DNA of 55,035 bases from NCBI GenBank assembly GCA_025454835.1, contig JALONQ010000018.1, positions 1 to 55,035 on the forward strand, in the 5' to 3' direction. This DNA is from Bacteroidota bacterium. GTDB taxonomy: Bacteria > Bacteroidota > Ignavibacteria > UBA10030. The notes below the pieces were generated by a model, which was not told the origin of the DNA, made no database searches, and saw nothing but the letters and a program-made list of their open reading frames with translations. A program made the position numbers and the translations under genes. Shown here one piece after another: positions 1 through 55,035 of this stretch. The first letter of the stretch is position 1, and each line of letters starts with the position of its first letter.

Positions 1-93
1 GTTGACTCCCTTGAGCGTGATACCGCAAACAACGTACGAGCGACTCTTTTGTTGCACAACAACGACCGTCAAACAGAGTTTTTCAGCAGCCTG

Positions 94-129
94 CTAGTAG
101 ACAGTAAACAGTCGTCAGTTGACAGTGAG
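94..129. repeat. degenerate short-period repeat ('acagt' word)
   Basis: A short imperfect tandem built on the words gacagt, acagt and cagtcgtcagt lies just upstream of the PhzF gene. It belongs to the group of text-like spacer repeats seen throughout this window. No promoter could be recognised in the 165 bases before the gene. Confidence 0.55.
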
Positions 130-165
130 CTATTGAGTCACGTTCTGTCCCCATCCCCTTTCCCC

Positions 166-1089
166 ATGACAGAGACACTCATTCGACAAGTCGATGCATT
201 CACAACGACGCCGTTTGCAGGCAACTATGCGGGCGTCGTGCCCGATGGCGATGGCCTGACGGAGACGCAGATGCTTTCGATCGCGCGTGAGATGAACGTC
301 TCCGAGACCGCGTTCGTGCTGCCTCCAAGCCAGCCGGGGGCGGACCTTCGCATCCGTTGGTTCACGCCCGGCGAAGAAGTGCCTCTGTGCGGTCATGCGA
401 CGGTGGCATCGTTCCATGTCCTTGCCGAAGAAGGGCGCTGGGGGATGGAGAAGCCAGGGACGTATACGTTCCGACTGGAGACCAGAAGTGGCATCCTGGC
501 GGTGAGGGTCGAGAAGGAAGCGGAGAGCGCCCAGATAGAATTCGAGCTGCCCCTGCCGACGTTCCGTGTGCTCCCCGAAGCTCCGATCGGGATATTGAAG
601 GCGCTCGGTCTGCCGGCCACCTCGCTCGATCCCCAGCTTCCGGTTGTCGCGGAGAACTACCTCTATCTGCCCGTCCGGGGCCTGAAGGAACTGGCAGCCA
701 TCCGGCCCGACTATGTCGCGCTGGCCGACGCGTGTGCAGAGACCCAGGCGCTGGGCGTGAGCGTGTTGACGCTCGAGACGATCGAGCCTGGATCGGCGGT
801 GCATTCGCGGTTCTTCGCTCCGGGCCTGGGCGTGAACGAAGATCCGGTCACCGGCTCCGCGAACGGTCCGCTGGGCGTCTATCTGCGGCGATACGCGGTC
901 CCGCTCGGCCGCGCCGTACGATCGTCGATGCTCGACGACGGACGGGAGGTCTACGTGGGTGAGCAGGGAGATGAAGTGGAGCGACCGGGCCGCGTGGCCA
1001 TACGGTTGTTGATGGACGGTGCAACGGTGCGGCGCGCTTGGATCGTCGGCCGGGCGGTGACGGTGTTGCGGGGCTCCATATACTTATGA
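166..1089 (+). CDS. PhzF family phenazine biosynthesis-like isomerase
   Basis: This 307-residue protein has the hallmarks of the PhzF/diaminopimelate-epimerase fold. They are an N-terminal RQVDAFTTTPFAGN block, a catalytic-type glutamate in NVSETAF (E47), the GHATVASFHVL motif, and the C-terminal EDPVTGSAN motif. Family members isomerise or epimerise small acids (PhzF itself acts on DHHA), but most homologues have unknown substrates and no other phenazine genes are nearby, so the substrate is not predictable. The frame is open upstream to position 49. The ATG at 166 was chosen because the family N-terminus begins there and the upstream 39 codons are repeat-derived sequence. It stands alone and is followed by a repeat-filled spacer. 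Confidence 0.88.
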   Translation: MTETLIRQVDAFTTTPFAGNYAGVVPDGDGLTETQMLSIAREMNVSETAFVLPPSQPGADLRIRWFTPGEEVPLCGHATVASFHVLAEEGRWGMEKPGTYTFRLETRSGILAVRVEKEAESAQIEFELPLPTFRVLPEAPIGILKALGLPATSLDPQLPVVAENYLYLPVRGLKELAAIRPDYVALADACAETQALGVSVLTLETIEPGSAVHSRFFAPGLGVNEDPVTGSANGPLGVYLRRYAVPLGRAVRSSMLDDGREVYVGEQGDEVERPGRVAIRLLMDGATVRRAWIVGRAVTVLRGSIYL

Positions 1090-1102
1090 TCTGAGATGGT
1101 GG

Positions 1103-1173
1103 CCACAGAGATGACAGAGAACACAGAGAGAACATGTGTGAACGAACGTTGGGCTCTTTGTGATCTTTGTGGC
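1103..1173. repeat. inverted pair of 'cacagag' word repeats
   Basis: Positions 1103-1132 read ccacagag followed by gacagag and cacagag words. Positions 1151-1173 carry the opposite orientation (ctctttgtgatctttgtgg). Together they form an imperfect inverted pair around about 18 bases. An 18-base exact match to 1156-1173 recurs at 28588-28605. The pair starts 13 bases after the PhzF stop. Confidence 0.6.
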
Positions 1174-1215
1174 AACGACTAACTTTCGCTCCTTCTCCAT
1201 TTTCTAGAGGTTCGC

Positions 1216-3204
1216 GTGAAGCATCTCTTCTTCTGGATCGTGGCGCTGGCCGCCTTCGGATACTTCTCGGTCAGCATGCGGCGGCTCGTGCAGCATCTGC
1301 GCGTCGGCAAACCCGAGAACCGGCTCGATGACCTGGGTGGCCGATTCATGCGTACGCTTCGCGTCGCCATCGGCCAATCGAAGCTCCTGCGGGAACCCGA
1401 ACCGGGGTTGATGCATGCGCTCATCTTCTGGGGCTTCCTGGTGCTCCTCACGGCGGTGGTCGAAGCGCTCCTGGAAGGTCTTCTCCCCGGTTTCGCGATG
1501 TCGCATCTCCTTCCGGATTGGCTCTTCAGGGCGATCGCCTTTTCGCAGGATCTCTTTGGCGCGGGCGTCCTGGTTGGTGTCGTCTGGGCTGTCGCACGCA
1601 GGTTGATCGTCCGCCCGGCGCGTCTTTCGGTCGAAGGGCACAGCGCCATCGATGCGCTGGCGATCCTGTCGGTCATTGGGCTCATCATGGTGACGATGTT
1701 CGGTCAGAATGCAGCCCGGCTCCATATTGACCAGGCGGAATTCGCTTCGGCCCGCTTCGCATCGGCCGCCGTGGCCGGCTGGTTCGCCGGAATGGACGCC
1801 GAGACCCTGACGTTGTGGTTCGACGGCTTCTGGTGGGTCCATATCGTCCTCGTCCTCGGCTTTCTCAACTACCTCCCCACGTCGAAGCACCTTCACGTCC
1901 TCACATCGGTACCGAACGTCTTCCTGAGCAAGTCGACGGCCCTTGGCTTTCTGAAGCCGATCGACCTCGAAGCGGAGGGGGTCGAGAAGTTCGGCGTGGC
2001 CGACGTCGAGGACCTGACTTGGAAGCAGATCCTGGACGGATACACGTGCACCGAATGCGGACGGTGTTCGGCTTCGTGTCCCGCGCATATCACGGGAAAG
2101 CCGCTCTCGCCCCGCAAGATCATCATGGATATCCGGCGGAGGTCGGAGGCAAGGGGGGCGGGTGCTGAAGCTGCGGGCGGCACGCCGCTGGTGAGCGGCC
2201 TCATCACGCCGGAGGAGCTCTTCGCGTGCACCACGTGCATGGCGTGCGTGCAGGAATGCCCGGTCAACATCGAGCATGTCGACGCCATCGTTGACATGCG
2301 CCGGAACCTCGTCCTGATGGAATCGAACTTCCCTCCGGAAGTGCAGACGGTCTTCAGGAACTTGGAGAACAACGGTACGCCATGGGCCTTTCCGCAATCG
2401 GCACGCGCGGATTGGGCCGAGGGGCTGGAGATCCCCCGCATGGCCGACCGGCCCGAGATCGACGTGTTGTTCTGGGTCGGGTGCGCCGGTTCCTATGACG
2501 CCCGCTACCAACGAGTGTCGCGCGCCTTCGCCGATCTGATGAAGAAAGCGGGCGTGCGCTTCGCGATCTTGGGCACGGAAGAGAAATGCACGGGCGACTC
2601 GGCCCGTCGGATCGGCAACGAGTATCTGGCGCAAACGCTGATGAAAGAGAACATCGCCACGCTCAACGGCTACGGGGTGACGACGATCGTGGCAAGTTGT
2701 CCGCACTGCTTCAACATGCTCCGGAACGAGTATCCCTCGTTCGGGGGCAACTACCGCGTGTTGCACCATACCGACTTCCTCGTGCAGCTCATCGACGCGG
2801 GCAAGCTGCCGATCACCAAGGAGCAGGCGGCGACCGTCACGTTCCACGATTCGTGCTATCTGGGGCGCTACAATGACCTCTACGACCAGCCACGGTCGAT
2901 CCTCGAAGCCGTCCCCGGCGTCGAAACGGTCGAGATGGAACGCTCGAAGTCGCGGGGCCTCTGCTGCGGTGCGGGGGGAGGAAGGATGTGGATGGAAGAG
3001 ACGGTCGGCAAGCGCGTGAACGTCGAGCGAACGGAGGAGGCCCTGGCAACGAACGCAGGCGTCATCGGCACGGCGTGCCCGTTCTGCATGACGATGATGA
3101 ACGACGGGATCAAGGCGAAGGATGCCTCGGACCGGGTGGTTGTGAAGGACGTTGCGGAGGTCCTCCACGAAGCCGTCTTCGCGAAGGGCGTGGAGCGGGT
3201 GTAA
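1216..3204 (+). CDS. membrane-anchored Fe-S oxidoreductase, EtfD/HdrD-like
   Basis: This 662-residue protein probably passes electrons between a soluble flavoprotein donor (ETF in homologous systems) and the quinone pool. The N-terminal third (about residues 1-235) has five hydrophobic helices resembling the nitrate-reductase gamma/HdrE domain. Two classical [4Fe-4S] motifs of the form CxxCxxCxxxCP follow, starting near residues 278 and 338. The C-terminal half holds two cysteine-rich CCG-type domains ([11 protein letters not shown] and SCPHCFNML, then [10 protein letters not shown] and [11 protein letters not shown]), which in HdrB/HdrD bind noncubane clusters. The start is GTG with AGAGG six bases upstream. 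No etfAB genes are in the window, so the partner is inferred from family knowledge. It could also be annotated as a glycolate-oxidase-type or generic (Fe-S)-binding protein. Confidence 0.85.
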
Positions 3205-3238
3205 CTCCATACGAGTTCGTCCGTCCATTGATGACATC

Positions 3239-5572
3239 ATGCCCTTTCTCAGCCGGAGTTCCATTTTCGGTGTGCTGCTCGGCACCGCGGCTTTGAGCAA
3301 CGCCGCTTCGGCTCAGTCGCTCACCGTTTCCGGTCTCGTGCGCGATGCAGCGACGGGCGAACGCCTGCCGGCCGCCACCGTCAGGGTGGTTGGCACGGCG
3401 CGCGGCACCATCGCCAACGCCGACGGTTCCTACCGCATCTCGCTTTCGCCCGGCACGTGGCGCTTGGCCGCCACCTTCGTTGGCTACCGCCCCGACACGA
3501 CGCGGGTGACCCTCGACGGCTCTGCGATCGTCGACTTTCGGCTCGAACCGTCGCCGATCCGGATGGCCGAAGTCGTCGTCTCGGGCGAAGATCCCGCCCT
3601 CGGCATCATGCGGCGCGTCATTGAAGAGAAGAAGCGCCGGAACGCCACGCTCGAGACCTACTCGTTCGAGGCCTTCACCCGCCAGATCCTGCGCAGCGAT
3701 ACCTCGATCGCGTCGATCATGGAGAGCTATTCCTCGGGCTACTGGAGGTCGGGCGACACGTTGCGTGAGGTCGTCCGGCAGAAGCGGCAGACCGAGAACA
3801 TGAAGGTCGATCAGAATTTTGCGATCGTCGGCGCGATCGTGAACTTCTACGATGATGACGTGAACTTCGCCGGGTATCGCTTCGTCGGTCCGACCTCGCC
3901 GGAGGCGTTCGACTACTACGACTTCCGGCTCGACCGGTCCTTTCGGCAGGACGGGAACACGATCTTCGTCGTTCAGCTCCGGCCCAACTCCCGGGTCACC
4001 CCCTTGTTCGACGGCGAGGTGCACGTCGTCGACGACCGCTTCGTGCTCGCGGGCGTGAACGTCCGCCCGAATGAAGCATTCATTCTGCCGTTCATCTCCG
4101 ACTTCGAGCTCCGGACGCAGCAGCAGTTCGCCGCCATCGACGACCGCTACTGGCTTCCGATCGACATCCGGACGACCCTGCGCGTGTCCGTGAACATCCC
4201 CATGTTCAAGTTCCCGGCGATCGGTTTCGAATCAACGTCGTCGATCTATGAATACCGGGTCAACGTGCCGGTGCCCGACTCGCTCTTCCAACAACGACGC
4301 GTCCAACAGGATTCGACGGCCGCGGTGTTCGATTCGGCGTATTGGGCCCAGCGAGACGTGCTCCCGCTGACCGCCGAACAAGCTGAAGCGTACCTTACGA
4401 TCGATAGCACGAAGACGCTCGACAAGGCGTTCCGTCCGAGCGGGCCTCTGGCCGAGGCCGACAGCTCCTCGCTGCTGTCGGTGCTGCAGTACGCCGACCT
4501 CCGGTTCAACCGGGTGCAAGGAGGATTCCTCGGAGGCCAGTATGAGAGCGACACCGTTTGGGGTCGATGGCGCTTCAACGCGGCTGCCGGCTACGGCTTC
4601 GCCGATCACTCCTGGTCGGTCCGGGCCGGCGCTTCGATCAGCGTCGATCGGAGCCGTCGTCTGGCGATCGGGTTCGAGGGTTCCAGGGACGTCGTTCCGA
4701 TCGCGAACGAAGGGAAGCACATGGCGTTGTCGAATGCCTTCACCGCCCTGCTCTACAAGAACGACTACTTCGACTACTATGAGAGCAGGGGCGGACGACT
4801 CTGGGTGGCGATTCGTCCGGCTCCGCGGCTGAATGTCCGTTTCGACCTGCGTTCCGAGGACCACCGGACATCAGCGCAGAACACCGACTACAGCCTGTTC
4901 TACCGGTCGCGGGCCTATCGTCCGCAACCGGCCATCGACCCAGGGACTCTGCGGTCGGCGGCCGTCTCGTTCCGGTGGGGAAGAGAACCGGCTCCCTTGA
5001 ACATCATCCACACCGACGAGGCGGTGTTGTCGGTGGAAGCGGCCGAGCCGTCGCTGTTCGGAGGGGAGATGGACTTCGTCCGATGGACGTTCCAGGGCGG
5101 ATATCGAATTTCGACGTTGAACGATCGAAGTCCGTTCGGTTCGTATCTTGCGGCGTACGTCTCGGCCGGCCTGGCGACGGGTCGCGTGCCGGCCCAGCGC
5201 TCGTTCTCGCTCGAGACGCAATCGTCGAGCTTTGCTCCGCTTGGAGTGCTCAAGGCCGCTGCCGTCAGGGAGTATGCAGGAGACCGGTTTGCCTGCCTGA
5301 CGGTGGAGCACAACTTCCGGAGCGCGTTCTTTCTGTGGCTTGGGATCCCGTACTTCTACAAGAACGGGTACGAGACGATCGTCGGCGCCACAGTGGCTTC
5401 GAGCGGCTTCGCATCCCGGCCCGCCGTCCTCGGTTCGGCGACGCCGGGGCTCTACACGGAGGCCGGCGTTGCCGTCAGCAAGATCCTCCAGCTTCTGCGA
5501 CTCGACCTCACCTACCGCTTCACGGCGCCGCGCGGTCTGCATTTGACGCTGGGCGTCAGCCAGCTGATCTGA
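3239..5572 (+). CDS. DUF5686 / carboxypeptidase-like regulatory domain outer-membrane protein
   Basis: This protein of about 777 residues has a signal peptide ending ASAQ. A carboxypeptidase-regulatory-like beta domain follows (SGLVRDAATGERLPAATV, with GSYRISL and FVGYRPDT). A long DUF5686-type region rich in alternating aromatic and polar strands comes next and ends in a predicted beta-barrel. DUF5686 proteins are common in Bacteroidota outer membranes and their function is not established. The ATG at 3239 was chosen because it begins the signal peptide. The longer frame from 3152 overlaps the preceding gene and its extra 29 residues look random. A hairpin follows the stop. Confidence 0.75.
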   Translation: MPFLSRSSIFGVLLGTAALSNAASAQSLTVSGLVRDAATGERLPAATVRVVGTARGTIANADGSYRISLSPGTWRLAATFVGYRPDTTRVTLDGSAIVDFRLEPSPIRMAEVVVSGEDPALGIMRRVIEEKKRRNATLETYSFEAFTRQILRSDTSIASIMESYSSGYWRSGDTLREVVRQKRQTENMKVDQNFAIVGAIVNFYDDDVNFAGYRFVGPTSPEAFDYYDFRLDRSFRQDGNTIFVVQLRPNSRVTPLFDGEVHVVDDRFVLAGVNVRPNEAFILPFISDFELRTQQQFAAIDDRYWLPIDIRTTLRVSVNIPMFKFPAIGFESTSSIYEYRVNVPVPDSLFQQRRVQQDSTAAVFDSAYWAQRDVLPLTAEQAEAYLTIDSTKTLDKAFRPSGPLAEADSSSLLSVLQYADLRFNRVQGGFLGGQYESDTVWGRWRFNAAAGYGFADHSWSVRAGASISVDRSRRLAIGFEGSRDVVPIANEGKHMALSNAFTALLYKNDYFDYYESRGGRLWVAIRPAPRLNVRFDLRSEDHRTSAQNTDYSLFYRSRAYRPQPAIDPGTLRSAAVSFRWGREPAPLNIIHTDEAVLSVEAAEPSLFGGEMDFVRWTFQGGYRISTLNDRSPFGSYLAAYVSAGLATGRVPAQRSFSLETQSSSFAPLGVLKAAAVREYAGDRFACLTVEHNFRSAFFLWLGIPYFYKNGYETIVGATVASSGFASRPAVLGSATPGLYTEAGVAVSKILQLLRLDLTYRFTAPRGLHLTLGVSQLI

Positions 5573-5590
5573 TCTCACCTTGCATTTCCT

Positions 5591-5629
5591 GGGGTCAATC
5601 GCTAGGTTCAATTAGGCTGCGATTGCCCC
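5591..5629 (+). terminator. hairpin after the DUF5686 gene
   Basis: ggggtcaatcgc (5591-5602) pairs with gcgattgcccc (5619-5629) apart from one bulged T, giving 11 base pairs and a 16-base loop. There is no T-tract, so it may be a terminator or an mRNA-stabilising structure. Confidence 0.4.
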
Positions 5630-5670
5630 GCGGCTGTCTCTGACGGTAGCACTCACCAGCGCTTCCTCCT

Positions 5671-7173
5671 ATGGCTGCACGAACTGCATCGACGCTGTTC
5701 AGCTTGATCTTTGCCGCCACGCTCGGTCTTGCCCAGCATTCGCCGGTCCCCGGCCTCGAGGCGACTGTCGAGCAGGCCCTTCGAACCTGGGGCGTCCCCG
5801 GTGCGGCCATCTCGATCGTGAAGGATGACGCCATCGTGTACGAACGAGGCTTCGGCGTTCGGACGCTCGGCACAGTTGACAAGGTCGACCAGCATACGGT
5901 GTTCTCCATCGCTTCGACGACCAAGGCGATGACGGCGGCCTGCCTGGGGATGCTCGTTGACGAGGGGAAGCTTTCATGGGACGATCCGGTCACGAAGTGG
6001 CTGCCGGAATTCGCCCTCAACGACCTCTACGTTTCCCGCCACCTGACGGTGCGCGACCTGCTGACCCACCGCAGCGGACTGCCGCGTGGAGACATGCTGT
6101 GGTATGGTTCGGGGTATGATCGCTCGGAGATCTTGCGCCGCGTCCGTCATCTGCAACCGGCCTGGGGATTCCGGGCCCGCTACGGCTATCAGAATATCAT
6201 GTACATGGCTGCCGGCGAAGTGGTCCGAGCCGCAAGCGGCATGAGTTGGGATGCGTTCATGAAGGAGCGGCTCTTCGGGCCGCTCGGTATGACGCGCAGT
6301 TCGACCAGCGTTCGCGAACTCGAAGGGGCCGCAAACGTCGCGACTCCACACGAAAAGGTGGACGACACCCTTCGCGCGATCCGATGGCCGAATTACGACA
6401 ACATCGGTGGGGCCGGCTCGGGCAATTCGTCGGCCCATGACATGGCCCAGTGGGCTCGCTTGATCCTGAACAACGGCGTTGTCAAGGGACGGCGGCTCCT
6501 GCAGGAGAAGACGGTCGAAGAGTTGACGTCACCCCAGATGGTCAACCGGCTCGATTCGACGGCCCGCGCGCTCCGGCCGTCGTCTCACTTCCTCACGTAC
6601 GGTCTCGGCTGGGGGCTCGTCGATTACCAGGGAAGGAAGATCGTGACGCATGACGGCTGGCTCGACGGCATGCGTTCACGCGTCATGCTCGTCCCGGAGG
6701 AAAGGCTGGGTGTCGTGATCCTGCTCAACGGACCCCGGGCCTCGCTCCATACCGCGCTCGCGTATCAGATTGTCGATCACTACCTTGGCGCGCCAAAGAA
6801 GGACTGGAGCGCCGAATACCTGCGCATGGCCCGCGAGGATGAGAAGAAAGCCGAGGAGAACAAGGCGAAGCGGGAAGAGAGACGGGTCAAAGGCACATCG
6901 CCTGCGATGCCGCTCACCTCGTACGCCGGTACGTATCGCAGCGACCTGTACGGCGATGTCGTCGTGCGGCTTGAGCAAGGAGCGCTGGCCCTGACCTACG
7001 GCGAGCTCTACGTCGGCGATCTTGCGCACCGCCATTACGAGACATTTCAAGTGAATTGGCGCGACCGGGTGCTGGGGTGGGACGAGGTCATGTTCACCCA
7101 CGGGTTCGACGGAACCGTGATGGGTCTGGAATGGAGCGAGGTGGGAGCATTCGGCAAGCGAGCCGATCCCTAG
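5671..7173 (+). CDS. serine hydrolase, class C beta-lactamase/esterase family
   Basis: This 500-residue exported protein has a signal peptide (cleavage near LGLAQ). The beta-lactamase-fold domain has the SxxK nucleophile motif at S82-T-T-K85, a YQN motif for the second catalytic element (RYGYQNIMY), and HDGWLDG in place of KTG. These are typical of the AmpC-like/EstB family, which hydrolyses esters or D-amino-acid peptides. The C-terminal 100 or so residues resemble the DUF3471 domain often attached to such enzymes. A lysine/glutamate-rich linker (about residues 385-410) separates the two. It is monocistronic by spacing. Substrate and any role in antibiotic resistance cannot be told from sequence. 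Confidence 0.85.
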   Translation: MAARTASTLFSLIFAATLGLAQHSPVPGLEATVEQALRTWGVPGAAISIVKDDAIVYERGFGVRTLGTVDKVDQHTVFSIASTTKAMTAACLGMLVDEGKLSWDDPVTKWLPEFALNDLYVSRHLTVRDLLTHRSGLPRGDMLWYGSGYDRSEILRRVRHLQPAWGFRARYGYQNIMYMAAGEVVRAASGMSWDAFMKERLFGPLGMTRSSTSVRELEGAANVATPHEKVDDTLRAIRWPNYDNIGGAGSGNSSAHDMAQWARLILNNGVVKGRRLLQEKTVEELTSPQMVNRLDSTARALRPSSHFLTYGLGWGLVDYQGRKIVTHDGWLDGMRSRVMLVPEERLGVVILLNGPRASLHTALAYQIVDHYLGAPKKDWSAEYLRMAREDEKKAEENKAKREERRVKGTSPAMPLTSYAGTYRSDLYGDVVVRLEQGALALTYGELYVGDLAHRHYETFQVNWRDRVLGWDEVMFTHGFDGTVMGLEWSEVGAFGKRADP

Positions 7174-7184
7174 AGAAGCGGGTA

Positions 7185-7226
7185 ACTCGAAGCACGAAGG
7201 TCGAATCACAAGCGAAACACGAAGAC
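7185..7226. repeat. 'gaagcacgaag' word repeat
   Basis: Imperfect tandem of cgaagcacgaag, cgaatcacaag and cgaaacacgaag words. It starts 11 bases after the serine hydrolase stop and is one of the spacer word-repeat families in this window. Confidence 0.5.
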
Positions 7227-7310
7227 CCGGGCGCGGAGCACCATCGGCCGGGGACCAGTTCCCTGGCGGAGCGCTCTGAGGCTCATCACGGAATCCTTCA
7301 AGGCGATCCC

Positions 7311-9287
7311 ATGCGTTCACGCATTCAATACCTTCTCGTTGGCCTGACGGCGCTCAGCATCGCCGTTTCATCCCAGGACATCTTCCCGACGCCGCTCAGT
7401 CCGCGGAACGCGAACTACGCCATCGAGGTCACGCTCGACGTGGAGAAGAAGACGCTCGACGGTCGCGAAGTGCTTGAGTGGCGCAACATTTCGAAGGATC
7501 GGGTCGACGAACTGCAGTTCCATCTGTACCTCAATGCCTTCAAGAACAGCGAGTCGACGTTCATGAAGGAATCGCGCGGGCAGAGTCGAGGCGTATCGGC
7601 GGCGGATTCGGAATGGGGCTGGACCAACGTGACGAGCATGACGCTGGCCGACGGAACCGACCTGCTCGCAGGGGCCTCTTTCATCCAACCGGACGACGGC
7701 AATGTGAAGGACCAAACCGTCCTGCGCGTTCCGCTGCCGAAGCCCGTTCGGCCCGGAGAAGCGATCAAGGTGATGATCGATTTCAAGGCTCGATTGCCGC
7801 GCGTCTTCGCCCGCACCGGATTCGCCGGAAACTACTTCCTCGTCGGTCAGTGGTTCCCCAAGATCGGTGTGTGGGAGTCGGCCGGCATGCGCGGACGAGC
7901 GACGGCGGGCTGGAACTGCCACCAATTCCACTCCAACTCTGAGTTCTATGCCGACTATGGCGTCTACGATGTGCAGATGACCGTTCCGAAGGGCTTCGTG
8001 CTCGGTGCGACCGGTCTCCTGCAGAACCTGAAGGAACACGCCAACGGCACGATCACGCACACGTACCGGGCGGAGGACGTGCACGATTTCGTCTGGACCT
8101 GCTCGCCCGACTACCGCGTCTTCGAGGAGACGTGGAAGCATGTGACGATCAAGTTGATGATCCAACCTGAGCATGTCGTGACGGCCAAGGACCGGTACTT
8201 CGAATCGGCCAAGGCGGCGCTCGCGTACTTCGACTCGTGGCTCGGCAAGTACCCGTACCCCAACCTGACGGTCGTGGATCCGCCGATCTATGCCAGCGGC
8301 GCGGGCGGGATGGAGTATCCCACCTTCATCACCGGCGGGTCAGTCAAGTATCTGCCGGAGGGGCTGCGCTTCACGGAGATCGTGACCGTCCACGAGTTCG
8401 GCCATGAGTACTTCTACGGACTCGTCGGCAGTAATGAGTTCGAAGAGCCCTGGATGGATGAGGGCTTCACGCAGTATTCCGAGACCCGGGTGATGGACGC
8501 TGTCTATGGTGAGAAGTCCGGCGCGGTCGACGTGGCGGGAATTCGGATCGGCGATTCTGAGATGGCGCGCGACGGCTACGTGAACATGAGCAATCCCAAA
8601 GCGGCGCCCATCGACACGTTCGCGTGGGCATTCCCCTCAGGCTCGTACGGCTCGATCACGTACAGCAAGACGGCGACGTGGATGATCACGCTCGAGCGGA
8701 TCATCGGACGGACGGCGATGGACGAGGCGATGCGCACGTACTTCCAACGCTGGAAGTTCCGCCATCCGGGGCGGGCCGATTTCGAAGCCGTCGTGAATGA
8801 GGTGGTGCGCAAACACCATGGAAACAGGTTTGGTGCGTCGATGGATTGGTTCTTCACGCAGATGCTGGACGGGACCGAAATGTGCGACTACGCCGTGAAG
8901 GGGGTCTCCAGCCGGCGGGTGGCGCCGCCTCGCGGACGAGATGTCGATACGGTCGGGTTTGGTTCGCGGCCCCGTCTCTATGAGACGACGGTGAGCGTGC
9001 ATCGCCTCGGGGAAGTGATGCTGCCCGTCGATATCCTGGTGACGTTCTCCGACGGCTATGCCGAATTGGTGGTGTGGGACGGGAAGGAGCGGGTCAAGGT
9101 CCTGACATTCGTACGAGAGCATGAGGTCGTGGCGGCCACCGCGGACCCCCAACGCAAGCTCTGGGTCGACAAGGACTTCAGCAACAACGCACGCTCGACC
9201 GAAGTCGATTCGGCCGCCATCTGGAAATACACCATCAAAGCGCTCTACTGGCTGCAGAATGTGGTCCAGTATGCCGCCATCTTCTGA
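7311..9287 (+). CDS. M1 family zinc metallopeptidase (secreted aminopeptidase)
   Basis: This 658-residue exported aminopeptidase has an intact gluzincin zinc site, HEFGH at residues 361-365 with the third ligand E384 in WMDEGFTQY (HExxH-x18-E). The M1 substrate-binding motif appears as GAGGMEYP about 25 residues upstream. The N-terminal beta saddle (YAIEVTLDVEKKTLDGREVLEWRN) is also family-typical. It probably releases N-terminal amino acids from peptides outside the cytoplasm. The ATG at 7311 was chosen because it starts a signal peptide (MRSRIQYLLVGLTALSIAVSSQ). The open frame extends to 7056 but that part overlaps the previous gene. Confidence 0.92.
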   Translation: MRSRIQYLLVGLTALSIAVSSQDIFPTPLSPRNANYAIEVTLDVEKKTLDGREVLEWRNISKDRVDELQFHLYLNAFKNSESTFMKESRGQSRGVSAADSEWGWTNVTSMTLADGTDLLAGASFIQPDDGNVKDQTVLRVPLPKPVRPGEAIKVMIDFKARLPRVFARTGFAGNYFLVGQWFPKIGVWESAGMRGRATAGWNCHQFHSNSEFYADYGVYDVQMTVPKGFVLGATGLLQNLKEHANGTITHTYRAEDVHDFVWTCSPDYRVFEETWKHVTIKLMIQPEHVVTAKDRYFESAKAALAYFDSWLGKYPYPNLTVVDPPIYASGAGGMEYPTFITGGSVKYLPEGLRFTEIVTVHEFGHEYFYGLVGSNEFEEPWMDEGFTQYSETRVMDAVYGEKSGAVDVAGIRIGDSEMARDGYVNMSNPKAAPIDTFAWAFPSGSYGSITYSKTATWMITLERIIGRTAMDEAMRTYFQRWKFRHPGRADFEAVVNEVVRKHHGNRFGASMDWFFTQMLDGTEMCDYAVKGVSSRRVAPPRGRDVDTVGFGSRPRLYETTVSVHRLGEVMLPVDILVTFSDGYAELVVWDGKERVKVLTFVREHEVVAATADPQRKLWVDKDFSNNARSTEVDSAAIWKYTIKALYWLQNVVQYAAIF

Positions 9288-9299
9288 CCGGAGACCCCC

Positions 9300-10355
9300 A
9301 TGACACCTACTTCGACATTGACGATCCTGGGACAGAGCCTCCGTTCGGTCGTGCGCCGATGGCCCGTAGCCCTTTGCCTGTATGGGGTCACGCTGCTCCT
9401 CGTGCTTCCGGTGGTCCTTGCATTGCGGGCGACGCTGGCGGCGGCCCTCATGCCGAACCCCTCGGCGGAGCAGCTGATCGCGGGCTTCGACTACACGACG
9501 TTTGTCGATCTGATGGCGAACCACAAAGGTGCCATCGACTTCCTGCTGCGGTCCGTCGGGCCGTTCATCTTCGTGACGATCGTTCTGCACGGGGTGTTCG
9601 GGGCCGGCGTCGTGGCTGCCATGGCGGGGGAGGGTACGGCCGCCGAGTTCCTGGGGGCGACGGGCCGCTATCTCGGACGTTCGGTCCGTTTGGTGTGCTA
9701 CACGCTCCTGCTCAGCCTGATCGTTCTCCTGCTCTGGTCGTTTGCCATAGCGGCAGTCTGGAGCGCCATGACCGCTGGCGATACGCTCGAGCCGCAGTAC
9801 TTGATCGCCATGATCCTCGTCGCGGTCCTGTTCACGCTTCCCGTCGCGATCATCTCGCTAGCGACTGAATACGGAAGGGTTCTCATCGTTCGAGAAGATC
9901 GACGGCAAGTGCTGAAGTCGTTGCTTGAAGGATTTCGTTTCGTCTTCCTGCATCCGCTGCGAATGCTCCTCCAGCACGGTTCGATCCTCCTGGCCATGGT
10001 CCTGCTGATCCTCCTCTACTGGGCCGTCGAGGGAGAGGTCGGCATGACGTCGGTCGGTGGGGTCCTGGGGATGTTCCTGGTCCAACAGATCAGCGTGTTT
10101 CTGCGGATCGGCGTGCGGGTTTGGAACACGGCGTCGGCCGTGGCGCTCGTCGATGCCGTCACGCCCGAGGTCCCGGAGCTGTTGCCTGTGCCTGCGGTCG
10201 TCGCGCCAGCGGTTGTCCAACCGGCGCCGCCGGAGATCATCCAAAGCGCTCCGCTCCCCGTTGAACCGGCCCCGAAACAGCCGGTGCGAAGAAAGACCTC
10301 CGCCCCAGCTCGCAAGCCTGTTCGACGTCCGGTTCGACGTCCCCGGTCGAAGTAG
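9300..10355 (+). CDS. polytopic membrane protein with basic proline-rich tail, function unknown
   Basis: This 351-residue protein has about six predicted membrane helices (near residues 22-50, 82-110, 130-152, 160-185, 222-242 and 250-285). It ends in a cytoplasmic-looking tail of about 60 residues made of [16 protein letters not shown]-like sequence followed by an arginine/lysine-rich end ([15 protein letters not shown]). No enzymatic motif was recognised. The ATG lies 13 bases after the M1 peptidase stop with a GGAG element in front, so the two are probably cotranscribed. A strong terminator follows. It may be a membrane organiser or transporter-associated protein, but this is not supported further. 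Confidence 0.75.
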
Positions 10356-10383
10356 GTGCTCGTCACGCACCGAGTGCTTTCCG

Positions 10384-10420
10384 AGGCGGCTCTTCCGTCA
10401 AAGGGCCGCCTTTTCCTTTC
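10384..10420 (+). terminator. rho-independent terminator 24 bases before paaA
   Basis: aggcggc (10384-10390) pairs with gccgcct (10405-10411) and is followed by a T-rich tract (10411-10419). It ends the M1 peptidase/membrane-protein unit but lies so close to paaA that no promoter fits between them. Confidence 0.7.
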
Positions 10421-10434
10421 ACGCGCATTTTCCT

Positions 10435-11388
10435 ATGTTTGCGTATCCACTCACGGCGGAGGCGTTCATGGCGGAGATGTCTGAAGCGGCACGATTGACT
10501 GACTTTGAGGCCCGTATCGACCGGGGCGAGAAGATCGAACCGGGCGATTGGATGCCCGACGCCTACCGACAGAATTTGATACGCATGATCAGTCAGCACG
10601 CGCACAGCGAGATCGTCGGACAGTTGCCGGAAGGGAAGTGGATACCGTACGCGCCGGGGTTCCGTCGCAAGTTGACGCTCATTGCCAAGGTGCAGGATGA
10701 AGCGGGCCACGGCCAATTGTTGTACGCGGCGGCCGAATCGTTGGGCAAGACACGCGAAGCGATGATGGATGAACTGCTGAGCGGAAAGGCGAAGTACGCG
10801 AACGTCTTCAACTACCCGACCCCGCACTGGGCGGACGTTGGCGTGATCGGATGGCTGGTCGATACGGCCGCTGTCATCAACCAGACGATGCTGGCGCAGA
10901 GTTCGTACGGCCCCTATGGGCGTGCCATGCGCCGTATCTGCTACGAAGAATCGTTCCACATCAAGCAGGGGTACGACGCGGTGTTGGCGATGGCCCGCGG
11001 CACGGCAGCACAGCGCCTGGCCGCGCAAGAGGCGATCGACCGCTGGTGGTATCCGACGCTCATGATGTCGGGTCCCCCGGATTCGATGTCGACGCACTCG
11101 CGGCTCGCCCTTCGATGGCGCATCAAGACCAAGTCGAATGAACAGGTCCGGCAGGAGTTCGTCGACCACATCGTCCCGCAGATCCGAGCCCTCGGACTCA
11201 CCGTCCCCGACGCCGACTGTGCATTCGACGCCGCCACCGGGCATCATCGCTATACGCAGCCGGATTGGGAGGAGTTGAAGCGGGTCGTCAGCGGCCACGG
11301 ACCCTGTAATCAGGAACGCCTGGCGGTCCGTCGCAAAGCGCACGAAGAGGGGCGCTGGGTCCGCGAGGCGTTGCAGGTGGCCTCATGA
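10435..11388 (+). CDS. paaA: 1,2-phenylacetyl-CoA epoxidase catalytic subunit PaaA
   Basis: PaaA is the diiron oxygenase subunit that epoxidises the ring of phenylacetyl-CoA in aerobic phenylacetate degradation. The 317-residue sequence has both ExxH diiron motifs (QDEAGHGQ and YEESFHIKQ) and family blocks such as [18 protein letters not shown] and [13 protein letters not shown]. The ATG at 10435 matches the family N-terminus. A long upstream open frame (to 10057) is a shadow of the previous gene. It overlaps paaB by four bases (ATGA). No Shine-Dalgarno is visible and a terminator lies 24 bases upstream. Confidence 0.96.
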
Positions 11389-11666
11389 CCGACACGCAAT
11401 GGTCGACGTGGGAAGTGTTCCACCAGACCAAGAGGGGCGATCCGCATGAACATGTCGGGTCGGTGCACGCTCCCGACCCTCAGATGGCGCTTCAGCTGGC
11501 CCGTGACCAGTTCGCCCGACGGCTGAAGTGCTCGAGTCTCTGGGTGGTCCGGACCTCCGACATCGTCATGACAGACTACCAGGACCCGACCTTCTTCGCT
11601 CAGACGACCGATAAGAGCTATCGGGACCCGAAGGCGTTCGACGCCCCGGAGAAACGGCATCCATGA
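11385..11666 (+). CDS. paaB: 1,2-phenylacetyl-CoA epoxidase subunit PaaB
   Basis: PaaB is a small structural subunit that bridges PaaAC units in the epoxidase complex. The 93-residue sequence has the family-typical [23 protein letters not shown] start, the LARDQFARR segment and the LWVVRTSDI block, and its length is usual for the family. It is translationally coupled to paaA and to paaC through four-base ATGA overlaps at each end, so the three subunits are made together. Confidence 0.95.
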
Positions 11667-12433
11667 GTTCCTCCGCCCCGCTCATCGAACTGCTCATCGC
11701 CATGGCCGACGATGAGCTCGTCCTCGGTCATCGAGACGCCGAATGGACCGGCCACGCACCGATCCTCGAGGAGGACATCGCCTTCTCGAACATCGCCCAA
11801 GATGAGATCGGACACAGCCTGATCTGGTACCACCTCCTCGAGCCGCTCACGGGTCTGACGCCCGACCAGGCTGCTTTCGTGCGTCCGGCGAAGGATTTCC
11901 GGTGCTGTCGGTTCGTCGCCTATCCGAAGGGCGATTTCGCCTATACCGTCGTACGCCAGTACCTGTTCGACGAAGCCGAGCAGGTACGTTTGACCGCACT
12001 GGCGGAAAGCACGAACGAACAGCTTCGACAAGCGGCGGCGAAGCTCCTTCCGGAAGAAACGTATCATCTCCTCCACACCAAGGGACTGGTGGAACGTCTC
12101 GGCCGCGGCACCGACGAGAGTCGCGGTCGGATGCAGGCGGCCCTCGACATCGCCTTTCCGCAAGCGCTGGGGATGTTCGAATCGTTGTCCTCTGAGGATC
12201 AGCTCATCCGCCTCGGCATCTTCCCCGGACACCGCGCATTGCAGCGACAATGGATCGAGCGCATCCTTCCGGTGTTGTCGGGGGCGTCGCTATCCGTGGG
12301 CGTCGATGGATCCGGCCGACCGCTCGGTCAACCCGACCTGGGTGGACGAATCGGTGCGCACACGCCGTACCTGCTCGAAGCGTTGTCCGACCTGCAGCGT
12401 GTGTACAATTCGGAGCCGGGAGCGATATGGTGA
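11663..12433 (+). CDS. paaC: 1,2-phenylacetyl-CoA epoxidase subunit PaaC
   Basis: PaaC is the non-catalytic ferritin-like partner of PaaA in the epoxidase heterotetramer. The 256-residue protein contains the conserved ADDELVLGHRDAEWTGHAP and NIAQDEIGHS segments and the FAYTVVRQYLFDE block. The ferritin-like fold is expected, with degenerate metal ligands as is known for PaaC. The end overlaps the start of paaD by seven bases. Confidence 0.95.
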   Translation: MSSSAPLIELLIAMADDELVLGHRDAEWTGHAPILEEDIAFSNIAQDEIGHSLIWYHLLEPLTGLTPDQAAFVRPAKDFRCCRFVAYPKGDFAYTVVRQYLFDEAEQVRLTALAESTNEQLRQAAAKLLPEETYHLLHTKGLVERLGRGTDESRGRMQAALDIAFPQALGMFESLSSEDQLIRLGIFPGHRALQRQWIERILPVLSGASLSVGVDGSGRPLGQPDLGGRIGAHTPYLLEALSDLQRVYNSEPGAIW

Positions 12434-12921
12434 CTCCCACGGGCGGCGAAGAACGGATCTGGGAGATCCTCCGTACGGTTCCGGACCCGGAGATTCCGGT
12501 CATCAGTCTGGTCGACCTGGGGGTCGTTCGTTCTGTTCGGCTCGACGGACCCGGGGTCGAAGTGGTGATCCGCCCGACGTTCAGCGGCTGTCCGGCGCTG
12601 CAGCACATGCGGGACGAAGTGGAGCGCGCGTTGCGGGAGCAGGGCTATGAGCCGGTGACCGTCACGATCGACCGGCTCAGCAGCTGGTCGACGAATGCGT
12701 TGCACGAAGCGGCGCGTCAGCGGCTCTTGGCCTTCGGGATCGCACCGCCGCCGGTCGCGACGGGGGACCTTTCCGCCGACCTCGCCAAGCCGGTGGCCTG
12801 TCCCCAGTGCGGCTCCAGCGACACCGTTGTCGACAGTGCCTTCGGCCCGACGCTCTGCAAGCAGATCTTCCGCTGCAAGGCCTGCCGCCAATCGTTTGAA
12901 CGGTTCAAGCCGTTGGGATGA
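12427..12921 (+). CDS. paaD: 1,2-phenylacetyl-CoA epoxidase maturation protein PaaD
   Basis: PaaD is required for the epoxidase and is thought to help assemble Fe-S or diiron centres. This 164-residue protein has an N-terminal MIP18/DUF59 domain (TVPDPEIPVISLVDLGVV, FSGCPALQHM) and a C-terminal zinc-ribbon-like block with two pairs of cysteines (CPQCG and CKAC). The ATG at 12427 lies inside the end of paaC. The frame is open upstream to 12250 but the family N-terminus and operon coupling support 12427. The PaaE reductase, normally the next gene, is absent. Confidence 0.93.
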   Translation: MVTPTGGEERIWEILRTVPDPEIPVISLVDLGVVRSVRLDGPGVEVVIRPTFSGCPALQHMRDEVERALREQGYEPVTVTIDRLSSWSTNALHEAARQRLLAFGIAPPPVATGDLSADLAKPVACPQCGSSDTVVDSAFGPTLCKQIFRCKACRQSFERFKPLG

Positions 12922-13131
12922 TCTCGTCACGCAACGATGCCATGACTGCAACGAAACGGCCGCTGATCGGCGGCGAGTTCGCCATGCCGGTTCCGTTTGT
13001 TTCATTCGTTGCGAGCCTTGCGCAGGGGAGATCTGCTGGCCTTGGCGCCATGGTCTGCCCGCCCCCGAAGATCCGTTGGAACCGCCGCGCGTGATGCGTT
13101 CGTTCCGCAACCCGCCAGACCACTCTGACCC
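12922..13131. other. spacer after paaD, no supported gene
   Basis: A 210-base spacer with coding-like GC content but no recognised gene. A 58-codon frame (12918-13094) starts over the paaD stop and was not recognised. It does not resemble PaaE and is too short to be a remnant of that gene with any confidence. Confidence 0.4.
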
Positions 13132-14145
13132 GTGCCACAGACCCGCCTGATACGCGTCGACTCCGACACGCCAGATCCATCGGTCATCGATGAAGCGTGT
13201 CGTGTGCTTTCCGCCGGGGGGCTGGTCGCCTTTCCGACCGAGACCGTGTATGGGCTAGGCGCCGACGCCATGAATGCCGACGCCGTGCGTTCGGTCTTTG
13301 CCGCCAAGGGCCGTCCGGCCGACAATCCGCTGATCGTGCATCTCGCCGACGCGTCGCAACTCGGGATGGTGGCCCGCGATGTGCCCGCCCGGGCGATGCG
13401 GCTGGCCGGGACCTTCTGGCCGGGACCGATCACGCTCGTCCTCCCCGTGAGGCCAGAAGTGCCCAGGGAGGTCACCGCCGGTCTGCCCACCGTGGCGGTG
13501 CGAGTGCCCGACCATGCTGTGCCGCGTCAGATCGTGCAGCGACTCGGCCGCGGCCTGGTGGGACCGAGCGCGAACCTCTCGGGACGTCCCTCTCCAACCA
13601 CGGGTCCGCACGTCATGGATGATCTGAACGGACGAGTGGACCTGATCCTCGATGCGGGGCCGACGCGTATCGGGCTTGAATCGACGGTGGTCGACATGAC
13701 GGTGGACCCGCCCGCGATCCTGAGAGAAGGGGGGATCAGCCATGATGCCCTTCTGACCGAGCTGGGCGCGGTGCGGACGCCGGACGACGTCACGCTCTTG
13801 CGTCGATCGCCGGGCACGCGTCATCGCCATTATGCTCCGGCGGCGACCGTCGTCCTGGTTCCGTCGGGGGATGAACAGCGGCTCCAACGCGCGGTGGATG
13901 AAGCGCGTGCCTCGGGCAAGATGACGGCGGTGATCGTCCACACGTTCGAACTTCCCGTTGTGCGAGCCCACGTGGTCGTTCGCGTCGCCGGCGACGAGAG
14001 GTCGTACGCACACCAACTCTACGCCACGCTCCGGTCGCTCGATGCGCGCGGGGTCAGCGTGATCGTCGTGGAATCCGTGCCCGGCTCAGGGCTCTGGCGC
14101 ACGATCGCCGACCGCCTGCGCCGTGCGGCGGAGCCGCCGTCGTGA
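13132..14145 (+). CDS. L-threonylcarbamoyladenylate synthase, Sua5 type
   Basis: This 337-residue enzyme makes threonylcarbamoyl-AMP from threonine, bicarbonate and ATP for the universal t6A37 modification of ANN-decoding tRNAs. The N-terminal YrdC domain (about residues 1-215) has FPTETVYGLGADA, AAKGRPADNPLIVH, and VGPSANLSGRPSPT. The extra C-terminal Sua5 domain (about 225-337), joined by a linker containing SPGTRHRHYAP, distinguishes it from short TsaC. The start is GTG at 13132 with no clear ribosome-binding site. It lies about 80 bases before purE. Confidence 0.93.
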   Translation: MPQTRLIRVDSDTPDPSVIDEACRVLSAGGLVAFPTETVYGLGADAMNADAVRSVFAAKGRPADNPLIVHLADASQLGMVARDVPARAMRLAGTFWPGPITLVLPVRPEVPREVTAGLPTVAVRVPDHAVPRQIVQRLGRGLVGPSANLSGRPSPTTGPHVMDDLNGRVDLILDAGPTRIGLESTVVDMTVDPPAILREGGISHDALLTELGAVRTPDDVTLLRRSPGTRHRHYAPAATVVLVPSGDEQRLQRAVDEARASGKMTAVIVHTFELPVVRAHVVVRVAGDERSYAHQLYATLRSLDARGVSVIVVESVPGSGLWRTIADRLRRAAEPPS

Positions 14146-14224
14146 TCGAAAGCCTCGAACTTCAGTGATTATTGGCTATATTCTTGCTTCAGGTTAACCC
14201 CGTCCACTGTCACGAGAGTTTCGC

Positions 14225-14758
14225 ATGCCGTATCGAGCGCAGCGATTCAGCCGGTCCGCCAAGCGCCAGCCTCGCTCCCGCGCGGAGCGCCCCGTCGTGG
14301 GCATTGTGATGGGGAGCGTGTCCGATGCCGAGACGATGGAAGGTGCCCGGCAGGTCCTCAAGGAATTCGGCGTGCCGCACGAATTCCGCGTCGTGTCGGC
14401 CCATCGCACGCCCGACCTGATGTTCGCCTATGCCGCGCAGGCTGTGGACCGAGGCCTGAAGGTCATCATCGCCGGAGCCGGCGGCGCAGCTCATCTTCCA
14501 GGCATGATCGCTTCCAAGACCGTGCTCCCCGTTATCGGAGTTCCCGTCCAGTCCAAGTCGCTTCATGGCCTCGATTCTCTGCTTTCCATCGTTCAGATGC
14601 CGGCCGGAGTACCTGTCGCCGCCGTCGCGATCGGGAATGCGACGAACGCCGGTTTGCTGGCCGTCCGGATCCTGGCGGCGAGCGATCCCTCGCTCCAGCG
14701 CCGGCTGGCCGGCTACGCCGACCACATGCGTGACCGCGTTCTGACCTCCAAGGTATGA
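14225..14758 (+). CDS. purE: N5-carboxyaminoimidazole ribonucleotide mutase PurE
   Basis: PurE converts N5-CAIR to CAIR in de novo purine synthesis. The 177-residue protein has the class I signatures [13 protein letters not shown] near the N-terminus, SAHRTPDLM, the [11 protein letters not shown] loop and [22 protein letters not shown]. About 20 basic residues precede the core, so a slightly later start is possible, although the next candidates lack better signals. It overlaps purK by four bases, the usual arrangement for enzymes that work consecutively. A weak Bacteroidota-like -7 element (tattcttg) lies in the 79-base spacer upstream. Confidence 0.95.
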
Positions 14759-15900
14759 CAGCTCCGCTGCCCACCGGTTCCGTCATCGGCATCATCGGCG
14801 GCGGACAGCTCGGCATGATGACCATTCGCGAAGCTCAGCGGATGGGTTTTCGCAGTGCCGTCTGGGATCCCGACCCCGACTGTCCCGCCTCACGGTTGGC
14901 GGACGATGTCATCACCGCTCCGTTCGATGACGCGTCGGCCGCTGCGCGCCTGGCTGAGAAAGCTGACGCCATCACCTACGAATTCGAACACATCAGCGTC
15001 GAGTTGGTCCGCTCTCTCGAAGCGAAGAAAAGGGTGAGGCCCGGCCACGACATTCTCCGTGTCGCGCAGCACCGGGAGGTCGAGAAGACCTCGCTCCGGT
15101 CGCATGGCATTCCGGTCGCGAAGTTCCGGGTGGCAGAAACGGCAGAGGCGGTCCGGATGGCGATCGAGGAGGTCGGCCTTCCCGTCGTGGTGAAGACCTC
15201 GAGCGCCGGATATGACGGCAAAGGGCAATCGATGCTTCGGTCGTCCGCCGACGCCGAGCGATTCCTCGAAGCGTACGCTGCGTCGCCGGTCCCCGTTGTC
15301 GTGGAGACCTTTCTGGACCTGGAGGCCGAGGTCTCCGTCATCGCCATCCGCGACGCCGGGGGCCGCGTTCAGGAATTCCCCGTCGTTCAGAACGAGCATC
15401 GCGACCACATTCTCCATCTCAGCGTGGTGCCGGCGCAGATCAGCGATCAGGTCCGGCGCGATGCCCTGCATCTGGCCCGTCGTGTGGTGGAAGGGCTGGA
15501 TGTCGTCGGCGTGCTGTGTGTGGAGATGTTCGTGACGCGTGACGGGACGGTGCTCGTGAACGAGATTGCTCCCCGTCCACATAACTCCGGCCATTTCTCG
15601 CTCGACGCCTGCTCGATCTCGCAGTTTGAGGCGCTCGTCCGCGTCGTGGCCGGGCTGGATATCCCGGAACCGGAGCTCTCGACTCCGTGCGCCATGGTGA
15701 ACCTGCTCGGCAAGCACGTGTCCAGGCTCGACGTCGCGCAACTCCACCGCATTCCCGGGACCAAGCTCCATCTCTACGGGAAACTCCGGAACGAACCGAA
15801 GCGGAAGATGGGCCATGTCACGATTCTGGGTGCGTCGGAGGCGGTCGTACGCGAACGGATGGAGCGGGTGCGGACCTTGATCGGCGAGCCAAACAGCTGA
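14755..15900 (+). CDS. purK: 5-(carboxyamino)imidazole ribonucleotide synthase PurK
   Basis: PurK is the ATP-grasp enzyme that carboxylates AIR to N5-CAIR, the substrate of PurE. This 381-residue protein opens with [20 protein letters not shown], carries the ATP-grasp segments [14 protein letters not shown] and [14 protein letters not shown], and has the [12 protein letters not shown] motif near residues 265-280. Length is normal. Coupling to purE by ATGA overlap implies equal expression. Confidence 0.96.
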
Positions 15901-15975
15901 TCGAACAGCGAGGAGCGGCAGCCGCCGCTGTGCGGTGGCCGCATGTCTGACGGGCGAACAACAAGGATGATGAAC

Positions 15976-16617
15976 ATGGGACGAACGTGCAGCGTGTGCG
16001 GAACGACGATCGAAGGCGATGCTCGTGTGTGCACGCAATGCGGCGCCCTGTTCTTGACGGAGGCCGCGGCGCCGGCGGCGACGCCCGTGCCGTCCGTCGG
16101 AAAACGGGCATGGGTCATCCGCATCGGGGTCGTCGTCGCGGCGGTCGCCGGCTTGTGGGCATTCTACGGGGACGCCTTCCGGTCCTACCATCCCGTCATT
16201 GCCTCGCAGCCTGAAGTGAGCGCGCCGGCGTCGAGCGGTCGGTCGAACAGCACTCTCGTGGCGGCACGCCTGGAGGGGCCCTTCATCATCGTGTCACTCG
16301 CCGACCTCCGCGAGAGGCGCATCGTCCGGTTCTTCGATCCTGAGTCCGTCCAGACGGTGCCGATGCTGGCCTATCTTACGAGTTCCGGACGCGTGGTCAC
16401 GGCGATGAGCATCAGCGAGAACTGCCGTTCCCGTGACTTCTACCTGGACGGGGAGAATATCCATTGCGCCAACTGCCCGTCGTACTGGAACGCCTCGAGT
16501 CTTGAGGCCTATGCATGTTGTCAGAAGTACTATCCCGACCCGATCCCCAGCACCGTGCTCGGGGACGAAGTTCGGATCGAGGCCGTGACTGCCCGCCAGT
16601 GGCAAACGAGATCCTGA
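15976..16617 (+). CDS. membrane-anchored zinc-ribbon protein with C-terminal DUF2318-like Fe-S domain
   Basis: This protein of about 213 residues has three parts. The first is an N-terminal zinc ribbon with cysteines at 5, 8, 19 and 22. A single membrane helix lies near residues 43-62. The extracytoplasmic C-terminal domain (about 85-213) has a cysteine pattern (ENC, then IHCANC, then ACCQK) and a PDPIPSTVLGDEVRIEA end that resemble DUF2318, a domain found with iron transport systems. Several in-frame ATGs exist (15943, 15967, 15970, 15976). The last was chosen because AAGG lies about nine bases before it, but the start is uncertain. Function is unknown, and a redox or iron-handling role is an inference. 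Confidence 0.7.
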   Translation: MGRTCSVCGTTIEGDARVCTQCGALFLTEAAAPAATPVPSVGKRAWVIRIGVVVAAVAGLWAFYGDAFRSYHPVIASQPEVSAPASSGRSNSTLVAARLEGPFIIVSLADLRERRIVRFFDPESVQTVPMLAYLTSSGRVVTAMSISENCRSRDFYLDGENIHCANCPSYWNASSLEAYACCQKYYPDPIPSTVLGDEVRIEAVTARQWQTRS

Positions 16618-16653
16618 TCCGACCATCACGATCGGCCCACCGGAGACCATCGC

Positions 16654-18393
<1,740 letters not shown>

Positions 18394-18447
18394 CGAAACA
18401 GGCGTCTGGAACACATGCTGCGAGATCCAACTCTTGAAAGGGGAACG

Positions 18448-19329
18448 ATGATGAAACTGACGATGCGTTCGCACACCATGATCCACATGCTCGGTCTTGC
18501 CGTGCTCCTGTTCGTCGGCTGCGGCAAGCGCGCACAAGACGGGCAATCGATCCAGATCAAAGGCTCAGACACGATGGTCAATCTCGGCCAGGCCTGGGCC
18601 GAGGAGTTCATGAAAACGCATCCGGAGATCTCCGTGGCTGTAACGGGCGGCGGTTCGGGCACGGGCATTTCGGCCCTCATCAACAATACCTGCAATATCG
18701 CGGAAGTGTCGCGCGAGATGAAACAGACCGAGATCGATCAGGCTCGTGCGAATGGGGTCGAACCCGTCGAGTTGAAGGTCGCGTTGGACGGATTGGCTGT
18801 GGTCGTGCATCCCTCCAACCCGATCTCCGACCTGACGATCGAGCAGTTGGCAGACGTATTCAAGGGTAAGGTGAAGAACTGGAAGGAACTGGGTGGGGCT
18901 GACGGATCGATCGTCCTTCTCTCCCGTGAAGTCAACTCGGGCACGCATGTCTACTTCAAGGAGCATGTGCTACGGAAAGGCGCCGCCGACAGCAAGGATG
19001 AGTTCGCCGCAGAGGCGCTCCTGTTGCCCAGTTCTCAGGCCATCGCCGACGAAGTGGCGCAGAATCCGAATGCGATCGGCTATTTTGGCATGGGGTATGT
19101 CACCAGCAAAGAGAAGGCCATCCACATCGCGGCGGCAGCGGGTAAGCCGTTCTACGGACCGACCATGGAGAACGTGATCTCAGGTGACTATCCGATCTCG
19201 CGGCCCCTGCTGATGTACACCAATGGTCAGCCGGCCGGCGCCGTCAAGACCTTCATCGACTACGTCATGTCGAAGGAAGGTCAAACCGTCGTCAAGAAGC
19301 TCGACTTCATTCCCGTAGCGGCCCATTGA
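18448..19329 (+). CDS. pstS: phosphate-binding lipoprotein PstS
   Basis: This is the substrate-binding component of the Pst high-affinity phosphate importer. The sequence of about 293 residues starts with a lipoprotein signal ending LLFVGC, so the mature protein is probably membrane-anchored by lipid. The body has the phosphate-binding signatures KGSDTM, TGGGSGTGISAL and SREVNSGTHVYF. The ATG at 18448 is preceded by AAAGGGG, and the in-frame ATG at 18415 lacks such a signal. It is first in the pstSCAB-B-phoU operon. Confidence 0.94.
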   Translation: MMKLTMRSHTMIHMLGLAVLLFVGCGKRAQDGQSIQIKGSDTMVNLGQAWAEEFMKTHPEISVAVTGGGSGTGISALINNTCNIAEVSREMKQTEIDQARANGVEPVELKVALDGLAVVVHPSNPISDLTIEQLADVFKGKVKNWKELGGADGSIVLLSREVNSGTHVYFKEHVLRKGAADSKDEFAAEALLLPSSQAIADEVAQNPNAIGYFGMGYVTSKEKAIHIAAAAGKPFYGPTMENVISGDYPISRPLLMYTNGQPAGAVKTFIDYVMSKEGQTVVKKLDFIPVAAH

Positions 19330-19344
19330 CCTCTCAGATGACGC

Positions 19345-20247
19345 ATGTCAACCGATGAACGGCGACTGGCGACGAAGGTCCGCAAGGTCCGGGAGTTCCT
19401 GATCGAGCGAACGATCTTCGTCAGCGGGATCACGTCGATCGTGATCGTGGCCCTCATTTTTATCTTCCTCCTGAAGGAAGGGCTCTCGATCTTTCTGACC
19501 GAGTCGGTCTTCGACTTTCTCGGCGGTCAGTTCTGGTATCCGATCTCCGACCCGGCCGTGTTCGGTATTCTCCCCCTCATCGCGGGCTCCGTCCTCGTGA
19601 CGGTGGGAGCGGCCATTTTATCGGTGCCCATCGGAATTGCCTCAGCCCTCTATATCGCGGAGATCGCGCCCCCCAGAACCAAAGAAGTGCTCAAAGCCGG
19701 CATTGAGCTCTTGGCCGCCATACCTTCGGTCATTATCGGCTTCATCGGGATGGTCACCCTCGGTCCCCTCATCAAGGATCTCTTTGACATCCCCACGGGG
19801 CTAACGGCGCTGACAGGGTCGCTCACGCTCGCATTCATGGCCATGCCGACGATCGTCTCGATCGCCGAGGACGCGATCACGGCGGTCCCGCGCCAGTACC
19901 GGGAGGCGGCGATCGCGATGGGGGCCACGAAGTGGCAGACGACCTGGAAGATCGTGGCCGTTGCCGCTCGTCCGGGTATGGTGGCCGCGGTCATGCTGGG
20001 CATGGGGAGGGTCATCGGGGAGACGATGGCCGTCATGATGGTGACGGGGAACGCCGCGCTTATCCCGCATTCCTTCCTCCAACCGGTCCGGACCCTGACG
20101 GCGACGATCGCCGCGGAAATGGGTGAGACCGTGCAAGGGGGGGACCACTATGCGGCGTTGTTTGCCATCGGGATCGTCCTGTTCATCATCACATTCCTGA
20201 TCAATGCCGTGACCGACCTCTATCTCCATCGTTCCGTGCGGAAGTGA
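19345..20247 (+). CDS. pstC: phosphate ABC transporter permease PstC
   Basis: This is one of the two transmembrane subunits of the Pst importer. The 300-residue protein has six predicted helices and the binding-protein-dependent permease loop (REAAIAMGATKWQTTWKIV) that docks on the ATPase. Family blocks PIGIASALYIAEIAP and GMGRVIGETMAVMMVTG are present. It begins 15 bases after pstS and ends directly before pstA. Confidence 0.94.
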   Translation: MSTDERRLATKVRKVREFLIERTIFVSGITSIVIVALIFIFLLKEGLSIFLTESVFDFLGGQFWYPISDPAVFGILPLIAGSVLVTVGAAILSVPIGIASALYIAEIAPPRTKEVLKAGIELLAAIPSVIIGFIGMVTLGPLIKDLFDIPTGLTALTGSLTLAFMAMPTIVSIAEDAITAVPRQYREAAIAMGATKWQTTWKIVAVAARPGMVAAVMLGMGRVIGETMAVMMVTGNAALIPHSFLQPVRTLTATIAAEMGETVQGGDHYAALFAIGIVLFIITFLINAVTDLYLHRSVRK

Positions 20248-20255
20248 GGCGCGCC

Positions 20256-21101
20256 ATGAATGTTCGAACGGAACAGAAACTCGCTTTCTCCGTGCTCTTC
20301 TTGTGCACGGTGTTGGTGGTACTGCCAGTCCTCGTGATCCTGGGGATCATCGTCGTCAAGGGCGGCAGCGCCCTCAATTGGGGTTTTCTCACAGCCATGC
20401 CGCGGGCCGGAATGACGGCAGGCGGGATCATGCCGGCCATTCTCGGGACGCTGTACCTCGTCATGGGGGCCGTTCTCTTCGCCGTGCCGCTGGGCGTGCT
20501 GTCGGCGATCTACCTCGTTGAGTATTCGCGCGAAGGCCGCATCAGCCGGCTCATCAAGCTGGCGATCGTCAATCTGGCCGGCGTCCCGTCGGTGGTCTAC
20601 GGGCTGTTCGGTCTCGGGGTGTTCGTGGTGTTCCTCGGCATGGGAGCATCGATCCTCTCGGGCTCATTGACGTTGGGCATCATGATCCTTCCGGTGATCA
20701 TCACCGCCTCTCGCGAGGCCCTCGAAAGCGTGCCGCGTTCCTTTCGAGTGGTCAGTTTGTCGCTTGGGGCGAGCCGGTGGCAGACCATTCGGTACGCCGT
20801 CCTGCCTCACGCCATTCCCGGCATCCTGACGGGGACGATCCTGGGCCTGGGTCGTGCGGCGGGGGAGACGGCGCCGATCCTCTTCACGGTTGCGGCCTTC
20901 TATCTTCCGAAGTTGCCGCAATCGATGTTCGACCAGACGATGGCGCTGCCGTACCATCTGTACGTGATCTCGACACAGGTGCCGGGGGTGCCGGAGAATA
21001 TCCGCTTTGGCACGGCGTTGGTGCTCCTCTTGCTGGTCCTGACGTTGAACCTGGCCGCGATCCTTCTCCGGTACCGATTCCGAAAGCGCAAGCGATGGTA
21101 G
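20256..21101 (+). CDS. pstA: phosphate ABC transporter permease PstA
   Basis: This is the second transmembrane subunit of the Pst importer. The sequence of about 281 residues has six helices, the EAA-type coupling loop (RVVSLSLGASRWQTIRYAVLP) and the GLGRAAGETAPILF motif. The ATG at 20256 follows TGAGG with seven-base spacing. The alternative GTG at 20244 overlaps the pstC stop. The end overlaps pstB1 by seven bases. Confidence 0.94.
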   Translation: MNVRTEQKLAFSVLFLCTVLVVLPVLVILGIIVVKGGSALNWGFLTAMPRAGMTAGGIMPAILGTLYLVMGAVLFAVPLGVLSAIYLVEYSREGRISRLIKLAIVNLAGVPSVVYGLFGLGVFVVFLGMGASILSGSLTLGIMILPVIITASREALESVPRSFRVVSLSLGASRWQTIRYAVLPHAIPGILTGTILGLGRAAGETAPILFTVAAFYLPKLPQSMFDQTMALPYHLYVISTQVPGVPENIRFGTALVLLLLVLTLNLAAILLRYRFRKRKRW

Positions 21102-21856
21102 CCCCAACGACAACGTGCATCAGTGCCAAGGATCTCACGCTGCATTTCGGCACGACGTGCGCTCTCCGATCGCTGTCCCTCGACATCCGCAAGAACGAGA
21201 TCTTCACGATCATCGGTCCGGCGAACTCAGGCAAGTCTTCGTTCCTTCAAGCGCTCAATCGGTTGAACGACCTTCAGGTCGGCTACCGCGAAGAAGGGAC
21301 GATCGAGCTCGACGGCGTCAACATCCGATCGATCGACATCGAACAGTTGCGGGCTCGCGTGGGCATTGTCTTTGCCCTGCCGTTCCCGCTGCCGATGTCG
21401 ATCTACGACAACATCACCTATGGCCCCCGGATGCACGGCCTGCGCAACCGGGCCCGGCTCGATGATATTGTCGAACGGAGCCTGTCGGAGTCCTTTCTGT
21501 GGGATGAGGTCAAGGACCGTCTCCACGCGCCAGCCATGAATCTTTCCGGAGGTCAACAGCAGCGACTCTGCATTGCCCGTATCCTGGCGGTCGAGCCCGA
21601 GGTGATCCTCTTTGACGAACCCACGTCCGGTCTGGACCCGATCTCGACCGCTCGTGTCGAGGAGACCATGCGGATCCTTCGGTCGCGCTACACCATCGTC
21701 TTGGTCACAAACAACGTGGCCCAGGCGGCCCGGGTCGGCGACCGTACGGCGTTCTTCCTGATGGGCGAGCTCATCGAGCTCGATGGGACCTCCGTGATCT
21801 TCACCACGCCAAGCGACCGGCGTACCGATGACTACGTGACCGGCAAATTCGGATGA
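21095..21856 (+). CDS. pstB: phosphate ABC transporter ATPase PstB, first copy, with degenerate Q- and H-loops
   Basis: This 253-residue nucleotide-binding subunit of the Pst importer retains Walker A (GPANSGKS, residues 41-48), the signature LSGGQ (150-154) and Walker B with the catalytic glutamate (ILFDE, 171-175). Two other catalytic elements are altered: the Q-loop glutamine is alanine (VFALPFPLP, A94) and the switch histidine is asparagine (VTNNVAQ, N206). The second copy directly downstream keeps both of those but has lost the signature, so the two probably work as a heterodimer. The ATG at 21095 lies inside the end of pstA. The open frame extends to 20777 but that part is a shadow. Confidence 0.92.
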   Translation: MVAPTTTCISAKDLTLHFGTTCALRSLSLDIRKNEIFTIIGPANSGKSSFLQALNRLNDLQVGYREEGTIELDGVNIRSIDIEQLRARVGIVFALPFPLPMSIYDNITYGPRMHGLRNRARLDDIVERSLSESFLWDEVKDRLHAPAMNLSGGQQQRLCIARILAVEPEVILFDEPTSGLDPISTARVEETMRILRSRYTIVLVTNNVAQAARVGDRTAFFLMGELIELDGTSVIFTTPSDRRTDDYVTGKFG

Positions 21857-22617
21857 GCATGGAACAGCCCATCATCGAAACAAGAAGCCTGAACCTCTTC
21901 TACGGGTCGTTTCAGGCCTTGATCAATGTCGACCTGCAGATCCAAGATCGTCAGATCACCGCGCTCATTGGACCGTCGGGGTGCGGCAAGTCCACGCTGG
22001 TCCGCGTGTTCAACCGGATGAACGACCTGATCGATGGTGTGCGGGTCACCGGCCGGGTGCTGGTGCAGGCGGAGAACATCTATGCCCCGTCCATCGACAT
22101 GATCGCGCTCCGGCGCAAGGTCGGCATGGTCTTTCAGCGACCGAATCCCTTCCCGCTGACTGTGGCGGAAAACATCACGTTCGGCCTGGAAGTGCACCGG
22201 TCACTCCCCCGATCGGAGTTCCGGCGAATGATCGAAGAATCGCTGAAGGGTGTGTTGTTGTGGGAGGATCTGAAGGACCGATTGGACGCCCCTGCGCTCG
22301 GCCTCTCGCTCGAACAGCAGCAGCGCCTGTGCATCGCACGGGTCCTGGCCATGAAGCCGAAGATCATCCTGATGGATGAGCCCTGTTCCGCGCTGGACCC
22401 CATCGCCACGATGAAGATCGAAGACCTGATGCGCGAATTGAAACGCGACTACACCATCGTCATCGTGACCCACAACATGCAGCAGGCGGCCCGCGCAAGC
22501 GACTTCACGGCGTTCATGTATCTCGGAGAACTGATCGAATTTGGAGAAACGAAGTCGCTCTTCCGGACCCCGCGCGTCAAGCGGACGGAAGATTACATCA
22601 CGGGTCGGTTCGGTTGA
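21853..22617 (+). CDS. pstB: phosphate ABC transporter ATPase PstB, second copy, with degenerate signature motif
   Basis: This 254-residue nucleotide-binding subunit has intact Walker A (GPSGCGKS, 40-47), Q-loop (VFQRPNPFP, Q95), Walker B (ILMDE, 172-176) and switch histidine (VTHNMQQ, H207). The ABC signature reads LSLEQ (151-155) instead of LSGGQ. The remainder is very close to ordinary PstB (YITGRFG end). It overlaps the first copy by four bases (ATGA), which favours stoichiometric synthesis. In an ABC dimer each site uses Walker motifs of one subunit and the signature of the other. This copy therefore supplies the Walker side of the only consensus site. Confidence 0.93.
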   Translation: MSMEQPIIETRSLNLFYGSFQALINVDLQIQDRQITALIGPSGCGKSTLVRVFNRMNDLIDGVRVTGRVLVQAENIYAPSIDMIALRRKVGMVFQRPNPFPLTVAENITFGLEVHRSLPRSEFRRMIEESLKGVLLWEDLKDRLDAPALGLSLEQQQRLCIARVLAMKPKIILMDEPCSALDPIATMKIEDLMRELKRDYTIVIVTHNMQQAARASDFTAFMYLGELIEFGETKSLFRTPRVKRTEDYITGRFG

Positions 22618-22650
22618 TCGGCCTGCCTAACAGTCGGAGAGTAGAAGAAC

Positions 22651-23316
22651 ATGGAACGACAACTGTCACAAGACCTGGAGCGCCTGAAGGCCAACCTCAT
22701 CCGAATGGGGTCGTTGGTGCAGCAGAGCGTCTCGGATTCCCTGGAGGCGTTGCTGCATCGATCAGAGGCCAATGCCCGCCAGGTCCTGGATCGCGACGAA
22801 CAAGTGGATTCGCTGGAGCTGGAGATCGACGAAGAAGTGCTGGATCTGTTGGCGCTTCGTCAGCCCGTCGCCAGCGATCTGCGATTCATCATCGCGGCGC
22901 AAAAGATCAACAATGACCTGGAACGCATCGGCGATCATGCCGTCAATATCGCCCAGTCGGCGGTGCTGTTCGCCCAGCGGACGTTCCGGACGGATATGCT
23001 CGACATGCCCGTGATGGCGGACATCGGTCGCACCATGCTCCGCGAAGCGCTTGACAGCTTTATCCGGCTCGATCCGGCGCTGGCCCGGTCTGTCATTATC
23101 GAAGATGACAAGATGGACGACCGGAATCGCGTCCTGAGCTCCAAGGTGATCGAGGTCATCCGCCGGGATCCCGAGGCGCTCGAGTGGGGGCTCGAAATGA
23201 TCAGGATCAGCCGAAACCTGGAACGGGTGTCGGACTTGGCGACGAACATCGCCGAGGAGACGATCTTCCTCACGCAAGCCCGAATGGTGAAGCACAAGAG
23301 CGAATCGGACCTCTAG
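22651..23316 (+). CDS. phoU: phosphate transport system regulator PhoU
   Basis: PhoU is a cytoplasmic two-repeat helical-bundle protein that links Pst transport to phosphate signalling, usually by acting on PhoR and the transporter. The 221-residue sequence has the PhoU metal-cluster type motif RQPVASDLRFIIAAQKINNDLERIGDHAVNIA in the first repeat (residues about 70-102) and RISRNLERVSDLATNIAEE in the second. It starts 33 bases after pstB2 with GGAGAG upstream. No phoB/phoR pair is in the window. A hairpin terminator closes the operon. Confidence 0.95.
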   Translation: MERQLSQDLERLKANLIRMGSLVQQSVSDSLEALLHRSEANARQVLDRDEQVDSLELEIDEEVLDLLALRQPVASDLRFIIAAQKINNDLERIGDHAVNIAQSAVLFAQRTFRTDMLDMPVMADIGRTMLREALDSFIRLDPALARSVIIEDDKMDDRNRVLSSKVIEVIRRDPEALEWGLEMIRISRNLERVSDLATNIAEETIFLTQARMVKHKSESDL

Positions 23317-23344
23317 CCGAGTTGAAACGGTCCTTGTTGCGTCC

Positions 23345-23373
23345 GAGGCCCCCTGTTGCGGGGCCTCATTCGT
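23345..23373. terminator. terminator between convergent phoU and the reductase gene
   Basis: gaggcccc (23345-23352) pairs with ggggcctc (23360-23367) around a seven-base loop, followed by attcgttt. It lies between two convergent stops and may serve both strands. Confidence 0.75.
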
Positions 23374-23374
23374 T

Positions 23375-24379
23375 TCAGAGCCAGCCTTGTTCCCGATACC
23401 ATTCGAAGGTCGTGCGCAGCCCCTCTTCGATCGGAACCCTGGCTTGGAATCCCAGTTCCGCCTGGATGCGCCCCGGGTCGCAGACCCAATGTGGCTGGGC
23501 CATGTCCCGTGCCTTGTCGAGACTCAAGACCGCAGGCCTCGGCCCGATCAAGGAGACGGCTTCGACGAGCCCCGCCAGAGCGAAGAGGAGAGCGAGCGGG
23601 ATCCGTATACGGATTGGCCGACGGTGGACGATCTCTCCCAACAGGCCGACCAGGTCATGGAAGGAATGCGGCAAGGGCTCTGAGACGTGGTACGTCTTGC
23701 CGGTGCCGCGAAGGTCGAAGGTGGCCTGGCAGATCCCGCGAGCCAGGTCGTGCACATGCACGAGGCTGAGGGACTTTGCCGGATCGCCGATGAGCGGCTC
23801 AAGACCAAAACCCACCCACCGGAACATCTCCAGGACGTCCCGGTCGCGAGGACCGTACACCGCCGGCGGTCGGATGATCGTGACCGGCACGTGCGCCATG
23901 GCCTGACGGACGAGGTCTTCCGCCTCCAATTTCGAGCGGCCGTACATCGTGATGGGGCGCAGTGGCGCATCTTCGGTGAGCGGCCGTCCGTCGGGGCTGG
24001 GGCCGACCGCTGTCAAACTGCTGACGTACGTGAAGCGATCGAAGCGAGGGAGTTGCCGGGCCACTTTGAGCAATGCTGCCGTCGGCTCGACATTGCCCCT
24101 GACGTAGTCCCGTCGGCGCTTTGCTTTCGTCACGCCGGCGACATGAACGATCGTACGAACGCCGTGACAGGCCCGTTGCAAAGCTTCGACGTCGGTCAAC
24201 GAGGCAGGAACGATCTCCACCGGCAGCCGGTCAATCCAACTCGGCCTGCGTCGGCCTGGTCGAACGATGCATCGAACGGAATGTCCGTCGTGAAGCAGTT
24301 GTTCGGCGAGGTGACTGCCGATGAAGCCGGTGGCGCCGGTCACCAGCACCGTTGCAGTTTGCGTAAGTTGTTGTGCCAC
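23375..24379 (-). CDS. NAD(P)-dependent epimerase/reductase, possible ceramide-type reductase
   Basis: This 334-residue extended short-chain dehydrogenase has the Rossmann motif GATGFIG (near residue 15), the catalytic YxxxK as YGRSK, and the upstream serine block YVSSLTAVG. The NAD-binding half is typical of sugar epimerases, 3-beta-hydroxysteroid-type reductases and bacterial ceramide reductases (CerR). It is divergently transcribed from an SPT-like gene with a shared 108-base promoter region. That neighbourhood makes a role in reducing a keto-sphingoid intermediate plausible, but nothing in the motifs proves the substrate. A general sugar or dihydroflavonol-type reductase is the alternative. 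Confidence 0.8.
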   Translation of the reverse strand: MAQQLTQTATVLVTGATGFIGSHLAEQLLHDGHSVRCIVRPGRRRPSWIDRLPVEIVPASLTDVEALQRACHGVRTIVHVAGVTKAKRRRDYVRGNVEPTAALLKVARQLPRFDRFTYVSSLTAVGPSPDGRPLTEDAPLRPITMYGRSKLEAEDLVRQAMAHVPVTIIRPPAVYGPRDRDVLEMFRWVGFGLEPLIGDPAKSLSLVHVHDLARGICQATFDLRGTGKTYHVSEPLPHSFHDLVGLLGEIVHRRPIRIRIPLALLFALAGLVEAVSLIGPRPAVLSLDKARDMAQPHWVCDPGRIQAELGFQARVPIEEGLRTTFEWYREQGWL

Positions 24380-24487
24380 GAGAAGTTGCGATTGATTATC
24401 GAACGCATGTCAAGTATATTGAATAATCACAGCAGATGACATGCATGCGCCGTTCTTCCAGGCGCTTTCCATCCGAAGGAGTCTTCG
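24380..24487. promoter_or_regulatory. AT-rich divergent promoter region with inverted repeats
   Basis: This 108-base region between the divergent reductase and SPT-like genes is clearly more AT-rich than its surroundings. It holds an 8-base perfect inverted repeat, gcatgtca (24405-24412) and tgacatgc (24437-24444). A second pair, tgattat/ataatca, lies at 24393-24399 and 24423-24429. On the minus strand tatacttg is close to the Bacteroidota -7 consensus. An operator is possible. Confidence 0.4.
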
Positions 24488-25702
24488 TTGGATCTCTTTG
24501 ACAAATGCAAAGGCTTCACCCGCGCCGACGAAACGAAGGCGGCCGGTCTCTATCCGTACTTCCACGCCATCGAGGAAAGCGAAGGTCCGGTCGTGACCAT
24601 CGGCGGCCGCAAGGTCATCATGGCGGGATCGAACAATTACCTCGGGTTGACGGCGCATCCGGCCGTGAAAGAGGCGGCCAAGAAAGCCATCGACAAGTAC
24701 GGCACGGGTTGCTCAGGATCGAGGTATTTGACCGGCACGCTCGACCTGCATGTCGAACTGGAGGCGCGGCTGGCGAAGTTCCTGGGCAAAGAGGACTGTC
24801 TGCTGTACAGCACGGGATTCCAAACGGCGCAGGGGATCGTCCCCACGCTGATCGAGCCGGGCGAATTCGTCGTGACCGACAAGGACAACCACGCCTGCAT
24901 CGTGGCCGGCAACCTGATCGCCGCCGGCATGTCGTCCTACGCCGGCAAGGGGACCGAGGTGATCGTCCGCTACAAGCATAACGACATGAAGCACCTCGAG
25001 ACGGTCATCTCGCGCCTGCCCAAGGAGGCCGGAAAACTGATCGTCACCGACGGTGTCTTCTCGACCTCGGGTCAGATCGTCGACCTGCCGGCGATGGTGG
25101 AAGTAGCACGCGCCAACAACGCGCGCATTCTCGTGGACGACGCGCATGCCACGGGTGTGATCGGCAAGGGCGGGCGCGGGACCGCCAGCCACTACGGGCT
25201 TGAGAAACAGACTGACCTGACGATGGGCACCTTCAGCAAGACCTTCGCGTCGCTGGGAGGGTACGTCGTCGGCGAACGTTCGGTCATCAACTATTTGAAA
25301 CATCATGCTCCGGCCCTCATCTTCAGCGCCAGTCCGACGCCCGCGTCGGTTGCCGCAGCTCTGGCGGCGCTCGATATCCTCGAGAAAGAACCGCAGCGTA
25401 TCGACAAGCTCATGTACAACGCCCGCAAGATGCGGACGGGGCTGAGGGCCATGGGCTATCGTGTCAACGACCACGATTCCGCCGTCGTGCCGGTGATCAT
25501 CGGCGACACCGAGAAGGTACTCGTGATGTGGCGACATCTGTTCGATGCGGGGGTCTTCGTCAATGCGTTCATCCGCCCCGGCGTTCCTCCCGGCCTGGAG
25601 ATGCTCCGCACGAGCTACATGGCCACGCACGAGGACGAACATCTCGACAAGATCCTGGGAGTGTTCAGCCTGGTCGGCAAGAAACTCGGCGTGATCTCGT
25701 GA
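24488..25702 (+). CDS. serine palmitoyltransferase-like alpha-oxoamine synthase
   Basis: This 404-residue PLP-dependent enzyme belongs to the AONS family, which condenses an amino acid with an acyl-CoA (glycine C-acetyltransferase, 8-amino-7-oxononanoate synthase, serine palmitoyltransferase). PLP binds through K251 in [42 protein letters not shown] and [17 protein letters not shown] are conserved blocks. The GTLDLH and SxxxGFQTAQG style is that of Bacteroidota enzymes assigned to sphingolipid synthesis, and a divergent reductase and downstream acyltransferase-like gene support this. The start is TTG at 24488 with GAAGGAG seven bases upstream. The exact substrate remains an inference, and a KBL-type glycine C-acetyltransferase is the main alternative. 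Confidence 0.8.
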
Positions 25703-25733
25703 TCGTTGGAGGTCCGTCGCACGTCTGCTCAAC

Positions 25734-25768
25734 AGAGGCCGCGCTCATTCCTTGAGGCGGCCTCTTGT
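25734..25768 (+). terminator. terminator between the SPT-like and GNAT genes
   Basis: agaggccgc (25734-25742) pairs perfectly with gcggcctct (25757-25765), followed by tgtcgttt. It ends only 29 bases before the GNAT start codon. Confidence 0.75.
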
Positions 25769-25794
25769 CGTTTCACTGAACTGAAAGATCCGGC

Positions 25795-26916
25795 ATGAGC
25801 CCCATAGTGATTCGCCCCGTACGGACCAAGGCCGACCGCAAGCTCTTCATCGAGATCCAGTGGATGCTGAACCAGCATCAACCAGCCTGGGTCCCGCCCC
25901 TGCGCATGGACCGCTGGAAGCTGACGGACCGGGAGAAGAATCCGTTCTACAAGCATGCGGACACGGAATTCTACATAGCGGAACGCGGCGGCGCGCCCGT
26001 CGGTCGGATCGGTGCGATCGTCAATCACAATCACAACCGCGAGCACGACGAGTCGATGGGGTTCTTCGGGTTCTTCGAATCCGTGGACGACCGCGCCGTG
26101 GCTCACGCGCTCCTCGACGCGGCCCGCGCGTTCGTGAAGGCCCACGGCGCGACGCAATTCCGCGGCCCCGTCACTCCCTCGGTGAACGACGAATATGGAC
26201 TTCTGGTGGAGGGATTCGACAAGACCCCCGCGGTTCTGATGGCGTACAACCCTCCGTACTACGGCGGCCTCCTCGAAGGCTACGGACTGACCAAGGTCAA
26301 AGACCTGCTCGCATTTCTGATGGATCAGGAGACAGTGTACTCCGACCGGCTGGACCGGGCGAACCGTCTCGTGCGCGAGCGGCACGGCATCGAGCTCCGG
26401 CCGATCGACATGAAGCGGTTCAGAGAGGACGTCGAACTGCTCAAGGAGGTCTACAATCGGGCGTGGTCGAAGAACTGGGGCGCGGTGCCGATGACGGACG
26501 ACGAGATGGATGCGCTCGCCGCCGACCTGAAGCCGGTGATCGTTCCCGACCTTGTGCTGTATGCGTTCAAGCAGGGGAAGGTCGTTGGTTTTGCCCTTTC
26601 TTTGCCCGATATTAATCAAGCCTTGCGTTTCAATCGCAGCGGTGGCCTCGTGACCGGGCTCTGGCACCTGTGGATGAAGAAGAAGCACATCGACACGGTG
26701 CGCATCATCGCGCTCGGGACCCTTCCGGAGTTTGTCAACACGGGGGCAGCCGGCGTGTTGTTCTATGAGACCGCCGTTCGCGCCAAACGCCTGGGCTACC
26801 GCTACGGGGAAGCCAGCTGGGTGCTCGAAGACAATCTCCCGATGGTCAAGTCTGCAGGGGCATTGAACGGCGTCATCTCCAAACGCTACCGGCTCTATCA
26901 GATGCCGGTCACCTGA
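25795..26916 (+). CDS. GNAT-fold N-acyltransferase-like protein (YghO-type)
   Basis: This 373-residue protein resembles the uncharacterised YghO-like GNAT group. Features are an N-terminal VRPVRTKADRKLFIEIQWML start, a YKHADTEFYIAERGGAPVGRIGAIVNHNHN strand-helix region typical of acetyltransferases, and a second GNAT-like half after about residue 200 (YNRAWSKNWGAVPMTDDE, YGEASWVLEDNLPM). The latter ends with a motif found in acyl-CoA transferases. Two GNAT folds in one chain resemble FemAB-like architecture. Its position behind an SPT-like gene suggests N-acylation of a sphingoid base, an inference only. The start codon follows the terminator at 25734-25765 by 29 bases, so expression is probably lower than that of the gene before it. 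Confidence 0.75.
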   Translation: MSPIVIRPVRTKADRKLFIEIQWMLNQHQPAWVPPLRMDRWKLTDREKNPFYKHADTEFYIAERGGAPVGRIGAIVNHNHNREHDESMGFFGFFESVDDRAVAHALLDAARAFVKAHGATQFRGPVTPSVNDEYGLLVEGFDKTPAVLMAYNPPYYGGLLEGYGLTKVKDLLAFLMDQETVYSDRLDRANRLVRERHGIELRPIDMKRFREDVELLKEVYNRAWSKNWGAVPMTDDEMDALAADLKPVIVPDLVLYAFKQGKVVGFALSLPDINQALRFNRSGGLVTGLWHLWMKKKHIDTVRIIALGTLPEFVNTGAAGVLFYETAVRAKRLGYRYGEASWVLEDNLPMVKSAGALNGVISKRYRLYQMPVT

Positions 26917-26937
26917 ACCACCAATCAATGACCCATC

Positions 26938-27855
26938 ATGCCAGTTAAACCTGTCGACACGATCTGGATGAACGGACGGCTGGTGAAGTGGGACGAGGCC
27001 AAGGTCCATGTCCTCTCGCACGTCATTCACTACGGCTCCAGCTGGTTCGAAGGCATCCGTTGCTACGATACAAAGAGAGGGTCGGGCATCTTCAGGCTCG
27101 ACGCGCACCTTCGCCGGCTTTACGATTCCTGCAAGATCTATCGTGCCACGATCCCATATTCCAAGCCCGAGTTGGAAGAAGCGATCAAGCAGACCATCCG
27201 GGCCAACGGACTGAAGGCGTGCTACATCCGCCCCATTGTCTACCGCGGCTACGGCGAGGTCGGTGTCAACCCGGTCAACTGCCCGATCGATGTTTCGATC
27301 GCCGTGTGGGAGTGGGGCACCTATCTCGGCCCTGAGGCCCTCGAACATGGCATCGACGTCGGCGTGTCGTCCTGGCGTCGTCCGGCGCCCGACACGCTTC
27401 CGACCGTCGCCAAGTCAGGCGGCAACTACCTGAACTCCCAGCTCATCCGACTCGAGGCCATGGCGGCCGGCTATGCCGAAGGGATCGCCCTCGATGTGTT
27501 CGGCCATGTCAGCGAAGGAAGCGGCGAAAACATCTTCCTCGTCCGCGAGAAGACGATCTTCACGCCTCCGATCGCCGCGGCGCTGCTGCCCGGCGTCACG
27601 CGGTCGACCGTCATGACGCTCGCCCGCGAGCTTGGTTACCCCGTCGTCGAGATGAATATCCCGCGGGAGATGCTGTCCACGGTCGAGGAGGTGTTCTTCA
27701 CCGGGACCGCGGCTGAGATCACGCCGGTTCGCTCCGTCGATCGCATCACCGTCGGCGAAGGTCATCCCGGGCCTGTGACTCGAGAACTCCAGGCCGCCTT
27801 CTTCGACGTCATCAAGAACGGCAACGACAAGTTCCACTGGCTGTCATTCCTGTAA
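26938..27855 (+). CDS. ilvE: branched-chain amino acid aminotransferase
   Basis: IlvE is a fold-type IV PLP enzyme that performs the last step of valine, leucine and isoleucine synthesis and the first of their breakdown. The 305-residue sequence has [15 protein letters not shown], the PLP lysine K159 in [29 protein letters not shown] and the [16 protein letters not shown] block, all canonical for IlvE group I. It starts 21 bases after the GNAT gene and ends 20 bases before the cyclic-nucleotide-binding gene, so the three are probably cotranscribed. Confidence 0.95.
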
Positions 27856-27875
27856 GCCGACGAAAGCAGATCGTC

Positions 27876-28442
27876 ATGGCCGAGAAACGTTCCATTGCTG
27901 ACAGCAGTCTCTGGAAGAACATCTTTTCGGGGCGCAGCGTCAAAGCCGGGTCCACCGAAGACCTGCTCAGCCGGGTGCCGGCCTTCTCTATCCTGTCGCC
28001 CCGCGAGTTGAAAGAGGTCGCGACGATCGTCCACCGGCGGGAATACCGTTCTGGCGAGCCGGTCTTCTACCAGGGAGACCCGGGTCTCGGGATGTACATC
28101 ATCCAGGAAGGGGAGGTGTCGATCACGATCGCGGGGAAGGATGGCCAGCAGCGGGAGATCGTGACGCTCAGCGAGGGGGACTTTTTTGGCGAACTGGCCC
28201 TGCTCGATGAGTCGCCCCGTTCGGCGAACGCCATCTGCAAGGCCGATTCACAGCTCATCGGGTTCTTTCGTCCGGACCTCTTCGAGCTGATCGAGAAGAA
28301 GGCTTCCCTCGGGATCAAGATCGTGCTGAAGCTGTCCGAGATCGTGGCCATGCGATTGCGGAACACCGACAAGGAACTCTCACACCTGCGCAGCCAGTTG
28401 GAACAGGCCGAGAGCGGGAAGGGGAGCGCCTCGAACGTCTGA
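27876..28442 (+). CDS. cyclic nucleotide-binding domain protein without effector domain
   Basis: This 188-residue protein has one cyclic nucleotide-binding (cNMP) domain at about residues 35-150. It has the phosphate-binding cassette FFGELALLDESPRSANA, including the glutamate and arginine that contact cAMP in CRP, so ligand binding is possible. No helix-turn-helix or enzymatic domain follows. The C-terminal end (RNTDKELSHLRSQLEQAESGKG) looks like a short coiled coil. It probably regulates a partner by protein contact. An intrinsic terminator follows at 28469-28499. Confidence 0.85.
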   Translation: MAEKRSIADSSLWKNIFSGRSVKAGSTEDLLSRVPAFSILSPRELKEVATIVHRREYRSGEPVFYQGDPGLGMYIIQEGEVSITIAGKDGQQREIVTLSEGDFFGELALLDESPRSANAICKADSQLIGFFRPDLFELIEKKASLGIKIVLKLSEIVAMRLRNTDKELSHLRSQLEQAESGKGSASNV

Positions 28443-28468
28443 CGTCGGTCCGGTCCGTCTGATCACAA

Positions 28469-28499
28469 CGAAGCCCCTCTGAGATCCGGAGGGGCTTCG
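28469..28499. terminator. strong hairpin terminator, probably bidirectional
   Basis: cgaagcccctc (28469-28479) pairs perfectly over 11 bases with gaggggcttcg (28489-28499) around a nine-base loop. It lies between convergent transcripts. Confidence 0.7.
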
Positions 28500-28579
28500 T
28501 CATGTACGGCGCAGGTTAAGGACCGAAACGTTTCACCGAGTTCCACCGTGGAGCGACGACACGCATGGAAGTCTCGCTC

Positions 28580-28610
28580 TCTGTGTCCTTTGTGATCTTT
28601 GTGGCTACGA
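28580..28610. repeat. 'ctttgtg' word repeat, copy of 1156-1173
   Basis: ctctctgtgtcctttgtgatctttgtgg-like sequence. Its 18 bases at 28588-28605 are identical to 1156-1173. It lies just after the polyprenyl synthase stop in that gene's orientation. Confidence 0.6.
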
Positions 28611-28641
28611 TCGCCCTGTGAACAGAGTGGCGACGCTTGTT

Positions 28642-29622
28642 CTACGAGAGTCGTCGCTGCACAAACTCCACGAACTGCAGGAGCGAGGCCTTCGCGTCAG
28701 AGTCGGGCAGATCGTAGATTGACGCGCGAGCCTGGTTGGCAAAGTGAGCCGCGCGCGATTCGGCGTAGTCGATGCCGCCGTGCGCTTCGACGAAGTCGAT
28801 GATCCAGGCGATGTCCTTCGCCGATGCGCCGCGCCGGACCATCCTGAGGGCCTTCGCACCGTCGGAGCGTGGGCCGGTCTTCAGGGCTTGGATGAGGGGC
28901 AGGGTGATCTTCTTCTCTTTGATGTCGGCTCCGGTCGGCTTGCCGATGATGGAACGACGGCCGCGGTAGTCGAGGATGTCATCCCGGATCTGGAAGGCGA
29001 GTCCAACCTGTTCGCCGAAGGCCTTGAATCGGCCGTGCCATACGGGGTCCTCCGTGGCGGACCGGGCTCCAACCTCGGTGCAGGTCGAGAGCAGGGATGC
29101 GGTCTTGTCGCCGATGATCTGCAGATACGTCTGTTCCGTGATGTCGAGCTGACGACTCTTCTGGGTCTGCAACAGCTCGCCTTCGCTCATCCGTCGGACG
29201 GAGGTGGACGTGCAATGAAGGAAGTCGTAGTCGTTGTGGTCCAGCGCGAGCAGGAGGCCCTTGGCCAGGAGATAGTCCCCGAACAAGACGGCCACCTTGT
29301 TCTTCCACACGGCATTGATCGAGGCGAGCCCGCGCCGCGTGTCGGCATCGTCGACGACGTCATCGTGAACGAGCGTCGCGGTGTGCAGCGTCTCGACGAG
29401 CGCTGCTCCGCGGTACGTGCGATCGGTCACGGCCCCGCATGACTTGGCGGCCAGGAAGACCAGCAACGGCCTGACACGCTTCCCCTTCTGCCGAAGGACG
29501 TAACGGGTGACGATATCGAGCAGTCCGACCTTGGAGGACAGCGAGTCTCGGAAGGTCCTCTCGAATCGGCGGAGTTCCTCGTTGACGGGGGCCCGAAGGG
29601 CGTCGATGGACGAGGACATCAT
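28642..29622 (-). CDS. polyprenyl diphosphate synthase, long chain
   Basis: This 326-residue trans-prenyltransferase elongates isoprenoid diphosphates. Both aspartate-rich motifs are present: DDVVDDADTRRG (first) and DDILDYRG (second). The residue five positions before the first motif is alanine (TATLVHDD), a small residue that in this family allows long products such as the side chain of menaquinone. The KGKRVRPLLVFLAA and KTASLLSTC blocks are conserved. ATG at 29622 overlaps the tatC stop by four bases. The long upstream open frame (to 30306) is a shadow of tatC. Product length is an inference. Confidence 0.93.
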   Translation of the reverse strand: MMSSSIDALRAPVNEELRRFERTFRDSLSSKVGLLDIVTRYVLRQKGKRVRPLLVFLAAKSCGAVTDRTYRGAALVETLHTATLVHDDVVDDADTRRGLASINAVWKNKVAVLFGDYLLAKGLLLALDHNDYDFLHCTSTSVRRMSEGELLQTQKSRQLDITEQTYLQIIGDKTASLLSTCTEVGARSATEDPVWHGRFKAFGEQVGLAFQIRDDILDYRGRRSIIGKPTGADIKEKKITLPLIQALKTGPRSDGAKALRMVRRGASAKDIAWIIDFVEAHGGIDYAESRAAHFANQARASIYDLPDSDAKASLLQFVEFVQRRLS

Positions 29623-30392
29623 GATGCGGCCTCGGACGGGTCCTTCTTTCTCGAAGCGGCAGCGACGAAAATGCTGGCCTCGTAGAGGACGAGCATCGGT
29701 GCTGCGAGGAGGACCTGAGTCACGATATCGGGGGTCGGCGTGATGAGCGCCGAGACGACGAGGATGCCGACGATGGCGTGCCGCCGGTACTTTCGCATGA
29801 AGGCGGGGGTCAGCAGGCCCATCTTCGCGAGAAAGTACGTGATCATCGGCAGCTCGAAGACCAGTCCCGCTCCCGCCAAGAGGGCCAGGACGAAGCCGAT
29901 GTACTGATCGGTCGCGATGTTGAGGTCGATGTTCTCCGTACCGAAGGTCGCGAAGAAACTGAGCGCCGTCGGAAGGACGACAAAGTAGGCGAAGGCCACG
30001 CCGGCGAAGAAGCAGAGCGTCGTGAAGAAGACGATCTTGGAGATATACCGGCGTTCGGTCGGGAGGAGGCCGGGGGCGACGAATCTCCAGAGCCACCAGA
30101 GCGTGTTCGGCATGGAGACGATGAACCCGCAGACGAGGACGGTCTCCATATACAGGACGATGATCCCGTACGGAGACAGCACTTGTGCGCTGAGCCCGAC
30201 CGCCCGCAGCGGACCGAGCAGAACGGTGTTGACGATGACGTCGGCGTAGATGGAGCAGGCGATCGTGCCGATCAGGATGCCGATGACCGCCTTGACGACG
30301 GACCAACGCAACTCTTCGAGGTGGTCGAAGAAACTCATTTCACGGCCTTCCGCTTCGGATGCGGCCGCGTCGGGTGTGCCAAGCGGCGCCAT
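29619..30392 (-). CDS. tatC: Sec-independent protein translocase subunit TatC
   Basis: TatC is the signal-peptide receptor of the twin-arginine pathway for folded proteins. This 257-residue sequence has six predicted membrane helices and the conserved elements MSFFDHLEELRWSVVKA, LLPTERRY, FELPMITYFL and ALITPTPDIVTQ. About 18 residues precede the conserved MSFFDHLEEL start. Translation may begin at 30392 or at the methionine at 30338. It is three bases from glyA and overlaps the polyprenyl synthase. No tatA/tatB is in the window. Confidence 0.95.
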   Translation of the reverse strand: MAPLGTPDAAASEAEGREMSFFDHLEELRWSVVKAVIGILIGTIACSIYADVIVNTVLLGPLRAVGLSAQVLSPYGIIVLYMETVLVCGFIVSMPNTLWWLWRFVAPGLLPTERRYISKIVFFTTLCFFAGVAFAYFVVLPTALSFFATFGTENIDLNIATDQYIGFVLALLAGAGLVFELPMITYFLAKMGLLTPAFMRKYRRHAIVGILVVSALITPTPDIVTQVLLAAPMLVLYEASIFVAAASRKKDPSEAAS

Positions 30393-30395
30393 CGG

Positions 30396-31697
30396 TCAAG
30401 CTTTCACCAGTTCCGCATACAGCGAGAATCCGGAGCAGAGGTCCTTCACCTCGTGGCTGATCGCTTTGAGCGCCGCCGCATCGGACCGCGACCGCAGAGC
30501 ACGGTCGATAAGCCCGGCGATCGACCTCATTTCGGCTTCCTTCATCCCTCGCGTTGTCAAAGCCGGGGTTCCCATCCGGAATCCGCTCGTGATGAGCGGC
30601 GATTTGTCGTCGAACGGAACCGCGTTCTTGTTCACCGTGATGCCGGCCTGGTCGAGCGATTCCTGCGCTTCTTTGCCCGTGATCCCCTTGTTGCGGAGGT
30701 CGATGAGCATCAGGTGGTTATCGGTGCCCCCCGAGACGATCTGGTAGTCAAGCTCCGCCATGGCGCCGGCGAGGGCCTGGGCGTTCTTGATGACCTGCTC
30801 GGCATACGACTTGAACGAGGGCTGGAGGTTCTCGCCAAACCCGACCGCCTTCGCGGCGATGACATGCATCAACGGACCGCCCTGCACGCCGGGAATGACC
30901 ATCGAGTCGAGCAATTCCGACATGAGCTTCGGACGACCGGACTTCGGCCAAACGAGGCCGAACGGGTTCTCGAAGTCCTTGCCCATGACGATGAGACCGC
31001 CGCGTGGACCGCGGAGGGTCTTGTGCGTTGTCGACGTCACGACGTGGCAGTGGGGCACCGGGTCGTTCAGGAGGCGCATGGCGATGAGTCCCGCCGGATG
31101 CGCGATGTCGGCGAACAGGAAGGCGCCCACCTCGTCGGCGATCGTCCGGAACGCCGCGTAGTCGATGTTGCGCGAATATGCACTCGCCCCGACCGTGATC
31201 ATTTTCGGTCGCTCGCGGCGGACGGCGTCGGCCACGGCTTCGTAGTTGATGCGTCCCGTCTCGCGGTCGATGCCGTAGGCGGTGAAATGGTAAAGCTGGC
31301 CCGAGAAATTAACGGGAGACCCGTGCGTCAGGTGCCCGCCGTGCGACAGGTCCATGCCCATCACCTTGTCACCGGGCTTCAGGAACGTGAAGTAGACGGC
31401 CATATTGGCCTGCGAGCCCGAGTGCGGCTGGACGTTGGCGTACGCGGCACCGAACAGCTTCTTGGCCCGGTCGCGCGCGAGGTTCTCGGCTACGTCGACG
31501 AACTCGCAGCCGCCGTAGTAGCGCTTGCCGGGGTAGCCCTCGGCATATTTGTTGTTCAGGACGGTGCCGAGTGTCTCGAGCACGGCCAGGCTGGCAAAAT
31601 TCTCGGAAGCGATGAGTTCCAGCTTTGTGTTCTGTCGGTCCAGTTCTGCCTGAACGGCGGCATAGACCTCGGGGTCTTGCTGATCGAGATGAGTCAT
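30396..31697 (-). CDS. glyA: serine hydroxymethyltransferase
   Basis: GlyA interconverts serine and glycine with tetrahydrofolate, the main source of one-carbon units. The 433-residue PLP enzyme has [10 protein letters not shown] near the start, [30 protein letters not shown], and the PLP lysine within [15 protein letters not shown]. All domains are intact and length is normal. It is the first clearly coupled gene of a minus-strand unit (glyA, tatC, polyprenyl synthase). The upstream 63-base gap to rpiB contains word repeats. Confidence 0.97.
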
Positions 31698-31700
31698 GGG

Positions 31701-31730
31701 GGAGGATGGAGAATAGAGAATCGAGGATAG
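31701..31730. repeat. 'gaatagagaatgg' word repeat
   Basis: ggaggatggagaatagagaatcgaggatag, an imperfect seven-base-period repeat just upstream of the glyA start. The same words recur at 53122-53150, 53188-53212, 53236-53268 and 54484-54531. Confidence 0.55.
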
Positions 31731-31760
31731 TTGTGCAGGCTCAGCAGACAGCCCATCGTT

Positions 31761-32204
31761 TCACCGTTCCAGTTTCCGCACCCTCCTCACATGTCTCTCC
31801 CCACCGTCGAACTTCGTCGAAAGAAAGGTCGACACGATATCCAGCGCTTGTTCCCATCCCGTCAGACGCTCGCCGATGCACAGGACATTCGCGTCGTTGT
31901 GCTGGCGCGACAAGCGGGCGGCGGTGACCGATTCGCAGACGGCGGCCCGGACCCCTGTGTGTTTGTTGGCCACGATCGACATGCCGATGCCGGTGCCGCA
32001 GATCAGGATGCCCATCGTCGCTTCGCCGGTGCTGACGGCTTGCGCGACAGCATGGCCCCAATCGGGGTAGTCGGTCGATGAGGCATCGGCCGGTCCCAGG
32101 TCGCGCACGTCATGGCCCTGCGACCGGAGCAGCTCGATGATGCGGCGCTTGTACTCAAAGCCCGCATGGTCGCTTCCGATGGCGATGCTGGTGTGTGTGG
32201 ACAT
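31761..32204 (-). CDS. rpiB: ribose 5-phosphate isomerase B
   Basis: RpiB interconverts ribose 5-phosphate and ribulose 5-phosphate in the pentose phosphate pathway. This 147-residue sequence has the start IAIGSDHAGFEYK, the catalytic cysteine C69 in ICGTGIGMSI, and the NDANVLCIGER block. The ATG at 32204 begins the family N-terminus. The frame extends to 32303, but those 33 residues are encoded by repeat sequence and resemble no leader. The family also includes LacAB isomerases, but the length and context favour RpiB. Confidence 0.93.
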   Translation of the reverse strand: MSTHTSIAIGSDHAGFEYKRRIIELLRSQGHDVRDLGPADASSTDYPDWGHAVAQAVSTGEATMGILICGTGIGMSIVANKHTGVRAAVCESVTAARLSRQHNDANVLCIGERLTGWEQALDIVSTFLSTKFDGGERHVRRVRKLER

Positions 32205-32247
32205 CAAGGATGGCTCCGGAATGCAGTGAAGAAGATGATCCACGGAT

Positions 32248-32309
32248 GAAAGAGCAAGTGTGAAGAAGCAAACGGCAAGAAAATTGTAAACCCAAAGGAG
32301 CAAAGAGCC
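32248..32309 (+). repeat. dispersed 'gaaagagcaagtg' repeat, copy a
   Basis: Begins gaaagagcaagtgtgaagaa and continues with gcaaacggcaagaaaattg words. It is similar to copies at 45934-45995 (same strand) and to the reverse complements of 32396-32459 and 46479-46568. With copy b it forms an inverted pair around 32310-32395. Confidence 0.6.
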
Positions 32310-32395
32310 ATCGCGGGATATGCTCCCTTGAAGAGTCTATTCCGTCGGGATGAACTTCCGTCGCCAAACTCATCCCCGGTGCGCAGGTGAGTTTT

Positions 32396-32459
32396 TTCTT
32401 GCTCCTTTCTTCTTATCCTCTTTCTTACCCTTTGCCTTTTCTCAATTGCCTTTTCGCCC
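32396..32459 (-). repeat. dispersed 'gaaagagcaagtg' repeat, copy b (inverted)
   Basis: Reverse-orientation copy. Its last 30 bases (32430-32459) match 46539-46568 at about 27 of 30 positions. It abuts the stop codon of the outer-membrane protein gene directly. Confidence 0.65.
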
Positions 32460-33680
32460 TCAGTCTTCTTCGAAATTCACGAACCACATCTCGCTGGCCG
32501 AGAACCCGACGGACAACTGCAGGTACGTATCCCGCTGCAGACCGCTGTCGGTCGTCCCGCGGAGGCCGGCCTGGACACCAAGGTTCAGGCGCGCGTCGGG
32601 TCCGATGGGCAATGAGACGCCGGCGGTCCCGAACAGGTCGTTGATACCGACGCCGTTCAACTGAAGATACGTCTGTGCGTACCCGGCGCCGATCCGGTAG
32701 GCGATCCGTTGCCAGTAAGAAACGTCGCCGGTGCGGGGGAGCAGCTCCGCGCCCGCCGAAAGACGGAGAGCATTCCGCATCTCCGCTTGCCTCCGGCCGA
32801 AGACCTCCATGCCCGACCATCCCTCATAGACCACGTCGGCGATGACGTTCACGCGGTTGCCGATGCGTCCCGCCGCTCCGAACCCCAGCCGCAACGGGAG
32901 CGATGCTTCGCCCCGGGATTGCAGGACCGTGTCGATCGCGAGGAAGATATCGTTCTGTTCGATGGAGGTGTGCGTCGGCAGCGAAGCTGTCATCCCGAGG
33001 GTGACGGGCAGGCCGAGCCAGCTTTCCTGCAGTTCGACGGTCGCGCCCAACGTGAATTGGAGGCCCTGGTGGTAGCCCGACCGCTCGATCTCTTCGTCGA
33101 CGAACGTCGGATCCTGCAGGTCGATCTTGGTGAACTGGCGTATGCGTCCGTACAGGTAGTCCATGCCCATGCCAACATGCACGGAGGGCAAAATGGTCGC
33201 CGAGAGGTCCAGTCCGATGGACGAAAGCCCGCCGCGCCCGAAGAAGCTCTGGATGGACGGGACCTCTGCCGAGAGGTCATCCCGCCGGACGGTGTAGCCG
33301 ACACGGCTCACCGGTCCGGTGCTGATGGCCAGGGCCACACCGTGTTCCACGTCGATGGGGAAGCCGATCGCGACGCTCTGAAGGCCGCCGAGACCGTAGA
33401 TCGAGCGTCCGCCGCCTTGCTCCGACCAGAATGAGGTGTATCCGAAGCTCGCGTCAAAACGCGTGCGCAGAAGACCGCCATTCGCGGCGGGATTGGCCAG
33501 GTTGATGAATCCTTCGCCGCGGAGAGCCAACCCGCCTCCACCCATGGCCCATGTGCGGCTACTGCCGAACCAGAGCAGATCGCCGAAGCCGTAGCGCGAG
33601 TAGACCGGACCGCCGGCCGTGAGGCCGGTGGCGAGGATCAGGAGGGCGGCGCCGAGCGCCGAGAAGCGGTGGCGTGTCAT
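32460..33680 (-). CDS. outer-membrane beta-barrel protein, PorV/FadL-like
   Basis: This 406-residue exported protein (signal peptide ending near LTAGG) has a PorV/FadL-like start: GGGGLALRGEGFINLANPAANGGL recalls the WNPA plug region of such barrels. Alternating aromatic strands follow. The C-terminal strands (YLQLSVGFSASEMWFVNF) fit a barrel end. The stop is followed at once by a dispersed repeat. The gene overlaps the upstream lipoprotein gene by four bases, so the two are probably a functional pair at the outer membrane. Specific cargo is unknown. PorV-like proteins in this phylum often carry T9SS substrates, but this one is not close enough to call. Confidence 0.7.
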   Translation of the reverse strand: MTRHRFSALGAALLILATGLTAGGPVYSRYGFGDLLWFGSSRTWAMGGGGLALRGEGFINLANPAANGGLLRTRFDASFGYTSFWSEQGGGRSIYGLGGLQSVAIGFPIDVEHGVALAISTGPVSRVGYTVRRDDLSAEVPSIQSFFGRGGLSSIGLDLSATILPSVHVGMGMDYLYGRIRQFTKIDLQDPTFVDEEIERSGYHQGLQFTLGATVELQESWLGLPVTLGMTASLPTHTSIEQNDIFLAIDTVLQSRGEASLPLRLGFGAAGRIGNRVNVIADVVYEGWSGMEVFGRRQAEMRNALRLSAGAELLPRTGDVSYWQRIAYRIGAGYAQTYLQLNGVGINDLFGTAGVSLPIGPDARLNLGVQAGLRGTTDSGLQRDTYLQLSVGFSASEMWFVNFEED

Positions 33681-34897
33681 CGGCGGCCTCCGTAGGTCGC
33701 GATCGCTTTGCTATACGTCACGATGAGGCGAGGCCGCACGCCCGTTGAGGCCCCCGGCCCGAAGAGGACGAAACGGTTGAAGCTTGCGTTCTCGGTGTAG
33801 CCAGCGAGGGCGACCGTGGCCGGCGTGCCGGAGGCCATCCACTGCTGTGCAAAGGCCGGCAATCGGAACCAGTAGACCGGCCGACCGTTCAATCGGAGGA
33901 GGTCGCAGGCAACGGCCGATCCCTTCAAGATCGAACCGTCGCGGTCGACGAAGAACGCCAGGAGCGAATCGGGCGGCGCGTAGATGTTCGATGCGAGCGA
34001 GTCGAGCGTTACCTCGAGGACGGCATTGCTGACGGAGACCGGGCGGGGGAGTCCGCTCAAGTTGAACGTGACGAGACCGCGATACGCCACTCCCGATTGC
34101 ACGTAGATCTTCGAGGGGTCCAGCACCAGGTCGGCGGATGGAAGGTCAGCAAGGTAGCGCGCCGTGCCGGCGGAGAACACGGTGGTGGAGGTCACGCCGT
34201 TCTTGTTGTATCGCACCCTCAACCGTGGCTTCGCGCCTGAACCGAGATGGATGAACGATCCGTAGCCCTGGATCAGGCCGTTGGCCGATCCACGGAGAAA
34301 CACACCCAGGTTGGTCGTGCCGGTGTCGACGACGGTCGTGAACCACCGGCGCACGAGCGCCGTGTCCAGCGGGATCGCCACCGACCTGCTGACCGTATCG
34401 ACCGATCCGGTCCCGAGGCCCGGAGGGAGGGGCACCGGGTCGAAGTAGACCCCCGGCTGCAGGCGCAGCGAATCGTAGCTCAACGAATCGCTGTACCACG
34501 GTCGCAGGGGCTGGTGCATCGTGAAGACGGGGGAGATCGTGGTGTCGCCGGTGGCCACGGTGCGGACCAGCAGGAGGTCGGCGGCCTCGATCGTGATGCC
34601 GGTCAGCGTGTCCGGAAATTGCTGAAAGCGGATGAAGCTTCCAGCTACGAGCGTTTGCACTCCGCCGACGAAGAGGTGCTGAGGATACCACGGCACGACG
34701 TCGTCGTCGGCGCGGGCTGTCACCGGGATCGCCCTCGAGGTGGCTCCAGCCTGTGCCTCGAGCGTGTCGACGAAGAAGATGGGGAGGTCGCCGCTCGGCA
34801 GAACGCCGAGGCCGACGGTCGTGGGGTCTTCGGCGCACCCCGTCCAGGCGGTCAGGAAGATCAGCAGGTACAGCGCTACCGTGCGGTGGAGTGCCAT
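33677..34897 (-). CDS. lipoprotein with repeated beta-sandwich (DNRLRE-like) region
   Basis: This 406-residue protein has a lipoprotein signal with the lipid-anchoring cysteine at residue 21 (FLTAWTGC). The mature part is beta-rich and threonine/serine-rich. Blocks such as DTTISPVFTMHQPLRPWYSDSL and AYRGLVTFNLSGLPRPVSVSNAVLEVTLDS resemble DNRLRE or DUF4270-type domains seen in secreted surface proteins. It is preceded by gmhB (four-base gap) and overlaps the outer-membrane protein gene, and it likely serves as its surface or periplasmic partner. No enzyme motif was recognised. Confidence 0.65.
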   Translation of the reverse strand: MALHRTVALYLLIFLTAWTGCAEDPTTVGLGVLPSGDLPIFFVDTLEAQAGATSRAIPVTARADDDVVPWYPQHLFVGGVQTLVAGSFIRFQQFPDTLTGITIEAADLLLVRTVATGDTTISPVFTMHQPLRPWYSDSLSYDSLRLQPGVYFDPVPLPPGLGTGSVDTVSRSVAIPLDTALVRRWFTTVVDTGTTNLGVFLRGSANGLIQGYGSFIHLGSGAKPRLRVRYNKNGVTSTTVFSAGTARYLADLPSADLVLDPSKIYVQSGVAYRGLVTFNLSGLPRPVSVSNAVLEVTLDSLASNIYAPPDSLLAFFVDRDGSILKGSAVACDLLRLNGRPVYWFRLPAFAQQWMASGTPATVALAGYTENASFNRFVLFGPGASTGVRPRLIVTYSKAIATYGGRR

Positions 34898-34901
34898 AGA
34901 C

Positions 34902-35483
34902 TCAATGAGGGTGAACGTGGTGCCGGATGAACGACCAGGCGGCGTACAGGTCGGGTGCGATGTGATCGATGGTAAGACGTTGAAGGCACTCCTCGCGTTC
35001 CGTTTCGCCGTAGCCGGTCAGGACCAGCACGGTGCGACAACCAGCGCGGCGTCCTGCCTCCATGTCGACGCAACGGTCGCCGACGACGTACGATGCAACG
35101 AGGTCGATCCCGAGGCGCTCTGCGGCCCGGCGCAGCATGCCCGTCCCCGGCTTGCGACAATCGCACTCGACATGGTACGGGGGACGTCCGGCGGTCGGAT
35201 GATGCGGGCAATACTCAATGGCGTCCACATGCGCACCTTCGACGGCCAGCAGCTCGCGCAATCGCACATGCACGCGGGCCAGGTCGTCCTCCGTCAAATA
35301 GCCCCGCGCAATGCCCGACTGGTTGGTCATCACGACGACGGGAAACCCCGCGTGGTTGGCTTCGCGGATGGCCCGGGCCGCTCCGGGGATCAGGCGCACT
35401 TCATCGGCGGTCCTGAGGAAGTCGACCTCGGTATTGATCGTGCCGTCTCGGTCGAGGAACAGTCCGGCGCGTAGTGGCTTCAC
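34902..35483 (-). CDS. gmhB: D,D-heptose 1,7-bisphosphate phosphatase
   Basis: GmhB removes the C7 phosphate of D-glycero-D-manno-heptose 1,7-bisphosphate in the synthesis of nucleotide-activated heptose for LPS or S-layer glycans. The 193-residue HAD-family protein has the catalytic DRDGT motif (D11, D13), MTNQSGIARG, the zinc-binding CPHHP...CDCRKPGTGM segment, and YVVGDRCVDMEAG. It lies in a minus-strand operon starting with glgA (five-base gap). A histidinol-phosphatase role is less likely because HisB partners are absent. Confidence 0.93.
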   Translation of the reverse strand: MKPLRAGLFLDRDGTINTEVDFLRTADEVRLIPGAARAIREANHAGFPVVVMTNQSGIARGYLTEDDLARVHVRLRELLAVEGAHVDAIEYCPHHPTAGRPPYHVECDCRKPGTGMLRRAAERLGIDLVASYVVGDRCVDMEAGRRAGCRTVLVLTGYGETEREECLQRLTIDHIAPDLYAAWSFIRHHVHPH

Positions 35484-35487
35484 AGCG

Positions 35488-36969
<1,482 letters not shown>

Positions 36970-37066
36970 TGCCTGGGAGGTGAAATGTGCACTCGAACCC
37001 TTAAAATAGCGAAAATTGATTCGAGAGGCAATCGAAGCGTGCGCCCTGGCCCGCCGGCCGGCGACC

Positions 37067-37095
37067 TTGACAATCCTCCCGGCGTTGCGTACTTT
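37067..37095 (+). promoter_or_regulatory. sigma70-like promoter for porU leader
   Basis: TTGACA (37067-37072), a 17-base spacer and TACTTT (37090-37095). The -35 is perfect and the -10 is imperfect. Predicted start near 37103, giving a leader of about 160 bases before porU. Confidence 0.45.
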
Positions 37096-37151
37096 GTTGT
37101 CGACCACATCAAGAGACCGACGCAAGTATCGAAGATTGATAAAGGTTCGTT

Positions 37152-37176
37152 CCCGTTGAACGCGATCTCCAACGGG
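37152..37176 (+). promoter_or_regulatory. leader hairpin upstream of porU
   Basis: cccgttg (37152-37158) pairs with caacggg (37170-37176) around an 11-base loop. It lies upstream of the terminator in the same leader. Confidence 0.4.
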
Positions 37177-37229
37177 TGATCTTGTTGCAATGAACGGCCT
37201 TTATCTGTCGACTGCACTTGCGTTCCAGC

Positions 37230-37259
37230 AAGCCGGACGGCAGACGTTCCGGCTTTTTT
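37230..37259 (+). terminator. intrinsic terminator in the porU leader (possible attenuator)
   Basis: aagccgga (37230-37237) pairs with tccggctt (37248-37255), followed by T-residues to 37259. Its T-tract ends four bases before the porU start codon. No plus-strand gene precedes it, because glgA is divergent, so it would terminate transcripts of the leader itself. Confidence 0.65.
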
Positions 37260-37263
37260 CGTT

Positions 37264-40200
37264 ATGCGACGTCCCCTCCTCCATATGATCCTGCTCGTCG
37301 CGGCCATGCCGGCCTCGGCGCAGGTCCACGCCGACCTTCGAGCGCTCCGTTCCACCGGTGTCGAAACCGAAGCGGTGCTCGTCGCGGGAGCCCTCGGCGG
37401 TGATACCGTCACAACGGCCTCGCTCCTTGGCGGTGAACGCATCGTGCCGTTCAACGACGGCCGCCTCGCGGTGGTGCGCCGGTTTGCCTTGACGCTGCCG
37501 ACCTCGCGCGTCAGCTTTACCACGCTCTCTCGCCAGACGCGGCTCGTTACGCTGCGAACCCCGGCCGATCCGGCCGTGACCGGGACGGAGGCGCCGTTCG
37601 AGGTCCGCGTGGTCGACGTCGCCCCCGGGTCGGGATCCGTCTCCGCGACGCTTGAGGCCGCGGTCGTCGTCGTCGATCCATCACGAACAACGGCGTCGAT
37701 CGTCGAGCGGCTTGCCGTCCGGTTGGAACATGACGCGCTCCACGAAGGACGCTCATCGGTCGTGGGCGTGAGCCTCGGGGCGACCTCTGTGCGCCCAGAG
37801 CGGCCGGCGGGGCCATCGCGTGCCGAGGCCGCACAGGAGTGGTATCGGATCGACTACAGCGAGACGGGCCTGTATCGGATCGACCGCACGTTGCTCCGTG
37901 CGGCGGGCGTGACGTCCGAGATGCTGAGTGATATCCGACGCATCCGTCTTTTCGGTCTGGCCGGCACACCGGTTCCGGAAGCCCTGACGGCTCCGCGACC
38001 AGCGGGGATGCAAGAGCTCCCTCGAATGATCCAGGACGCGAATCGGAACGGCGCCCTCGACGACGGCGACGCCGTGATCTTCTACGGTCGGTCAGTGCGC
38101 GACTGGCGCTACGATCCTGCGACCCGCACCTTCGCACACACGATCAATCCCTACAGCGAGAAGAACGCCGTCCTCCTGACGTTTGACCCGGCGGCCTTTG
38201 GGCGGGAGATGGACTCGCTCGTCTCTTCGACGGCGCCGGGCGTTCCGGTCCAGCACGTCGCGGGCCGCATCGCCGTCGACCAGGACCGGGTCAACTTTGT
38301 GAATTCGGGACGGCGATGGGTGGGTGAGCCGTTCGACGTGAACGACGCGACCGCGGTCTTCATGAACTCGTTGCCGGGCCTTGTTCCATCGGCGCGGGTG
38401 TCCTACCGGGCCGTGTTCTTTTCCCGGTCCGGCACGATCGATACGTTCCGGGTCGCCGAGAACGACCAGCCGGTGCTGGGTCCGGTACTCATGTTCACGT
38501 CGGACATTTCGTCCATCGATCAGACGTCCAACTACGCCTACGAATCGCCCGTCCAAAGCTTCACATACTCCGGAGCGCTGCCAGAGAACCGGAGCGTACT
38601 GAAGTTCACGTTCGGCACGCGCAATTCAAGCGCCAAAGCGTGGCTCGACTGGTTTGAGATCGTGTATCGCCGATCGATGACCGCCTCGAACGACCGGCTC
38701 TTCTTCCCGAGCCCCGATACGACGGCGGTGCTGGAGTACACCGTGCGTGACCTCTCTTCACGGTCGACGCTCGTGTTCGACGTGACGGACCATGCGAATG
38801 TCCGTCGCGTGGCTGGGGTCGAATTCGACGTCGCCGACGCGTCGATGTGCCGATTCCGCCTTCCTCAGACGGCTGGGTCGGTGCGCGAATTGGCGGTCGT
38901 CGGCGGGAACGGATTCCTGACGCCGCCGGCGCCGGTGAAGGTCGATGCGCCGACGCTCCGCTCGTTCGCCGGCCAGGCGCACTTCCTCATCCTGGCACCG
39001 AAGGAATTCCTCGAAGAGGCCGAACGCCTGCGCGCACACCGGCAGGCACAGGATTCGCTCAAGACGATGGTCGTTGATGTCGCCTCGATCTACAACGAGT
39101 TCGGCGGCGGACTTCCGGATCCGATGGCGATCAGGGACTTCCTGGCTTTCGCGCGGGCCAACTACGCCGGGCCGGTGCGCTACGCGCTGTTGTTTGGCAA
39201 CGGGCATTTCGATTACCGCAACATCGGCACCTCGGTCCGCAACTGGGTGCCTCCGTATGAGACGGCCGAGTCGAACTTTCAGATCTTGACATACGCCAGC
39301 GACGACTACTTCGCCCGCCTGGACGCCGGCAACGAGCGGATCTCAATGGCCATCGGACGACTACCGGGGAGGACCGTCGCGGAGATGCGCACGCTCGTCG
39401 GCAAGATCATCCGCTACGAGACGGAATCGCCGCTCGACCCGTGGCGGAACCGCATCACCTTCATCGCCGACGACGGCCAGACCTCCACGACGTTCGAAGG
39501 GAGCCTGCACACGGGGCAGGCGGAGAATCTGGCGCGCAACTACACGCCGGCGACGTTCGAGCAGAGGAAGATCTATCTCGTCGAGTACCCGGCGGTCAAC
39601 AGCGCTTCCGGTCGGCGCAAGCCGATGGTCAACGACGCGATCGTCGATGCGTTCAACCGCGGTACGCTCGTGATGAACTTCACCGGCCACGGCAATCCGC
39701 GGTTGTGGACGCACGAGGCGGTCTTCACGCGCGAGGGAAGCCTCCCGCGGCTGACGAACATCGACCGGCTGACGTTCCTCGTCGCCGCGACCTGCAACTT
39801 CGCCCAGTGGGACAATCCGGCCGAACAGAGCGCGGGAGAACTGCTGCTGACGATGCCCGAAGGGGGTGCGATCGGCGTGGTGACGGCGACGCGGTCGGTC
39901 TATTCGTTCGACAACGCCGAACTCAACAACGTGCTGTATCAACAGCTCTTCCAGCGTGACGGCAGCGGCCGCTCGCTGCGCATCGGAGACGCGTTCTACG
40001 CCATGAAGCAGATCCGCTTTCGCGAGAACGATCAGAAGTACCACTTGCTCGGAGATCCTACGCTTCGACTTCGCCAGCCGGCGGGGGTGGCGCGCATCGA
40101 CTCGGTGAACGGCGTGTCGACGGCCAGCATCTCGATCGTGCCGTCGCTAGGCCGGATACGGGTCGAAGGATCGGTGCGCGACGGGCTCGGCGCTCTTCGT

Positions 40201-41136
40201 GCCGATTTCTCGGGGCGCGGGATCCTGGAGCTCTTCGATGCCAAACGATCGGTCTCCGTGCAGGAATGGGGAGGGTACTCGTTCGAAGTGCAGGGAAGCG
40301 CGCTGTATCGCGGCGAAGTGACGATCACCGCCGGCCGGTATGCCGCCCAGGTGCCGGTGCCGAAGGACGTCAGCTTCGGTTCGCGCGCGAGGCTCTCGCT
40401 CTACGCCACGGCCGGTTCAACGGATGCCGCCGGCGTCACTGAGAACGTTTCGATCCTGGGAACCGACACGACCGTCGCGATCGACACCACAGGACCGGCG
40501 GTCGAGGTCTATGTCGGCACGACCGCTTTTCGCCCGGGAGATGTGGTGCCGCCGGACCCCGATCTGATCGTTGTTCTCTCCGACCTGAACGGGATCAACA
40601 CATCGACGGCCGGCATCGGCCATCGTCTGGAAGCAGAGCTCGTGGAGGCGGCGCGCGTCGTCGACCTGGGCGACCATTACCGGGGTGATCTGGATACGTA
40701 CCAAAGCGGACGGGCGATCGTGTCGCTCGCCGGCCTGGAAGAAGGGCGACATACGGTCCGCGTTCGCGCCTGGGATACGCACAACAATTCAGCGACGGCG
40801 GAGGCCGTCTTCGAGGTCCGCGATGGAAGCAGCGTCGATCTCTATCGGCCGACGAACGTTCCGAACCCGATGCGCAACGCGACGGCCTTCGCGTTCCAGC
40901 GGACATCGACCGATCCCGTTTCCGTGACTGTCCGCATCTTCACGATCGCCGGTCGGTTGATCCAGGAGCTGGAGTCGCACCACGTGACAGACGTCACAGT
41001 CCGCGTTCCATGGGACGGCCGCGACCGGGACGGTGCTGCAATCGCGAACGGGGTCTACGTGTACAAGATCATCGTGCGGTCTCATGACCGGTCAGAGTCG
41101 AGGGAGTTCATCGGGAAGCTGGCGGTGGTGCGGTGA
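37264..41136 (+). CDS. porU: type IX secretion system sortase PorU (C25 family)
   Basis: PorU is a gingipain-like cysteine protease at the cell surface that removes the C-terminal sorting domain from T9SS cargo and attaches cargo to the surface. This 1290-residue protein has a signal peptide (ending AMPASAQ). The C25 catalytic core has the histidine H809 in MNFTGHGNPRLWTHE and the cysteine C844 in VAATCNFAQWD. The protein ends with its own FlgD-like C-terminal domain of about 90 residues (VPNPMRNATAF, GRLIQELE, GVYVYKI). Both catalytic residues are intact. It is directly followed, after a 292-base spacer, by porV, its functional partner. The 160-base leader carries a terminator. A start at methionine 8 is possible but less likely. 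Confidence 0.93.
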   Translation: MRRPLLHMILLVAAMPASAQVHADLRALRSTGVETEAVLVAGALGGDTVTTASLLGGERIVPFNDGRLAVVRRFALTLPTSRVSFTTLSRQTRLVTLRTPADPAVTGTEAPFEVRVVDVAPGSGSVSATLEAAVVVVDPSRTTASIVERLAVRLEHDALHEGRSSVVGVSLGATSVRPERPAGPSRAEAAQEWYRIDYSETGLYRIDRTLLRAAGVTSEMLSDIRRIRLFGLAGTPVPEALTAPRPAGMQELPRMIQDANRNGALDDGDAVIFYGRSVRDWRYDPATRTFAHTINPYSEKNAVLLTFDPAAFGREMDSLVSSTAPGVPVQHVAGRIAVDQDRVNFVNSGRRWVGEPFDVNDATAVFMNSLPGLVPSARVSYRAVFFSRSGTIDTFRVAENDQPVLGPVLMFTSDISSIDQTSNYAYESPVQSFTYSGALPENRSVLKFTFGTRNSSAKAWLDWFEIVYRRSMTASNDRLFFPSPDTTAVLEYTVRDLSSRSTLVFDVTDHANVRRVAGVEFDVADASMCRFRLPQTAGSVRELAVVGGNGFLTPPAPVKVDAPTLRSFAGQAHFLILAPKEFLEEAERLRAHRQAQDSLKTMVVDVASIYNEFGGGLPDPMAIRDFLAFARANYAGPVRYALLFGNGHFDYRNIGTSVRNWVPPYETAESNFQILTYASDDYFARLDAGNERISMAIGRLPGRTVAEMRTLVGKIIRYETESPLDPWRNRITFIADDGQTSTTFEGSLHTGQAENLARNYTPATFEQRKIYLVEYPAVNSASGRRKPMVNDAIVDAFNRGTLVMNFTGHGNPRLWTHEAVFTREGSLPRLTNIDRLTFLVAATCNFAQWDNPAEQSAGELLLTMPEGGAIGVVTATRSVYSFDNAELNNVLYQQLFQRDGSGRSLRIGDAFYAMKQIRFRENDQKYHLLGDPTLRLRQPAGVARIDSVNGVSTASISIVPSLGRIRVEGSVRDGLGALRADFSGRGILELFDAKRSVSVQEWGGYSFEVQGSALYRGEVTITAGRYAAQVPVPKDVSFGSRARLSLYATAGSTDAAGVTENVSILGTDTTVAIDTTGPAVEVYVGTTAFRPGDVVPPDPDLIVVLSDLNGINTSTAGIGHRLEAELVEAARVVDLGDHYRGDLDTYQSGRAIVSLAGLEEGRHTVRVRAWDTHNNSATAEAVFEVRDGSSVDLYRPTNVPNPMRNATAFAFQRTSTDPVSVTVRIFTIAGRLIQELESHHVTDVTVRVPWDGRDRDGAAIANGVYVYKIIVRSHDRSESREFIGKLAVVR

Positions 41137-41145
41137 TGGAAGCGG

Positions 41146-41180
41146 TACACAGAGGTCCACAGAGGAGCACAGAGTTCCAC
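41146..41180. repeat. 'cacagagg' word repeat
   Basis: Imperfect tandem of acacagagg, ccacagagg and gcacagag words. It starts about ten bases after the porU stop and is related to 1103-1132. Confidence 0.55.
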
Positions 41181-41247
41181 CGAGCGTAGATGAGGTGAGG
41201 GAAAACAATACACTGGTTGTGACCCCCATCAACTCCATGGACCTCTT

Positions 41248-41323
41248 ATGAAGACTGCGTTGCGATTTGCGACGCTACATGAGTGAGAGAAGCGGTTTGC
41301 CGAGATCTGCAGATAGTCTTCAT
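41248..41323. other. nine-base inverted repeat in the porU-porV spacer
   Basis: atgaagact (41248-41256) and agtcttcat (41315-41323), 58 bases apart. The 292-base spacer (41137-41428) otherwise holds a word repeat, and a tatattta element at 41386-41393 that could be part of the porV promoter. Confidence 0.35.
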
Positions 41324-41428
41324 GCTTTGGCTTTGCTCTGCGATACGCTTTTGTCGAGCAGATTGCGAGTCCCCACGTCATTCTCTATATTTAGTCACTA
41401 CAGCGTTCGTCTCAAGAGGAGAGGTGTC

Positions 41429-42535
41429 ATGAAGTTCCGGATCCTGTTGGCGGTTCTTGTGGTGGTTTCCGCGGTCCTGCCGTTGTCGGCGCAGGTCACG
41501 ACATCGGCGGTGCCGTTCCTGCTCATCGCCCCGAATTCGCGCGCCAGCGCCATGGGCGAGGCGGGTGTGGCGCTTGCGGATGATGCATGGGCCATCTATT
41601 GGAACCCGGCCGGCTTCGCGTTCCAGAACAGCACCGAAGCGGCACTGACCCGGGCCGACTGGTTGCCCGCGTTCGGTCTCTCGGACCTGTGGATCGCCCA
41701 CGGCGTCTACAAGCAGCCCCTGGAGGAGGTCGATGGCGTGGTCGGCGTGGCCGTTACCTACCTCAGCCTCGGTTCCTTCGTGAAGACCCTGAACGATCCG
41801 ACGCCTCTCGAAGAGTTCAAGGGCTATGAATTTGCCATCACGGTGGGCTACGGCACCAAGGTCGGAAGCGACCTCGGACTCGGCGTGAACGGGCGGCTGA
41901 TTCACAGCAGCCTGGCCCCGTTCGGCACGGCGAACGAACAAGGAGAGGGGATCGCCACGGGCTTTGCGTTCGACCTGGGACTGCTCTACCGGCCTTCGAG
42001 CCTCTTCGTTCCGTTCACGGACATCGACATGGGCAACGCTTGGAGCTTCGGTCTGGCCCTCTCGAACGTCGGTCCCAAACTCACCTACATCGACAAGGCT
42101 CAGGCCGACCCGCTCCCGATGAACCTCCGGTTGGGATTCGCGTACCGCGCCCTCGAGTCGGAATACAACAGCATCACGCTCATCGGCGATATCAGCCGTC
42201 TGCTCATAACCCGGCGCGGCGCGGAGACCGACGAATTCTACAAGGCGATGTTCACGACGTGGTCGCAGGGCTCGTTCTTCAAGGACCAGATGCGGCAGTT
42301 CGTGACCGGCCTCGGCGTCGAGTACTGGTACGGCGCCCCACGGCTCATCGCCCTCCGGGCAGGCTATTTCTACGAGGACCCGCGCTCCGGCAACCGGAAG
42401 TTCATGACCTTCGGCGCCGGCGTCCGCTATGACATCTACGGATTCGACTTCAGCTATATCAGCGCCTTCGAAGACCAGCATCCTCTCGGCGAGACGCTGC
42501 GGTTCTCGCTGGCCATTTCCTGGGGCGGAATGTGA
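41429..42535 (+). CDS. porV: type IX secretion system outer-membrane protein PorV
   Basis: PorV (LptO) is the outer-membrane shuttle barrel that binds T9SS cargo by its C-terminal domain and delivers it to PorU. The 368-residue protein has a signal peptide (LPLSAQ). Near the N-terminus the PorV hallmark appears: FLLIAPNSRASAMGEAGVALADDAWAIYWNPAGFAF. A 14-strand-type barrel follows, with VGPKLTYI and GAGVRYDIYGFDFSYI blocks. The ATG at 41429 is preceded by a strong AGAGGAGAGG Shine-Dalgarno, so it was preferred over the open frame from 41267. The porU-porV order is typical of Bacteroidota. Confidence 0.93.
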   Translation: MKFRILLAVLVVVSAVLPLSAQVTTSAVPFLLIAPNSRASAMGEAGVALADDAWAIYWNPAGFAFQNSTEAALTRADWLPAFGLSDLWIAHGVYKQPLEEVDGVVGVAVTYLSLGSFVKTLNDPTPLEEFKGYEFAITVGYGTKVGSDLGLGVNGRLIHSSLAPFGTANEQGEGIATGFAFDLGLLYRPSSLFVPFTDIDMGNAWSFGLALSNVGPKLTYIDKAQADPLPMNLRLGFAYRALESEYNSITLIGDISRLLITRRGAETDEFYKAMFTTWSQGSFFKDQMRQFVTGLGVEYWYGAPRLIALRAGYFYEDPRSGNRKFMTFGAGVRYDIYGFDFSYISAFEDQHPLGETLRFSLAISWGGM

Positions 42536-42541
42536 TCGACC

Positions 42542-42580
42542 CCGGAAGCGGAACGCCACCATCGGCCGTTCCGCTTCCGG
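42542..42580 (+). terminator. 14-base-pair hairpin after porV
   Basis: ccggaagcggaacg (42542-42555) pairs perfectly with cgttccgcttccgg (42567-42580) around an 11-base loop. There is no T-tract. Confidence 0.65.
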
Positions 42581-42721
42581 ACCACGAAAGCCCCCGCATC
42601 CGACGGATCCACCCAGACCATCCGCAGCCGGCGTGTCGACCCGCTGACGTCGATCTGCCTGCGACAGCGGTCGGCCTCGTGCGATCCGGTCCCAGTCGCC
42701 CACGTCCTGTCACGACACTCC

Positions 42722-45700
42722 ATGCGATCTCTTCGACGTGATCCTCGCGCCTTCGTTGCCGGCCTGCTGCTCGTGTGCCTGGCAACGACAGCGCTGGCAC
42801 AACGCGCCGTCCGCTTCGATCCGACCCGGCCGCTCGCTCCGTTCCGTTCCGCCGTCGCGCCGCGCGTCGCCGCGCCCGACACGGTGCGCCTGCTCGGCAT
42901 CATGGTCGAATTCGTCGCCGATACCGACGTCCGAACGACCGGCAACGGCCGCTTCGACACGACCGTGACGAACCCGGCCATCATCGACCCGCCGTTGCAC
43001 GATGCCGCCTTCTTCAACGCCAAGTTCCGGTTCGTCGAGAACTACTTCCGCCGTGTCTCTGACGGAAAGCTCATTCTCAAGGGGGACCTGATTCCGACCG
43101 TGTTGCGGGTGGACCGGACGATGGTCCAGTACGCCGTGCAGACCAGCCCATCCTTCCGGGGCCTCGCCCAGTTGGCCGTCGATGCGTGGCGCAAAGCCGA
43201 CAGCGTTTCCCCTGGCACCAACTTCGCCGGCTACGATGCATTCGTGCTCTTTCATGCCGGCACCGGCAAGGACATCGACCTCGTCGGCATCTTCGGGTAC
43301 GACCCCGCGCCGTACGACCTGCCTTCGGTGTACCTTGGCCTCGACGCGTTTCGTAACGCCCTCGACAGCGCTGCGTTCAATGGCATCGCCGTCAAGGGGG
43401 GCGCCTTTCGCATCACGAACACGATGATCCTGCCCGAAACGGAGACGCGGTCCTTTCCGTCATCCGGCGGCGCCGACACGCTTGAGCTTTCGACGAACGG
43501 CCTGTTTGCGGCCTCGGTGGGGAGCTACCTTGGCCTTCCGGACCTCTTTGACACGAAGACCGGCCGGCCTGGCATCGGTCAATATGGGCTGATGGACGGA
43601 GCGGCGATCTTCGCCTATCAAGGGATCTGTCCGCCCGAGCCCAATGCGTGGGAGAAGATGCAGTTGGGCTGGATCACGCCGATCGAGGTGACGGCGACGC
43701 TTGATACGCTCCGTTTGCCGGCGGTCGGGCTGACGACGGTGAACGATTCTGTCTACCGCGTGCGCATCACGGACACCGAATACTACCTCGTGGAGAACCG
43801 TCATCGCGACCCTGGACACAACGGCCAGCGCCTGACCATCTATCGCAACGGGACCACAACGGTCCTGGCCATCCCGACCGATTCGGCGGGGTTCTACACG
43901 TTCGATGTCATCCAGGGCATCGACGGAACGGTCATCGACGTCGAAGATCCCGACTGGTCGCTCATCGGCCGGTTCGGCACCGACGGACGGTTCGACGGCG
44001 GCGGCATCCATATCTGGCACATTGACGAAGCGCGCATCGCAGCCGGCCGGTTGGACAACACGGTCAACGCCGATCCGTTGCGCCGCGGGGTGGACCTTGA
44101 GGAAGCGGACGGCTCGCAGGATATCGGTGAGTCGTATCCGTTCCTCGAAGCAGGCGCCGGTTCCGAGTCGGGCTCGCCGCTCGACGCGTGGTTCAACGGG
44201 AATGAAGCCCTGCCTTATGCCAATCGATTCGACGACGCTTCGTTCCCCAACAGCCGTTCGAACAGCGGCGCCGCCAGCCTCGTGTCGATCCGCGACTTCT
44301 CGCCGCGCGGCGTGCGGATGACGGCGGTGGTCGAGCGAGGCACGGCGTTGGCCGTTCCGCTGGCTGGATTCCCGAAGCAGGTGCCGGGCGACCTGGGACC
44401 GGCGACGGCCGTGGACCTCGACGGCAACGGCCACGCCGAGTTCGTGACGAGCCGGGTTCTGCGCTCCGGCCCTTCGGGTCGGACCGGATCGCCCGTCGGT
44501 CAGGGAGCGATCCTCGCCTGGACGCCGTCCGGGGTCTCCGTCACGAATGCCGCAGACAGCTCAGGCCTTGCGGCGTTGGTGGATGAACCGATCATCGGGA
44601 CGCCGGCCTTTGCACCGCATCCGTCGGGCGGTGCGCTGGTCGCTGCCGCCGCGGCCCCTGGACGTCTGTACGTGTGGCGCGCTGAAGATCTCAATGCCGA
44701 TCAGCGGTGGGACGAGATCGCGAGGGTCTCGCTCCCGGCCGATACGGCCGCATGGTCCACCGTCATCGTCGACACGATCGTGATCGCTTACGGCGCTCCG
44801 GGTGTCGCCGTTCGGTCCATCCATGGAGCCCAGGTCGCCTCGTTCGTGCCCGGCGCTCAGGCCGTAGCATGGACCGGTATGTCGCGGCGATTCGTCGCGG
44901 GCGTGGGCGACCAGATCTATCGGCTGGACATCTCGGCTGCAAGTCGGGCCTTGGATGTGTTCGCGCCGATCGCGTCGGCTGGCGGCCGGGTGACCTCCGT
45001 CGTCTCGGCCATGATCGATGCGACGAGCTCGGCGACCGCCGTGCAGAGCATCGGACGGGCGGGGGCGAGCCGCATCACGATCTTGAGCGGCGTGGATCTT
45101 TCGGTGCTTCGGTCATTCGATCTCTCATCGGGTCTCGGCTCGGGAGAGACGATCCTTCCCGTGCTTGCGTTCGCCGACGTGGATCGGGATGGACACAAGG
45201 AATTGCTCGCGCCGACCTCAGCCGGCAGGGTCGTGATGTCGTCGGTGGAGGGCGTGTGGATCGAGGGGTCTCCGGCGGCTTTGGCGCCGCGCTCCGCTTG
45301 GAAACAGGTCGAGCTCCTGGCGGCAGGCGTGGGGTCGGATATCGCTCCGGATCTTCTGGCTGCCGACGATCGGGGCGTGTTGACCTCGAGCTTGAGCGGA
45401 TTCAGCGGGGGATTTCAAGTGGCGAATTCCTCCGCCACGTCGGCGTCGGTGGGTGTTCTCCAGACGATGCACGGCGCTTCGACCGCCCTCTTTTTGACGG
45501 ACGCGAGCGGCGGAGTGTGGGGGTATGATATGAAGGCGGCGTGGAGCGCTCCGGCGGCGGCCTGGACTTCGCGCAACGGTGGACCGGCACGCACTTCGTT
45601 CTTGGCGCTTGCGACCTCAGCGCCGAAGCCTCTGGCATCCGGTGTCTTGCCGCCGGAGCGGGTCTACAATTGGCCCAATCCAGTCTACGGGAACGAGACG

Positions 45701-45925
45701 CGTATACGCTTCTTCACCCAGCACGACGGCACCGTGACGGTGACGATCTTCGACCTCACCGGCGACACGATCACGACGCTCCGCGGGTCCGCGGTGGGGG
45801 GGCAGGATAACGAGATCGTGTGGGACGTGCGAGGCATACAGAGCGGAGTGTATCTGGCGAAGGTGGAAGTGAGTGGAGCGGGAGGAAGCGGAGGGGCGGT
45901 CGTGAAGGTGGCGGTGGTGAAGTAG
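42722..45925 (+). CDS. T9SS client resembling M6 immune inhibitor A protease but lacking HExxH (predicted pseudoprotease)
   Basis: This 1067-residue exported protein starts with a signal peptide (ATTALAQ). An M6 (immune inhibitor A)-like region spans about residues 50-440. It keeps the LGLPDLFD, GIGQYGLMDG, NAWEKMQLGW and IWHIDEARI blocks. The place where these proteases have HExGH reads ASVGS (residues 264-268). Both histidines and the glutamate are therefore replaced and no other HExxH occurs, so zinc proteolysis is not expected. A beta-propeller-like region follows. The protein ends in a T9SS type A sorting domain (NWPNPVYGNETRI, GQDNEIVWDVRGIQSGVYLAKV). It lies right behind porU-porV and is a likely client. 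It may act as a surface adhesin or binding protein, which is an inference. Confidence 0.8.
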   Translation: MRSLRRDPRAFVAGLLLVCLATTALAQRAVRFDPTRPLAPFRSAVAPRVAAPDTVRLLGIMVEFVADTDVRTTGNGRFDTTVTNPAIIDPPLHDAAFFNAKFRFVENYFRRVSDGKLILKGDLIPTVLRVDRTMVQYAVQTSPSFRGLAQLAVDAWRKADSVSPGTNFAGYDAFVLFHAGTGKDIDLVGIFGYDPAPYDLPSVYLGLDAFRNALDSAAFNGIAVKGGAFRITNTMILPETETRSFPSSGGADTLELSTNGLFAASVGSYLGLPDLFDTKTGRPGIGQYGLMDGAAIFAYQGICPPEPNAWEKMQLGWITPIEVTATLDTLRLPAVGLTTVNDSVYRVRITDTEYYLVENRHRDPGHNGQRLTIYRNGTTTVLAIPTDSAGFYTFDVIQGIDGTVIDVEDPDWSLIGRFGTDGRFDGGGIHIWHIDEARIAAGRLDNTVNADPLRRGVDLEEADGSQDIGESYPFLEAGAGSESGSPLDAWFNGNEALPYANRFDDASFPNSRSNSGAASLVSIRDFSPRGVRMTAVVERGTALAVPLAGFPKQVPGDLGPATAVDLDGNGHAEFVTSRVLRSGPSGRTGSPVGQGAILAWTPSGVSVTNAADSSGLAALVDEPIIGTPAFAPHPSGGALVAAAAAPGRLYVWRAEDLNADQRWDEIARVSLPADTAAWSTVIVDTIVIAYGAPGVAVRSIHGAQVASFVPGAQAVAWTGMSRRFVAGVGDQIYRLDISAASRALDVFAPIASAGGRVTSVVSAMIDATSSATAVQSIGRAGASRITILSGVDLSVLRSFDLSSGLGSGETILPVLAFADVDRDGHKELLAPTSAGRVVMSSVEGVWIEGSPAALAPRSAWKQVELLAAGVGSDIAPDLLAADDRGVLTSSLSGFSGGFQVANSSATSASVGVLQTMHGASTALFLTDASGGVWGYDMKAAWSAPAAAWTSRNGGPARTSFLALATSAPKPLASGVLPPERVYNWPNPVYGNETRIRFFTQHDGTVTVTIFDLTGDTITTLRGSAVGGQDNEIVWDVRGIQSGVYLAKVEVSGAGGSGGAVVKVAVVK

Positions 45926-45933
45926 CGTCGGAA

Positions 45934-45995
45934 AGAGCAAGTGAGAAAAAGCAAAAGTCAAGAAAACGGATAAGAAGCAAGAGGCAACAAGAAAT
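45934..45995 (+). repeat. dispersed 'gaaagagcaagtg' repeat, copy c (left flank of four-helix-bundle gene)
   Basis: Begins gaaagagcaagtgagaaa and continues with gcaaaagtcaagaaaacgg words. It is similar to copy a and to the reverse complement of copy b over about 58 bases (roughly 45 matches). It starts eight bases after the stop of the preceding gene. Confidence 0.65.
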
Positions 45996-46070
45996 CCAGC
46001 TACGCACATGGGATGAAGCCTGCGGGTGAGGGCCATCCTGATCTTGAACCGATTTCTTCAGAGGGGGGCC

Positions 46071-46427
46071 ATGAAGAAACCGTTCGATTTTGCAGACCGC
46101 TCGCGACTCTTTGCGAAGGATGTGATCGCATTTGTCAAGTTGGTGCCTCGGACGCAAGAGAATCTCAACTCCATCGGTCAATTGACCCGATCGGCGAGTT
46201 CCATTGCGGCGAATTACATCGAGGCCATTGATAACCTCGGACGTCGTGACTTCGTGATGAAACTGCGGACTTCACGACGAGAAGCTCGGGAGAGCGAACT
46301 GTGGCTGGATCTGATCGTGTGTGAACCTGCTCATGAAGCGTTCAGGCAAGAGCTTCGGATGGAAGCCTTCGAACTTGTCAAGATCCTGAGCGCCATGATC
46401 CGCAAGACAGAATCACGGAATAGCTGA
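46071..46427 (+). CDS. four-helix-bundle protein (23S rRNA intervening-sequence protein family), copy 1
   Basis: This 118-residue protein has the compact four-helix pattern of the IVP/TIGR02436 family. Key stretches are RLFAKDVIAFVKLVP, SIGQLTRSASSIAANYIEA and KTRTSRREARESELWLDL-like helices. Such proteins are widespread near mobile sequences and rRNA intervening sequences, and their biochemical role is unknown. The ATG at 46071 is preceded by AGAGGGGGG, the same leader seen in the second copy, so it was preferred over the GTG at 46026. It is flanked by inverted copies of a dispersed repeat (45934-45995 and 46479-46568). Confidence 0.85.
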   Translation: MKKPFDFADRSRLFAKDVIAFVKLVPRTQENLNSIGQLTRSASSIAANYIEAIDNLGRRDFVMKLRTSRREARESELWLDLIVCEPAHEAFRQELRMEAFELVKILSAMIRKTESRNS

Positions 46428-46478
46428 AGAGGCTGGAGAGGAAAGAGTGGGTTGTTGATCTCCTCTGATTGCTGTTTG

Positions 46479-46568
46479 CCTCTTCCCGTTTGCGGTTCTC
46501 TTGCGATTTTTTCTCTTCACACTTGCAGTTTTCTTGCTCTTTGCCTTTTCACAATTGCTTTTTCGCCC
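46479..46568 (-). repeat. dispersed 'gaaagagcaagtg' repeat, copy d (inverted, right flank of four-helix-bundle gene)
   Basis: Reverse-orientation copy of the repeat at 45934-45995. Its last 30 bases match 32430-32459 at about 27 positions. It runs up to the GTG start of the next gene. Confidence 0.65.
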
Positions 46569-46569
46569 C

Positions 46570-47244
46570 GTGCTCCCATCGAGATCCATAGGGTTTCTCG
46601 TGGCCCTAAGCGTCCTTGGGGTCGTTGCCTGCGAACGCGAGCTCCTGCCTCTCGATCCTTCTCTCGTCATCTCGGGCTACGAGATCAGGGGCACGGTCAG
46701 CGACCGGTTCGGCAATCCCATTAACGGCGTGGAGGTGTCGATCGACTATACGCTCGAGTGGGTGGATGGAGGGCCCGAGCCTGTGCGGGTCTATGAGGTG
46801 CCGCTGCTGGGAGAATCCATCACGGTCTCGGTGGTTTCCCGCGACGGCCGGACGGCGTTCGTCGAGGCCCTCGGAATGCAACCGGGCGGACCGTTCTCAT
46901 ATGTCTGGGACGGTCGAGATGTGCTGGGGCAGTTGGTGACGCCCGGCGTGTACGAAGTACGTTATCAATCGGCAGCCGGCATCCGGCGGACGTATCCCGT
47001 GTTGATCTCGGGGACGAGGGCGACGACCACCGACAGCCTGGGACGATTCTCGATCCCCGATCGTGAGCTTCCGGTCGGGTTCTATCCGGTGCCCGAGTAT
47101 TCTCCGTCGGGCACGACCTACTACGGCAACCTGCGTGTGACGTCCGAGGTCGTCCTCGGATTCTCGATCCACGGCATCAGGAGCTACAGGGCCGTTTCGG
47201 TGCGTCGTGACCAAGCGTTCATCTTTGATACAAGGCTCGACTGA
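46570..47244 (+). CDS. lipoprotein with carboxypeptidase-regulatory-like and FlgD-like domains, function unknown
   Basis: This protein of about 224 residues has a lipoprotein signal (IGFLVALSVLGVVAC). A carboxypeptidase-regulatory-like segment (YEIRGTVSDRFGNPINGVEVSI) and a FlgD-like motif (YVWDGRDVLGQLVTPGVYEVRY) follow. The latter resembles the end of T9SS sorting domains but is internal here. A further GRFSIPDRELPVGFYPV segment completes a beta-rich body. The GTG at 46570 was chosen because it begins the lipoprotein signal. The open frame continues to 46501 into the inverted repeat, which is unlikely to be coding. Surface or periplasmic location is expected. Function was not recognised. 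Confidence 0.65.
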   Translation: MLPSRSIGFLVALSVLGVVACERELLPLDPSLVISGYEIRGTVSDRFGNPINGVEVSIDYTLEWVDGGPEPVRVYEVPLLGESITVSVVSRDGRTAFVEALGMQPGGPFSYVWDGRDVLGQLVTPGVYEVRYQSAAGIRRTYPVLISGTRATTTDSLGRFSIPDRELPVGFYPVPEYSPSGTTYYGNLRVTSEVVLGFSIHGIRSYRAVSVRRDQAFIFDTRLD

Positions 47245-47292
47245 ACGATCTGGTTTAATCTTCCATCATTCTCTTCATGCGAGAACACCATC

Positions 47293-48318
47293 ATGGGCAA
47301 GAAAGCACTGATCACGGGCATCACCGGCCAAGACGGTTCGTATCTGGCACACCTCCTCCTGCAGAAGGGATACCAGGTGATCGGAGCCATCCGCAGGAAT
47401 GCAGGGCTCTATTCCTGGCGGCTGGAGCGGCTCGGCATCGTCAAAGACGTGGAATTCATCGACTTCGACTTGCTGGAATACTCCAACATCAAGAAGACGC
47501 TCGAGCGGGTGAAGCCTGACGAGGTCTACAATCTTGCCGCCCAGAGTTTTGTCGGTCTCTCGTTCGAGCAACCGCTCCTGACGTCGGACATCGACGGGCT
47601 GGGAACGCTCAGAGTGCTGGAGTCGGTGCGCGAAGCTGGCATCCCTGCTCGCATCTACCAGGCGTCCACGAGCGAGATGTTCGGCAAGGTCCGCGAGACC
47701 CCTCAGAACGAGCAGACGCCGTTCCATCCGCGATCGCCGTACGGCGTGGCGAAGGTCTTCGCCCATTGGGCGATGATCAACTACCGTGAATCGTATCAGA
47801 TGTTCGCGGCCAACGGCATCCTGTTCAATCACGAATCGCCGTTGCGGGGCGAAGAGTTCGTTACGCGCAAGATCACCCGGGCCATTGCCGGCATGAAGGC
47901 GGGCACGGTCGAGGTGGTCGAGCTCGGGAACATGAACGCCAAGCGCGACTGGGGCTACGCACGCGACTACGTCGACGCGATGTGGCGCATCCTGCAGCAC
48001 CAACGGCCCGACGACTTCGTCATCGCCACCGGTGAGACCCACAGCGTGCGCGAATTCGTCGAGCTGGCCTTCCGGCATGCGGGCATGTCGATCGTGTGGT
48101 CCGGTTCCGACGTCAACGAGGTGGGGACCGAGGCGAAGACCGGCAAGGTCCTGGTGAAGGTCTCGCCGAAGCACTTCCGGCCCGCCGAAGTTGACGTGCT
48201 CATCGGAGATGCGACGAAGGCGAAGACCGAACTCGGCTGGTCGGCGGCCACGAAGTTCGAACAGCTGGTCGGCATCATGATGGAGGCCGAGCTGGACCCT
48301 TCCAAGCGGCTTGTGTGA
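47293..48318 (+). CDS. gmd: GDP-mannose 4,6-dehydratase
   Basis: Gmd converts GDP-D-mannose to GDP-4-keto-6-deoxymannose for fucose, rhamnose or perosamine in surface polysaccharides. The 341-residue extended short-chain dehydrogenase has GITGQDGSYLAHLLLQKGY, the QASTSEMFG block and the YxxxK in SPYGVAKVFAHWAMINYRESY. FNHESPLRGEEFVTRKI and the GNMNAKRDWGYARDYVDAMW block are intact. It ends seven bases beyond the start of the next open frame. Downstream genes for the sugar are not in this window. Confidence 0.95.
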   Translation: MGKKALITGITGQDGSYLAHLLLQKGYQVIGAIRRNAGLYSWRLERLGIVKDVEFIDFDLLEYSNIKKTLERVKPDEVYNLAAQSFVGLSFEQPLLTSDIDGLGTLRVLESVREAGIPARIYQASTSEMFGKVRETPQNEQTPFHPRSPYGVAKVFAHWAMINYRESYQMFAANGILFNHESPLRGEEFVTRKITRAIAGMKAGTVEVVELGNMNAKRDWGYARDYVDAMWRILQHQRPDDFVIATGETHSVREFVELAFRHAGMSIVWSGSDVNEVGTEAKTGKVLVKVSPKHFRPAEVDVLIGDATKAKTELGWSAATKFEQLVGIMMEAELDPSKRLV

Positions 48319-48361
48319 CCGAACCGTCGACCACGTGAACGAGCGACTCCATCGATCCGGT

Positions 48362-51300
48362 ATGAGAAGCATCTCGGTAGGCAACATCCCCGCGATCGGG
48401 ATGCTTCTTGCGTGGATGTTGGCCACGTCCGTCCTCTGTGCGCAGGAGTCGTTCCCGCGGGTCGACCTGGCCTGGTACACGCTCTCCACGCCGAACTTTC
48501 TCGTGCATTATCACGCCGGCAACGAGCGGGCGGCGCGCGAGACGGCTGAGATCGCCGAGGCGATCCACGGGCCGATCACCGAGCTCTACGGCCATACGCC
48601 CGACGAGCGGGTGAACATCGTCCTTCGCGACCACGACGATTACTCGAACGGGGCCGCCTACTTCTACGACAACAAGATCGAGATCTGGGTGCCGGCGCTC
48701 GACTTCGACCTGCGTGGAACGCACCCGTGGCTTCGGAACGTCGTCACGCACGAGTACACCCACATTATCCAGATGCAGACGTCGTTCAAGTGGTCACGCC
48801 GCGTTCCCGCTGTCTATCTGCAGTGGCTCGGCTACGAGGCTGAACGGCGCCCGGACGTCCTCTATGGGTATCCCAACGTCATCGTTTCGTATCCCGTTTC
48901 GGGATTCGTCGTACCGTCATGGTTCGCAGAAGGGACGGCGCAGTACAATCACCCCGCCTTCCGCTACGACTACTGGGATGCGCATCGCGACATGATCCTG
49001 CGGATGCACATTCTCGAAGGTTCGCCGCTGAGTTGGGAGGAGATGGCTGTCTTCGGGAAGACCAGCTTGGGCAACGAGTCGTCGTACAACGCCGGGTTCT
49101 CGATCGTCGAATACCTCGCCCGAACGTACGGCGACAGCTCCGTCGTGCAGATCTCGAAGGCGTTGGCCGCCCTGCCGCGCGTGACGATCGACGGGGCGGT
49201 GGAAGAGGTGCTCGGCATCTCCGGCGTGGAGTTGTATCGGCGATGGATGGAGGAGCAGCGCGTTGCGTATGAGCGGGTGCGGCAAGAGATCGCGCCGACG
49301 CGGACGGAAGGGACCCTCGTTGCCGCGGAGGGGTTCGGCAATTTCGCCCCTGTCTTCAGCCCCGACGGACGCCGCATCTATTATACCTCCAACGCCGGCG
49401 AGGACTACTTCGGGCTCTCGCGGCTGATGGAGTTCGACCGCTCCACGGGGATCCATCGGCGCATCACGGAAGGGGTCCGTTCGACGCTTTCCGTCAGCCC
49501 TGACGGCCGCTACATCTACTACGCCAAGAACACACGGTCGAACCCGAAATGGGCTTCGATCTCCGACCTCTACAGGTACGACCTCGAGGAGAAAGAAGAG
49601 AAGCGCCTGACGCACGGCTGGCGGGCGTTCTCGCCCAAGCTGTCGCCCGACGGACGCAAGCTCGTCTTCGCGATCGGAGGCACCGGCACGCTGAACGTCG
49701 CGATCGCCGACGCCGACGGAAAGGACCTGAAGCGGCTTACCTCGTTCAGCAACGGAGAACAGGTGTTCACGCCCACATGGTCCAGCGACGGCGGGCAGAT
49801 CGCGTTCGGATATGCCGAAGGCCACGGGCAGACCCTCGCCATGGTAGATACTTCCGGAGCGCGGTTGTCGATGCTGGGTCTTTCGGGCGACGCGCGCAAT
49901 CCGTTCTATTCGAAAGACGGCCATTGGCTCTATTTCGCGTGGGACACCATGGGGCGCTACAACATCTGGCGCATGAGCCTGGCGGGGGGGACGCTGCAGC
50001 AGGTGACGCAGGTCCTCGGAGGCGCCTTTCAGCCGGCGGTGGACGATTCGGGGAACGTGGTGTTTGCGCGCTATGACGCCACAGGGTACAAAATAGCTCT
50101 CCTGGCGCCTCCCACCATGAAGAACCCTAAACTCATATTCGGAATGAGCGAGGAGCGAGAGGAAACGTTCCAAACATTCCAAACTGCCAGACTCCAAACA
50201 GACTTCCAGACTCCAAACCTCCAAAGGGAGGGCGAGGGATCTCAGCAAGTCGGCGATCGTCAATTCCACCCCGAGCTCGCCGAGGGGTCGTCAATCGACA
50301 ATTTCACCCCGAGCTTGCCACGGGGTCGACAATCGACAATCGCAGATCGACAATTCAGCACAGATACTCTCACGCCCCGCCCCTACCGTTCCGTCTTCAC
50401 CGACCTCTCGCTGGTGCCCGTTCTTCGCGTCGACAACTACAACGCGCGCAACAAGGGGATCGACATCCTGAAGCCCGGCTTGTATTTCGTTTCGACGGAA
50501 GTGCTCGACAAGCTGTCGATGTTCGGTGGGGCGGCGATCAATCGGCGGCTCGAGCGGGACCTCTTCGTCGTCTTCGAATATCGCGACAAGCTCCCGCTGC
50601 TTTCCTCCATCGGGCTTGAACCATCGGCGACGGTGGAGCTCTACAATATCACGCGCGTGGCATCGTCGTCGTTCGAGATCTACGCCTACAATCCCCAGCC
50701 CGAGCGGGTTGACCTTGACGTGACCTACAATCTGCTCGAGTTCGATGCGACATTGACCCAGCCGATCGGGAGCGAACACACGCGGCTGACGCTGGGGTAC
50801 ACCCGGAGCCGCTATGAGGCGAGTCTGGGCTCCTTCATCGTGCCCGGGACTGCGAACCTCCAGCAGGCGTTCCGGAATGTCTACCTGATCGGCACGAACC
50901 TGTGGCTGCAGGGTGTGCATCGAGACATCCATCCGACGGTCGATGCGGCCATCAATCCGGTCGGGCGGGCGGTGTCGTTCCGGTATACGTATGAGAACAA
51001 CGACTATAATCGGGACCTCGATTACGACGTCCAGAACGGCTTGCTCGTGCCTCGATACCTTCCGTACCGATTTCATCGCTGGGAGCTGAACTGGGCCGAG
51101 CATTTCAGGATGCCATTCGATCGCCACACGCTTTCGTTGTCGTCGCGGGGCGGCATGATCACCGGCGGCGCGGCAGATACCATCTTCCATTTCTACGCCG
51201 GCGGGCTGATCGGTCTCAAAGGATATCCGTTCTACTCGATCGAGGGGACGCGCGTCCTGCAATTCAGCGGCGCGTATCGTTTCCCGATCGCGACATCGCT

Positions 51301-51628
51301 CGACACGCGGTTCCTGCAGTTCTACTTCACGAAGCTCTACGCCTCGGTCTTTGCCGAAGTGGGTGATGCCTGGACGGGCGGCTTCTCGGAAGCGAAGTGG
51401 CGCAAGGACGCGGGCGTTGAGTTGCGGCTCGAGGCCTTCTCATTCTATTCCTATCCAACCCGCATCTCCCTTGCCGGCGCGTACGGATTCGATCGATTCA
51501 CAAGGGAGATCCAGGGACAGACGATCACGTATGGCCGAGAATGGCGGTTCTACCTGAGCATTCTGTTCGACTTCAACTTTGGGGAGCCGTTGGGCAGAAG
51601 CATGTATGGAGTAGGGAGTAGGGAGTAG
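48362..51628 (+). CDS. surface metalloprotease-like protein: MA-like peptidase domain, TolB-like propeller, BamA-like barrel
   Basis: This protein of about 1088 residues has a signal peptide (ATSVLCAQ). The N-terminal gluzincin-like domain has HEYTH at residues 130-134 and a downstream glutamate in PSWFAEGTAQY. About eight WD40/PD40 TolB-type blocks follow (FAPVFSPDGRRIYYTSN, LSVSPDGRYIYY, FSPKLSPDGRKLVF). Then comes an odd linker of about 70 residues coded by word repeats (50161-50363). The end is a BamA/Omp85-like barrel (GLIGLKGYPFYSIEGTRVLQFSGAYRFPI). The last residues and the stop come from a 'ggagtag' repeat. Start at 48362 follows family logic, but a start at 48311 is possible. A membrane-tethered surface protease is likely. 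The substrate is unknown. Confidence 0.8.
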   Translation: MRSISVGNIPAIGMLLAWMLATSVLCAQESFPRVDLAWYTLSTPNFLVHYHAGNERAARETAEIAEAIHGPITELYGHTPDERVNIVLRDHDDYSNGAAYFYDNKIEIWVPALDFDLRGTHPWLRNVVTHEYTHIIQMQTSFKWSRRVPAVYLQWLGYEAERRPDVLYGYPNVIVSYPVSGFVVPSWFAEGTAQYNHPAFRYDYWDAHRDMILRMHILEGSPLSWEEMAVFGKTSLGNESSYNAGFSIVEYLARTYGDSSVVQISKALAALPRVTIDGAVEEVLGISGVELYRRWMEEQRVAYERVRQEIAPTRTEGTLVAAEGFGNFAPVFSPDGRRIYYTSNAGEDYFGLSRLMEFDRSTGIHRRITEGVRSTLSVSPDGRYIYYAKNTRSNPKWASISDLYRYDLEEKEEKRLTHGWRAFSPKLSPDGRKLVFAIGGTGTLNVAIADADGKDLKRLTSFSNGEQVFTPTWSSDGGQIAFGYAEGHGQTLAMVDTSGARLSMLGLSGDARNPFYSKDGHWLYFAWDTMGRYNIWRMSLAGGTLQQVTQVLGGAFQPAVDDSGNVVFARYDATGYKIALLAPPTMKNPKLIFGMSEEREETFQTFQTARLQTDFQTPNLQREGEGSQQVGDRQFHPELAEGSSIDNFTPSLPRGRQSTIADRQFSTDTLTPRPYRSVFTDLSLVPVLRVDNYNARNKGIDILKPGLYFVSTEVLDKLSMFGGAAINRRLERDLFVVFEYRDKLPLLSSIGLEPSATVELYNITRVASSSFEIYAYNPQPERVDLDVTYNLLEFDATLTQPIGSEHTRLTLGYTRSRYEASLGSFIVPGTANLQQAFRNVYLIGTNLWLQGVHRDIHPTVDAAINPVGRAVSFRYTYENNDYNRDLDYDVQNGLLVPRYLPYRFHRWELNWAEHFRMPFDRHTLSLSSRGGMITGGAADTIFHFYAGGLIGLKGYPFYSIEGTRVLQFSGAYRFPIATSLDTRFLQFYFTKLYASVFAEVGDAWTGGFSEAKWRKDAGVELRLEAFSFYSYPTRISLAGAYGFDRFTREIQGQTITYGREWRFYLSILFDFNFGEPLGRSMYGVGSRE
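50161..50363 (+). repeat. in-frame word-repeat insertion inside a surface-protease gene
   Basis: Positions 50161-50230 are made of ccaaac/ccagac/actcc words. Positions 50258-50363 hold two diverged copies of a unit beginning caattccaccccgagctcg or caatttcaccccgagcttg, each followed by ggggtcg and aatcgacaat. The second unit is read in another reading phase (HPELAEG, then TPSLPRG). It separates the propeller from the barrel. Confidence 0.75.
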
Positions 51629-51634
51629 GGAGAA
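51603..51634 (+). repeat. 'ggagtag' seven-base tandem repeat giving the C-terminus and stop
   Basis: ggagtagggagtagggagtag-type repeat that encodes the last residues (YGVGSRE) and the TAG stop of the preceding gene. A normal barrel would end at about the FNFG residues just before. Confidence 0.7.
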
Positions 51635-51772
51635 AGCGACAAACTGTTGCTTGTGGATTCCACGTGGGGGCGCTTTCGGCGCACTTCTGATCTCCTTGAA
51701 CGCCTGAAAGATTCCCTCCTCTCTCGGATCTTCATGGTAAGGGAAGTTGAAATCGCTTCGCCACGAAGTGGC

Positions 51773-51792
51773 CCTGCCTGCCGGCAGGCAGG
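51773..51792. repeat. 20-base perfect palindrome
   Basis: CCTGCCTGCC at 51773-51782 followed immediately by its reverse complement GGCAGGCAGG at 51783-51792. Such palindromes are often dispersed as small repeats in related genomes, often near four-helix-bundle genes. Confidence 0.7.
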
Positions 51793-51957
51793 CACGTTGT
51801 GGCGATATGTGAAAAGAGGTTCGCCGCCGGCGCGGCGTTTGTATTGGGCCCCTGGCTGGGCCTCCGGCCCTTTCGGGTTTCCAGAGAATGCGGCTGCTGG
51901 ACATCAACCGTTGTGTGCTTTTGGAACACCTTCGCTTCCAACCAGAAAAGCAGGGCT

Positions 51958-51981
51958 CCCCTCCTTATTCTCAAGGAGGGG
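51958..51981. repeat. 9-base stem hairpin repeat
   Basis: cccctcctt (51958-51966) and aaggagggg (51973-51981) around attctc, followed by taggggagg. It is a candidate dispersed palindromic repeat rather than a gene terminator. Confidence 0.5.
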
Positions 51982-52070
51982 TAGGGGAGGTCGATGAACC
52001 TGCTCGGATCTTGATGAAGCGAGCTGGAGAGAGAATTCGGCCGATCAGTTTTGCCGTCTTGTCCCGTCCG

Positions 52071-52092
52071 CTTCGACGGTGCTCAGCGTGAC
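52071..52092 (+). repeat. 'cttcgac...gctcagcgtgac' element
   Basis: cttcgacggtgctcagcgtgac. It resembles a very common intergenic element of this phylum group (cttcgactccgctcagcatgac type), and the in-frame copies at 50258-50363 are related. Confidence 0.4.
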
Positions 52093-52142
52093 GTTGTCCA
52101 GAACTGAATAGGTCTCCAAAGTCTTCAATCGAATATCGACGA

Positions 52143-53117
52143 ATGATCGGGCCTTCTACATACCTGGTTTCCCGCATCAATTTTGCAATTGTATCAGCGC
52201 TGTGCATTGGATCGTTCTCTCCCATTTCCGCCCAATGGACGACTGAACCATCACGACAGGCGATCGTCCAACCCGTTCTCCAAACGAACTCCACCTCTCC
52301 ATTACTCCATCATCCTTTCGCAGGATATTCTCTCGATACTCCACCACTCCATTACTCCTTACAGACTTCTGCTTCGGACTCCCGCTCTCCGCTCGTCGCC
52401 GGCCTGCTCTCCGCCGCCATTCCGGGGTTAGGCCAGGCCTACGCCGAAGACTGGTCCTTCAACTGGCGTTCCGCAGCCTACATCGCCGCAGAGGCGACAC
52501 TCTGGGCCGTGATGCTCTCCTACGACCACAAGGCCGACGATCAGACGGCGGAATTCCAGCAATTCGCCGACACGCATTGGGACGTGACGCGCTACGCCGC
52601 GTGGATCGACGCGAACATCGGACAGCTGAATGCCGGCGTGAGCACGTCGGGCGTGGTCGTGAGCACCGATCCCGCTCTCGCTCCCTGGGACCGGGTGAAC
52701 TGGACGCGGCTGAACGAAGTGGAGGAGGGGATCGGTCAGAAGTCCGGGACCGGGTTCACGCATCGGCTTCCCCACAGGCCCGAGCAACAGTACTACGAAC
52801 TGATCGGCAAGTATGCGCAATACGGCGGGGGATGGGACGATGCCGGCACGTTCACACCGGCCGACCTGCTCGCCGACCGCCTTTCGCCCCGGTTCCTTGA
52901 ATACAGTAAGATGCGCGGGCGCGCGAACGACCTGTACTCGACCGCATCGACGGCGGGAACATTGATCGTCGTCAACCACATCGTTTCAGCCCTGGAGGCG
53001 GCGTGGGGCACGAGCCGGAGCAACCGCGACCTGAAGGCGCGTGCGGAATGGCGGAGCATTGACCGAGGAGGGTGGAGCGAGAGAGTGCCGCATGTGTCTG
53101 TATCGGTGAAGCTCTGA
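52143..53117 (+). CDS. DUF5683-like membrane-associated protein with repeat-derived N-terminal linker
   Basis: This is a 324-residue predicted protein. The first 31 residues could be a signal peptide (AIVSALCIGSFSPISAQ). Residues about 50-77 are coded by a word repeat (52289-52360). From residue 83 the sequence turns into a DUF5683-like domain: GLLSAAIPGLGQAYAEDWSFNWRSAAYIAAEATLWAV has the 'PGLGQ' and membrane helix typical of that family. The C-terminal half (about residues 120-324) is less familiar (YELIGKYAQYGGGWDD, RGRANDLYSTAS). Start is uncertain and an internal start after the repeat cannot be excluded. Function unknown. Confidence 0.65.
   Translation: MIGPSTYLVSRINFAIVSALCIGSFSPISAQWTTEPSRQAIVQPVLQTNSTSPLLHHPFAGYSLDTPPLHYSLQTSASDSRSPLVAGLLSAAIPGLGQAYAEDWSFNWRSAAYIAAEATLWAVMLSYDHKADDQTAEFQQFADTHWDVTRYAAWIDANIGQLNAGVSTSGVVVSTDPALAPWDRVNWTRLNEVEEGIGQKSGTGFTHRLPHRPEQQYYELIGKYAQYGGGWDDAGTFTPADLLADRLSPRFLEYSKMRGRANDLYSTASTAGTLIVVNHIVSALEAAWGTSRSNRDLKARAEWRSIDRGGWSERVPHVSVSVKL
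52289..52360 (+). repeat. 'ctccattactcc' word repeat inside the DUF5683-like gene
   Basis: Two 20-base units, ctccacctctccattactcc (52289-52308) and ctccaccactccattactcc (52339-52358), match at 19 of 20 positions. They are 50 bases apart, so they are read in different phases and carry no coding constraint. Confidence 0.7.
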
Positions 53118-53121
53118 GAGG

Positions 53122-53268
53122 GTGAATAGAGAATAGAGAATGGAAAATGGCAAGGCGGAGGGCTGAAAGTTCGGGACTGAGCTTTCGCATTTTCCATTCA
53201 CTATCCTTAGATGGGCCCTCTTCAGAATCTGCATTCCCATTGACTATTCTCTCTTCTCTATTCTCCAC
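53122..53268. repeat. inverted set of 'gaatagagaatgg' word repeats
   Basis: Plus-orientation copy at 53122-53150 and minus-orientation copies at 53188-53212 and 53236-53268. gaatggaaaatg (53138-53149) and cattttccattc (53188-53199) form a perfect 12-base inverted repeat. The set occupies nearly all of the spacer before the DegT gene and begins five bases after the previous stop. Confidence 0.7.
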
Positions 53269-53287
53269 TCAAGTTCTCGATCGAACC

Positions 53288-54481
53288 ATGAAAGTCCCTC
53301 TCCTCGACCTCAAACCCCAGTATCACGCGCTCAAGCAAGAACTCGACGCGGCTATTCTAAAGGTGGCCGAATCGCAATACTTCATCCTGGGCCCCGAGGT
53401 GGACGCCTTCGAGAAGGAGATGGCCGCCTACATCGGCGTCAAGCATGCACTCGGGATCTCGTCGGGGACCGATGCGCTTCTCCTGGCGCTCATGGCCCTG
53501 GACATCGGACCGGGAGATGAGGTGATCGTTCCGACCTACTCCTTCTTCGCGACGGCGGGGGTGGTCACACGTTTGCACGCGACGCCGGTCCTCGTCGATT
53601 CGGACCCGGTGACCTACAACATCGACCCGAAGCAGATCGAGTCGAAGATCACGAAGAAGACCAAGGCCATGATGCCGGTGCATCTCTACGGCCAGAGCGC
53701 CGGGATGGATGAGATCATGAACGTTGCGCGCGCGCACGGCCTTCATGTCGTGGAGGATGGTTGCCAAGCCATCGGCGCCCAGTACAAGGATGGCCGTCAG
53801 GTGGGGACGATCGGCGACATCGGGGGCTTCTCGTTCTTTCCGAGCAAGAACCTCGGCGGGTATGGCGACGGCGGACTGGCCACGACGAACGACGACGCCC
53901 TGTTCGAGAAGATGAAATTCATGCGCGTGCACGGCATGAACCCGAAGTACTATCACAAGATGGTCGGGGGGAACTTCCGGTTGGACGCCATTCAGGCGGC
54001 TGTCCTGCGCGTGAAGTTGCCGCATCTCAACACCTGGTCCGCCGGCCGCCGCAAGAACGCCGAGCTCTACGCGAAGCTGTTCATTGAGGCAGGATTGGCG
54101 GAGTCGCCGGGGAAAACGGACTACGATGCGAGCAACCGCGTGCTTCTCCCACGCGCCATCTATGCATCCTCCACCACACCTCATACCTACTACCGTTCAC
54201 CTGCTTTCCCGAATGTTCACATCTTCAACCAATTCATAATCCGGGTCAAGGAACGGGACGCCCTGCGGGACTTCTTCGCGAAGAAGGAGGTCGCCACGGA
54301 GATCTACTATCCGGTGCCGTTCCACCGGCAGGAGTGCTTCCAGTATCTGAAGCCCGACATGTCAGCGTATCCCGTGGCTGATGCGGCCTCGACGCAGAGC
54401 ATCGCGTTGCCGATCTTTCCGGAGCTGAGCGAAGAACAAATACGGTGGGTCGTGCAGAGCGCGGCGGAGTTCTTTGCGTAG
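53288..54481 (+). CDS. DegT/DnrJ/EryC1/StrS family sugar aminotransferase
   Basis: This protein of about 397 residues transfers an amino group to a nucleotide keto-sugar during surface-polysaccharide synthesis. PLP binds K187 in FSFFPSKNLGGYGDGG. Blocks SGTDALLLALMALDIGPGDEVIVP, VEDGCQAIGAQYK and the DAIQAAVLRVKL segment are typical. The ATG at 53288 starts the family N-terminus (KVPLLDLKPQYHALK). The open frame from 53147 is spacer. A stretch near residues 290-312 (YASSTTPHTYYRSPAFPN), before HIFNQFIIRV, looks about a dozen residues longer than usual. It fits with gmd nearby in a glycan context, but the sugar is unknown. Confidence 0.88.
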   Translation: MKVPLLDLKPQYHALKQELDAAILKVAESQYFILGPEVDAFEKEMAAYIGVKHALGISSGTDALLLALMALDIGPGDEVIVPTYSFFATAGVVTRLHATPVLVDSDPVTYNIDPKQIESKITKKTKAMMPVHLYGQSAGMDEIMNVARAHGLHVVEDGCQAIGAQYKDGRQVGTIGDIGGFSFFPSKNLGGYGDGGLATTNDDALFEKMKFMRVHGMNPKYYHKMVGGNFRLDAIQAAVLRVKLPHLNTWSAGRRKNAELYAKLFIEAGLAESPGKTDYDASNRVLLPRAIYASSTTPHTYYRSPAFPNVHIFNQFIIRVKERDALRDFFAKKEVATEIYYPVPFHRQECFQYLKPDMSAYPVADAASTQSIALPIFPELSEEQIRWVVQSAAEFFA

Positions 54482-54483
54482 AC

Positions 54484-54531
54484 AATAGAGAATGGAGAAT
54501 GGTGAATAGAAAATGGTGAATAGAAAATAGG
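54484..54531 (+). repeat. 'gaatggagaatggtg' word repeat
   Basis: Five or so units of gagaatg, gtgaatagaaaat and similar. It starts two bases after the DegT stop and lies upstream of the second four-helix-bundle gene. Confidence 0.65.
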
Positions 54532-54579
54532 AGAGCGGTATCACGTAAGATCAACGACCACATTCTCTGAGGGGGGAAT

Positions 54580-54942
54580 ATGCGAACGAACAGACCGCAC
54601 AAAGGTCTCTTGGCGTGGCAACGATCCATGGATCTCGTGACTGAGGTCTATAGGATGACGGATGGATTTCCAAGAGAACAGCGATATGTCCTTACGTCGC
54701 AATCCCAGCGTGCAGCGATCTCAGTGCCATCAAACGTTGCCGAAGGGATGGCGAAGCGAAGTTTCAAGGATCGGACAAGGTTCCTCGTCATCGCGCAAGG
54801 ATCATTGAGTGAATTGGACACCCAGATCGAATTGGCGAAGCGGTTGGGATTCGTGGCAGACGAGACCTATGACATGCTGATGGATCTCATAGAGGACATC
54901 CAACGCTTGCTCAGCGGCCTCATAAAGAAGTACTCATGGTAG
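54580..54942 (+). CDS. four-helix-bundle protein (23S rRNA intervening-sequence protein family), copy 2
   Basis: This 120-residue protein belongs to the same family as the gene at 46071 but to a different subgroup. It has the LLAWQRSMDLVTEVYRMT start, FPREQRYVLTSQSQRAAISVPSNVAEGMAK, and the QGSLSELDTQIELAKRLG block. The ATG at 54580 is preceded by TGAGGGGGG. The bases in front (gatcaacgaccacattctctgag) resemble those in front of copy 1 (gatcttgaaccgatttcttcag). A shared leader implies common ancestry or mobility of the cassette. Function is unknown. Confidence 0.88.
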   Translation: MRTNRPHKGLLAWQRSMDLVTEVYRMTDGFPREQRYVLTSQSQRAAISVPSNVAEGMAKRSFKDRTRFLVIAQGSLSELDTQIELAKRLGFVADETYDMLMDLIEDIQRLLSGLIKKYSW

Positions 54943-54962
54943 TGTCAGGATTTTTGTGTCAG
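54942..54962. other. direct repeat gtgtcag at the possible left end of a mobile element
   Basis: gtgtcag occurs at 54942-54948 and 54956-54962 around gattttt, immediately after the four-helix-bundle stop. The motif resembles insertion-sequence ends but only one end is in view. Confidence 0.35.
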
Positions 54963-54999
54963 TGAGCCATGTGTTACCTTCACAGAGGAGGAAGGACAT

Positions 55000-55035
55000 A
55001 TGGCGAAGAAGTCTGTCAAGTTCGATCCAGAGCTT
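55000..55035 (+). CDS. start of a further gene, possibly an IS256-type transposase (partial)
   Basis: An ATG with a very strong upstream GAGGAGGAAGG begins MAKKSVKFDPEL and runs off the window. IS256/Mutator-family transposases often start with similar lysine-rich sequence and the preceding bases resemble an IS end. Twelve residues are too few to be sure. Other explanations are any other gene with this N-terminus. Confidence 0.3.
   Translation, partial: MAKKSVKFDPEL

Follow-up and report, generated by a model that had tools for sequence, protein, structure and literature searches.

The T9SS sortase gene porU is preceded, in the window analysed here (the whole 55,035-nucleotide stretch of contig JALONQ010000018.1 from a Bacteroidota bacterium), by an RNA leader that is most likely, judging from its sequence and that of its relatives, a conserved cis-regulatory element of the attenuator or riboswitch type dedicated to this gene. 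The reading as a cis-acting attenuation leader devoted to porU was given a probability of about 0.75. Its parts, conservation, covariation and attachment to porU come from sequence comparison, the competing 2:3 structure comes from folding models, and the start site, the equation of the hairpin state with OFF and the existence of a trigger are presumed. Since the same RNA was found before porU in many related species, a real on/off control is probable.

An earlier note on this DNA had proposed a leader under attenuation or riboswitch-type control. The architecture it described was borne out by conservation across the order and part of the class, together with covariation and predicted competing folds, whereas the role it gave to a 32-codon frame was not.

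Locus and parts of the leader

The leader region lies between the divergent genes glgA and porU (37067-37263) and includes a hairpin of about 105 nt; its features are collected in Table 1. The intrinsic terminator sits between the promoter and the porU start codon with no intervening gene, as in an attenuator. The terminator arms AAGCCGGA and TCCGGCTT pair 37230-37237 with 37248-37255, and the T-tract (37254-37259) ends four bases before the porU ATG at 37264. The promoter, the hairpin and the terminator named in the earlier note were all read directly in the sequence, its assignment of the gene to porU agreed with NF033707, and no plus-strand gene was present directly upstream, the neighbour glgA being on the minus strand.

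The 5' side of the internal loop reads AUCGAA in the window and mostly UAUCGA or UAUAG in relatives. Among 53 sequences, conservation reaches 90% or more at leader positions A18, T19 and G21.

Regarding the surroundings, glgA and porU are divergent neighbours over much of the order (35488-37264 in the window, and many fetched loci). The porV-like gene reached 248.2 bits against NF033710 (PorV), for which the cut-off is 250, and together with a gene for a T9SS-dependent M6-like protein it makes up a T9SS cluster 3' of porU (41267-45925).

Table 1. Coordinates of the porU leader and its neighbouring genes in the window
Feature	Position	Strand	Basis
Promoter TTGACA (37067-37072), 17 bases, TACTTT (37090-37095)	37067..37095	+	Sequence
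P1, 5' strand of the long hairpin	37119..37127	+	MFE fold; arm-pairing comparison, 53 leaders
5' side of internal loop, AUCGAA, candidate recognition site	37128..37133	+	Unpaired in window fold
P2 arm 1 (GAU.GAUAAAGGU)	37134..37146	+	MFE; helix 1 of alignment A1
Apical hairpin CCCGTTG/CAACGGG (37152-37158 with 37170-37176)	37152..37176	+	Sequence; helix 2 of A1
P2 arm 2 (GCCUUUAUC.GUC)	37197..37209	+	MFE fold; A1 covariation
P1, 3' strand	37216..37224	+	MFE fold; arm-pairing comparison
Predicted antiterminator (37204-37221 with 37228-37244)	37204..37244	+	MFE with arm 1 and all 5' bases unpaired
Intrinsic terminator (arms 3:4) with T-tract	37230..37259	+	Terminator scan; helix 3 of A1
porU, T9SS sortase, gene behind the leader	37264..41136	+	NCBIfam NF033707, E 6e-265; PF01364
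porV-like gene 3' of porU, possibly same transcript	41267..42535	+	NF033709 above cut-off
glgA, divergent neighbour	35488..36969	-	TIGR02095

The leader (37102-37275) folds at -62.2 kcal/mol, with a z-score of -3.86 against dinucleotide shuffles, none of 200 being as good. The MFE fold of the window comprises P1, the AUCGAA internal loop, P2, an apical part and then the terminator; in the apical part, this single-sequence fold favours a structure other than the 37152-37176 hairpin. The terminator scan of the window returned two sites versus 1.2 in shuffles, which is near chance, and the output of the promoter scan did not contain the TTGACA/TACTTT promoter, because TACTTT matches TATAAT at only three of six positions. 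Consequently, the case rests on comparison.

Conservation, covariation and linkage to porU

Sixty genomes of the same family or order served as relatives, and the porU upstream region was fetched for 56 of them (all except G012, G023, G051 and G053). The leader was present in 54 of the 56 regions, the other two (L078, L086) being cut by contig ends. Leaders of the same plan were recognised by motif in 52 relatives, 51 by script and one (L048) with its terminator read separately. Together with the window they form the aligned set of 53, outside which remain the two cut regions and two divergent forms matched by the covariance model R1, namely L059 (core present, second terminator unrecognised) and L087 (variant core). 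The leader ends of L043 and L048 were corrected by hand, and the 3' arm and terminator position of L061 were set by hand.

A promoter-like site matching TTGACA/TATATT at 9 or more of 12 positions was found 5' of the hairpin in 51 of the 53 leaders, compared to 11% of control windows, consistent with the promoter of the earlier note. This site ends 36 to 54 bases 5' of the core, apart from the doubtful calls in L057 (24), L077 (67) and L079 (63).

In sequence alignment A1, comprising 28 leaders, 92.2% of pair cells were standard, and this value fell to about 56% when the partner was slid by one base. Changes on both sides were observed in 13 of 26 pairs, compared to 6.4 in shuffles, and none of 500 shuffles reached 13, although these covariation controls are inflated by relatedness. 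For helix 1 (the P2 arms), 91.9% of cells were paired across the 28 leaders. Helix 2, which corresponds to the apical hairpin singled out in the earlier note, showed both-side changes in three of four pairs, with the window row set one base off by MAFFT. Helix 3, the terminator of that note, showed them in seven of ten pairs, with 94.6% of cells paired.

The RNAalifold consensus of all 53 leaders contained the terminator only, because MAFFT misaligns P1 and the apical parts, and arm-pairing tests were therefore used instead. The P1 strand paired with its own 3' arm at a mean of -15.4 kcal/mol over the 53 leaders, compared to -11.1 with arms of species from the same family and -9.2 with those of other families. 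This pairing beat shuffles at p ≤ 0.05 in 40 of the 53 leaders (p 0.035 in the window).

On this sequence evidence, the promoter, the hairpin and the terminator are conserved, with compensatory changes, and a chance terminator was rejected on the conservation and covariation among leaders. The hairpin, its loop residues and the covariation together describe a conserved, structured, sensor-like domain before porU, as expected of a riboswitch. The earlier note had asked for covariation and for conserved upstream structure in relatives, and had named unconserved hairpins as evidence against its reading; both were found, and the hairpins are conserved.

Covariance model R1 was built from the 28 leaders of family f1 and applied to 61 genomes at a threshold of E ≤ 0.01. 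It gave 51 matches in 49 genomes, 47 of which had a single match, and by coordinates 47 of the 51 stand immediately 5' of porU and in its orientation. Two others (G012, G027) are neighbours of glgA at the ends of contigs that yielded no porU, and two are second, weak matches elsewhere (G022, G005). The 12 genomes with no R1 match comprise eight with a leader recognised by eye (L061-L066, L071, L082), three in which porU is cut by a contig end, and G051; R1 recovered only one of seven f6 members.

With stricter filters, R1 matched 17 of 395 genomes of the phylum at E ≤ 0.001, nine of them within the order. Two matches (L095, L098) stand before porU in another family of the class. Six (L097, L099, L100, L102, L104, L105) were set aside as terminator-only by eye, with no porU found within 1.5 kb.

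A DNA pattern scan of genome_contigs (84,980 species according to the tool description), which covers only part of the known leaders, returned 22 places, 20 of them before porU, compared to a chance forecast of about four that was computed for a looser form of the pattern. In 16 of the 22, porU was located by tblastn; four further loci end early, and porU was shown there by the contig (L128, L140, L141) or by reading (L130). The remaining two, L136 and L142, were rejected, as they have no porU and appear by eye to lie inside other coding sequence. Several of the 22 matches are genomes of the relatives, so the scan is only partly independent. The named matches are mostly metagenome assemblies labelled Ignavibacteriales, Ignavibacteria, Ignavibacteriae, Bacteroidetes or Bacteroidota, including isolate UBA10030; the NCBI taxonomy places Ignavibacteria under Ignavibacteriota.

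The leader remains linked to porU in genomes in which no glgA was found beside porU, and inheritance with glgA only was rejected on that ground. The same observation bears on the idea of a free trans-acting small RNA with its own promoter and terminator, behind which porU would stand by inherited gene order and be read by leak-through. Such an RNA would account for the compact promoter-hairpin-terminator unit seen in most leaders and for the single match per genome reported above, but the leader stays with porU where no glgA was found next to it, and in all 28 f1 leaders no more than 9 bases (0 to 9) separate the end of the T-tract from the first ATG or GTG. Furthermore, in family f7 of the wider class the predicted 3' arm falls within the porU coding sequence, which a free RNA leaves unexplained. 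A trans-acting RNA is thus considered unlikely, and attenuation in cis is preferred.

Predicted competing folds and proposed mode of control

In the proposed mechanism, RNA polymerase would start near 37100 and transcribe arm 1 followed by arm 2. Pairing between the two arms would produce the long P1/P2 hairpin, which contains the conserved UAUCGA/UAUAG loop; the 3:4 terminator would follow, and transcription would stop four bases before porU. If arm 1 were held from pairing, arm 2 and its flank would instead capture the terminator's 5' arm (2:3), allowing transcription of porU. Some factor (a metabolite, a protein, an RNA or a physical signal) would shift the balance between 1:2 and 2:3; among the leaders and in the Rfam comparison, no conserved ORF or known sensor pointing to a trigger was found.

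When arm 1 and all 5' bases of the window were kept unpaired and the transcript was ended at the terminator loop, the antiterminator of Table 1 was predicted, with 15 base pairs. It is incompatible with P1, with part of P2 and with the terminator, as the alternative structure of an attenuator would be, and it stays the best fold even with the terminator 3' arm present. The statement of the earlier note that no antiterminator was evident beyond cttgc/gcaag was therefore too cautious. Under the same blocking, eight of eight other leaders formed 2:3 before the terminator 3' arm exists. At full length, with arm 1 blocked, seven of these eight returned to the terminator at equilibrium, while L049 and the window did not; the choice of a switch would therefore have to fall during transcription.

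Over the 53 leaders, 2:3 pairing averaged 16.1 base pairs, compared to 8.7 in shuffles. It reached p ≤ 0.05 in 34 leaders by energy, but in only 18 by base-pair count; by family, the energy test was passed by 19 of 28 leaders in f1, 4 of 4 in f2, 5 of 7 in f3, 2 of 2 in f4, 3 of 5 in f5 and 1 of 7 in f6. For the window itself, the 2:3 structure was of marginal significance relative to shuffles (energy p 0.09, base-pair p 0.065). A narrower duplex test was passed by 39 of the 53 leaders and failed by the window (p 0.6); as it missed the window's own alternative pairing, the wider test was also used and both are reported.

The simple UUCGG:CCGAA form of the pairing gave 79.9% paired cells in the f1 alignment, compared to 77.2 in shuffles. 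Three of its eight pairs changed on both sides, a count reached by 360 of 500 shuffles, and the number of such cells was reached by 2 of 500. Family f2 lacks this form, and in f3 and f5 it is weak. Taken at the family level, the alternative 2:3 fold is supported by these models, with weaker support in f6 and in the window alone. As a separate observation, the terminator loop in f2 (L073-L076) holds a copy of arm 1 (GUUAAAGGU or GUUGAAGGU), so that arm 2 can pair with either.

The return of seven leaders to the terminator fold would also suit a constitutive 5' UTR device, in which the hairpin and a leaky terminator fix a low porU level, or protect or process the mRNA (e.g., through RNase III), with no switching. 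Very long stems, near-perfect in f60, and the lack of a known trigger fit this explanation as well. It is nevertheless regarded as distinctly unlikely, since a fixed terminator has no need of the 2:3 pairing that exceeds shuffles in several families.

The predicted 1:2, 2:3 and 3:4 layout is equally that of ribosome-mediated, trp-like attenuation, in which the position of a ribosome on a short frame over arm 1 (UUG NUA AAG GUU ...) would decide between 1:2 and 2:3. A UUG is located at the core in 45 of the 53 leaders, and many f1 members have an early stop in the UUG frame. However, the frame length is unconserved across families, UUG is missing from the core place in f6, many of the stop codons fall in the covarying apical helix, and no start codon with a nearby ribosome-binding site was evident by eye. 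Ribosome control is accordingly thought highly unlikely, and a leader-peptide attenuator was rejected because the short frame over arm 1 varies in length and lacks its UUG in f6. In the window, the UUG frame covers about 37136-37160 (UUG AUA AAG GUU CGU UCC CGU UGA), and it is similar in many f1 members and inconsistent elsewhere.

Coupling through the 32-codon frame (37190-37288) proposed in the earlier note found no counterpart of the same kind. In 28 of the 53 leaders, including the window, an out-of-frame reading frame overlaps both the terminator and the start codon that comes first after it, but these frames differ in start, frame and length, and the 32-codon frame therefore looks like chance.

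Wider class and comparison with known systems

Twenty porU upstream regions from 15 families of the wider class were judged by eye for the presence of a leader. A related leader was recognised in ten (families f7, f10, f18, f58, f60 and f61), and none was recognised by eye in the other ten (f9, f11, f12, f13, f15, f16, f57, f59 and f62); in f57, f59 and f62, porU seems to lie close behind another gene. Twenty further regions, purposely taken from positive families, looked related by eye, with L160 and L163 being the least clear.

The output part of these leaders varied. In f61 (L109, L110, L161), the hairpin itself ends in a U-tract, and in f60 (L111, L158), a near-perfect stem of about 20 pairs is followed by a terminator. 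In f58, L165 and L166 (G468, G462) lie upstream of tandem porU genes, and the 3' arm of the outer-copy hairpin spans a likely start region with no evident terminator, unlike L106, L107 and L164, where a terminator is present. Within the order, four f5 members (L060, L080, L082, L083) carry a U-tract behind P1 and, between it and porU, a second terminator, an apparent tandem of terminators.

In f7 (L115, L116, L148-L156), a 5' arm that in most members contains GGAG and UAUAGA pairs with a stretch of porU codons just past the start, 57 to 101 bases further on. The mean energy was -21.3 kcal/mol compared to -14.2 for cross-species pairing, in 7 of 11 leaders no cross-species combination was as good as the own one, and p ≤ 0.003 was obtained in 11 of 11, values that flatter the pairing because the arms were picked by eye for apparent complementarity. 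The porU coding sequence of f7 is possibly constrained by RNA pairing.

Three layouts were thus distinguished: a terminator behind the hairpin, a hairpin with its own U-tract (f61), and a hairpin reaching into porU codons (f7). Formation of the hairpin should lower porU expression in each of them, which would be the simplest account of one element with three outputs. A further step would be to regard the leader as a new riboswitch-like RNA class, confined to the T9SS sortase gene in an Ignavibacteria-related clade, whose single sensor hairpin serves three outputs and directly senses a signal related to the cell envelope or secretion; this is put forward tentatively, as a possibility that is rather doubtful as yet.

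In the consulted parts of open-licence papers on porU/T9SS regulation, attenuation and structured-RNA surveys, no description of a porU leader was found, and the main text of a survey of premature terminators, as far as available, does not name porU (PMC2965389). In Porphyromonas, PorX/PorY and a sigma factor control the T9SS genes (PMC8265659, PMC8050853). For Flavobacterium psychrophilum, a promoter table in the section on alternative sigma factors includes porU, whose expression is induced on blood and when osmolarity is high (PMC9723704). If the sortase gene were switched at the RNA level, this would represent an additional layer of control, separate from these, in a clade whose named members are mostly metagenome assemblies, and it would provide a defined orphan RNA for which a trigger could be sought in vitro.

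A comparison with 4227 Rfam families gave no match in the window at the gathering level and none beyond chance at a relaxed level; among 20 relatives, the output was limited to a tRNA and a single chance match. By Rfam, the leader does not belong to a described riboswitch class.

The long hairpin with its own promoter and terminator could suggest the 6S RNA of this lineage, followed by porU. A search of the window's genome for RF00013 gave nothing at E ≤ 10, and only 5 of 61 class genomes match it (E ≤ 0.1), which would leave room for such an identity. Two leader-bearing genomes, however, have a separate RF00013 match: in G097 it exceeds the cut-off and lies on contig C35, with the leader on C28, and in G006 it is below the cut-off (E 3.6e-6) and lies on C47, with the leader on C12. 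No match to RF00013 or RF01685 was obtained at the leader, the RF01685 search having no positive control genome. The 6S identity is hardly credible and was rejected on the absent leader match and the separate matches in these two genomes. Like 6S RNA (RF00013), the porU leader has a long hairpin, its own promoter and usually one copy; unlike it, the leader is tied to porU, has competing folds and coexists with a separate 6S match in the two genomes.

Riboswitch and attenuator leaders possess mutually exclusive antiterminator and terminator structures. The porU leader shares with them the 5' position, an own promoter, a sensor-like hairpin, a predicted antiterminator and a terminator just before the gene, as well as the occurrence of other output layouts in relatives; it differs in having no Rfam match and in standing before one gene only. 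In trp-type attenuators, control proceeds through 1:2, 2:3 and 3:4 pairing, and the same logic is predicted for the porU leader, which differs from them in the absence of a conserved leader peptide.

Protein-controlled attenuators are described for L10(L12)4 on rplJL and for TRAP on trp (PMC4538822, PMC3913778). Compared with these accounts, porU encodes a secretion component and its leader has no assigned binding protein; the likeness proposed here is that a factor acting on the nascent leader would decide between termination and read-through.
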